This document shows positions 1 to 36,977 of a DNA stretch of 36,977 nt, one piece after another. Below the pieces are notes generated by a model, which saw nothing but the letters and a program-made list of their open reading frames with translations, had not been told where the DNA came from and made no database searches. The position numbers and the translations under genes were made by a program. The first letter of the stretch is position 1; each line of letters opens with the position of its first letter. The stretch comes from a virus, in the IMG/VR virus record IMGVR_UViG_3300030060_001866, positions 1-36,977 of that record; one strand, 5' to 3'.

Positions 1-46
1 TAGGTATTTTAGTAAGGTCAATACTTGTAGCTATTATACTCGCCAT
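1..46 (-). CDS. conserved phage protein, N-terminus only (cut by window edge)
   Basis: Only the first 15 codons are visible, reading MASIIATSIDLTKIP, and the frame stays open to the window edge. The ATG lies one base beyond the TAA of the 55-aa gene transcribed before it, so the two are probably co-translated. From memory, this N-terminus resembles a conserved small protein of marine phages that usually sits beside replication and recombination genes and may be related to single-strand binding. That family link is recollection and cannot be tested on 15 residues. The position directly after the exonuclease and annealing genes fits. Confidence 0.5.
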   Translation of the reverse strand, partial: MASIIATSIDLTKIP

Positions 47-47
47 A

Positions 48-215
48 TTAATAAGTATTTAATTGGTTAAACATTCTCGACATCTGTGCTTTTGTTGCAC
101 CAGTCGTTCTTCTTAAATTATCAACAGCTTTTACATGTGATTGATTAGTGTAAAAGTTGTTAACGCTTGTGTTAATGCCTGAAACATCACACGTTCTTTT
201 TCTTGTTCTTGCCAT
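48..215 (-). CDS. small basic protein of unknown function (55 aa)
   Basis: A 55-codon frame starting MARTRKRTCDVSGIN and ending in MFNQLNTY. It fills the gap between the exonuclease gene (start 958, stop 227) and the partial gene at the window edge, with short spacings on both sides, which is the packing expected of a real gene in this arm. The N-terminal MARTRKR stretch and several later Arg and Lys residues make it basic, so nucleic-acid binding is possible but unproven. I do not recognise the family. The upstream bases are A/T-only (AATTATTAATTTT), as for other genes here. Confidence 0.6.
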   Translation of the reverse strand: MARTRKRTCDVSGINTSVNNFYTNQSHVKAVDNLRRTTGATKAQMSRMFNQLNTY

Positions 216-226
216 AAAATTAATAA

Positions 227-958
227 TTAAAGTGTTTTGCTTATGAAATATTGTTTCGGATTAAAATCCTTAGTTTTAAAGAACAGCTCATAAGCATCTT
301 CTGCTCTTAAAACTTTGTCTTCGCCAGATCTATAAAATTCATCTGAACAGTCAAATACACCTAATTGATGTGTTGTTTTATCTATTACTACAAATATCAT
401 TTCGTAACCAAACAACTTTCTATATATGTATGCTTGACTGTCGTAATTATAACGATATGCTGAGCTTTTAAATTTATTAATATCAGCAGTAGTCTTAATA
501 TCTACGACAAATTTATCATCATGGTTTATTACATCGGCTTTACCTTTCCACGTATACCTAAATAATTTACTTACACCTGGAACTTCGTATTCAGTATTTG
601 TAGAGTTTATTAATCCATTACAAACTTGATTGTTCATAAGCTTGTCTTTCATTAACTCTATTGCATCTACTTCATGTTGTAATAAACATAATTCACCACC
701 TGACATTTCTTTGTAAACCTTAGTGTTTCTAGTTGACGAAGGTATTACTTGGTATTTTTTAAGCTTGTTCGGCTCTAAAATAGCAGTATGAAAATATCCA
801 CCGACTAGAAATGCAGCTGAAGGTTTACTTGGTAATCCAAACGCTAGCGGGTTTTTTAGTAAAGTGCTAATGTCTGAATTACTCAGGTATTGTTTACCAA
901 AGTCACCATAATAATGATTATCATCTTTTAGTTTCTTTAGTATCTTTTGTTTTTCCAT
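227..958 (-). CDS. RecE-like PD-(D/E)XK exonuclease
   Basis: A 243-aa protein with the layout of RecE/exonuclease VIII-type nucleases (DUF3799-like). It has an early LSNSDISTLLKNP segment, a GGYFHTAILEP motif (about residues 53-62) like the conserved G-x-x-x-H-x-x-x-L-E-P of the family, then KGKADVI (138-144), VVDIKTT (151-157) and a Q-A-Y-I-Y motif near 175-179. D142, D153 and K155 are the probable metal-binding and catalytic residues. The known role of this family is 5'-3' resection of double-stranded ends. The ERF annealing protein is the adjacent upstream gene, ending 1 nt before this start, so the pair looks like a Red alpha/beta-type recombination module. Function is inferred from motifs. 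Confidence 0.85.
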   Translation of the reverse strand: MEKQKILKKLKDDNHYYGDFGKQYLSNSDISTLLKNPLAFGLPSKPSAAFLVGGYFHTAILEPNKLKKYQVIPSSTRNTKVYKEMSGGELCLLQHEVDAIELMKDKLMNNQVCNGLINSTNTEYEVPGVSKLFRYTWKGKADVINHDDKFVVDIKTTADINKFKSSAYRYNYDSQAYIYRKLFGYEMIFVVIDKTTHQLGVFDCSDEFYRSGEDKVLRAEDAYELFFKTKDFNPKQYFISKTL

Positions 959-959
959 T

Positions 960-1481
960 TTACAATGTTGTTAGTGCTTTCTCTTGTTCTGGAGTTAGCT
1001 GATACTTCTTTTTGATAGTATCTATTTTACCACCTGATTTAACATAATCTACAGCTTTATTAATATCCTGTAGTTTGTCTTTACCATGAGTATTAGTAGC
1101 ATCACTATCTTTAGTATCATCGATTAAAAATAAGTTACCCAAAGCATATTTTTTCCCGTAAGAACTAGCACTACCAAACTGCTGAGGCGTTTGCATACCT
1201 TTCTGATTTAAGTCTACTCCAACTATAGCTGAGGTAGATAATGTCATACCTTTCTCATCATGTATAGTTGCTTTAGTTTTAATCACAGGTACTGGACCTT
1301 CAACGATTAATTTTTCGTCAACAGTTACGGTAACACCGTACTTCAATAAATAGGGCTTGATTGCTTCGAGAATATCTTCGGCACTACGAAAGTAATATTT
1401 GCCGAAGGAGTTAAATCTACTTTTCTTCGATTTAAACTCAGTCTGGATATTAGCCAGCTTTTGCTGTAAAGTCATATTCAA
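960..1481 (-). CDS. erf: ERF-family single-strand DNA annealing protein
   Basis: A 173-aa protein. Residues 1-130 match the ERF recombinase pattern: an N-terminal helix (LQQKLANIQTEFKS), a YYFRSAEDILEAIKPYL segment, and the hallmark block QQFGSASSYGKKYAL followed by LFLIDDTKDSDA. The C-terminal 40 residues form a charged tail with a short helical end (LTPEQEKALTTL). ERF proteins anneal complementary single strands and promote homologous recombination or genome circularisation, here presumably on ends resected by the adjacent exonuclease. The start follows an A/T-only leader. M3 is an alternative start two codons in. Confidence 0.85.
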   Translation of the reverse strand: MNMTLQQKLANIQTEFKSKKSRFNSFGKYYFRSAEDILEAIKPYLLKYGVTVTVDEKLIVEGPVPVIKTKATIHDEKGMTLSTSAIVGVDLNQKGMQTPQQFGSASSYGKKYALGNLFLIDDTKDSDATNTHGKDKLQDINKAVDYVKSGGKIDTIKKKYQLTPEQEKALTTL

Positions 1482-1550
1482 TTTAATTTTAGTCTATATA
1501 TATTATTACACATTAGTGTTCACCATTTAAATGATTTTTCACTACTTAAC

Positions 1551-2318
1551 CTACAGATAATCAAGCACTTGCGAGTGATCAACATTATCTATAAGCTTTT
1601 TAACAGCTTGCTTTTTTAGCTGTGATATTCTAACATAAGCACTGCTTCCTTGTATGTTTAATTCTTGAGCTATTTCTTTAGCTTGCATTTTATCACAGTC
1701 TAAACCATAGCTCATTCTAAGAACTTCATACTCTTTATTATCAAGATACTTTTTCATTAAACCTTTTAAATATATGTTTAATAAATTCATATTATAAGGT
1801 TCTGATTTATCAGGTATTTGATAAACCATATTTTCATCTTGACTTGGTTTTTCATCTATACTTAAAAATATAGAATTAAAAAACATTTCTACCATCTTTT
1901 TATCTTTACCAAAATTTCTACGTATTTCATTAAGCTTGTGTTCAGGTATTCTCATGTCACCACGATTAATATCTATTGCTCTACGTATTTGACCTTTTAT
2001 TCTTTTAGATAAAAAAGATTTAATTGTTTTTTCTTGATCTTCAGATTCCTTTAATACTTCGTAATCTATACGATCTACTGCTTTAGTCAAACCTGAATTA
2101 CCTTCTTGTATTAAATCCATAATGGTCATAACACCAGATGCTTGCTGACTAGTAGAAAATTTTCTAGCTAGATTTTCAACAAGCGGTAAAAAACAAGTTA
2201 TCATTTGTTTTCTATTGTAAACAGTATAATCACCATTTTCTATTTTAGGTAAATTAAAAATGGCTTGCTCGACATCTTTCTTGTATCGAATATAATTCTG
2301 TATATTATACTTCTTCAT
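1551..2318 (-). CDS. phage-encoded sigma-70-like RNA polymerase sigma factor
   Basis: A 255-aa protein with recognisable sigma regions. Region 2.1-2.2 is LVENLARKFS followed by MDLIQEGNSGLTKAVDRID (about residues 47-86), the classic core-binding signature. Region 2.3-2.4 is SFLSKRIKGQIRRAIDINRGD followed by MRIPEH (about 105-130). A C-terminal helix-turn-helix like region 4 follows, YEVLRMSYGLDCDKMQAKEI then the recognition helix (about 195-245). It would redirect host polymerase to phage promoters. Its likely target is the 36-bp motif repeated in this window, which does not look like the usual Bacteroidota -33/-7 promoter; that link is inference. It overlaps the upstream HTH gene by 14 nt. 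Confidence 0.9.
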   Translation of the reverse strand: MKKYNIQNYIRYKKDVEQAIFNLPKIENGDYTVYNRKQMITCFLPLVENLARKFSTSQQASGVMTIMDLIQEGNSGLTKAVDRIDYEVLKESEDQEKTIKSFLSKRIKGQIRRAIDINRGDMRIPEHKLNEIRRNFGKDKKMVEMFFNSIFLSIDEKPSQDENMVYQIPDKSEPYNMNLLNIYLKGLMKKYLDNKEYEVLRMSYGLDCDKMQAKEIAQELNIQGSSAYVRISQLKKQAVKKLIDNVDHSQVLDYL

Positions 2319-2922
2319 TTAATATTTGTTTTTCTTGTTTAAGTTTATCACACATATGGCGATGTACTGTTCTTGTAGAGCAATTAAGTAAACCAGCAAT
2401 ACGACTAATTGTAATTTTCTTACCCCAGTCATTTAAGTCTAACATAGTTTGATATATCATTTCTTTATCTATGCTTGATCTACCTATTAATTTACCTACA
2501 ATTTTTAATTTACCACTCAAGTCTAAACCTGAGTAAGGTTTAAATACTACTTTGCGTAGCTTGTTTGCAGGTGGATCACCACCTTGCATTAACACATCTC
2601 CAATCATGTCTTCTAGTAATTTATTCTTAATAAAGAAGGTAACAAAACCATTTTCTTTATTAGCTATAAATCTAGCTACAGTTACAAAATCAGAGTTTAT
2701 TATATTATCCATGTTAAGATAATATAACACAAGCATGTGCCACTTTAATGATTTGTATGTAGTTATCTTAGCCTTGGTATTAAACAAGTGATAACATTGA
2801 TACGTACCATTTTCGTAGTATTTATATTGTTTAGTTTCAATAGTAGGCACATCAGTATCAGGATCTTTCCTATATACGATGCGTCTATCATTTAACCATT
2901 TTAAATTTCTATCTTGTGACAT
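2305..2922 (-). CDS. helix-turn-helix protein, putative regulator
   Basis: A 205-aa protein. The C-terminal 40 residues (WGKKITISRIAGLLNCSTRT then VHRHM) have the shape of a helix-turn-helix of the crosswise-regulation or replication-initiator type. The N-terminal two thirds has an aromatic-rich region (YKYYENGTYQCYHLF) and a helical middle with no family I recognise. It lies directly upstream of the sigma factor and overlaps it by 14 nt, so the two are probably co-translated. This suggests a role in phage transcription control or in replication initiation. The function is unproven. Confidence 0.6.
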   Translation of the reverse strand: MSQDRNLKWLNDRRIVYRKDPDTDVPTIETKQYKYYENGTYQCYHLFNTKAKITTYKSLKWHMLVLYYLNMDNIINSDFVTVARFIANKENGFVTFFIKNKLLEDMIGDVLMQGGDPPANKLRKVVFKPYSGLDLSGKLKIVGKLIGRSSIDKEMIYQTMLDLNDWGKKITISRIAGLLNCSTRTVHRHMCDKLKQEKQILNEEV

Positions 2923-2943
2923 TAGCCTATTACTATTTATATC

Positions 2944-3297
2944 TTAATCCCAATTGTCATATTCTAATAATTCTATTTTGACATCATACCACTTACCTAA
3001 AGTAATGTGGTTATCGACTAATAAGTCGATTGCCATTTTATATCTTTTATTCATTCTGTCTTGCACTGTCCATATACCATCAAAATCACCTGTTCCGGTA
3101 ATTCGAACTTTTGCGCCAAATACAAATCCCATTGCTTCTAAATCTCTACTTACAGCTATCCACCTGTGGTCACCAGGACAACAAGGGTCAATATAAGCAC
3201 CTGAAGCTGTTATAAATGGCGTGTCATCAGTTTGTGCTGGCACTGCGTTGTATATTGTCGCAGTAACCAAAATTATTTTTAATATATTCATAATCAT
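2944..3297 (-). CDS. secreted 3D / RlpA-like domain protein
   Basis: I place the start at MIMNILKIILVTATIYNAVP (117 aa); the frame extends further upstream but that part lies inside the neighbouring gene. Residues 3-21 form a signal peptide with a hydrophobic core and a probable cut near VPA-Q. The mature part is a small double-psi beta-barrel of the 3D type: ASGAY (31-35), HRWIAVS (44-50), then three spaced Asp-containing motifs, DFDG (71-74), QDRM (79-82) and AIDLL (89-93). Such domains occur in lytic transglycosylases and RlpA-like proteins, so export to the periplasm and a role in peptidoglycan cleavage is a reasonable inference. It overlaps the upstream gene by 71 nt. Confidence 0.7.
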   Translation of the reverse strand: MIMNILKIILVTATIYNAVPAQTDDTPFITASGAYIDPCCPGDHRWIAVSRDLEAMGFVFGAKVRITGTGDFDGIWTVQDRMNKRYKMAIDLLVDNHITLGKWYDVKIELLEYDNWD

Positions 3298-3757
3298 ATA
3301 ATTTTTCTTTTTGTATATTACATATATGAGATTTATCATATACGTAGTATAACCAGTATGCGTGTATAGCACAATTGCGCTTAAACTCATTTGGCATAGC
3401 CTGTGGTGGTTGACTGAAGCCAACATTAAATATACCGCCTGGATATCTAGCTAAAACATCTTTACACTTAGTTATTGTCAGATGTTCTTTACCATATCGT
3501 TTAGTATATTCTTCGCCAAGAGCTATCATATGATGATATAACCATAAATAATGAGGTGCTGACTGTCTAACCCATATAGTTGAAGGGTGATTTTTGTGAG
3601 CAACTTTATAAGGTATATCATCTGAGTTACATGGGTCTAGTAAATGATGAGCTGTACAAAGCATTTGGGCTGATTCTAAGATCATTTTAACCACATGTTT
3701 ATTATATTGTAGCTGTGCAGCTTTTACTGGATCCTTATCTAAATAAAATATATTCAT
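3227..3757 (-). CDS. conserved phage protein, possible pyrimidine-dimer glycosylase-like
   Basis: A 176-aa protein starting MNIFYLDKDPVKAAQL, followed by NKHVVKMILESAQMLCTAHH, an HKNHPSTIWVRQS block (about residues 54-66) and a PPQAMP motif. I recall this family as a common phage protein sometimes annotated as pyrimidine-dimer DNA glycosylase. I cannot confirm that from sequence, and it does not resemble T4 DenV by eye. The conserved His and Lys residues in the N-terminal helix and the HKNHPS block suggest a catalytic or metal site. Its ATG overlaps the TGA of the upstream 36-aa gene (ATGA), which supports this start. Confidence 0.6.
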   Translation of the reverse strand: MNIFYLDKDPVKAAQLQYNKHVVKMILESAQMLCTAHHLLDPCNSDDIPYKVAHKNHPSTIWVRQSAPHYLWLYHHMIALGEEYTKRYGKEHLTITKCKDVLARYPGGIFNVGFSQPPQAMPNEFKRNCAIHAYWLYYVYDKSHICNIQKEKLYDYEYIKNNFGYCDNIQRSASTN

Positions 3758-3864
3758 TTATATCTTTTGTTATCTAGTCTATTATAATGTTTGTCTAATA
3801 AGAGGTTTGCTACCTCTTCTGATATTAAGTTGTCGTTGTATAGTTGCCATATTAATTTACTCAT
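3754..3864 (-). CDS. 36-aa micro-protein between ligase and glycosylase-like gene
   Basis: A 37-codon frame starting MSKLIWQLYNDNL and ending DNKRYK. It overlaps the ligase stop by 8 nt and the next ATG by 4 nt (ATGA), exactly filling the gap between two clear genes. That tight coupling is the main evidence that it is real. The product is a short amphipathic helical peptide with no recognisable motif. The stretch ACAAAC followed by GACTAGATAACA inside it is weakly like the promoter motif of this arm. Confidence 0.5.
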   Translation of the reverse strand: MSKLIWQLYNDNLISEEVANLLLDKHYNRLDNKRYK

Positions 3865-4693
3865 AATTTCTTATACATTTAAATAGCGGGTGTCTGTATG
3901 AACCTGCTTGTGTTCGTTGAAAATAAGTAAAGGTTGCACGCTTGCCAATATAAGAATCAATATTCTTGAGCATACTAGCTAAATCCTTGTAGTTGTATCC
4001 ACGTCCGGGTGGACAACCGAACTCAACACCTTCGTCATCTAGCATTATGAACTTGCCTAACGTGCCTGTCCTTTTACCTTTACCTATTTCATAACCTATG
4101 ATAGTTGCTTCAGTATCGCTGAAGTCTTTGAACTTCATTAGATCGTAAGACCTACCGTGTTTGTATAGACCGTCGAGCCTGATAATAGAGCCTTCGTAGC
4201 CTTCACTAAGATATGCTGCGTGGAAGTCTCTAGCTGCTTCGTAGCTGTGAACAGGATCAGCGTGAACATACTTGATCTGAGCATCATAGATGTTAGAACA
4301 AATAAGCTGATCTCGTCTAGTATCATATGAATCATACATTACTCCATCGAAGTAATCGTACACATGAAACTGTACTAGATGTTGAGCATCAAGCCTGTCG
4401 TCTGCAGTAGGTTTTTGCTTACGAACTAATGATATAATCTTTTCAAAATCACGTTTTAGTTTGTGATTATATAATTCACCGTCAAGTACAACATCAGGTT
4501 GATCTTTGAAAAACGGTATAAGTGCTAACTCAATATGAGCTAGATTCATAAATTTTTTACCGGTACGAGAATATGCACCGTCTTTTGTAAATAAGCATCG
4601 AACACCGTCGAGCTTAGGTTGTATGTACACAGGTTGTGACCAGTCAACACGACTGTCATCGAACTTGTGTGCTAGCATAGGTTTTAATGTCAT
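3857..4693 (-). CDS. ATP-dependent DNA ligase
   Basis: A 278-aa compact ligase. Nucleotidyltransferase motif I is KLDGVR with adenylated Lys27. RTGKKF gives motif Ia, VVLDGELYNH (68-77) motif III, YEGSIIR (166-172) motif IV and LMKFK (185-189) motif V. A short OB-fold domain follows, with GKGKRTGTLGKF. There is no N-terminal DNA-binding domain, as is usual for small phage ligases. It seals nicks during phage replication and recombination. Its codons are somewhat more G/C-ending than those of the neighbouring genes. The start shares 4 nt with the stop of the upstream gene. Confidence 0.92.
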   Translation of the reverse strand: MTLKPMLAHKFDDSRVDWSQPVYIQPKLDGVRCLFTKDGAYSRTGKKFMNLAHIELALIPFFKDQPDVVLDGELYNHKLKRDFEKIISLVRKQKPTADDRLDAQHLVQFHVYDYFDGVMYDSYDTRRDQLICSNIYDAQIKYVHADPVHSYEAARDFHAAYLSEGYEGSIIRLDGLYKHGRSYDLMKFKDFSDTEATIIGYEIGKGKRTGTLGKFIMLDDEGVEFGCPPGRGYNYKDLASMLKNIDSYIGKRATFTYFQRTQAGSYRHPLFKCIRNYE

Positions 4694-4983
4694 AGGTTGT
4701 TAAGTTTGTCTTGTATTATTTCTAATCTTCTTTTTATTATTGCTGCCTTCATAAACTCTTCTTTATCTTCATACATGTGAAGTAAGGTTGTTAATCTAGC
4801 TAGTTCAGCTACCAAAAACTCTTCTTCAGTTTCTCTGAACGGCATATAGCCTTTCATTATATCGGCTATACTTAGAGGTGTTTCTAGCTGATGATATTCT
4901 TGTTTAAACTTCCACAGCATTTTTTTAATTACTGCGTCGGTAATCATATCAATTGTTGCATCATTTATATTATCCAAATCCAT
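4690..4983 (-). CDS. small helical protein of unknown function (97 aa)
   Basis: A largely alpha-helical acidic protein. The last 30 residues (MYEDKEEFMKAAIIKRRLEI) faintly resemble the UVR motif of UvrB/UvrC, a short helical protein-interaction hairpin; this is weak. It is translationally coupled to the ligase (4-nt overlap), which suggests a partner or regulatory role in DNA metabolism. The annotated ATG lies inside a copy of the promoter-like motif (4966-5000). If that copy is active, the real start may be the methionine at residue 13 (MITDAVIKKM). Confidence 0.65.
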   Translation of the reverse strand: MDLDNINDATIDMITDAVIKKMLWKFKQEYHQLETPLSIADIMKGYMPFRETEEEFLVAELARLTTLLHMYEDKEEFMKAAIIKRRLEIIQDKLNNL

Positions 4984-5000
4984 ACGTATTTAGTTTGTAA
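4966..5000 (-). promoter_or_regulatory. 36-bp promoter-like motif, copy 1
   Basis: Read on the minus strand it has the shared blocks TTACAAAC, AAATACG and TTTGGATAATATAA at the same spacing as the other copies. It overlaps the start codon of the gene at 4690-4983. The GATAAT core resembles a -10 element. Confidence 0.5.
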
Positions 5001-5514
5001 TACTTGAAGTTAATATATCTATTATTTTAGTTGCGTTTGAATGTGATAACTGAACCTTGCTTGATGAAAAGTTTTTATCACTTCTTACTTCGCCATTAGC
5101 AAAATCAGTATATTCCATATCATCTTTATACGTTTCTATTATTTTATCAGGTGTTGATACAAATACGTTTCTACTACTATAATTATCATAACAGCTAATC
5201 CATATATCTTCTTTACCTGTAAATATAATATAAGTATAGTGATGATCTATATGAGCAGGGTCTGCATATAAGTAGCAACTGTCATAGTACATATCGTGTA
5301 CTAGCTTTGCAGCTATAGCACTACCGTCTTGTCTAGCATTAGCTTTACACCAATTTGCTATTTGTACACCTTGCCATTCAGGATAACCATCGTGATGTAA
5401 ATACATATTTACATAGCTTTTGTCAGTAAACCAAGCAGGATTTTCTGCAAAACCTAGCTCAGTATCTTCTGCGTGTCGTCTATCTACGACCATTGTTAAG
5501 TTTCTTGTTGCCAT
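4990..5514 (-). CDS. phage protein of unknown function (174 aa)
   Basis: A 174-aa protein starting MATRNLTMVVDRRHAEDTEL, with repeated aromatic and His-rich stretches (YVNMYLHHDGYPEWQG, HIDHHYTYIIFTG). The order of the first block, a short beta strand, then a YLHHDGYPEWQG loop with W-C following, resembles a phage family of about 170 aa found beside early genes, but I cannot name it. It looks like a small mixed alpha/beta cytosolic protein; no membrane segment or known catalytic motif is visible. It sits 6 nt before the next gene in the early operon. Confidence 0.65.
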   Translation of the reverse strand: MATRNLTMVVDRRHAEDTELGFAENPAWFTDKSYVNMYLHHDGYPEWQGVQIANWCKANARQDGSAIAAKLVHDMYYDSCYLYADPAHIDHHYTYIIFTGKEDIWISCYDNYSSRNVFVSTPDKIIETYKDDMEYTDFANGEVRSDKNFSSSKVQLSHSNATKIIDILTSSITN

Positions 5515-5517
5515 ATT

Positions 5518-5832
5518 TTATAAATTATCTCGTTCTACAAATAATGCATAGCCAAGCTTTGCATAGTTAATTATATCACCGAACCTACTAATCATAGGTT
5601 CTGCTTTATTTAGATCGTGGTTGCTAGCGTGAGCAGCAACTGAGCTAACCTGCTTATCAAAATAAGCATACCATACTACTAACGGATCTACACCTAGCTT
5701 TTTAGCTGTAGATTTAAAGTTGTTAAGTACATCACTATCCTGCATTGTATATTCAGGACCTTTCTTGTTCATTGTTTCTTGCGCGTACGAGTCTAGCTCA
5801 TGTACTAACGCATTAAAATTTTCTGTCGTCAT
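5518..5832 (-). CDS. small helical phage protein, DUF1599/MazG-like
   Basis: A 104-aa all-helical protein. The order of motifs NKKGPEYT, DVLNNFKSTAKKLGV, VWYAYFDKQ and RFGDIINYAKLGYAL matches a phage family I associate with DUF1599 (nucleotide modification associated domain 1), in which a four-helix core ends with R-x-x-D-I/L-I-N-Y. Such proteins may act on nucleotide metabolism, but no catalytic role is established here. The gene is packed 3 nt from its neighbours on both sides within the minus-strand early operon. Confidence 0.65.
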   Translation of the reverse strand: MTTENFNALVHELDSYAQETMNKKGPEYTMQDSDVLNNFKSTAKKLGVDPLVVWYAYFDKQVSSVAAHASNHDLNKAEPMISRFGDIINYAKLGYALFVERDNL

Positions 5833-5834
5833 AT

Positions 5835-6131
5835 TTAGTCTAATAGTATTAAATAAGCTCTAGCGTTGGCTTTTCTAAACCAGTCTAATGCTTTTCTCAT
5901 TTCATTGCTAAGTCTAGCAACGTCTGGATGTAGTATATCATCATTATAAGTTACTGATATAGTATATTCAGCACCTTTAATAAAATCATACATCGCTAAT
6001 TCATTGGGTGTTAGTATTGCTTGGTTACCTGTAAAAGGGTTGCTAACAAGATCACCTTCTTTGTATACGACACCTTTAAACCACTTTGGTAATTCAGTGT
6101 CATTTATTTTAATTGTTTTCTTCGTCTTCAT
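5835..6131 (-). CDS. phage protein of unknown function (98 aa)
   Basis: A 98-aa protein starting MKTKKTIKINDTELPKWFKG. A GDLVSNPFTGNQAILTPNEL segment (about residues 27-46) and a conserved-looking MYDFIKGAEY motif follow. A C-terminal helix contains DWFRKANARAYLILLD. Phages carry many similar small proteins in which N-P-(F/T)-(T/S)-G is followed by L-x-(P/A)-x-E-x-A-x-Y-D, but I know of no function. The first 23 nt overlap the end of the upstream acidic gene in another frame. Confidence 0.65.
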   Translation of the reverse strand: MKTKKTIKINDTELPKWFKGVVYKEGDLVSNPFTGNQAILTPNELAMYDFIKGAEYTISVTYNDDILHPDVARLSNEMRKALDWFRKANARAYLILLD

Positions 6132-6573
6132 AATAATCTTCTGAGTCTAATAACTCATCTTTTTTATCGTTAAACTTATCTTCGTATATGTCTGTCCACC
6201 ATTGTTCTAGTTCATGATTAAACTCCCACTCCATATCTGACCATAAATTAGGGTCTATCCATACATCACCACCTGATGTTAACTGGCCAATAGCTTGTTC
6301 TGACCACTCACTGTGATCTTCATAGTAATAGCCATCTTGTGACACATAAGGTTTTTCTTCGTGTGTACACCAGTATATATCATAGCTATCAGCTGTTGAT
6401 TCGCTGTATATTTTTAGTTTGTGTTTATCATCACACCAGTCAGTTGTGGTGTCTAGTTTGCCGCCATATTCCGTATCGATATATTCAAGAAGCCAAGGCG
6501 CATCTGGTTCTTCCATTATACCATCGTCGACTAATGCGTCGGTGATAATATCGTCTGTTAGTAACTCTGCCAT
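6109..6573 (-). CDS. very acidic, Trp-rich protein of unknown function (154 aa)
   Basis: A 154-aa protein extremely rich in Asp and Glu, with ten or more Trp residues (WCDD, WCTHEE, WSEQ, WIDPNLWSDMEW, WW). It ends DSEDYYEDEENN. Net charge is strongly negative, the profile of DNA-mimic or anti-host proteins, though nothing identifies a target. Its ATG overlaps the upstream stop by one base (TAATG), which fixes the start. It is one of the early-arm accessory genes. Confidence 0.65.
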   Translation of the reverse strand: MAELLTDDIITDALVDDGIMEEPDAPWLLEYIDTEYGGKLDTTTDWCDDKHKLKIYSESTADSYDIYWCTHEEKPYVSQDGYYYEDHSEWSEQAIGQLTSGGDVWIDPNLWSDMEWEFNHELEQWWTDIYEDKFNDKKDELLDSEDYYEDEENN

Positions 6574-6812
6574 TATTCTTCTATTAGCATTCTGCCGCCG
6601 TACATAATATCTTTGGCTGTTACATCACTTGTATAAAGACCTGAGTAAGACATTAGGTCACTAATATCTCTTAGAGATAAGTCATGCCATAATGTAGAGC
6701 TCATGAGTTTATACTTTAGTCTCTTAGCGCTGTCATATTTTCTAGCACTATCTTGCAACTCAGATTTTAGTTTAGGTTGCAATAAGTCATAAATTGATTT
6801 AATTTTACTCAT
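6573..6812 (-). CDS. small basic protein of unknown function (79 aa)
   Basis: A 79-aa protein starting MSKIKSIYDLLQPKLKSELQ, mostly helical. No family is recognised. It is the first gene after the long non-coding stretch 6813-7260 in the direction of transcription. Its leader has a promoter-like motif (6832-6869) and then the A/T-only run AACAATTAAATATAATAAC before ATG. Almost the same leader precedes the gene starting at 9627. It heads a run of tightly packed genes reaching the ligase. Confidence 0.65.
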   Translation of the reverse strand: MSKIKSIYDLLQPKLKSELQDSARKYDSAKRLKYKLMSSTLWHDLSLRDISDLMSYSGLYTSDVTAKDIMYGGRMLIEE

Positions 6813-6831
6813 GTTATTATATTTAATTGTT

Positions 6832-6869
6832 TATATTAATATCCAACTGTCATCGTATTTATATTGTAA
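6832..6869 (-). promoter_or_regulatory. 36-bp promoter-like motif, copy 2
   Basis: The minus strand reads TTACAATA, AAATACGA and CAGTTGGATATTAATA with the common spacing. It lies in non-coding DNA 20-57 nt before the ATG at 6812, so conservation here is not explained by coding. Confidence 0.6.
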
Positions 6870-6882
6870 CAGTATATTAAGG

Positions 6883-6904
6883 GTGGTATTGTGCACATAC
6901 CCAC
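6883..6904. other. hairpin
   Basis: GTGGTAT (6883-6889) pairs with ATACCCAC (6897-6904) with one bulged C, around a 7-nt loop TGTGCAC. There is no T-run on either side, so a simple intrinsic terminator is unlikely. It lies between the minihelix and the promoter-like motif. Confidence 0.5.
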
Positions 6905-6913
6905 GCTTTCTGG

Positions 6914-6952
6914 GGAATATACTCCTTGGAGTTCAGATTACTTCTATATTCC
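6914..6952. other. 8-bp perfect inverted repeat enclosing a second one
   Basis: GGAATATA (6914-6921) pairs with TATATTCC (6945-6952). Between them ACTCC-TT-GGAGT (6921-6932) can form its own hairpin sharing one base with the outer stem. This is likely RNA structure in a transcript downstream of the tRNA-like elements. It has no recognised family. Confidence 0.5.
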
Positions 6953-6977
6953 GTCCTTCGTGTTTTACCCTGTTAGA

Positions 6978-7023
6978 GAACATGGTGGGATTCGAACCCA
7001 CACTTTAGTACCGTAGCATGTTC
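6978..7023 (-). ncRNA. tRNA-like minihelix (acceptor stem plus T-arm only)
   Basis: On the minus strand: acceptor 5' GAACATG, a 15-nt linker CTACGGTACTAAAGT, T-arm GTGGG-TTCGAAT-CCCAC with a canonical T-loop, acceptor 3' CATGTTC, discriminator T, then CTAA. The acceptor pairing is perfect over 7 bp, or 8 with the flanking A and the discriminator. There is no room for D and anticodon arms, and I found no normal cloverleaf using this T-arm. Acceptor plus T-arm is the minimal substrate known for RNase P, so this may be a processing signal. A tRNA remnant is the alternative. Confidence 0.5.
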
Positions 7024-7118
7024 TACCATAATTATTACTTGTCACTACGACTGGCTTTGTACAACTGATACCTCAAGGAAGCCAAGGCGTCGATTTACTG
7101 TTAGAGTAATAAATTAGT

Positions 7119-7234
7119 GGACGTGGCAGGAGTCGAACCTGCGTTTCAATCAACTTGCGTTTTATACTACTGGAGATTTCGTAAGACGTCTATCCCAAAC
7201 CTCACAAGTTGTATTGACTTACCATATCACGCCC
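7119..7234 (-). ncRNA. tRNA-like element with enlarged anticodon-position arm (tmRNA-like shape)
   Basis: On the minus strand: acceptor GGGCGTG pairs with CACGTCC (7 bp, one G-U). A 16-nt D-like stretch with GGTAA follows, then a long arm in the anticodon position. That arm is CAACTTG with CAAGTTG (7 bp), topped by GAGGTTT with AAATCTC (7 bp, one G-U), and has a 15-nt one-sided bulge. Then comes T-arm GCAGG-TTCGACT-CCTGC, discriminator A and CTAA. At 116 nt it is too long for a tRNA, and no loop has T33 plus an anticodon in place. The plan is that of a tmRNA tRNA-like domain, but I see no tag reading frame. Confidence 0.45.
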
Positions 7235-7260
7235 ATACTCTCTTGTTTTCAACACTAAGC

Positions 7261-7548
7261 TTACAGTGTATTCCCGAGAGTTATATCTTTGTCACTTGTT
7301 ACCATCCACTCACAGTCATTTACTTTGTGACCTGCGCCGTATAAAAACGCTTCACAAGACTCTGAGTCAGGATTCCATTTATTTTCTTCGTTACATAACG
7401 AGCTAATGTCATATCTATATACTTTACCGTCTGTAAAATCTAGTAAGAATATGTATTTAGCTTGATAGCTACCTGTGCTTCTTAACCCACTGTAGTTACA
7501 AGTATTTTCTTCTTGCATTTCATGCCATGCTTTTACTGAATCACTCAT
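7261..7548 (-). CDS. phage protein of unknown function (95 aa)
   Basis: A 95-aa protein starting MSDSVKAWHEMQEENTC, acidic, with five Cys residues spread through the chain and a beta-rich centre (YIFLLDFTDGKVYRYDI). The Cys spacing does not form an obvious zinc site. I do not recognise the family. It overlaps the upstream 72-aa gene by 8 nt. The stop is followed within about 30 nt by the tmRNA-like element, so the mRNA probably runs into that structured RNA. Confidence 0.6.
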   Translation of the reverse strand: MSDSVKAWHEMQEENTCNYSGLRSTGSYQAKYIFLLDFTDGKVYRYDISSLCNEENKWNPDSESCEAFLYGAGHKVNDCEWMVTSDKDITLGNTL

Positions 7549-7759
7549 CGTAGTATTTATTAGTATTTACATCAAAAGCATTTGCGACATGACGAGCAAC
7601 AGTTCTAGCCATATAACTATGAGCTTCGTCTATTATTGTGCCCTCACTGTTAGGGGGTAGAAACTGATCTACTTGCCAGTCGCATTGCTTATTGATTTGT
7701 TTTGTTATATCTTCTGCTATTTCTTTAGCTACTATATGTATTTGTTTGTTTACTCCCAT
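7541..7759 (-). CDS. small helical protein of unknown function (72 aa)
   Basis: A 72-aa protein starting MGVNKQIHIVAKEIAEDITK, with two amphipathic helices separated by a CDWQVDQFLPPNSEGT linker, then ARTVARHVANAFDVN. There is no family match by eye. The ATG lies 5 bases past the upstream stop, after TTTAAGATAATACT, which carries a GATAAT reminiscent of the promoter core but without the rest of the motif. It overlaps the next gene by 8 nt, as is usual in this operon. Confidence 0.6.
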   Translation of the reverse strand: MGVNKQIHIVAKEIAEDITKQINKQCDWQVDQFLPPNSEGTIIDEAHSYMARTVARHVANAFDVNTNKYYDE

Positions 7760-7763
7760 AGTA

Positions 7764-7976
7764 TTATCTTAAACATGTACCATAACCTCGGCGTGCGGTT
7801 GACTTACGTATACGTTTCGCCTGACTCTTCGGCATTATCTGGATGGTATTGCCGGTTTTATGGTATGTGATTTGCACACAACCATATGGTTCAGTGGTTG
7901 AACAGTTGACGCAAGAGGTATACCCTAGGGCCAACCGCGCTGGAGGTATTATATTTTTACATTTACATTTTGTCAT
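7764..7976 (-). CDS. TraR/DksA-type zinc-ribbon protein (70 aa)
   Basis: Starts MTKCKCKNIIPPARLALGYT followed by SCVNC. The order C-x-C, I-P-P-A-R-L, then C-x-x-C matches the C4 zinc finger of the DksA/TraR family, except that the first pair is spaced C-x-C rather than C-x-x-C. The C-terminal half (YHKTGNTIQIMPKSQAKRIR) is basic and conserved in phage proteins I recall. There is no DksA coiled coil, so direct action on RNA polymerase is uncertain; nucleic-acid binding is an alternative. The promoter-like motif ends only about 8 nt before the ATG, implying a leaderless or nearly leaderless transcript. Confidence 0.6.
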   Translation of the reverse strand: MTKCKCKNIIPPARLALGYTSCVNCSTTEPYGCVQITYHKTGNTIQIMPKSQAKRIRKSTARRGYGTCLR

Positions 7977-7980
7977 ACGA

Positions 7981-8016
7981 TATTATTATCCAACTTTATT
8001 CGTATTTTGTTTGTAA
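7981..8016 (-). promoter_or_regulatory. 36-bp promoter-like motif, copy 3
   Basis: The minus strand reads TTACAAAC, AAAATACGAAT and AAGTTGGATAATAATA. It overlaps the last codons and stop of the gene at 7986-8441 and ends a few bases before the ATG at 7976. Confidence 0.6.
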
Positions 8017-8441
8017 TTCTTTAGATAGTATTCTAACATATAGTTTAATCTAGCAAGATTTGACCATATTTTAGCTCTTGCTTTACCTATATATTTTCTA
8101 GTTTCTAGCTTACCATCAATTAAAAACGTAGTTCTTTGCTCTTGATTATAAGTTTTATTTATTTGATATGGCGAATAAGTACCATTTTGTTTTCTTACAT
8201 AACCTGATTTAAAGCAAGCTAATCTTAATCTTGGTGTATCTTTCCACTTAATTCCTTTCGTTTTCATCCACCTTTTGTAATACTCATTAGTATTAGCGTA
8301 TGTAGATGTAGGAAATTCAAACTCTCTCGTACCATTTATTGCTTGTCTTTGCGTGGTTACTTCTTTAATATTATACTTAATTAGCAATTGTCTTACAAAT
8401 GCGTTCTCAAGTGCTTCTTGTTCTAATTGATATTGTGTCAT
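7986..8441 (-). CDS. phage protein of unknown function (151 aa)
   Basis: I start this gene at MTQYQLEQEALENAF (8441). The open frame continues upstream to 8543, but those codons are the translated tRNA-fMet and cannot be coding. The product is basic, with an N-terminal helical segment, a TSTYANTNEYYKRWMKTKG middle and a C-terminal LARLNYMLEYYLKNYKQ helix. I know no family. Its leader CTAAATTAATAACT begins exactly at the 3' end of the tRNA, so tRNA maturation would create the 5' end of this message. Confidence 0.65.
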   Translation of the reverse strand: MTQYQLEQEALENAFVRQLLIKYNIKEVTTQRQAINGTREFEFPTSTYANTNEYYKRWMKTKGIKWKDTPRLRLACFKSGYVRKQNGTYSPYQINKTYNQEQRTTFLIDGKLETRKYIGKARAKIWSNLARLNYMLEYYLKNYKQNTNKVG

Positions 8442-8456
8442 AGTTATTAATTTAGT

Positions 8457-8518
<62 letters not shown>

Positions 8519-8528
<10 letters not shown>

Positions 8529-8764
8529 ATTTTTTGCATCCACTCCCAGTCTTTTTGAAACATACCTTCGGGTGCATATTTGTTATACAAATCTACTAGT
8601 TCTTTAGTCCAACCACCTTGTGATTCAACTTTATCCTCAATAATATCTCGCTCTCTTCTGCCAGATTCATAGTATCTACTGTCATCACTCATCATATAAG
8701 TGTGGTCGTGATGCTTGAACATTTCTTCAAGTGTTAAATCGTCAAAGTATCTTTGTTTAGGCAT
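8519..8764 (-). CDS. acidic phage protein of unknown function (81 aa)
   Basis: Starts MPKQRYFDDLTLEEMFKHHD and continues HTYMMSDDSRYYESGRRERD. The HDHTYxxSDDxRxY stretch is one I associate with a small conserved protein of marine phages, of unknown role. The last codons and the TAG stop lie inside the tRNA-fMet acceptor strand (10-nt overlap), so RNase P cleavage of the tRNA would remove the stop codon from this message. Overlap with the next upstream gene is 8 nt. Confidence 0.65.
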
Positions 8765-8954
8765 AAGTTCTATTGTTTATTTTAGTAAATTTATTAAATG
8801 ATTTGTAGCATTTGTCGCCTTCATCATAGTATTTAGTGTTGTTAGTGCTTTGTAGTACTTCTGTTTTACCATTTGCGTATGTTAGTACAGCATATTGTGG
8901 TTTGAAAAAGTTACTAGCATTAGCGCCATGAAATTTTATCTTGTTCATAATCAT
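8757..8954 (-). CDS. small basic protein of unknown function (65 aa)
   Basis: Starts MIMNKIKFHGANASNFFKPQ, with a beta-rich QYAVLTYANGKTEVLQS middle. M3 is an equally good start. No family is recognised. Promoter-like motif copy 4 ends about 10 nt before the ATG, so this gene probably begins a transcript with a very short leader. It overlaps the next gene by 8 nt. Confidence 0.6.
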   Translation of the reverse strand: MIMNKIKFHGANASNFFKPQYAVLTYANGKTEVLQSTNNTKYYDEGDKCYKSFNKFTKINNRTYA

Positions 8955-8960
8955 ATTTTA

Positions 8961-8996
8961 TTATATTATCCAACTATATTCGTATTACGTTTGTAT
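8961..8996 (-). promoter_or_regulatory. 36-bp promoter-like motif, copy 4
   Basis: The minus strand reads ATACAAAC, TAATACGAATA and AGTTGGATAATATAA, among the closest to consensus. It overlaps the 3' end of the 44-aa gene at 8966-9100 and precedes the ATG at 8954. Confidence 0.65.
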
Positions 8997-9100
8997 GTTT
9001 CTTTGTTATATCTATCCCACCATTCATCTTCTATCATTAGAATTTGTTGTTTAGTAAGTTTTAGTATAGTTTTATGTGTATATTTTCTAGAGTGTGCCAT
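8966..9100 (-). CDS. 44-aa micro-protein, M-x-x-x-R-K-x-T-H family
   Basis: Reads MAHSRKYTHKTILKLTKQQ, then QILMIEDEWWDRYNKETYKR, then NTNIVG. The start resembles that of the next upstream gene (MSNTRKHTHEKLW), suggesting a small paralogous family. It overlaps that gene by 14 nt. The last codons coincide with the promoter-like motif, so the NTNIVG ending may be imposed by the DNA signal. Function is unknown. Confidence 0.5.
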   Translation of the reverse strand: MAHSRKYTHKTILKLTKQQILMIEDEWWDRYNKETYKRNTNIVG

Positions 9101-9230
9101 AGTAAACGTCAGTATATTCTTCAATTGTTACCCACTTTCCTAAATCGTTTGAGTAAATCATACCATCTATCACGTGCTCGTCTGCAAATGACCATAGTTT
9201 TTCGTGTGTATGTTTTCTAGTATTGCTCAT
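9087..9230 (-). CDS. 47-aa micro-protein, M-x-x-x-R-K-x-T-H family
   Basis: Starts MSNTRKHTHEKLWSFADEHV and ends EEYTDVYYGTL. It shares the basic MxxxRKxTH N-terminus with the following 44-aa gene, whereas the C-terminal parts differ. It overlaps both neighbours by exactly 14 nt. The evidence for being coding is the ATG-to-stop tiling with its neighbours and the shared N-terminus; there is no known family. Confidence 0.5.
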   Translation of the reverse strand: MSNTRKHTHEKLWSFADEHVIDGMIYSNDLGKWVTIEEYTDVYYGTL

Positions 9231-9336
9231 GAACTATCTTATTTACGTGAGACTTTTGCTCACTGGTTAGTAAATTGTAGTGCTTACCATATATTCTGAA
9301 CCCTACTTTTAATTTATATGTATTTATATGTGCCAT
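9217..9336 (-). CDS. 39-aa micro-protein of unknown function
   Basis: Starts MAHINTYKLKVGFRIYGKHY and ends HVNKIVHEQY. It is basic and His-rich. Its stop overlaps the start of the next micro-gene by 14 nt, and the leader AAATTAAATATT is A/T-only. It is too short to classify. Confidence 0.45.
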   Translation of the reverse strand: MAHINTYKLKVGFRIYGKHYNLLTSEQKSHVNKIVHEQY

Positions 9337-9346
9337 AATATTTAAT

Positions 9347-9442
9347 TTAGCATGGGCAGAATACCCATAGTGAAACATATAGTGCGTAGAATATGAACGC
9401 TACGAACATAAATTCTACGACTATTTTAATTAACTCTTTCAT
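9347..9442 (-). CDS. 31-aa single-pass membrane peptide
   Basis: Reads MKELIKIVVEFMFVAFIFYA, then LYVSLWVFCPC: two charged residues, then one hydrophobic stretch of about 22 residues. Its ATG overlaps the TAA of the upstream membrane protein gene by one base (TAATG). Two consecutive tiny membrane genes suggest a pair acting together in the envelope, for example in superinfection exclusion or lysis control; that is speculation. Confidence 0.5.
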   Translation of the reverse strand: MKELIKIVVEFMFVAFIFYALYVSLWVFCPC

Positions 9443-9627
9443 TAGTAGCAAATTCCACAGTTAAAGTTTGCATTAGCTGCTCCACCTGTCGCTATCATGA
9501 ATATCATAAAGCCGATACCAGTTACAGCTAGTGTTCCTAATCCCACCGCAACAGTATCAAGTAGTATATGTAGTGGATGAGTATTTGTTACGTATTTATA
9601 CGCTTTGTTATAATGAAATTTAATCAT
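9442..9627 (-). CDS. small membrane protein (61 aa)
   Basis: Starts MIKFHYNKAYKYVTNTHPLH, followed by a hydrophobic segment of about 30 residues (LLDTVAVGLGTLAVTGIGFM then IFMIAT) that can span the membrane once or form a short hairpin, then a GGAANANFNCGICY tail with two Cys. The leader begins with CTAAC right after the minihelix at 9651-9693 and continues AATTAAATATAATAACT. Function is unknown. Confidence 0.6.
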   Translation of the reverse strand: MIKFHYNKAYKYVTNTHPLHILLDTVAVGLGTLAVTGIGFMIFMIATGGAANANFNCGICY

Positions 9628-9650
9628 AGTTATTATATTTAATTGTTAGT

Positions 9651-9693
9651 ACTAGTGCGTGTAATCGAAACACACCTCTGCTCCAAGACTAGT
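9651..9693 (-). ncRNA. tRNA-like minihelix, second copy
   Basis: On the minus strand: acceptor 5' ACTAGTC, a 12-nt linker TTGGAGCAGAGG, T-arm TGTGT-TTCGATT-ACACG (one G-U), acceptor 3' CACTAGT (6 of 7 pairs), discriminator A, then CTAA. Like 6978-7023, it lacks room for D and anticodon arms. ACTAGT is itself a palindrome, which weakens the pairing evidence. The following CTAACAATTAAATATAATAACT is the leader of the gene starting at 9627, so 3' processing would define that mRNA end. Confidence 0.4.
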
Positions 9694-9750
9694 TATTCAA
9701 CTGTATTTATACTCGAGAGAACTTTGAACGCCGAGTTGTAAAAAGTTAGA

Positions 9751-9978
9751 TTATACTAACTCTTTACCTCTAAGCACTACTGGTATATTATTAGTAGCAG
9801 TGTATGACTTATACTTTAACCAACATGGTAGTTTAGTAAGTGTATCTTTCATTATTGAAAATACTTTGTCATGATTGTAAACTATCTTGTCACCTTTTTT
9901 GTTTGTGAATTCTATAGTTTGATTTTTACCGACTAGTGATTGTCTCACGACAAATCTTTTTGAAATTAAGTTACTCAT
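9751..9978 (-). CDS. small basic protein of unknown function (75 aa)
   Basis: Starts MSNLISKRFVVRQSLVGKNQ, continues TIEFTNKKGDKIVYNHDKVF and ends VVLRGKELV. The N-terminal half looks like a small beta-barrel or SH3-like strand pattern. No family is recognised. A promoter-like motif lies 27-62 nt before the ATG, followed by an A/T-only leader. Downstream, a 123-nt gap to the next gene carries the second tRNA-like minihelix. Confidence 0.6.
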   Translation of the reverse strand: MSNLISKRFVVRQSLVGKNQTIEFTNKKGDKIVYNHDKVFSIMKDTLTKLPCWLKYKSYTATNNIPVVLRGKELV

Positions 9979-10004
9979 AGTTATTTATATTTAAGTTATT
10001 ATAT

Positions 10005-10040
10005 ATTTATTATCCATTTAAATTCGTAATTAGTATGTGT
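10005..10040 (-). promoter_or_regulatory. 36-bp promoter-like motif, copy 5
   Basis: The minus strand reads CACATACTAA, TTACGAATT and AAATGGATAATAAATA. It overlaps the end of the possible 45-aa frame and precedes the gene starting at 9978. Confidence 0.55.
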
Positions 10041-10147
10041 GTAAAAGTACATTGTTTGTTTACTATTTGAAATTTGCTTAGTAGTATTCCGCACTCACTC
10101 ATAATATCTAATTTAGTTTTTAAATTACTTACATTATTATTATCCAT
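10010..10147 (-). CDS. possible 45-aa micro-protein (weak)
   Basis: An open frame starting MDNNNVSNLKTKLDIMSECG and ending HILITNLNG. Both ends coincide with copies of the promoter-like motif (its ATG is within copy 6, its stop within copy 5), so the frame may be partly an artefact of the motif. An internal start at MSECGILLS is possible. If real, it is the first gene of the left arm. Confidence 0.3.
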   Translation of the reverse strand: MDNNNVSNLKTKLDIMSECGILLSKFQIVNKQCTFTHILITNLNG

Positions 10148-10170
10148 ATGTAGTCGTATATAGTATGTAA
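10135..10170 (-). promoter_or_regulatory. 36-bp promoter-like motif, copy 6
   Basis: The minus strand reads TTACATACTA, TATACGACT and ATATGGATAATAATA. This is the first copy in the leftward direction and probably launches the early arm. Confidence 0.55.
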
Positions 10171-10200
10171 AAAAACTAGTAATATATATAAAAAAATTAG

Positions 10201-10236
10201 TACATACAAAATACGAAAATTATAGGATAATATAGG
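10201..10236 (+). promoter_or_regulatory. promoter-like motif on the plus strand, facing the late arm
   Basis: The plus strand reads TACATACAAAATACGAA, a 7-nt spacer, then GGATAATATAGG. Every block of the leftward motif is present at the same spacing but on the opposite strand, facing the only rightward gene block. This directionality argues for a promoter rather than a repeat. Confidence 0.6.
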
Positions 10237-10240
10237 TATA

Positions 10241-10255
10241 GCGGGCGGGGCCCGG
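10241..10255. other. G/C-only island with hairpin potential
   Basis: GCGGGCGGGGCCCGG sits in otherwise very AT-rich DNA. CGGGC and GCCCG can pair around a GGG loop. It lies about 10 nt after the GGATAAT of the rightward motif, so it would be at or near the start of the late-arm transcript. Confidence 0.6.
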
Positions 10256-10340
10256 TTATACATATGCGTTTTTGTTTTTGGCAAGTATGGCGTAGGGTAG
10301 GGGGCAACACTTAACCACAAAACTTCTAATAACTTTTTTA

Positions 10341-10383
10341 TGACATTAGCTATATAGATATATCTAGTAACTAGCTATTGTCA
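10341..10383. repeat. nested inverted repeats, operator-like
   Basis: TGACATTAGCTA (10341-10352) is the inverse complement of TAGCTATTGTCA (10372-10383) at 11 of 12 positions. Between them lies the perfect palindrome AGATATATCT (10356-10365). It lies 65 nt before the first late gene. Binding by a dimeric regulator, or a cruciform, is plausible. Confidence 0.5.
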
Positions 10384-10447
10384 CTATTTAACTTTAAATT
10401 TATTTAGCAACGTGTAATTATTAAAACATACATGTAATATATATAAT

Positions 10448-10681
10448 ATGCCGAAGCAGAAATTATCGAAAAGAGCAGCAATAGCTAAAAGAAAAAGAGA
10501 TTTAGCTGCAGCAAATACTAGAAGAAGAGAGAAAATGAGGGCTGAAAACCAGCGTAGAAGGCGTGCTGCAAAGAAAGCCGGTAAGAGCTTAAAAGGCAAA
10601 GATTACGATCACAAAACCAGAAGATTTACAAGTATAAAAGCGAATCGTGGAAACAGAGGACACGGTACGCGTAAAGAATAA
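10448..10681 (+). CDS. small, highly basic protein (77 aa), first gene of the late arm
   Basis: Starts MPKQKLSKRAAIAKRKRDLA. About 40 percent of residues are Arg or Lys, including RRREKMRAENQRRRRAAKKA, and it ends RGNRGHGTRKE. It is probably disordered or a single helix and surely binds nucleic acid non-specifically. Similar basic proteins occur in marine phages without a proven role; an internal virion or DNA-condensing protein, or an RNA-binding regulator, are options. The leader TGTAATATATATAAT is A/T-rich. Confidence 0.7.
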   Translation: MPKQKLSKRAAIAKRKRDLAAANTRRREKMRAENQRRRRAAKKAGKSLKGKDYDHKTRRFTSIKANRGNRGHGTRKE

Positions 10682-10713
10682 CCCTTCCTCTGCAACCTTA
10701 AATACCAAATATT

Positions 10714-11004
10714 ATGACGTATTTTTACACGACTAAAACGTGGACTAGTCAACCACAAATATCCGAAGAAACCATTAAAGCTTTTAAGCATTTAGCTGAA
10801 AAGAAAAACTGGAGAATAGTTCAGTTACCAAATGGATTCCTACAAACCGAATACCAGGACATCGAAAATAAAGATGTATGGCATGACGTTACAAGAAGAG
10901 AAACAATTAAAGGAGCTGAAGCTGCTATTGATGGTAGCATAGAGCACTACAATAAAAGATTAGAGTTCTTAAAAGGTCCTAAAGTTGTTAAAACTTTTAA
11001 ATAA
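10714..11004 (+). CDS. phage protein of unknown function (96 aa)
   Basis: Starts MTYFYTTKTWTSQPQISEET. A helix (IKAFKHLAEKKNW), a beta pair (WRIVQLPNGFLQTEYQD) and a long C-terminal helix (EAAIDGSIEHYNKRLEFL) follow. No family is recognised. It sits between the basic protein and groEL in the late arm, with A/T-only leaders on both sides, and could be an accessory of the chaperonin or an unrelated small late protein. Confidence 0.6.
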   Translation: MTYFYTTKTWTSQPQISEETIKAFKHLAEKKNWRIVQLPNGFLQTEYQDIENKDVWHDVTRRETIKGAEAAIDGSIEHYNKRLEFLKGPKVVKTFK

Positions 11005-11031
11005 TAATTTACTTAACTTAAATTTAATTAA

Positions 11032-12606
11032 ATGGAATATAGTCAACCGAGTGAGATCGTTAAAGATCTCGTCTTTGGCGTCGATGCTAAAGAAAAAGTA
11101 ATGAAAGGAGTAGGTAAGCTAGCGAAAGCAGTTAAGTCTACGCTGGGAGCTTCAGGTAAATGTGTTGTATATGAAGACACATTTGGAAGACCATTGATAA
11201 CAAAAGACGGTGTAACCGTAGCAGATTCTGTAGTTTTGTTTGATCCGGTCGAAAATATAGGTGCAACGCTTATTAAAGAAGCTTCTAAAAATACAGTGAA
11301 AGAAGCAGGTGACGGTACTACAACAGCTATCGTCCTTGCTGAATCACTATTAAAAGAGGTTAATGATATAGAACACTCTGATTTAACAACAAGAGAAATA
11401 AAACAAGGTATTAAAACATATGCTGATAAAGTATATAAATACTTAGATAAAGTTTCTATACCTGTTGAAGGTGATATGTTAAACAGTGTAGCTGATATAT
11501 CATGTAACAATGATAAGAGTTTAGGTGAAATAATATCAACAGCTTATAGTAAAGTTGGTAAAGACGGTGTAGTTTTAATGGAAGAAAGCGAAACTGAAGA
11601 AACTTATGCTGAAATAGTAGAAGGTGTACAGTTTGCTAGTAAGCTAACGTCACAACATTTCATCACAGATAAAGATAAACAAAGATGTTTACTAGATAAT
11701 CCTTATATTTTAATAGTAGCATCGGAAATACCTAGTATTAGAAAGATACAAAAGATACTAGAACATGTTATAAAGAAAAATAGAAGCTTATTAATAGTTG
11801 CTTCAGTAAGTAATCAAGTTAAATCAGCACTCTTAATGAACAAAGTTAAGGGTAATATTAAAGTAAATATAGTTGATACACCTGGTTTTGGAGCTAATAA
11901 GCGTGATACAATAGATGATTTAGCAATTTTAACAGGTGCTAAAGTAATAGATGAAGAGCTTGGAGATGATTTAGATCTGATCCAGCCAGATTGTTTGGGT
12001 GAAGTAGTGAAATCTGTAACAGATAGCAGAACTACAGTCCTAACAACTGGCGTTTTAAACGAAAATGTATCGGAAAGAATAAAAAATATAGAAAAATCTA
12101 TATCAAAATCAAAAGATCCTTTTCTTAAAAAGAAATTACAAGAGCGTTTAGCCATGTTAAGTGGCTCTGTAGGCATCATAAGAGTTGGTGCTGGCTCAAA
12201 AATTGAATTAAAAGAGAAAAAAGATCGTGTAGAGGACGCAATTTACGCAGTTAAAGCTGCTTTACAAGAAGGAATTGTGCCCGGAGGTGGTAGAGCACTG
12301 GCAGAAGCGGCTGAAAATTGTAAAATTTCGCAAAAATCGCAAAAAATTCTGCAAAAAGCGCTATTTTCACCATACTTAACCATACTTGATAACGCAGATA
12401 TGCAAGAAAAGTCAAAACTAACGCTAGAAAAGGGTTGGGGTATTGATGTTACTTGCGGTTGTGCTAGAGATATGGTAAAAACTGGTATCATAGACCCAGT
12501 ACTTGTTACTAAGACAGCGTTAAAAAATGCAGTTAGCGTTGTTTCTACTATTATTTCTGCAGATTGTGTAATTTCAAATATAAGAATAGACAATGCGAGC
12601 AGTTAG
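11032..12606 (+). CDS. groEL: phage-encoded GroEL chaperonin (Hsp60)
   Basis: 524 aa, against about 545 for bacterial GroEL, and colinear with it. The equatorial ATP site is intact: TLGASG (38-43), TKDGVTV (57-63) with the first catalytic Asp, DGTTTA (94-99), D402 in VEDAIYAVKAAL (equivalent to E. coli Asp398), EGIVPGGG (413-420) and IDPVLVTKTAL near the end. In the apical domain the substrate site of E. coli (Y199, Y203, F204) reads L205, H209, F210 here, a shift that could change client choice. The C-terminal Gly-Gly-Met tail is absent. It presumably folds the phage capsid, fibre or other late proteins, with the overlapping GroES. This is a late-arm gene with an A/T-only leader. Confidence 0.95.
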   Translation: MEYSQPSEIVKDLVFGVDAKEKVMKGVGKLAKAVKSTLGASGKCVVYEDTFGRPLITKDGVTVADSVVLFDPVENIGATLIKEASKNTVKEAGDGTTTAIVLAESLLKEVNDIEHSDLTTREIKQGIKTYADKVYKYLDKVSIPVEGDMLNSVADISCNNDKSLGEIISTAYSKVGKDGVVLMEESETEETYAEIVEGVQFASKLTSQHFITDKDKQRCLLDNPYILIVASEIPSIRKIQKILEHVIKKNRSLLIVASVSNQVKSALLMNKVKGNIKVNIVDTPGFGANKRDTIDDLAILTGAKVIDEELGDDLDLIQPDCLGEVVKSVTDSRTTVLTTGVLNENVSERIKNIEKSISKSKDPFLKKKLQERLAMLSGSVGIIRVGAGSKIELKEKKDRVEDAIYAVKAALQEGIVPGGGRALAEAAENCKISQKSQKILQKALFSPYLTILDNADMQEKSKLTLEKGWGIDVTCGCARDMVKTGIIDPVLVTKTALKNAVSVVSTIISADCVISNIRIDNASS

Positions 12607-12841
12607 TTATTATATAGTAGTAGAAAATATTAAAGAAGAGCTGAAAAAAGTAGGCGGTTTAATATTAAAAGATGAAGAAAGTAGATATTCTAAAGCAAAA
12701 GTCATATCTATAGGTAATTTAGTGCAAGGAGTGTGTGATAATGATATAGTATACTATGATAAACATGCAGGTCATGTAATTGACTACAATGGTAATGAAT
12801 ATCAAGTAATAACAATAAAGGACGTAGTTCTTGTAGAATAA
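12593..12841 (+). CDS. groES: phage-encoded GroES co-chaperonin
   Basis: 82 aa, slightly short of the usual 95. The mobile-loop tip is GGLIL (21-25), matching the hydrophobic GG-IVL that docks on GroEL. SKAKVISIGN follows, like the conserved G-x-V-x-x-V-G strand, and the C-terminus DNDIVYYDKHAGHVIDYNG then EYQVITIKDVVLVE is typical GroES. It overlaps groEL by 14 nt, so the two are translated together. The order groEL-groES is the reverse of most bacterial operons. The loop after GGLIL has lost part of the usual roof sequence. Confidence 0.9.
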   Translation: MRAVSYYIVVENIKEELKKVGGLILKDEESRYSKAKVISIGNLVQGVCDNDIVYYDKHAGHVIDYNGNEYQVITIKDVVLVE

Positions 12842-13278
12842 TGATAACAGCATCAGACCTAAGGGAAATGCAGTTATTTAAATATTACAGGCTCGTTCGT
12901 AAATGGGCCTGTAAAACTTATGGCCTAACAGATGCAGATTTAGAATTATTAATTTACCTTGATTGCAAAGGTAGATTTACTCGAAACGATTTTATCAATG
13001 GAACATATACTTATTCATGGGATAAAAAACGTTGGGATAAACTAAGAAACTCCGGTTGGATAGAAACATGGAGGCATCGCAACCGCACTTCAATTAAATA
13101 TAGTATTTTTAAGACATCATTTAAATGCTCCCAATTAATAAGTAGGATCTACCGTATATTATTAGCGGAAGAAGATCTACCTACTTCAGAAAGAAACACT
13201 TTTTTTAATAATAAATCATATACAGATAAAGTTTATAATAAAGCTATAGATGATATGATAAATGACAAACAAAGATAA
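12841..13278 (+). CDS. winged-helix (MarR-like) phage protein
   Basis: 145 aa. It begins with a helix (LREMQLFKYYRLVRKWACKT), then YGLTDADLELLIYLDCKGRF and a WDKLRNSGWIETWRHR segment that looks like recognition helix and wing. The helical order matches MarR-type winged-helix folds seen in phages, though this is judged by pattern only. A C-terminal helical extension follows. The ATG overlaps the groES stop by one base (TAATG). A regulator or structural DNA-binding role in the late arm is possible. Confidence 0.6.
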   Translation: MITASDLREMQLFKYYRLVRKWACKTYGLTDADLELLIYLDCKGRFTRNDFINGTYTYSWDKKRWDKLRNSGWIETWRHRNRTSIKYSIFKTSFKCSQLISRIYRILLAEEDLPTSERNTFFNNKSYTDKVYNKAIDDMINDKQR

Positions 13279-13573
13279 TACTATGAAAGCAATACCAAAA
13301 GTATGTGAAATTTTAAGACACAAAGGTAAAAAGGTTACTAAACCTAAATTGCCAGGTCTTAGCTCTCCATTAGACGCTCATTGTAAAGGTCCTAAAATGT
13401 ACGAACCAGCACCAAGCAAATTTACAGAAAAAGGCTTAAATAAATTAAAAGCTGCAAATATAGGTGGTGAATTTGGTCGTATCGTTGATAACGCTGTAGC
13501 AGATAAAGAAGATAAAGATAAAAAAGATTCTGCTCTTACAAAAAAAGGCTGCAAGAAGAAATATAAAAAATAA
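13262..13573 (+). CDS. small basic protein of unknown function (103 aa)
   Basis: The longest reading starts MTNKDNTMKAIPKVCEIL. The second methionine (13283, MKAIPKVCEILRHKGKK) is just after the upstream stop and may be the true start. It is rich in Lys and Pro, with a KPKLPGLSSPLDAHCKGP motif and a very basic Cys-containing tail (KKGCKKKYKK). I do not recognise it. Its position among virion and lysis genes suggests a structural or accessory role. Confidence 0.6.
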   Translation: MTNKDNTMKAIPKVCEILRHKGKKVTKPKLPGLSSPLDAHCKGPKMYEPAPSKFTEKGLNKLKAANIGGEFGRIVDNAVADKEDKDKKDSALTKKGCKKKYKK

Positions 13574-13941
13574 TGAGCTTCAAAATGTCTCCGCCTGATT
13601 TTCATAATAAAGATCAGCAAAGTAATAACGATAAGTCAGATGACTTACAAGGAACTATGAACGGAGAGCCAAATGTTATACATAAGCCGTTAGGTGAAGA
13701 TATTATAGCGGAAGCTAATAAAGATGGTACAATTTACCTTGATGAATCAATACCAATAAACAGCAAAAAAGGTAAACAAGCCATACGTCATGAAAAAGTA
13801 CACCTCGATCAAATGAACAGAGGTGATCTTAATTATGACGATAATTATGTTTATTGGAAAGGTAAAAAATATTCAAGGGACAGTATGTCTGAGGGTAGTA
13901 AAAAACTACCTTGGGAAAAAGAAGCTTGGAGTAAAACTTAA
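13573..13941 (+). CDS. putative zinc metallopeptidase (HEXXH), 122 aa
   Basis: Residues 73-77 are HEKVH in the context AIRHEKVHLDQMNRGDL, the zincin signature with two His ligands and the catalytic Glu. A third ligand could be Glu115 or Glu117 in LPWEKEAW. The first 40 residues are polar and probably disordered. The chain between is short, so this is a minimal peptidase-like domain such as phages sometimes carry near virion genes. Cleavage of a head protein or of peptidoglycan cross-links is possible. Activity is inferred from the motif only. The start overlaps the upstream stop by one base. Confidence 0.55.
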   Translation: MSFKMSPPDFHNKDQQSNNDKSDDLQGTMNGEPNVIHKPLGEDIIAEANKDGTIYLDESIPINSKKGKQAIRHEKVHLDQMNRGDLNYDDNYVYWKGKKYSRDSMSEGSKKLPWEKEAWSKT

Positions 13942-13945
13942 AACT

Positions 13946-15235
13946 ATGATCTACAAAAAAATAAGACAAAGTAAAAATAAAAACGGTAATAAAACTATGG
14001 CTAAAATGGTCGGTAGTAATCCGTATGCAAAACATGCTGACATAGCTGGTTCTGTTAAACAAGGTAAAGAATCATCTTATGATGAAAATAATGTTTATGC
14101 TCAAAAAGCAGCACTTACGATGAAAGAGCCGATTACTAAAAAAGCTTCAGCTACTAAACTTACTCAATGTAAGGCGGCGGGTCCATTAAAAAGGACGGAT
14201 GAGCTAAGCAGAAGAACAACCTCAGGAAATAATAGCAGTAGTGGTAATTATGATAATAGGTATAAAACTGGTGATATTGTTGTTAAAGACGGTAAAAGAT
14301 ATAAAGTTACAGAAAGTAGAACTTATCAAAATACTAAAAAACCAGATGGACCAAAGAAACCAAGCAGCGGGCCTTTTAAAAACCCAGCGGTACCAGGTCA
14401 AACATATCAAGAGTTTTTAGATGCTCCCTGTCCTTCACCAGGTAAACCTTTAACAAATCCGCATTGTCAAGGTCAAGAAGGTACTCAAAATATAAGTTTA
14501 GATCCTATTACGAACACAGAAACAAATACTACACCAGCATCTCAACAGTATAACATGGGGTATAGTCAAGCGACTAATGCTAACTGGGCAAGAGGTGCTA
14601 TGAGAAGAGGAAGCAATAGGGACGAAAGAAAGAATATGAAAAACATAGTTAAATCATTGAGTCCTGAACAAAGAGATCAGTTTAGAAAAAACATGAAAGC
14701 TCAAAGAAATACAGATATTGATGGTGATGGTAAAGTTTCTTTTGGAGAAAAACTTAAAGGTATATTTGGTGGAAGTAGACAACAAAAAAAGCTAAACGCT
14801 TTAAAAGGTGTTACTGATAGTGATGGTAATCCAATAATAGATCCAAACAAAAACTTAACTAGAACAGATGCTGCTATGATAAGTATGGATCCAAATAGTG
14901 AAGAGTACAAGCAAAAGTTAGAAAGTTTAACTATGAATAAATATAACATACCAATTAATAGGTATGGTGATTTTAAGCCAGGTGAAACTACAACAACTAC
15001 TTTCCAAGAAGAAGAACAAGAGGGTGATACAAAGTTTGAAGGTGTAGAAGGCGAAAGACAAATTGATTTTGGCGACAATAATACTGATAATAGCAATACT
15101 GATGACAGTAATACTATTAAAAACGATGAAGTTAACACGGATGCTGTAACAGCACTATCATCTGTTTTAAGTGGTGGTCTATTTTTTAAATTAAAAAATA
15201 AAGGTTTCGGTAGAGGCGCTGGATACGAAAAATAA
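13946..15235 (+). CDS. large low-complexity late protein with EF-hand-like loop (429 aa)
   Basis: I choose the start MIYKKIRQSKNKNGNKTMAK, 4 nt after the upstream stop. The frame is open further upstream but those codons lie inside the metallopeptidase gene. It is rich in Lys, Ser, Asn, Gly and Pro, with few hydrophobic stretches, so mostly disordered. Residues 257-268 (DIDGDGKVSFGE) form a canonical calcium-binding EF-hand or dockerin-type loop with D1, D3, D5 and E12. The C-terminal part has an Asn-Thr-Asp repeat (NNTDNSNTDDSNT) before a short GGLFFKLKNKGFGRG end. It is probably a virion or host-surface accessory. Confidence 0.65.
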   Translation: MIYKKIRQSKNKNGNKTMAKMVGSNPYAKHADIAGSVKQGKESSYDENNVYAQKAALTMKEPITKKASATKLTQCKAAGPLKRTDELSRRTTSGNNSSSGNYDNRYKTGDIVVKDGKRYKVTESRTYQNTKKPDGPKKPSSGPFKNPAVPGQTYQEFLDAPCPSPGKPLTNPHCQGQEGTQNISLDPITNTETNTTPASQQYNMGYSQATNANWARGAMRRGSNRDERKNMKNIVKSLSPEQRDQFRKNMKAQRNTDIDGDGKVSFGEKLKGIFGGSRQQKKLNALKGVTDSDGNPIIDPNKNLTRTDAAMISMDPNSEEYKQKLESLTMNKYNIPINRYGDFKPGETTTTTFQEEEQEGDTKFEGVEGERQIDFGDNNTDNSNTDDSNTIKNDEVNTDAVTALSSVLSGGLFFKLKNKGFGRGAGYEK

Positions 15236-15238
15236 ATT

Positions 15239-15640
15239 ATGACTAAAATATTAGCAAAAATATTTGGCAATGCAGGTGGTAGCATATTAGAAAAGCTATC
15301 TGGTGTTGCTGATAAGTTTATACAAACAAAAGAAGAAAAAGCAGCATTTCAAAAAGAAATGACTGAGATATTTATCAAAGCTGAAGCTGAGATGCAGAAA
15401 AACGTTACTGAAAGGTGGAAAGCTGATTTAGAGCACGGCAACTGGTTAACGCGTTCAGTTCGCCCTCTCGTTCTTATATTTTTAATAGTGGCGACCGTGC
15501 TCATGGTATTTATTGACAGTGGTTCAATAACTTTTAACGTAGAGCAGAAGTGGACAGATCTTCTTCAGCTTGTTTTAATGACTACTATTGGGGCCTATTT
15601 TGGAGGTCGAAGTGTTGAAAAATTTAAAAAAAATAAATAA
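15239..15640 (+). CDS. holin, 3TM-type (GTA_holin_3TM-like)
   Basis: 133 aa. An N-terminal amphipathic helical region (KIFGNAGGSILEKLSGVADK) is followed by NWLTRSVRPLVLIFLIVATV as the first clear membrane span (about 75-93), then a second span (LLQLVLMTTIGAYFGGRS, 107-124) and a basic tail. The R-P-L-V-L then I-G-A-Y-F-G-G-R-S-x-E-K pattern is the signature of this holin family in marine phages and gene-transfer agents. It makes membrane holes that release a muralytic enzyme. The 3D-domain protein of the left arm could be the partner. Confidence 0.85.
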   Translation: MTKILAKIFGNAGGSILEKLSGVADKFIQTKEEKAAFQKEMTEIFIKAEAEMQKNVTERWKADLEHGNWLTRSVRPLVLIFLIVATVLMVFIDSGSITFNVEQKWTDLLQLVLMTTIGAYFGGRSVEKFKKNK

Positions 15641-16395
15641 TGGCTAGAATAAGCACATACGTTCAAGATGATAATCTGTCTAAAAGCGATAAGTTTTTAG
15701 GTTCAGACTCTGGCGGTGCTACTAGAAACTTTTCAATAGCTAGCGTAAGTGATTTTTTTAAACAAACAAACGGCGCTGGAGTAGCTGGACAGTTAACATA
15801 CAAAAACTCTACAGTAACACCCAACAATGAATCAATGAGGTTTTTTTACGACTCTGGTTCAGAAAATTTGTTTTCAGGTGTAAATAAAATTAGGGTTAAT
15901 AAATTTGCTAAAGGTGATACGTCAAACGATGTAGTAAACATTTTAACGATCTTTGATAAAAAAAATATAATACTAATAGATACTGCAAATCAAAATAATC
16001 ACGGTATATATGAAGTATTAAGTGTTGTTCAAGTTGGATCAACTAATAATTATGATTTATCTTTAAATTATTCAGGAACTGGTAACGGTAATATATCTAA
16101 TACTGGTATATATGCTTTTTCTACTTTTTCTGGTGGCGCAGATAAACATCAAGAATTACAATTTACATCGAGTACTTTTGTTAGAGTAGCAGGAGCTCTT
16201 CAATTTGAAACAATAAACGGTTCTAGTATGTGTTACATAGACTTTGAACATAACTTAAACAAAAAGCCTTCTATTTCAGCAGAACAAGAGGGTTCACCTG
16301 GGCAGGTGGCATTAATGCCTGTAAAATATATAAACAATAATAAAGTAAGAGTTTACTTTGTTGGAACAACCAGCGGTAAAATCTTTGCAAACTAA
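15640..16395 (+). CDS. putative tail or fibre-associated protein (251 aa)
   Basis: Starts MARISTYVQDDNLSKSDKFL and continues GSDSGGATRNFSIASVSDFF. This N-terminus, a short anchor with D-K-x-L/I-G-(S/T)-D-x-x-(G/N)-(A/G)-x-T-x-N-F-S, is shared by many marine phage fibre-type proteins. The rest is beta-rich (SGVNKIRVNKFAKGD, YAFSTFSGGADK). The ATG overlaps the holin stop by one base. It probably forms the virion-proximal part of a host-binding fibre with the next two genes. Confidence 0.65.
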   Translation: MARISTYVQDDNLSKSDKFLGSDSGGATRNFSIASVSDFFKQTNGAGVAGQLTYKNSTVTPNNESMRFFYDSGSENLFSGVNKIRVNKFAKGDTSNDVVNILTIFDKKNIILIDTANQNNHGIYEVLSVVQVGSTNNYDLSLNYSGTGNGNISNTGIYAFSTFSGGADKHQELQFTSSTFVRVAGALQFETINGSSMCYIDFEHNLNKKPSISAEQEGSPGQVALMPVKYINNNKVRVYFVGTTSGKIFAN

Positions 16396-16417
16396 ACAAA
16401 ACTTAAACTAAAAAACT

Positions 16418-17890
16418 ATGGCAATACCATTTCTTTCAGACATAAAATTAAACGGTAACCAGATTAAGGAGTTGGTTGTTGATCATAAATCAGGTAGTCA
16501 ACCTTCAACTGGTTTCCACGGTCAGTTAATATTTAGAACAGACCTAAATAAAATATATATAAACGAATCAACAGATCAGACATCACCATCTTGGGCTAGT
16601 ATAGCTGGAGACATTACAAGCGTAACAGCTGGTAATGGTTTAACTGGAGATGCTACAACAGGTGATGTTACTTTAGCTGTTGGAGTTAGTAAAGGTATCG
16701 CTGTTGGAGCAGACAAAATCCTAGTTGATGCAGACGATGTATCATTAAACTTTACTAACAACTCCGACTCTGCTAAGCTACAGTTAAAAGAAATAGATAA
16801 CAACAGAATACTTGGTAATGTTTCTGGTGATTCTGAAGTTCCTACTGCACTTACAAAATCAGATGTACTAACTATGATTAACGTAGCTGACGGTGCGCAA
16901 GTAAACGTCGGTACTAATCTTACTGTTACTGAAAACAACACAACAGTTTCTATAGCATCGTCAACTGGTAGTAACGATTCAATTGCAGCGGCTACTACAA
17001 GTAAAGCTGGTGTAATGACTAAAGATGATAAATCAAAACTAGATGGTATTGCCACAAGCGCGAATAACTATAGCTTAGATTTATCTAAATTAGATACTGT
17101 TACATCCGCAATGGATGAAAATGACACGTTAACATTTGGAGACTCTGATAACGATACGCAAGTAACCATTAAAGGTAACCTAACGGTTATAGGAACAACA
17201 ACAACTAACAATGTTGAAACAGTTAGCACATCAAGTGGTGTTATATTTGAGGGTTCTTCGGCTGACGGGCATGATGCAACTCTTACATCTGTTGTCGCGA
17301 GTTCTGATAAAACATACACGTTACCAAACATAACTGGTCATATTCCAATATTAACTAATGATCCTGGTACAACAGCCATATCAGCTACAGTTACTGAACT
17401 TAATTATGTTGATGGTGTTACAAGCGCTATTCAAACACAAATTGACGGTAAACAAGATACGATAACTGGTGCCGCTACTACAATTGATGATTCAGACTTA
17501 ACAGCTTCTAGAGCATTAGTATCTAATGCTTCTGGTAAAGTTGCTGTATCAGCTGTAACTAGCACAGAAGTTGGTTATCTTGATGGTGTAACTTCAGGTA
17601 TTCAAACACAACTTGATGCAAAAGAAAACGCTGATAACAAAATAACTGAAAAATTATCAGGTAGTTCATCTACTTCGTATACGATAACTCATAACCATAA
17701 TTCACCAATAGTTGCTACTACTGTTTTAGATTACGGTAACGACGGTGTTGGCGCAACATACGAACAGGTTATGGTAGATATACAAAAAGGTAGCGATAAT
17801 AACACGATTACAATTACTTTTGGAACAGCTCCTGGAACAAGTCAAGATTATCTAGTGCTTATGGAAAAATTCCCAGCAGTTGGATCTTAG
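16418..17890 (+). CDS. tail fibre protein (490 aa)
   Basis: A beta-rich fibre protein. Near its start are VVDHKSGSQPSTGFHGQLIF and FRTDLNKIYINES, as in particle-proximal fibre modules. An SIAAATTSKAGVMTKDDKSKL block and two copies of a T-E-x-x-Y-(V/L)-D-G-V-T-S-x-I-Q-T-Q-(I/L)-D-x-K repeat follow (about 327-346 and 387-407). The end is a compact domain (SYTITHNHNSPIVATTVLDY). These elements are standard in fibres of marine myo- and podoviruses. It probably binds a surface glycan with the neighbouring proteins. Confidence 0.8.
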   Translation: MAIPFLSDIKLNGNQIKELVVDHKSGSQPSTGFHGQLIFRTDLNKIYINESTDQTSPSWASIAGDITSVTAGNGLTGDATTGDVTLAVGVSKGIAVGADKILVDADDVSLNFTNNSDSAKLQLKEIDNNRILGNVSGDSEVPTALTKSDVLTMINVADGAQVNVGTNLTVTENNTTVSIASSTGSNDSIAAATTSKAGVMTKDDKSKLDGIATSANNYSLDLSKLDTVTSAMDENDTLTFGDSDNDTQVTIKGNLTVIGTTTTNNVETVSTSSGVIFEGSSADGHDATLTSVVASSDKTYTLPNITGHIPILTNDPGTTAISATVTELNYVDGVTSAIQTQIDGKQDTITGAATTIDDSDLTASRALVSNASGKVAVSAVTSTEVGYLDGVTSGIQTQLDAKENADNKITEKLSGSSSTSYTITHNHNSPIVATTVLDYGNDGVGATYEQVMVDIQKGSDNNTITITFGTAPGTSQDYLVLMEKFPAVGS

Positions 17891-17913
17891 AAAAATAATT
17901 AAATTAAAATAAT

Positions 17914-20900
17914 ATGCCGAAGTTTCTTTCAGATGGACATTTCGTTGGTTCCACCACAGACGTACATATTTCAGGCGTTTTAAATATTAGTGGACAAGAC
18001 ATAGGCGGTGTTACATCTCCATCATTATACTTAGGACAACTTACAAATGCTTATCAGGCTGGTATGCAGTCTAGTGTACATTTAACCATGAAAACTACTA
18101 ATAACGCTGGTAATTTTTATTGGTACAGAGGTAATAGTAGCGTAATGTATTACTCTGACGCGTTGTACGTAGATAAATTTGTTGATAAAGGAGATACTAG
18201 TTACTATTTAGATCCAGGTAGCACTACAATATCATTAGATGTTCGTGGAAGAATAACAAGAGGTAGTAAAACATTTGGTGGTGGCAATGGTGTTTACGCA
18301 GACACTCGTTTAGGTATAGTAAACAACGGCTCTTTAACTAGTATAGTTAATGCTTCAACATATAATGACGCTAATTTTCCTGATTACGGTTTAGTATTTA
18401 TACAAGGACCTTCTACATCTAGCTATAATGTATGGTCAATATCTCCAGATGGACCTGCTAAAGGAAGTGATCTAAACTTCATATATCAAGCACAAGCAAC
18501 AAACATACACACACAAACACCTATGCTTAAATTGCATGGTAGCACAGGTAATGCAACATTTGCAGGAGAAATAACAAGTGGTAGTCAAGTAACCGTTGAT
18601 AGTAATTGGGTAACTAATGAAGGTTCTCTTAGTATTGTTCATGATCAAAATACATTAGGTGGTATTGGTATAGTAGCTAATAGTGTTTATAAAGGAGGTT
18701 TAATACAAAGAGATGGTACTTCTGGTGATTTTATGGAATTAACCACTTACACCTCTCAACCTTTAAAACTTAGAACAAACAATACAGATGCTCTTACTTT
18801 AGACACTTCACAAAATGCAACTATTGCAGGAAATGTAACAATAGGTTCTGATACTAATGAACAAGACTTTATAGTATACGGTAATGATACTGGTGAAAAG
18901 TTAATGTGGGACGGTAGTGAAAGTAGATTAGTAATCAATCATGACACTGATGACTTTGGTGTTGGTATATTTACAGTAGGTTCAGCACAAATGACTCAAC
19001 CTCAACTTAAAATTGGTAGAGATGCAAGTCAATACTGGGGAGTATATACTGAAGATAGAAACTCATACTTAATACATAGACAAGATGAAACTAGTGGCAC
19101 TATGACTACTAGATTTCAACAGTGGGATAGTAATACATCTGACCTAAGTGGTGAGTGGTTATGGCAATCTGGTGATGGAACCGGTGCTAGTATGACCACC
19201 GCACTCACGTTGACTCAGGGAGGTAACGCAACTTTTTTAGGTGAAATAAAACAGTCCACAAGAACAACGCTTCATGACAATGGTACTATTACTTGGGGTT
19301 CATCTAATAATTTTGGTGAATTAAGTTGGGATGGTGATTATGCTTTGTATAGAGGTAGATCTGGTAAAGGAATTAAACTACAAACTAACGGTAGTACAAC
19401 AGCTCTAACGTTAGATACATCACAAAACGCAACTTTTGCAGGTACAATTTCATCAGGTGCTATAACATCAAGCGCGAGTGTAATAGCAAGTGGTAATTCA
19501 AATAGTTTTGGTAATACTACAACAGCAGCATTATCTGCAACATCAGGTACTTTTTCTGCAAGTGTAACAGCAGCAGGTAATTCTAATAGCTTTGGTGCAA
19601 CAACTTTCACAGGATCACTTACTATGCCAAATTATATTTATCATAGCGGTGATACTAACACTTATTTTGGTTTTGGAGGAGCAGATTATTTTAATGTTGT
19701 AACTGGTGGTAGTAATGCTATAATAGCTCACGATAATGGAGCTGTTTATTTATATCACTCAGGTAGCCAAAAGTTTCAAACCATGAGCACAGGTGTATCC
19801 GTGTCTGGTTCTCAAGAATTAAAAGGTACAACTAGCACAGGGGCTACTTCACCTAAAACAGAGCTTGGTGGATTTATAACAGTACCAGGTGCTGAAACAA
19901 GTAGAATGACATATCTAACTGGTGTTAGTGAAAATAAGTTAGGTGGTTTATATAGAAAAGGTAGTGGTGCTGGTTACTCTTTAGTTTCAACAAAAGATGG
20001 TAGTACGATAACTTCAAACTGGTTAGAAAATGCTTTTCAAGCAAATGATAATTTTTCTAGTTTATCAAGTACAACAGCATCAACAAATCTTATTATAGAG
20101 ATTACAGTGCCTACTATGTTTCATGGTAGTAATGCTGGTATAGCTTTTTCAAATGGTGCTTGGAGAGCTAAAAATGTTAAAATAGAAGTATATGACGGCA
20201 CTAGTTGGTCAACAATATACGATGTAAGTAATAGCGATAGATCTGCACATATAAATTACTTCAGTAAAGGTGGTACTGGTGTTACAAAATTAAAATATAC
20301 CCTCACAAACTTTGCGACAACTTCTTGTCGTATTTCCTCAATATTTGCAAATAATTATACAGGTGGTAACGGTGTTAACGCACAGTTATATGATGACAAT
20401 ATATTATATGGTGATCAAACTATACAAGATGGTTATAGCTTATACGTACCAGCTTATGTATATCATACAGGCGACACAAACACTTATTTTGGTTTTGAAA
20501 ATAATGATGAATATAGAATAGTTATTGGTGGTGCAGAAGGTATACATATTAATTCTTCAAGAATTAGAATTAACAAACATATAGAGCCATCGGTTGATTC
20601 AAATTATGATATAGGTACTAGCTCATTAAAATTTCGCAAAATATATGCAGATACCTTATATGGTGATGGTAGCAACTTAACAAACTTACCTTCTGGTAGC
20701 TCAACAACTATAAACAATAACGCTGACAACAGAGTTATAACCGGTAGTGGAACAGCTGATACATTAGAAGCTGAAAGTGGTTTAACGTTTGACGGTAATG
20801 ATTTAACAATAGTTGGATCAGGTACTACAACAAAAAGATTATATGTTTCAAGTGACACAGACTATGGTAGGGCACATATTGGTAGAGCATCATTAGGTAA

Positions 20901-23900
20901 AACAGCTTTTGATGATCACGCAGGTTTTTCACACATAGATCATAGCTCGCAAACAAATTACGCGTTATTACAAAACTCTTCAGGAGATACATTTATAAAC
21001 ACGAAAACAGGACAAACAACATTTTTTAGAGTAAACAATTCAACTGTAGGTAAATACAACTCTAATGGGCTTTATTTTCCTATATATTACGATAGTAATG
21101 ACACAACTTATTACTCAAACCCAGCTGGTAATAGTATATTAAATCAAATTTCATTTGGTGTGCCAGCACTAGGTAGTAATACTAAAGCAAGATTTTTATC
21201 AATAGAAGGTAATGCAGATGCTTCTGGAGAAGGTTCAGGTAGAATATTCTTTACAGAGCATAATTCAACAGATGCTTCTAAATCTAAATACGGTATGTCT
21301 ATTGGTTATAGAGGTGGTAGTACAAGTATAGTTGGAACAGATGGTAACACGTGGACAGGTTTAAGCGATATTGGTAATGGACAATGGGGTATGTGGGGTC
21401 ACAATAATAGTGCCGCTGGCTCTCTTATTATGTACGGTGATAGAGCTGCTACTTTTATTGATTTTCTTGGTAACGATATAAAACAAGCTGTTTTAACTAG
21501 TAATGTAACTGGAGGTTCTGGATTAGATGCTGTTAGTTACACAAACTTAACAAATGTACCTTCATCATTTACACCAGCACAACATACACAAGCATTTAGC
21601 ACAATAACAAGTACGCCTACAACTTTATCAGGTTATGGTATAACAGACGCAGCAACATCAGCACAAGGAACTAAAGCTGATAATGCACTTCCAAAAGCTG
21701 GTGGTACTATGACTGGTGATTTAAACATAGGTGGCATAAGAATAGTAAGTGATAATGATGGTACCGATCAAGGTACTGCGTGGATTAGATCCAATAGTAA
21801 TTATTTAGTATTAAACGCTGTTGACGGTGATCACGTTTATTTAAACTGGGATACTGGTAATGGTGGTGGTTCTGGACACGTGTTTGTTGAGGATACAATT
21901 TATGCTCAAAAGTTTTATGATAGAGTAGATAGTAATTATTATTTACATCCAGGCGATACTGGAGCTTCACTTAATATTGCTGGTAGAATAGAAATGGCAG
22001 ATACAAAACCTATCATGTGGGATAATGCACAAATAAGAGCAGAAGGTAATGATCTTATTCTTGACGCGTCAACTAATACAAAGATTTCAAGAGAAGTCAT
22101 GGACACTGATGGTCAAGCTATAAAAGGTTATACACAAAATAAAGCCACGTCATCTTCTTGGACCAACGGAAACACTAGTAACCAAACAGGGTTTTATGGA
22201 GGTAATTTTAATGGTAGTGAAATTACAACTAAATGGGTTAATGGTCCTCATGGAGAAAGAACCTTAGCTGCAGAAACAGACGGTGATACTGGTAATGATT
22301 ATGATGGTGGTTATGTAAAAGCTATTAACAACTTAGATATAAACAAAGCTCATTTATCTATTGTATATGTTAAAAGAATAAGTAGCGCAGCATCTGGTAA
22401 TGTTTATCATGGTACTGGTGCAGGTACAAATCAAATTACAAACTTATCAAATACTTCAAATGGTAACCCTTACTTCCAATATCATGGCGCTTCAATATTC
22501 CCACAAGATGTTTGGTGTGTATCTATTGGTGTTATACAAGCTAACAACGATTCTAATACAGATGGTTCTTTATATACTGGTAGCAGTGCGTTACAAGGTG
22601 TATACAGGTGTGATACTGGTCAAAAAATAGCTAATGGTCATAATGCTTGGAAAATGGGTAGCGCTGGATCTTCACTAAGTAATGGTATTAGATTTTTCCA
22701 TTATTACTCTACAGATGCAAATTGTAAATTACAATGGGCAAAACCAGGATTTTATGAAATAAACGGTGATGAACCTTCTTTATCTCAGATATTATCTGCA
22801 GGCGCAAGCAGAGGATTACACCTTAACGGAGGTGATATATATTCGTCTAAATTTTATGATTCAGATAATACATCATATTATGTAGATCCAGCTTCAACAT
22901 CAACATCATTTGTTACTCAAGGAGATTGGAGAGTACCATCTGGTATAGCTTGGTCTGGTGAGTATACAGGAGGAGGAAAAATACAACAGCATAGTAATCA
23001 TTGGTATCTTCAATCTCCTGACGCTGGTGGTGTTATATTTAGAAACGCAAGTGGATCTAATAAATTTATATTTGATTTCACGCCTGGTGATGGAACCGCT
23101 ACTGGTTCATGGAAAGCTCCTATATTTTATGATTCAAATGACACAACTTATTATATAGATCCAGGAAGCACAGGCACATCGGGTAAATTTAGACAATTTG
23201 TTAATATTGGTGATTCATCATCTTATAGTACAAATAGTGGTAGTTGGGGAGCAAGGTTAAATGTAACTGATAACGTTCACGCTAGAATTGATGTGGCTCA
23301 AGATGCTGATAGCATGCAGGCAAGTTGGTATGCACATACTGGTCATTCAGGTTCTTACATAGGAACTGTAACAGATCACCATTTTTATATGATGGCTAAT
23401 AATTCAGTGGTAATGACACTTAATTCAACTGGTTATGCGCAAGCTGCTGGTTCAATGAGAGCACCAATATTCTACGATTCAAATGATACAGCTTATTATG
23501 TAAATCCTTCAGGAGGTTCTGTTCTAAATGGTGATGTTCATATTAAAGATCCTAGTACAGCTGGTACTAGTGGTAGAGTTAGATTTGGAACAAATACTAG
23601 TTGGAATAATCAAATAGGACTTGAGTCATATTGGATGTTATTAGGGTGTAATCAAAACGAAGGATTTAAGTTTAGAGACAGTAGTAGTAACATGTTACTA
23701 CAATTAAATGGTGGTAATAGTAGTAGCGGTAATGGTACTTTATCGGCAACGTTTGCTGGGGAGCTTTATATACCTAGTTATATAAGGCATGTAGGAGATA
23801 GTAATACTTATTTTGGATTTAATGGTGCTGACTCGTGGAAATTACATTTAGGTGGTGGTGATAGATTTGTGGTAAATACTAGTGAGTTTACTAGTAATTT

Positions 23901-24636
23901 AAATGTACATGCTCCAATATATTACGACAAAGATAATACAAATTTTTACGCAAACCCAGGCGGCACATCTAAACTTAGTAGCATAGAAACTTTAGGAATT
24001 AAGATAAATACTATCACTAGTAATAACATGATGGGTTATCATACTAGTGCTAATTTTTCAAACCTATACGGTTATTTAGGTGTTGATGTTAATGGTAAGG
24101 TTGGTGTTATAGAAAAAGAAATTACGTTTAGTATCGAAGGTACTGGTTGGGTTGGTAGACACAGTAATCCAGTTAAACTGTTAGATGCACCAGGCGCTGA
24201 TAAAATGATTGTTGTTCAAGAAATAAACATATTAATAAACTACACCGCTCCAATAGGTATTGGTAGTAATGGTATTTGTAGAACTACTGACAATACAGCT
24301 TATGCTGTAGGTTTTTATCAAGGAAGTGGTACAAACGGAAACTTTACAGTTACAGGTGTTATGCCTAGAGCTACCATGCAATTTACAACAACTACTAATG
24401 ATAGAATAGTAAATAGAGATGTTCCTGTTGAAGGTACAAAATTATATCCTAATAAAGCTTTATATTGGAAAACAACTAGAGACGCTAGTTCTACTTTTGG
24501 TCAATACCCCGGAGCTCAACATATAGTTAAAGTTAGATACAGAATACTTGATGTATCTACAGAATTTACAGGAGCTTACGCTAGTGCGCAAAATATTAAC
24601 TCAAGTAGTATAACTAACATATCACAAGCGTTCTAG
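17914..24636 (+). CDS. giant tail fibre / receptor-binding protein (2240 aa)
   Basis: By far the largest gene. It is Ser/Thr/Asn/Gly-rich and built of modules. Seven copies of a (F/Y)YDSxxTxYYxxPxxT motif lie near residues 88, 1055, 1330, 1645, 1734, 1849 and 1999. Three (Y/H)xxGD(T/S)NTYFGF copies lie near 572, 849 and 1956. Several ALTLDTSQNATFAG-like copies lie between 211 and 497. A short N-terminal anchor reads MPKFLSDGHFVGSTTDVHIS. The last 200 residues form a distinct non-repetitive domain starting near EKEITFSIEGTGWVGR, probably the tip or trimerisation domain. There is no S74 autoproteolysis domain. It probably determines host range. Confidence 0.85.
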   Translation: MPKFLSDGHFVGSTTDVHISGVLNISGQDIGGVTSPSLYLGQLTNAYQAGMQSSVHLTMKTTNNAGNFYWYRGNSSVMYYSDALYVDKFVDKGDTSYYLDPGSTTISLDVRGRITRGSKTFGGGNGVYADTRLGIVNNGSLTSIVNASTYNDANFPDYGLVFIQGPSTSSYNVWSISPDGPAKGSDLNFIYQAQATNIHTQTPMLKLHGSTGNATFAGEITSGSQVTVDSNWVTNEGSLSIVHDQNTLGGIGIVANSVYKGGLIQRDGTSGDFMELTTYTSQPLKLRTNNTDALTLDTSQNATIAGNVTIGSDTNEQDFIVYGNDTGEKLMWDGSESRLVINHDTDDFGVGIFTVGSAQMTQPQLKIGRDASQYWGVYTEDRNSYLIHRQDETSGTMTTRFQQWDSNTSDLSGEWLWQSGDGTGASMTTALTLTQGGNATFLGEIKQSTRTTLHDNGTITWGSSNNFGELSWDGDYALYRGRSGKGIKLQTNGSTTALTLDTSQNATFAGTISSGAITSSASVIASGNSNSFGNTTTAALSATSGTFSASVTAAGNSNSFGATTFTGSLTMPNYIYHSGDTNTYFGFGGADYFNVVTGGSNAIIAHDNGAVYLYHSGSQKFQTMSTGVSVSGSQELKGTTSTGATSPKTELGGFITVPGAETSRMTYLTGVSENKLGGLYRKGSGAGYSLVSTKDGSTITSNWLENAFQANDNFSSLSSTTASTNLIIEITVPTMFHGSNAGIAFSNGAWRAKNVKIEVYDGTSWSTIYDVSNSDRSAHINYFSKGGTGVTKLKYTLTNFATTSCRISSIFANNYTGGNGVNAQLYDDNILYGDQTIQDGYSLYVPAYVYHTGDTNTYFGFENNDEYRIVIGGAEGIHINSSRIRINKHIEPSVDSNYDIGTSSLKFRKIYADTLYGDGSNLTNLPSGSSTTINNNADNRVITGSGTADTLEAESGLTFDGNDLTIVGSGTTTKRLYVSSDTDYGRAHIGRASLGKTAFDDHAGFSHIDHSSQTNYALLQNSSGDTFINTKTGQTTFFRVNNSTVGKYNSNGLYFPIYYDSNDTTYYSNPAGNSILNQISFGVPALGSNTKARFLSIEGNADASGEGSGRIFFTEHNSTDASKSKYGMSIGYRGGSTSIVGTDGNTWTGLSDIGNGQWGMWGHNNSAAGSLIMYGDRAATFIDFLGNDIKQAVLTSNVTGGSGLDAVSYTNLTNVPSSFTPAQHTQAFSTITSTPTTLSGYGITDAATSAQGTKADNALPKAGGTMTGDLNIGGIRIVSDNDGTDQGTAWIRSNSNYLVLNAVDGDHVYLNWDTGNGGGSGHVFVEDTIYAQKFYDRVDSNYYLHPGDTGASLNIAGRIEMADTKPIMWDNAQIRAEGNDLILDASTNTKISREVMDTDGQAIKGYTQNKATSSSWTNGNTSNQTGFYGGNFNGSEITTKWVNGPHGERTLAAETDGDTGNDYDGGYVKAINNLDINKAHLSIVYVKRISSAASGNVYHGTGAGTNQITNLSNTSNGNPYFQYHGASIFPQDVWCVSIGVIQANNDSNTDGSLYTGSSALQGVYRCDTGQKIANGHNAWKMGSAGSSLSNGIRFFHYYSTDANCKLQWAKPGFYEINGDEPSLSQILSAGASRGLHLNGGDIYSSKFYDSDNTSYYVDPASTSTSFVTQGDWRVPSGIAWSGEYTGGGKIQQHSNHWYLQSPDAGGVIFRNASGSNKFIFDFTPGDGTATGSWKAPIFYDSNDTTYYIDPGSTGTSGKFRQFVNIGDSSSYSTNSGSWGARLNVTDNVHARIDVAQDADSMQASWYAHTGHSGSYIGTVTDHHFYMMANNSVVMTLNSTGYAQAAGSMRAPIFYDSNDTAYYVNPSGGSVLNGDVHIKDPSTAGTSGRVRFGTNTSWNNQIGLESYWMLLGCNQNEGFKFRDSSSNMLLQLNGGNSSSGNGTLSATFAGELYIPSYIRHVGDSNTYFGFNGADSWKLHLGGGDRFVVNTSEFTSNLNVHAPIYYDKDNTNFYANPGGTSKLSSIETLGIKINTITSNNMMGYHTSANFSNLYGYLGVDVNGKVGVIEKEITFSIEGTGWVGRHSNPVKLLDAPGADKMIVVQEINILINYTAPIGIGSNGICRTTDNTAYAVGFYQGSGTNGNFTVTGVMPRATMQFTTTTNDRIVNRDVPVEGTKLYPNKALYWKTTRDASSTFGQYPGAQHIVKVRYRILDVSTEFTGAYASAQNINSSSITNISQAF

Positions 24637-24695
24637 GTAAAAAGTGTGAAAATAGCGTAATAATATAAACATAGAAATAACTTAAAATTAAAATT

Positions 24696-25076
24696 ATGGC
24701 AATTACTTATACATGGAAAATTACGGGTGTTAAAAAAGCACCATCACTAGACGGTTTGTCTAATGTAATAACTCACGTAAATTTTGATTACACAGGTTCA
24801 AAAGGATCTGGTGCTAGTAAAAAAGAATCAACATTTCATGGTGCATGTCCTGTTGGTGCTCCTGATTCAGAAAGCTTTATTGATATTGATAAAGTAACAG
24901 AAGCAAATGTTATTGAGTGGGCTAAAGCAAATCACCCAGTTGATCACATGAACGAAGTTATAGGAAAAAAGATAGCAGAAATGGAAGCTCCTACAAATGT
25001 AGTAGTTGATTCTACTGAATTATCTTGGCTACCTGTAGCTGAAACACCTGAAGGCGAACAACCATCAGGAGAATAA
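24696..25076 (+). CDS. conserved phage protein, DUF7936-like (126 aa)
   Basis: Starts MAITYTWKITGVKKAPSLDG. A W-K-I-x-x-(V/M)-x-x-x-P-S-x-D-G-L-x-x-V opening, then VNFDYTGSKGSG and NHPVDHMNEVIGKKIAEMEA, is a pattern I recall in many marine phages next to fibre genes. It is probably a small virion or fibre-assembly protein; no enzyme motif is visible. The tail is acidic and Pro-rich (PEGEQPSGE). Confidence 0.65.
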   Translation: MAITYTWKITGVKKAPSLDGLSNVITHVNFDYTGSKGSGASKKESTFHGACPVGAPDSESFIDIDKVTEANVIEWAKANHPVDHMNEVIGKKIAEMEAPTNVVVDSTELSWLPVAETPEGEQPSGE

Positions 25077-25102
25077 ATATTTTTTAACTTAAATTAAATA
25101 AA

Positions 25103-25390
25103 ATGGCAAAAGATGTAAAAATAGAGGACATCGCTCAAGATGTAAACAAGATTACTGATGAAGAACTTAAATTAGTTCAAGAAAAAGTAGGTAAAATAAA
25201 TCAAGTTCAAATGACAGTTGGTGGTTTAGAGGCTCAAAAACATATAGCTCTACACCAAATAACTAATCTACAAGAAGAACTACAAGTAGTCCAAAAAACA
25301 CTAGAAGACAAATACGGAAAAGTATCTGTTAACTTACAAACTGGTGAAATTACTGAAATACCAGAAGATGAGACTGATAAGAAAGATTAG
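25103..25390 (+). CDS. coiled-coil phage protein (95 aa)
   Basis: Residues 15-75 form an almost unbroken amphipathic helix (DEELKLVQEKVGKINQVQMT, then GGLEAQKHIALHQITNLQEE), resembling a prefoldin-like hairpin with a Gly-Gly turn. The end is K-Y-G-K-V-S-V-N-L-Q-T-G-E-I, a motif common in marine phages. An assembly chaperone or scaffold role is likely but unproven. The following gene starts within its last codons. Confidence 0.65.
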   Translation: MAKDVKIEDIAQDVNKITDEELKLVQEKVGKINQVQMTVGGLEAQKHIALHQITNLQEELQVVQKTLEDKYGKVSVNLQTGEITEIPEDETDKKD

Positions 25391-25586
25391 TGTAGGTAAA
25401 GACTACAAAAATGAAGCAATGCATTACTCCGTGAGCCAAGAGGTTTACGGAGGACATGTAATTGAGTCTATTGTAGAAGAAGACGATAAGTTTACTATAT
25501 ACATTAAGAAAAACAAAGAGTTAATGCCTTGGAAAGATTTTAATAAAAACATGGCTATATCTGTTGAATATAATTTAGAGTATTAA
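25368..25586 (+). CDS. small conserved phage protein (72 aa)
   Basis: I start at MRLIRKISVGKDYKNEAMHY, overlapping the previous gene by 23 nt. The frame allows eight more codons upstream, but this start resembles a family I recall, opening M-R-x-I-R-x-I-S-V-G-x-D-Y-K-N. It contains VYGGHVIESIVEEDDKFTIY and MPWKDFNKNMAISVEYN, a beta-rich small protein of unknown function. Confidence 0.6.
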   Translation: MRLIRKISVGKDYKNEAMHYSVSQEVYGGHVIESIVEEDDKFTIYIKKNKELMPWKDFNKNMAISVEYNLEY

Positions 25587-26188
25587 TGAAAAGTGTTTTA
25601 TATTTTATAGTAAAACCTTTAAACAAAAACAGATATAATAACAAAAAGAAAATAGGTGATAAAGAGCTTATATTAAACACTGAAAACTTTGAGCATAAGT
25701 TTGTTAATAGACATGCTGAAGTTGTAGAAGTGCCTAATTTAGGTAGCACACCTATAAAAAAAGGTGACACTGTTATAGTTCATCATAATGTTTTTAGAAG
25801 GTGGAACGATATTAAAGGCAACGAAAAGAATAGTAAATCATATTATAAAGATGATATGTATTTTGTTCATGACGAGCAAATATTTCTATACAAAGGCAAC
25901 GACAATGTATGGAAAGCAAACAGAACGTTTTGTTTTGTGAAACCAATTAAATCAAGTAATATTTTTAGTGTTGATAAAGAAAAACCACTTGTTGGTATTT
26001 TAAAATACGCTGACGATTTTTTAATAGAAAATGGATTAAAGCATGGTGATTTAGTTGGTCACAAACCAAACACTGAATATGAGTTTGTTATAGATGATCA
26101 GAAGTTATATAGAATTTTTAGTAACTCAATAACTGTAAAATATGAACACCAAGGAAAAGAAGAAGAATATAATCCAAGCTGGATATAG
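25586..26188 (+). CDS. possible tandem GroES-like barrel protein (200 aa)
   Basis: Two halves share the GroES strand plan. First, NRHAEVVEVPNLGSTPIKKG then DTVIVHHNVFRRW and, after a loop, YFVHDEQIFLYKG (about 43-118). Second, KPLVGILKYADDFLIENGLK then HGDLVGHKPNTEYEFVIDDQ and LYRIFSNSITVKYE (about 134-190). Each has the V-x-x-(V/L) strand, a G-D-x-V turn and a closing D-Q-I/KLYRI-like strand, but no mobile loop GG-IVL. Phages carry this family next to head genes. A co-chaperonin or head-completion role is inference. It overlaps the next gene by 47 nt. Confidence 0.5.
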   Translation: MKSVLYFIVKPLNKNRYNNKKKIGDKELILNTENFEHKFVNRHAEVVEVPNLGSTPIKKGDTVIVHHNVFRRWNDIKGNEKNSKSYYKDDMYFVHDEQIFLYKGNDNVWKANRTFCFVKPIKSSNIFSVDKEKPLVGILKYADDFLIENGLKHGDLVGHKPNTEYEFVIDDQKLYRIFSNSITVKYEHQGKEEEYNPSWI

Positions 26189-26414
26189 AGCTGTAGATGA
26201 ATTAATTAAAGTTGCTAAAGAACCTATAGTTGAAACTGAAGATGACATATCAGCTGATAGATTAAAAAACGCAGCTGCTACTAAAAAGCTAGCTATATTT
26301 GATGCTTTTGAAATACTTAATCGTATTGAAGAAGAAAAAGCTATAATCGAAAATAAACCTATTGAAAAACAAAATAAAAGTTTTTCTGGTTTTGCTGAAA
26401 GAAATTCTAGATAA
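26142..26414 (+). CDS. putative small terminase subunit (90 aa)
   Basis: Starts MNTKEKKKNIIQAGYRAVDE, helical throughout, with an ADRLKNAAATKKLAIFDAFE segment and an acidic helical end. It lies directly before the large terminase, its stop abutting that ATG, the usual place of the small subunit that recognises phage DNA. I recall similar short proteins in flavobacterial phages, but no DNA-binding motif is certain. It overlaps the upstream gene by 47 nt in another frame. Confidence 0.5.
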   Translation: MNTKEKKKNIIQAGYRAVDELIKVAKEPIVETEDDISADRLKNAAATKKLAIFDAFEILNRIEEEKAIIENKPIEKQNKSFSGFAERNSR

Positions 26415-28628
26415 ATGTATAATCAAGATTTATATAAGGTAGTTAATCATATAAAAACTAACACTATAAATAGATTAAACAAGTCTAAAAAGTGGAAGTA
26501 TGGATATAACAAAGAGCATGATGTTGTTGTTATATCTAAAACAGGTATGATAGGTGAGATATACGAAATACAAAATTTAAAAATAGCTTTACCTAAACAA
26601 CCTAAAAAAATACATAAGTTTGACAATAATACTTGGCAACCTTTTGAGTATCCAAAACAATTAAATAGAATAAAAACAATATTTGATTGGAGGGATTATC
26701 CTCAAGAATTTAAAAATGAATACATAGATTATATTGAAGGTGAATTTACAAAAAGAGAACAAGGGTTTTGGTTTTATAATAAAGATAAACCTACTTATAT
26801 TACTGGCACTCACTATATGTACTTGCAGTGGTCCAAGATTGATGTTGGGAAACCAGACTTTCGAGAAGCAAATAGATTATTCTACATTTTCTGGGAAGCT
26901 TGCAAAGCGGATACCAGATGTTACGGAATGTGCTATCTTAAAAATAGAAGATCTGGGTTCTCCTTTATGGCATCAGGGGAAGCTGTTAATATGGCAACCA
27001 TATCAAGCGATGCTAGGTTTGGAATATTATCCAAGTCTGGGCCCGATGCAAAAAAGATGTTTACTGATAAAGTCGTTCCAATATCCGTTAACTATCCGTT
27101 CTTTTTCAAACCGATACAAGATGGTATGGATCGACCAAAAACTGAGCTTGCCTATCGTGTACCCGCATCCAAACTTACTAGGCGGAACATCACGAGTACG
27201 AGTGAAAGGCCCGAGGAGCTCGCGGGATTGGACACTACCATCGATTGGAAGAACACAGGTGACAACTCCTACGACGGAGAGAAGCTTAAACTCCTCGTCC
27301 ATGATGAATCAGGTAAATGGGAGAGGCCGAACAACATCCTCAACAACTGGAGGGTCACGAAAACAACGTTAAGATTAGGTAGTAGAATTATTGGTAAGTG
27401 TATGATGGGTTCAACTAGCAACGCTTTAGATAAAGGTGGTGCTAATTTTAAAAAAATATATAAAAACTCTGATGTTACAAAAAGAAACCGCAATGGACAG
27501 ACTAGCTCGGGATTATATAGTTTGTTCATACCTATGGAATGGAACTACGAAGGATTCATTGATTCTTATGGACTACCTGTATTCGATACGCCAACGCAAG
27601 AAGTTGAAGGACCGCATGGTGATTATATAGATATAGGTGTTATAGATCATTGGCAAAATGAAGTTGATGGTTTAAAAAACGATGGAGACGCTTTAAATGA
27701 ATTTTATAGACAATTTCCAAGAACTGAAGAACATGCTTTCAGAGATGAAACTAAAAATAGTATATTTAATTTAGCTAAAATATACGAACAAATAGATTAT
27801 AACGAAGAAGTTGGTTCTGCTAACAATATAACAACTGGTAATTTTCAGTGGGTTAACGGTGTAAAAGATACTAAAGTTATATTTTATCCAGATAAAAACG
27901 GAAGGTTTAATATATCTTGGACACCACCTGTTAATATACAAAATAATGTTTTTGTAAAAAACGGTGTTAAATATCCAGGTAATGAACACGTAGGTGCTTT
28001 TGGCTGTGACAGTTATGATATATCAGGAACAGTTGATGGCAAAGGTTCTAAAGGAGCTTTACACGGTTTAACAAAGTTTAGCATGGAAAACGCTCCACCT
28101 AGTCAATTTTTCTTAGAATATATAGCTAGACCAGCTACTGCTGAAATGTTTTTTGAAGATGTTTTAATGTCGCTTGTATTTTATGGCATGCCGATATTAG
28201 CAGAAAACAATAAACCTAGATTATTATACTATTTAAGAAGAAGAGGTTATAGAGGGTTTAGTATGAATAGACCAGATAAAATTTGGAATAAATTATCTGT
28301 AACTGAAAAAGAAATAGGTGGTATACCAAACTCAAGTGAGGATATAAAACAAGCTCATGCTGCCGCTATAGAGATGTATATACAAGAGCATGTTGGTTTT
28401 AAAAATACTGGACCAGGTAGTATGTATTTTACTAATACACTACAAGACTGGTCTAAGTTTGATATAAATAATAGAACTAAATTTGATGCTACAATAAGCT
28501 CAGGTTTAGCAATAATGGCATGTAATAGACATCTATACGCGCCTAATCAAAATGTACAAAAAAGAAAATTAGATTTAAAAATAGCAAGGTACGAAAATAA
28601 AGGAACTTTGTCTAAATTAATAACTTAA
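26415..28628 (+). CDS. terL: terminase large subunit
   Basis: 737 aa, the size usual in crAss-like and related phages. The ATPase part has a deviant Walker A KNRRSGFS (176-183), Walker B LLVHDE (293-298) with catalytic Glu, and a coupling motif GSTSNALDKGG (332-342). The nuclease half has GAFGCDSYDISG (527-538), an RNase H-like first Asp, followed by AEMFFEDVLMSLVFYGMPIL. It cuts and pumps phage DNA into proheads through the portal encoded next. Codons for about residues 136-317 (26820-27365) differ sharply from the rest of the gene (CTC, CGG, AGG, ATC, GTC in place of TTA, AGA, ATA, GTT). Confidence 0.93.
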   Translation: MYNQDLYKVVNHIKTNTINRLNKSKKWKYGYNKEHDVVVISKTGMIGEIYEIQNLKIALPKQPKKIHKFDNNTWQPFEYPKQLNRIKTIFDWRDYPQEFKNEYIDYIEGEFTKREQGFWFYNKDKPTYITGTHYMYLQWSKIDVGKPDFREANRLFYIFWEACKADTRCYGMCYLKNRRSGFSFMASGEAVNMATISSDARFGILSKSGPDAKKMFTDKVVPISVNYPFFFKPIQDGMDRPKTELAYRVPASKLTRRNITSTSERPEELAGLDTTIDWKNTGDNSYDGEKLKLLVHDESGKWERPNNILNNWRVTKTTLRLGSRIIGKCMMGSTSNALDKGGANFKKIYKNSDVTKRNRNGQTSSGLYSLFIPMEWNYEGFIDSYGLPVFDTPTQEVEGPHGDYIDIGVIDHWQNEVDGLKNDGDALNEFYRQFPRTEEHAFRDETKNSIFNLAKIYEQIDYNEEVGSANNITTGNFQWVNGVKDTKVIFYPDKNGRFNISWTPPVNIQNNVFVKNGVKYPGNEHVGAFGCDSYDISGTVDGKGSKGALHGLTKFSMENAPPSQFFLEYIARPATAEMFFEDVLMSLVFYGMPILAENNKPRLLYYLRRRGYRGFSMNRPDKIWNKLSVTEKEIGGIPNSSEDIKQAHAAAIEMYIQEHVGFKNTGPGSMYFTNTLQDWSKFDINNRTKFDATISSGLAIMACNRHLYAPNQNVQKRKLDLKIARYENKGTLSKLIT

Positions 28629-28632
28629 CAAT

Positions 28633-31056
28633 ATGGCTGAATCAATAACAAAAGATTATTTTCCTAGTCAAGTAGCTCCAGATCTTGAAAAAGTAACTGA
28701 AGAGTACGGATTAAAAGTAGCTAAAGCTATAGAAAGAGAATGGTTTATAAGAGATGGCGCCACCTATAGATTTGCTAGTAATCAAGATACTTTTCATAGA
28801 TTAAGATTATATGCTAGAGGTGAACAGTCTGTGCAAAAATATAAAGACGAGTTATCTATAAATGGTGACCTTAGCTACTTAAATTTAGATTGGAAGCCAG
28901 TTCCTATAATACCTAAGTTTGTAGACATAGTTGTAAATGGTATATCAGAAAGAGTTTACGATATAAAAGCTTTTGCTCAAGATCCAAATGGTGTAAAGAA
29001 AAGAACTAAATACATGGAAGGTTTAATGATCGATATGGAAAATCGTGAGTTAAATAATCAAACAATGGAAATGTTTGGTGTAAATGTTTTACAAAATCCT
29101 GTAGATAAAATACCAGAAAGTACAGAAGAACTAGAAGTTCACATGCAGTTAGATTATAAGCAAGCTGTAGAAATAGCAGAAGAACAAGCTATAAATACTT
29201 TATTAGAAGGTAATAAGTATGAGTTAACTAGAAAAAGATTTTATTATGATTTAACCGTTTTAGGTATTGGAGCTGTTAAAACAACATTTAATACATCAGA
29301 AGGTGTAGTTGTTGATTACGTTGATCCAGCAAATATGGTTTACTCATATACTGAGTCTCCTTATTTTGAAGATGTATATTATGTTGGTGAAGTTAAAACA
29401 GTACCAATAAACGAATTAGTAAAAGAGTTTCCTAATTTATCACTAGATGAACTAGAAGAAATATCTGCACAAAGTATGAAAAGAGCTGGTTATTATAACG
29501 TAGCTCAACTTCATGAAGATGTAGATAAAAACCAAATACAGATATTGTATTTTAATTATAAGACTTTTTCTAAAGAAGTATATAAGGTAAAAGATACAGC
29601 AACTGGTGCTAGTAAAATATTAGTTAAAGATGATACTTTTAACCCTATAGTAAACGATGCGTTAGAGCAAAGATTTGGTAAGTTAGAAAGAGAAATTGAA
29701 GTTTTATATGAAGGAGCTTTAGTTTTAGGAACTAATAAAATATTAAAGTGGGAGTTAGCTAAAAACATGATGAGACCTAAGAGTGATTACACTAAGGTTA
29801 AAATGAATTATTCTATAGTTGCTCCACGTATGTATAAGGGTAAAATAGAATCACTTGTTAGTAGAATAACTGGTTTTGCTGACATGATACAGTTAACGCA
29901 TTTAAAATTACAACAAGTAATGTCTCGTATGGTACCAGATGGTATATACATGGATGCTGATGGTTTAGCTGAAATAGATTTAGGTAACGGTACAAACTAT
30001 AATCCACAAGAAGCATTAAATATGTTTTTCCAAACTGGTTCTGTTATAGGTAGATCAATGACTGCTGATGGTGATATGAATCCAGGTAAAATACCTATAC
30101 AAGAAATAGCTAGTGGTAACGGTGGTGGTAAACTACAAAGTTTAATAAGCACATATAATTATTATTTACAAATGATAAGAGATGTGACCGGTTTAAACGA
30201 AGCTAGAGACGCTAGTACACCTGATAAAAATGCTTTAGTAGGTATACAAAAAATTGCAGCTGCAAATAGTAACACAGCTACAAGACATATATTACAAGCT
30301 GGTTTATATTTAACTTCAGAGGTTGCTGAAGCTTTATCATTAAGAATATCAGACATTATAGAGTATTCACCTACAAGAGATGCTTTTATACAATCATTAG
30401 GTGCTCATAATGTAGCTACATTAAAAGAAATGTCAGAGTTACATTTATATGATTTTGGTATATTTTTAGATTTAGAACCAGACGAAGAAGAAAAACAAAT
30501 GCTTGAAAACAATATTCAAGCAGCGTTAGCTCAACAAGGTATAGAGCTTGAAGATGCTATTGATTTGCGTATGATAAAAAATGTTAAACTTGCTAATCAA
30601 GTTTTAAAGTTAAGACGTAAAAAGAAAATAAAGAAGGATCAAGAAATGGCTCAGCAAAATATAAAAGCTCAAGCCGATGCCAACGCACAAGCTCAACAAG
30701 TTGCAGCGCAAGCTGAAATACAAAAACAACAAGCTATGACTAAAATGCAAGATGATTTGAATAAATCAAAATCAGTTTTAGAAAAGCAAAAAATATTAGA
30801 CGAAGTTGCTGCTAAAAAAGAGCTTATGACATATGAGTTTGAATTAAACATGAAGATGAAACAAATGGAAACTGATATTGTTCAAGCTAAAGATTCTTTA
30901 AAAGAAGATAGAAAAGATAATAGAGTTAGACTTCAGGGTGAAGAACAAAGACTAACTAAAGAAAAAAATACTGCTAAAAACCTTAAAGGTTTTGAATCAG
31001 CAGGTAATGATACACTAGGTAGCGGATTTAATTTAGAAGCATTCGAACCTAGGTAA
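28633..31056 (+). CDS. portal protein
   Basis: 807 aa, the usual length of crAss-like portals. Conserved blocks I recognise are LNLDWKPVPIIPKFVDIVVN, DYVDPANMVYSYTESPYFED, and MIRDVTGLNEARDASTPDKN followed by ALVGIQKIAAANSNTATRHI. The C-terminal 170 residues are coiled-coil and Gln/Ala/Lys-rich (QQNIKAQADANAQAQQVA), the likely barrel. It forms the dodecameric ring at one capsid vertex through which TerL packages DNA, and binds the neck proteins encoded downstream. It starts 4 nt after the terL stop. Confidence 0.9.
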   Translation: MAESITKDYFPSQVAPDLEKVTEEYGLKVAKAIEREWFIRDGATYRFASNQDTFHRLRLYARGEQSVQKYKDELSINGDLSYLNLDWKPVPIIPKFVDIVVNGISERVYDIKAFAQDPNGVKKRTKYMEGLMIDMENRELNNQTMEMFGVNVLQNPVDKIPESTEELEVHMQLDYKQAVEIAEEQAINTLLEGNKYELTRKRFYYDLTVLGIGAVKTTFNTSEGVVVDYVDPANMVYSYTESPYFEDVYYVGEVKTVPINELVKEFPNLSLDELEEISAQSMKRAGYYNVAQLHEDVDKNQIQILYFNYKTFSKEVYKVKDTATGASKILVKDDTFNPIVNDALEQRFGKLEREIEVLYEGALVLGTNKILKWELAKNMMRPKSDYTKVKMNYSIVAPRMYKGKIESLVSRITGFADMIQLTHLKLQQVMSRMVPDGIYMDADGLAEIDLGNGTNYNPQEALNMFFQTGSVIGRSMTADGDMNPGKIPIQEIASGNGGGKLQSLISTYNYYLQMIRDVTGLNEARDASTPDKNALVGIQKIAAANSNTATRHILQAGLYLTSEVAEALSLRISDIIEYSPTRDAFIQSLGAHNVATLKEMSELHLYDFGIFLDLEPDEEEKQMLENNIQAALAQQGIELEDAIDLRMIKNVKLANQVLKLRRKKKIKKDQEMAQQNIKAQADANAQAQQVAAQAEIQKQQAMTKMQDDLNKSKSVLEKQKILDEVAAKKELMTYEFELNMKMKQMETDIVQAKDSLKEDRKDNRVRLQGEEQRLTKEKNTAKNLKGFESAGNDTLGSGFNLEAFEPR

Positions 31057-31082
31057 TTTGTTTAATTTTATAATATTATATT

Positions 31083-32330
31083 ATGGCTAAAAAAGATGAA
31101 CAGGTAGTTGAAGAAGTTCAACCGACCGAAGAAGTAAAAACAGAACCTACTAATATAGAGGAAGATGTTTTAAAAGAAGGTGGAGACATGAAAATGAAGT
31201 CTAAACCTAAAATGAAAAAATATAATCAACCAAAAGACAATACTATAAAGGTTGATTTAAGTAAAAAAGAAACTGAAGGTGAAACTAAAGAAGAAGAAAC
31301 ACCTAAAGTTGATTTAACAAAAGAAGAACCTAAAGAAGAGGTTGTTGAAGAAATAAAAGAAGAACAACCAAAAGAAGAGGTTAAAGAAGAAACTCCTGTA
31401 TTAGAAGAAATACAAGAAGAGGAGGAAAAAGTAGTTGAAGAAAAAGCAGAAGAACTTCAAGAAGAAGTTGAAGAAGCTATAGTTGAAGCTCAAGAAACAG
31501 GTGAGCCACTACCAGAAAACATACAAAAAGTTGTAGAGTTTATAAATGAAACTGGTGGAACTTTAGAGGATTACGTAAAGATAAATCAAGACTTTAGTAA
31601 ATACGATGATAATCAACTACTAAGAGAATATTATAAACAAACTAAATCACATCTTACTGATGATGAAATTAGTTTTTTAATGGAGGATCAATTTTCATAT
31701 GACGAAGAAGCAGATGAAGAAAGAGACATCCGAAGAAAAAAATTGGCATTGAAAGAGCAAGTTGCTAATGCTAAGAACCACTTGGACGGTTTAAAGTCCA
31801 AATACTATGCGGAAATTAAAGCCGGTGTTAAGTTAACGCCTGATCAACAAAAAGCTGTAGATTTCTTTAATAGATATAACAAAGAGCAAGGTGAGAATCA
31901 AAAAGTTGCAGATCGTCAAGCTTCTGTTTTTAAACAAAAAACTAATAATGTTTTTAACAATGAATTCAAAGGTTTTGAATACAAGGTTGGAGATAAAAGA
32001 TATAGGTTTAATGTTAAAGATGCTGACAAGGTAAAAAGTGAGCAAAGTGATATTACAAATTTTGTTAAAAAGTTTTTAAACGATAAAAACGAAATGAGTG
32101 ATGGAGCTGGTTATCACAAATCTTTATTTACTGCAATGAATGCTGATGCTGTTGCAAACCATTTTTACCAACAAGGTAAAGCTGATGCTATAAAAGAAAG
32201 CATGGCTAAATCTAAAAACGTAAACATGGACCCCAGACAAACACATAAAACTGTTGAAGCTGGTGGTATTAAAGTAAAAGCTATAACAGGTGATGATTCC
32301 AACGCGTTCAGAGTTAGATTAAGAAAATAA
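31083..32330 (+). CDS. putative scaffold protein, Glu/Lys-rich (415 aa)
   Basis: Residues 1-150 are dominated by Glu, Lys, Val and Pro in short repeats (KEEPKEEVVEEIKEEQPKEE), disordered or coiled coil. The middle (about 195-270) is helical with LTPDQQKAVDFFNRYNKEQG. The C-terminal 60 residues are basic. Composition, length and position between portal and major capsid gene are those of a head scaffold. No protease domain is seen. The 31700-31845 stretch has slightly more G/C-ending codons than the rest. The leader is A/T-only. Confidence 0.7.
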   Translation: MAKKDEQVVEEVQPTEEVKTEPTNIEEDVLKEGGDMKMKSKPKMKKYNQPKDNTIKVDLSKKETEGETKEEETPKVDLTKEEPKEEVVEEIKEEQPKEEVKEETPVLEEIQEEEEKVVEEKAEELQEEVEEAIVEAQETGEPLPENIQKVVEFINETGGTLEDYVKINQDFSKYDDNQLLREYYKQTKSHLTDDEISFLMEDQFSYDEEADEERDIRRKKLALKEQVANAKNHLDGLKSKYYAEIKAGVKLTPDQQKAVDFFNRYNKEQGENQKVADRQASVFKQKTNNVFNNEFKGFEYKVGDKRYRFNVKDADKVKSEQSDITNFVKKFLNDKNEMSDGAGYHKSLFTAMNADAVANHFYQQGKADAIKESMAKSKNVNMDPRQTHKTVEAGGIKVKAITGDDSNAFRVRLRK

Positions 32331-32358
32331 CAAGTTTAACAATTAAAAATTAATAATT

Positions 32359-33882
32359 ATGCCTTTTTCAAGTGTAGGTGCGTATTTATCGCACATAACT
32401 CCAAGACCGTCAAAGCAAGTATATTTAAATAACTACTTGTCATTTGACGACAGTTCTGGTGGTGGTACTTTTGCTCAGCAATTCCTACCAGAAATTTATG
32501 AGAAGGAAGTAGAGAGATTCGGTAAAAGAACTATCTCTGGTTTCTTATCAATGGTTGGAGCAGAAATGCCTATGGCTTCTGATCAAGTAATTTGGTCTGA
32601 GCAAGGTAGATTACATATTGCATATAGCTCCGCTGCTAATAACGACGGTGCTGATGCTGTAGAAATCAAAACTGCTGCTTCTAACACAATTACGTTACCA
32701 GCTAACAACTTAATTCAAAACCACGATACAATCGTCATTGCAAATGAAGATTCAAGCAAGGTTTTAAAAGCTATTGTAGTTGCTGGTGGTGGAACAACTG
32801 AAATAACTGTTGCTCCATATACTCAATCCCATTTAAATGGTCAAAACTCAGGACCGGTTAACTTTGCTGACAATGAAGATATAAACATTTTTGTTTACGG
32901 TACTGAATATAAGAAAGGTTCAAGTGAGACAAGTAGAAAAATCGACGCTCCTTTTACTCAGTTTTCTAACAAGCCAATGATTTTAAGAGACAGATACCAA
33001 ATTTCTGGTTCTGACACTGCACAAATCGGTTGGGTTGAAGTAACAACTGAAGAGGGTGCATCAGGTTATCTATGGTACTTAAAATCTGAATCTGAAGCTA
33101 GACTAAGATTTAACGATTACCTAGAAATGGCAATGGTTGAAGCTGAAGATGTTGACGCAACAGGTAATGCTGGTGCTAACTTCCAAGGCTCAGGTGCTTT
33201 TGCTGTTAAAGGTTCTGAAGGTCTATTTGCTGCTTTAGAGTCAAGAGGTTTAGTATTTACTGGAACTGACTTTGATGTATTCCAAGCTTTAAACTCTACT
33301 GCAGGACCAGGTGGTACTCCATCTGCTCAAGCTTATGTTTCACAACAAGGTTTAGGTGAGTTTGATGTAATTCTTCAAGAATTAGATAAGCAAGGTGCTA
33401 TTGAAGAAAACATGATGTTCTTAGACAGATCAACTTCATTAGAAATTGATAACATGTTAGCTTCATTAAATTCAGGATTTGTTGGTGGTGTTTCTTACGG
33501 TGTATTTAACAACGCTGAAGATATGGCCTTAAATTTAGGTTTCTCTGGTTTCAGAAGAGGTTCTTATGACTTCTATAAAACTGACTGGAAATATCTAAAT
33601 GACTCTGTAACAAGAGGTTTAATAGGTGATGTTGAAGGTGTTATCATACCTGCAGGTACATCAACTGTTTATGATGAGCAATTAGGTAAGAATATTCAAA
33701 GACCATTCTTACACGTTAGATATAGAGCTTCTGAAGCTGATGATAGAAAAATGAAATCATGGATCACTGGATCTGTTGGTGGAAACTTCACATCTGACGT
33801 AGATGAAATGGTAGTGAACTTCCTATCAGAAAGATGTTTATGTGTTCAAGCTGCGAATAACTTCGTATTATTGAAAAACTAA
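32359..33882 (+). CDS. major capsid protein
   Basis: 507 aa. N-terminal blocks GGGTFAQQFLPEIYEKEVER, FGKRTISGFLSMVGAEMPM and SDQVIWSEQGRLH match crAss-like and related HK97-fold capsids as I recall them. An insertion domain with a beta-rich centre and a C-terminal SERCLCVQAANNFVLLKN complete the chain. Codons are more C-ending (TTC, AAC, GAC) than in neighbours, as expected for the most expressed gene. A strong intrinsic terminator follows the stop, which further supports this assignment. Confidence 0.88.
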   Translation: MPFSSVGAYLSHITPRPSKQVYLNNYLSFDDSSGGGTFAQQFLPEIYEKEVERFGKRTISGFLSMVGAEMPMASDQVIWSEQGRLHIAYSSAANNDGADAVEIKTAASNTITLPANNLIQNHDTIVIANEDSSKVLKAIVVAGGGTTEITVAPYTQSHLNGQNSGPVNFADNEDINIFVYGTEYKKGSSETSRKIDAPFTQFSNKPMILRDRYQISGSDTAQIGWVEVTTEEGASGYLWYLKSESEARLRFNDYLEMAMVEAEDVDATGNAGANFQGSGAFAVKGSEGLFAALESRGLVFTGTDFDVFQALNSTAGPGGTPSAQAYVSQQGLGEFDVILQELDKQGAIEENMMFLDRSTSLEIDNMLASLNSGFVGGVSYGVFNNAEDMALNLGFSGFRRGSYDFYKTDWKYLNDSVTRGLIGDVEGVIIPAGTSTVYDEQLGKNIQRPFLHVRYRASEADDRKMKSWITGSVGGNFTSDVDEMVVNFLSERCLCVQAANNFVLLKN

Positions 33883-33892
33883 AACACTTATT

Positions 33893-33930
33893 AAAAGCAA
33901 AGGGGCTTCGGCCCCTAGGCTTTTATTTTT
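33893..33930 (+). terminator. intrinsic terminator after the capsid gene
   Basis: AAAAGC, then GGGGC-TTCG-GCCCC, a UUCG-capped stem, then GGCTTTT pairing with the AAAAGC side, followed by a T-rich run (ATTTTTAACTTTTT). It is the clearest rho-independent terminator in the window and lies 11 nt past the capsid stop. Confidence 0.9.
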
Positions 33931-33952
33931 AACTTTTTAATTATATTATATC

Positions 33953-34690
33953 ATGGAAAAATTTGAAATAAAAGACAGGGTGTATGTTGTCAAAGGAAGT
34001 AATAATCCTCCGATACTGTCTATACAATCTAAACATACAGGTAAAAATCCTTTACTTTGGTTTGACGAAGAAAAAGGATACAATAGAGAATTAAGGTATG
34101 GTACAAACCAAAAATCACCATTTGCTGACGAACAGTCGGGTTATGTAACTTTAGGTCACATATTTTTTAAAAATGGTAGATTAAACGTACCAAAAACAAA
34201 ACCAGCTTTGCAAAAGCTGCTATCACTTTATCACCCAAAAAGAGATATTCTTTATACTGAATATCAACCAGAAATTATAGCGGAAGATCAAGTTGATAGA
34301 ATAGAGTTAGAATTTGAAGCTTTAGCTTTAGCTAAACAACTTAATGTAGATGAAATGGAAGCTATATTAAGGGTTGAGTTAGGTAATAGAGTTTCTAAAA
34401 TGTCTTCTAAAGAAATAAAAAGAGATGCTTTATTATTTGCAAAAGGAGATCCTGTTAACTTTATAAAACTAGGTACTGACGAAAACGTTCAGCTTAGAAA
34501 TATAGGTGTGAAAGCTGTAGAAGCTGGAATAATTAAGTTAACAAATGATAGGAGAGCTTTTAATTGGAAAAATGGTAGAAAATTATTTACTGTTCCATTT
34601 GATGAGCATCCATACTCTGCTTTAGCCTCTTGGTTTAAAACAGACGATGGCTTAGAGATTTTACAAGCCATTGAGAAAAAACTAAAATAA
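33953..34690 (+). CDS. phage protein of unknown function after the capsid gene (245 aa)
   Basis: Starts MEKFEIKDRVYVVKGSNNPP and continues SIQSKHTGKNPLLWFDEEKG. A beta-rich N-terminal half (YVTLGHIFFKNGRLNVPKTK) resembles a small capping or virion barrel; the second half is helical (FEALALAKQLNVDEMEAILR). Proteins of similar layout follow the capsid gene in related phages as I recall, but no function is established. It is separated from the capsid gene by the terminator, so it probably has its own promoter or depends on read-through. Confidence 0.65.
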   Translation: MEKFEIKDRVYVVKGSNNPPILSIQSKHTGKNPLLWFDEEKGYNRELRYGTNQKSPFADEQSGYVTLGHIFFKNGRLNVPKTKPALQKLLSLYHPKRDILYTEYQPEIIAEDQVDRIELEFEALALAKQLNVDEMEAILRVELGNRVSKMSSKEIKRDALLFAKGDPVNFIKLGTDENVQLRNIGVKAVEAGIIKLTNDRRAFNWKNGRKLFTVPFDEHPYSALASWFKTDDGLEILQAIEKKLK

Positions 34691-34698
34691 AAATCATT

Positions 34699-34736
34699 TA
34701 TAGAGGTGGTCATCTCTATAGGTGACCACTACTATA
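34699..34736 (+). promoter_or_regulatory. two mutually exclusive hairpins in a leader
   Basis: TATAGAG (34699-34705) pairs with CTCTATA (34714-34720), a 7-bp stem. Alternatively GTGGTCA (34706-34712) pairs with TGACCAC (34723-34729), extended outward by TATAG with CTATA to about 13 bp with one mismatch. The two cannot form together. An A-run, not a T-run, follows, so it is not a classical terminator on the plus strand. It lies 14 nt before the ATG at 34750. Confidence 0.55.
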
Positions 34737-34749
34737 AAAAAAAAGAAAT

Positions 34750-35529
34750 ATGGTTAATATAGATACAGTATACCAAAGAGTTTTAGCGATAGCAAATAAA
34801 GAACAAAGAGGATATATAACACCTCAAGAATTTAATCTATTCGCAAACCAAGCTCAAATGGATATTTTTGAACAATACTTTTACGATTTAAACTCTATAA
34901 ATAAATTTCCAGGTAACGATACTACATATGCTGACCAGGTAGATATATTAAATGAAAAAATAGATGTATTTGAAAGATATTATAGTACTGTTGATATGTC
35001 TAGTACATCTGGTCAAGAAGGTAGAGGTACTTTACCTTTATACTACCGTATGGGTGAACTATACTACAAATGTAAAGGTGGTTATGTAGAAATAGAAAAA
35101 ATAAATCAAAACGAAATACACCATATACAAAACTCTCCATTAACAGCTCCAACACTAAAAAGACCTGTTTACGTTAGAACAAGTGGTGCGGTGCCAGACG
35201 ACTCAAGTGGCACAGGGCAAAACCCAACATTTGCTTTCGACGGAGCTCTTTCAAGATCAATACAGATATACCCAATAACAATAACTAGTAATGTAGTATG
35301 TAATTACATTGCAAGACCTACAACTGTAAACTGGGCTTACACTATAAATGCTGACAATGGTAGAACTTTATACAACGCTAACGCAGCAACACATTTTGAT
35401 CTTCATATATCTGAAGAAACTGAGTTAGTTATAAAAATATTAGAATTAGCTGGTATACAAATAAAAGATCCTCAACTATATCAACAAGCAGCTACTGAGG
35501 AAGGACAAAACATACAACAAGAATCATAA
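34750..35529 (+). CDS. putative neck / ring protein (259 aa)
   Basis: Starts MVNIDTVYQRVLAIANKEQR and continues GYITPQEFNLFANQAQMDIF. This N-terminus, ending F-(E/D)-Q-Y-F-Y-D-L-N, is one I recognise from virion proteins of marine podoviruses and crAss-like phages. A beta-rich middle follows (GGYVEIEKINQNEIHHIQNS), then a C-terminal helix with LVIKILELAGIQIKDPQLYQ. By position, after capsid and before the stabilisation protein, it is likely a head-tail connector ring. The leader carries the alternative hairpins. Confidence 0.7.
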   Translation: MVNIDTVYQRVLAIANKEQRGYITPQEFNLFANQAQMDIFEQYFYDLNSINKFPGNDTTYADQVDILNEKIDVFERYYSTVDMSSTSGQEGRGTLPLYYRMGELYYKCKGGYVEIEKINQNEIHHIQNSPLTAPTLKRPVYVRTSGAVPDDSSGTGQNPTFAFDGALSRSIQIYPITITSNVVCNYIARPTTVNWAYTINADNGRTLYNANAATHFDLHISEETELVIKILELAGIQIKDPQLYQQAATEEGQNIQQES

Positions 35530-35540
35530 AATAAAAGACT

Positions 35541-36656
35541 ATGCCATTATTTGAAGGAACACAACAACAATACTACGGATCTCAAAGTTTTACGGCCTCT
35601 AATGGTCAAAATGATTTTGTATTAACATTTCCAAACGACGAAACGTTAATGTATAGTCTAAGTACTATGCCATTAACAAATAGTGATTTTACTGTTACAT
35701 TAAATGGCAATGCTTTATCAACTGGAGATTTTAGTTATACTGCTAGTAGTTTTACTGTTACTTTAGCTTCTTCAGCTTCAGCTGGTGATATTGTAGTTGT
35801 AACATTAATTAATCCAGATTTAGGTAATTATCAAAATATAACTTTACAAGCAATAATAAATAACTTTATGGTTAGTTATGTAGGTGCTGATAAGATAATA
35901 CCTAGAGTTAGAAGAGCTGATGTAGCTTTTCATGCTCAAAGAGCAATACAAGAATTAAGTTATGATACTTTTAAATCTAAAAAATCACAGGAAATAGAAG
36001 TTCCACCATCTTTAAAAATGGCTTTACCACATGATTATGTAAATTATGTTAAAGTTTGTTACATAGATGAAGCTGGAACAGAAAGATTATTATATCCTGC
36101 TAGAAAAACTAGTAACCCAACAGCTGTTGTTCAAGCTGGTGATTTTAGTTATAGCTTTGATAATAACGGTAATTTGTTAACAGCTTCTGATTCTGATACA
36201 TGGGCTAGGTATCAAGCTAGAAATGAAGCTGATAATTCCGATAGTAATGACAACTATAAAAAAACAGAAGAAGATTTTGATGTTTTACAAGGTAGAAGAT
36301 ACGGTATAGAACCTGAAAACGCTCAATTTAACGGTATATTTTATATAGATGAAAATAAAGGTTATATACATTTTAGTTCTACTATGAGCGGTAAAACAGT
36401 TTCACTTAAATACATAAGTGATGGTTTAGCTACAGATGACGAAATGGTAGTTCATAAATTTGCAGAAGAAGCTATGTATAAATATATTGCTTACGCTATA
36501 GCAAGCACACACACTACAGTTAATCCTTCTTTTATACCAATGCTTAAAAAAGAAAGATTTGCCGCAATAAGAAAAGCTAAACTTAGACTATCTAATATAA
36601 AGATAGAAGAGATTACGCAAGTAATGAGAGGTAAGTCTAAACAGATTAAACACTAA
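35541..36656 (+). CDS. putative neck / tail-tubular protein (371 aa)
   Basis: Starts MPLFEGTQQQYYGSQSFTAS, a beta sandwich of about 110 residues. A helical core follows (VRRADVAFHAQRAIQELSYD) with MALPHDYVNYVKVCYID. The C-terminus reads FAEEAMYKYIAYAIAS and ERFAAIRKAKLRLSNIKIEE. The last block, ending in E-E-I-T-Q-V-M-R-G-K-S-K, is typical of a conserved connector protein of marine podoviruses. It probably forms part of the short tail or neck below the portal. Confidence 0.7.
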   Translation: MPLFEGTQQQYYGSQSFTASNGQNDFVLTFPNDETLMYSLSTMPLTNSDFTVTLNGNALSTGDFSYTASSFTVTLASSASAGDIVVVTLINPDLGNYQNITLQAIINNFMVSYVGADKIIPRVRRADVAFHAQRAIQELSYDTFKSKKSQEIEVPPSLKMALPHDYVNYVKVCYIDEAGTERLLYPARKTSNPTAVVQAGDFSYSFDNNGNLLTASDSDTWARYQARNEADNSDSNDNYKKTEEDFDVLQGRRYGIEPENAQFNGIFYIDENKGYIHFSSTMSGKTVSLKYISDGLATDDEMVVHKFAEEAMYKYIAYAIASTHTTVNPSFIPMLKKERFAAIRKAKLRLSNIKIEEITQVMRGKSKQIKH

Positions 36657-36659
36657 CAC

Positions 36660-36977
36660 ATGCCAGAATTGAAACACACTTTTACAAAAGGTAAAATGAA
36701 TAAAGACCTTGATGAAAGACTAGTGCCTAACGGTGAATATAGAGACGCTATGAACATAGAAGTAGCTGGTTCAGAAGGTGACGACGTTGGTGCAGCCCAA
36801 AATATACTCGGAAATAAAGTAAGAGGATCACATGGTATATCTAATGCTAACTGTGTTGGTGCTATTGCAAATACTGCTACAGAAAAAATATATTATTTTA
36901 TTACATCATCAACTACAGATGCTATAATAGAATATGATCAAACAAACGACACAACACTTCCAGTCGTAATAGACAAG
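36660..36977 (+). CDS. tail stabilisation protein, N-terminus (cut by window end)
   Basis: 106 codons are visible, starting MPELKHTFTKGKMNKDLDER, then LVPNGEYRDAMNIEV, SEGDDVGAAQNILGN and NCVGAIANTATEKIYYF. The motif G-(K/R)-M-N-K-D-L-D-E-R-L-V-P-N-G-E-Y-R-D-A-x-N is a highly conserved opening of the so-called stabilisation proteins of crAss-like and many marine podoviruses, which plug the portal and keep DNA inside. The frame is open to the end. The ATG is 3 nt after the upstream stop. Confidence 0.8.
   Translation, partial: MPELKHTFTKGKMNKDLDERLVPNGEYRDAMNIEVAGSEGDDVGAAQNILGNKVRGSHGISNANCVGAIANTATEKIYYFITSSTTDAIIEYDQTNDTTLPVVIDK

What the first reader, a model, noticed from the sequence alone, without database searches (positions are those of the whole stretch)
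4966..10236. Seven-copy directional 36-bp motif, probably the promoter class of a phage sigma factor
Six copies on the minus strand (4966, 6832, 7981, 8961, 10005, 10135) and one on the plus strand (10201) share TTACAAAC-like, AATACGA and GGATAAT blocks at fixed spacing. All are oriented toward genes, and the only plus copy faces the only plus-strand arm. Copies occur both in non-coding DNA and over gene ends, so coding does not explain them. They lack the usual Bacteroidota TTG / TAnnTTTG pattern. The phage has its own sigma factor (1551-2318). Which polymerase form uses the motif is inference.
Basis: partly seen in the sequence, partly recalled or inferred. Interest (0 to 1): 0.78.

Follow-up and report, generated by a model that had tools for sequence, protein, structure and literature searches.

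The report
Promoters of a phage-encoded sigma factor
The repeated 36-base motif is almost certainly the on-switch sequence read by the virus's own RNA-polymerase targeting subunit (sigma factor): hundreds of copies in related marine viruses sit just in front of early genes, and they change in step with the sigma gene.

Summary
The window has exactly seven copies, at the stated places and orientations. A profile from relatives finds 359 distinct sites and none in reversed sequence; the core TACGA-N8-GGATAAT occurs 107 times at that one spacing.

Layout: TACAAAC (-37 to -31), AATACGA (-28 to -22), GATAATA (-12 to -6), a purine at the inferred +1 (95%), and a start codon typically 17 nt downstream. 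Near-complete relatives carry about 6-12 copies, confined to the early arm ahead of the ligase-sigma block; 407 of 415 share the sigma gene's strand.

Motif arrays occur only with the sigma gene; array-bearing contigs lacking it are truncated before it. Two sigma-less relatives have no copies and show host-type TAnnTTTG boxes instead. Only 2 of 400 Flavobacteriaceae genomes carry the motif. Lineage variation in the motif fits the sigma gene tree better than the trees of five neighbouring genes, and positions -24/-23 track sigma residues in region 4.2 and at the end of region 2.4.

Unproven: mapped start sites, in-vitro recognition, and how sigma is first made. No equivalent late-arm motif was found, so this is not a late-promoter system. 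It is a new, tripartite variant of a known kind.

The parts
4968..4999 (-). motif copy 1, elements -37 to -6; inferred +1 at 4962; faces ORF 4690-4983 (an in-frame ATG lies about 15 nt after +1) and the ligase-HTH-sigma block
   Evidence: profile score 43.1 bits; sequence
6837..6868 (-). motif copy 2, non-coding; inferred +1 at 6831; ATG of ORF 6573-6812 about 20 nt downstream
   Evidence: 30.6 bits
7984..8015 (-). motif copy 3, over the end of ORF 7986-8441; inferred +1 at 7978; ATG of ORF 7764-7976 at +3
   Evidence: 44.7 bits
8964..8995 (-). motif copy 4, over the end of ORF 8966-9100; inferred +1 at 8958; faces ORF 8757-8954
   Evidence: 41.3 bits
10008..10039 (-). motif copy 5, over the end of ORF 10010-10147; inferred +1 at 10002; ATG of ORF 9751-9978 about 25 nt downstream
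   Evidence: 33.3 bits
10138..10169 (-). motif copy 6, first of the leftward array; inferred +1 at 10132; in-frame ATG of the small ORF 10010-10147 about 30 nt downstream
   Evidence: 37.5 bits
10201..10232 (+). motif copy 7, the only rightward copy; inferred +1 at 10238; faces the GroEL/structural arm
   Evidence: 31.9 bits; copies at the same junction in several relatives
1551..2318 (-). phage sigma factor, 255 aa, sigma-70 regions 2 to 4, no region 1.1; proposed reader of the motif
   Evidence: PHROG 351 E 1e-21; Pfam Sigma70_r2; PDB sigma factors by sequence and by fold
2305..2922 (-). protein with a C-terminal helix-turn-helix, overlapping the sigma gene; DNA-binding by inference; not needed for the motif
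   Evidence: HTH_11 E 9e-4, below cut-off; AF2 pLDDT 89.5 with only a 36-residue HTH match to DtxR/IdeR; absent in four motif-bearing relatives
3857..4693 (-). ATP-dependent DNA ligase; marks the downstream edge of the promoter array
   Evidence: PHROG 114 E 7e-77; gene order in relatives

Best explanation
The motif is the promoter class recognised by bacterial (host) RNA polymerase core carrying the phage-encoded sigma factor (1551-2318). Sigma region 2 would read and open the -10 element GATAATA (-12 to -6). Region 4.2 and the segment after region 2.4 would read the upstream double element TACAAAC (-37 to -31) and AATACGA (-28 to -22). Transcription would start at the conserved purine 7 nt after the T of GATAAT and enter early genes through short leaders. 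The copies form an array that feeds the leftward early arm, including the downstream ligase, HTH and sigma genes, so sigma production is probably self-reinforcing. Shown here: the motif, its position and orientation, its start-site-like signature, its restriction to sigma-bearing phages, and its co-variation with sigma. Inferred: the physical recognition, use of the host core enzyme, and the feedback. Unknown: how sigma is first made and what transcribes the late arm.
For: Motif significance. Position and orientation. Start-site signature: +1 is 95% purine and 40% G against 63% and 9% locally, in sites chosen only by TACG-N9-GGATAAT; it persists when sites with a start codon near +1 are removed. 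Unbiased k-mer enrichment rediscovers the motif as the dominant early-arm signal. Sigma identity. Co-occurrence; sigma-less relatives lack it. Rare in hosts: 2 of 400 Flavobacteriaceae genomes. No enrichment of host-type TTG-N17-23-TAnnTTTG promoters in 15 sigma-bearing genomes. Variation fits the sigma tree best: summed lnL deficit 14.5 against 47-87 for HTH, Erf, exonuclease and ligase on 39 taxa. Phylogenetic regression: best columns for -24/-23 are sigma N118, A114, A227 and Q233; Q233 aligns with E. coli sigma70 Q589 (alignment).
Against: No transcription start was mapped and no protein-DNA binding was tested. The sigma gene lies downstream of its own presumed promoters and no host-type promoter was found to start it. 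No copies drive the late arm except one junction copy in some relatives. A conserved element at -26 to -22 is unusual for a sigma factor alone. The change of the distal element in the HTH-less clade could mean another protein helps. One 261-kb contig (G039) has a single site and no matching sigma. The -36/-35 changes are not best explained by sigma. The 39-58 taxa are not fully independent.
Confidence: 0.85

Rival explanations
1. Immediate-early promoters read by the host RNA polymerase with a host sigma factor; the phage sigma serves other, unseen promoters.
For: The copies precede small orphan early genes next to the divergent junction and lie upstream of the sigma gene, as host-read early promoters often do; no other early promoter was found. 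A few Flavobacteriaceae chromosomes carry isolated copies.
Against: Motif in only 2 of 400 host-family genomes. It lacks the host primary -33/-7 pattern TTTG/TANNTTTG (PMC6847099) and the alternative motifs described for F. psychrophilum (PMC9723704; SM5 TAnnTTGY, SM6 CGT box, SM4 sigma-54). Sigma-less relatives do not have it. Motif variation follows the phage sigma tree.
Confidence: 0.06
2. Activator-type middle promoters: host RNAP uses the -10 box and the phage HTH protein (2305-2922) binds the upstream half, as MotA does in T4 or CII in lambda.
For: The upstream half is two TAC(A/G)A repeats 11 bp apart, about one helical turn. The HTH gene sits beside sigma and occurs in the same 27 of 50 contigs. 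The clade without the HTH gene has TCGAA in place of TACAA.
Against: Four relatives, two of them near-complete records, lack the HTH gene yet keep the whole tripartite motif. The HTH tree fits motif variation worse than the sigma tree. The loss is probably one event, so its link with TCGAA is weak. A supporting role is not excluded.
Confidence: 0.05
3. A promoter of a phage single-subunit RNA polymerase; AATACGA resembles part of the T7 promoter and GG could be the start.
For: Local resemblance to the T7 promoter letters (recalled, not tested).
Against: No RNA polymerase found among the proteins scanned and no DxDGD polymerase motif in a plausible gene. The start signature lies 13 nt beyond GG, and conservation extends to -37, beyond a T7-type promoter. 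The PF00940 search had no positive control, so absence is not proven.
Confidence: 0.01
4. A binding site for something other than RNA polymerase, such as a replication, packaging or silencing protein, that happens to lie in front of genes.
For: Long and highly conserved for a promoter; repeated TAC(A/G)A elements.
Against: Fixed directional layout, strand match to genes, conserved purine exactly at -10 plus 7 nt, and short leaders are promoter properties.
Confidence: 0.03

Closest known systems
phiEco32 gp36 and phage 7-11 gp47 sigma factors and their promoters (PMC8948821, PMC4331800)
   Same: Podovirus-encoded sigma factor used with host core RNAP at a phage-specific promoter class; several copies per genome; starts 6-9 nt from the promoter element; promoter sequence differs from the host consensus and between related phages.
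   Different: Those promoters drive middle and late genes and are a single element (tAATGTAtA) or bipartite (GTAAtg-16-aCTA). Here the promoter has three blocks spanning 32 bp, and copies are confined to the early arm ahead of the sigma gene. No sequence relationship was tested.
Bacteroidota primary sigma promoters (-33 TTTG / -7 TAnnTTTG; PMC6847099, PMC9723704)
   Same: Presumed host RNAP core; short A-rich leaders without Shine-Dalgarno.
   Different: No TAnnTTTG box; a different -10 box (GATAATA) and two upstream blocks. Host-type boxes are not enriched in the sigma-bearing phages.
T4 middle promoters (MotA box) and lambda CII promoters (from general knowledge)
   Same: Upstream element plus -10 box at fixed spacing; direct repeats about one turn apart resemble CII sites.
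   Different: Those use host sigma70 plus an activator; here the likely activator candidate is dispensable and the phage has its own sigma.
sigma-28 (FliA) promoters (from general knowledge)
   Same: Group-3-like region 2.4 letters (RIKGxIRRA) and a shared GATAA core in the -10 box.
   Different: Different -35 block and spacing; the phage sigma is only distantly related (FliA E 0.002).

Membership tests
Promoter class of a phage-encoded sigma factor (phiEco32 / SPO1 / T4 kind) | The phage encodes a sigma factor with DNA-reading regions 2 and 4 | tested here: met
   PHROG 351 and Pfam region 2 above cut-off; region 4 below its cut-off by Pfam but aligned by PDB sequence and fold searches
Promoter class of a phage-encoded sigma factor (phiEco32 / SPO1 / T4 kind) | Conserved elements at fixed spacing in front of phage genes, on the coding strand | tested here: met
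Promoter class of a phage-encoded sigma factor (phiEco32 / SPO1 / T4 kind) | Motif restricted to phages with that sigma factor | tested here: met
   exceptions: one site in a 261-kb contig and rare isolated copies in host chromosomes
Promoter class of a phage-encoded sigma factor (phiEco32 / SPO1 / T4 kind) | Promoter sequence co-varies with the sigma factor | tested here: met
   strong at -32, -24, -23, -14, -13, not at -36/-35
Promoter class of a phage-encoded sigma factor (phiEco32 / SPO1 / T4 kind) | Transcription starts at the predicted place and depends on the sigma factor | not testable with these tools
   only a start-site-like sequence signature is available
Late-gene sigma system (T4 gp55, 7-11 gp47) | Promoters stand in front of late structural operons | tested here: not met
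   no copies in the late arm of the near-complete relatives except a junction copy in some
Bacteroidota sigma-A promoters | -7 box TAnnTTTG, with or without -33 TTG | tested here: not met
   absent from the motif; not enriched in sigma-bearing genomes
Activator-dependent middle promoters (MotA/CII type) | A dedicated phage activator is required | tested here: not met
   the only adjacent candidate, the HTH gene, is missing from motif-bearing relatives; another activator was not excluded
Single-subunit (T7-like) RNAP promoters | The phage encodes such a polymerase | tested here: inconclusive
   none found; PF00940 search lacked a positive control

The most novel reading that the evidence does not exclude
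Some host genes are wired to the phage sigma factor. A few Flavobacteriaceae chromosomes carry isolated, near-perfect copies of the phage promoter in front of host genes (a TerB-domain gene; a small secreted-protein gene, twice in one genome and once in a related one), with no matching sigma gene of their own. Such genes would be switched on only when a sigma-bearing phage infects, for example as an infection-triggered defence. They could also be leftovers of phages or satellites.
Probability: 0.12. Interest if true: 0.85.

Novelty: new variant of a known kind. Interest (0 to 1): 0.62.

Why it matters
It gives a concrete, directly testable sigma-promoter pair for a diverse lineage of uncultured marine phages related to Flavobacterium phage elemo. 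Host RNA polymerase in the Bacteroidota has an unusual primary sigma, and I found no described phage sigma-promoter pair for this phylum in the library searched. The motif predicts which genes the phage switches on and where. The sigma-bearing genomes appear to have given up host-type promoters, which raises a sharp question: how is the first sigma made, or is it delivered with the virion? The natural variation in sigma and motif is a ready data set for the recognition code of an unusual tripartite promoter.

Tried and rejected
Late promoters: k-mer enrichment in front of late genes gave nothing comparable, only GCTTCGGC, probably terminator loops. A second early signal, TGTTTAAC, turned out to be coding conservation. 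E. coli-type sigma70 sites in the window are at chance level (58 against 59.2). Start codons as the cause of the +1 purine: rejected, the signal stays without them. HTH protein as the sole reader: rejected as a necessary factor. Host promoter class: rejected by 2 of 400 genomes. Apparent absence of sigma in array-bearing contigs: explained by truncation inside the array. Two sigma-HTH pairs in G044: the contig ends are divergent copies of the same region (79-93% identical), probably an assembly mix of two strains rather than paralogues. A simple association test of motif against protein columns without a tree was too confounded and was replaced. Foldseek for the HTH protein found no significant relative. 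The host-genome search with the sigma profile found nothing but had no positive control.
Full report
Observation. A profile built from relatives finds exactly these seven in the window and no others above 7 bits. Chance is excluded inside the window by dinucleotide shuffles. It is excluded across relatives by the fixed spacing (107 cores at gap 8, none at gaps 6, 7, 9 or 10) and by 359 sites against 0 in reversed sequence.

Setting. The window is a whole IMG/VR record of 36,977 bases, a fragment of a podovirus-like genome of roughly 63-71 kb, judging from its relatives. The terminase is related to those of Flavobacterium phage elemo, Cellulophaga, Tenacibaculum and Maribacter phages. A rightward arm holds GroEL, terminase, portal and capsid genes. 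A leftward arm holds small orphan genes, ligase, a Pyr_excise-like DNA-binding protein, the HTH gene, sigma, Erf and exonuclease, and in relatives primase-helicase, thymidylate synthase and ribonucleotide reductase.

Anatomy. The logo reads TACAAAC (-37 to -31), AATACGA (-28 to -22), seven to eight free bases with T favoured at -14, GATAATA (-12 to -6), then an A/T-rich stretch and a purine at +1. In sites picked only by TACG-N9-GGATAAT, +1 is 95% purine and 40% G against local backgrounds of 63% and 9%. After dropping sites with a start codon near +1, it is still 94% purine and 47% G. This is the pattern expected for a start site 7 nt after a -10 box. TACAA and TACGA are direct repeats 11 bp apart.

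Genes behind the sites. 72% of 353 distinct sites have an ORF start within 40 nt downstream (median 17) against 24% of random positions in the same region and strand. Sites avoid ORF interiors (15% against 67%), and those inside ORFs are nearly all at gene ends. In near-complete genomes the copies form an array of about 6-12 between the divergent junction and the ligase gene, with an occasional extra one near primase or thymidylate synthase. A rightward junction copy like 10201-10238 occurs in some relatives. The late arm is otherwise empty of the motif.

Who reads it: co-occurrence. Contigs found by the bare motif core over 2.9 million viral contigs fall into two groups. Those with high profile scores usually have several sites; those matched by chance have one weak match. 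Among 50 tested, 27 encode a relative of the window's sigma, and none of the six low-scoring controls does. The longer array-bearing contigs without sigma (G022, G026, G027, G031, G036, G045, G047, G052) end inside or just past the array, before the sigma position. Shorter contigs (G063-G067) were not examined individually. G039 (261 kb) and G038 carry one or two sites with no sigma match and remain unexplained. Relatives without sigma, MW202828 (terminase 63% identical) and elemoE (46%), have no sites even at 5 bits. They show TAnnTTTG boxes near start codons: 20 against 6 control on the elemoE early strand, and 42 against 23 on the MW202828 late strand with 25 near start codons. The 15 sigma-bearing genomes show no such enrichment. 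These are counts, not a formal test.

Who reads it: co-variation. On 39 taxa with all genes present, per-genome base frequencies at variable motif positions fit the sigma tree best. The summed log-likelihood deficit is 14.5 for sigma, 46.8 for HTH, 47.5 for Erf, 69.5 for exonuclease and 87.0 for ligase. With primase added (32 taxa) the ranking is the same. The gain is largest at -32, -24, -23, -14, -13, -1 and +2. It does not hold for -36/-35 in the wider set, where Erf fits better. A phylogenetic regression over about 980 protein columns ranks sigma N118 and A227 first for -24, and N118 and Q233 first for -23, with A114 also high. By the alignment, Q233 matches sigma70 Q589 and A227 lies at the start of the recognition helix of region 4.2; N118 and A114 follow region 2.4. 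The p-values are uncorrected and the trees approximate, so the ranking matters more than the numbers. Recombination that moves sigma and motif together would give the same signal, and it too implies a functional link.

The HTH gene. It overlaps sigma and occurs in the same contigs, so it was a serious rival. Four relatives (L033, L061, L063, L065) have no detectable HTH gene, two of them in near-complete records carrying the other markers, yet they keep the motif with TCGAA instead of TACAA at the far end. The HTH protein is therefore not required. A supporting contact at the distal element is possible, but the clade is probably a single event. Its AlphaFold model is confident (pLDDT 89.5) with no whole-fold match in the PDB.

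Hosts. An exact 21-base version of the motif occurs in 10 stretches of about 85,000 genomes. Several are phage contigs placed in MAGs, recognisable by phage genes. Isolated copies also lie in Flavobacteriaceae chromosomes. In 400 genomes of that family, only two have a match with up to one mismatch. The motif is not a general host promoter. The flavobacterial promoter motifs described in PMC9723704 and PMC6847099 do not resemble it.

Mechanism, with status. Host core RNAP plus phage sigma recognises the tripartite site (inferred, well supported) and starts at the purine (inferred). Transcripts enter the small early genes and run toward ligase, HTH and sigma, giving positive feedback (inferred from gene order). 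The first sigma must come from an unrecognised promoter, from leaky host transcription, or from the virion (unknown). Late transcription is unexplained.

Comparison with the known. The nearest described systems are the phiEco32 and 7-11 sigma factors (PMC8948821), which also work with host core enzyme but drive middle and late genes from one- or two-element promoters. This case works like them and meets the testable features of the class. It is not a late system. It differs in having three blocks, an early-arm array ahead of its own gene, and a genome that lacks recognisable host promoters. I rate it a new variant of a known kind.

Noticed in passing
window 7115-7234 (-) and 6977-7023 (-): A tmRNA-like match (36.9 bits, below the gathering score of 47) with acceptor and T arm, and a shorter tRNA-like match with T arm and acceptor only, in a gap between early ORFs. 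Possibly unusual tRNA-like RNAs; not found at the gathering score in six relatives.
   Followed up: partly
window 8455-8528 (-): A tRNA-Met (CAT) gene in the early arm; most relatives scanned also have a tRNA there, and elemoE has a tRNA-Met in its early arm.
   Followed up: partly
L369:1501-1531, L371:1501-1531, L372:1501-1531, L375:1501-1531, L370:1501-1531: Near-perfect copies of the phage promoter in Flavobacteriaceae chromosomes: in front of a TerB-domain gene, in front of a small secreted-protein gene (two copies in one genome, one in a related genome), and right after a tRNA at a contig end. No phage-type sigma was found in these genomes (no positive control).
   Followed up: partly
L033, L061, L063, L065: Relatives that lack the HTH gene have TCGAA in place of TACAA at the distal element while the rest of the motif is kept.
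   Followed up: yes
L365:223-2009 (-): A contig binned as Sphingobacteriales carries six sites of a related form (TACAAAA..AATACGA..TTGATAATA) and genes related to window ORFs, suggesting the promoter class reaches a more distant phage lineage.
   Followed up: no
G038 (L337-L339) and G039: A 45.5-kb contig with a TCGAA-type site at 33856 but no homologues of the marker genes, and a 261-kb contig with one site and no sigma match.
   Followed up: no
late arm of relatives: GCTTCGGC recurs upstream of late genes in 13 genomes, probably terminator loops; no late promoter motif was found.
   Followed up: no
window 11032-12606 (+): A full-length phage GroEL in the late arm, conserved in position in relatives and present in sigma-less ones too.
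   Followed up: no
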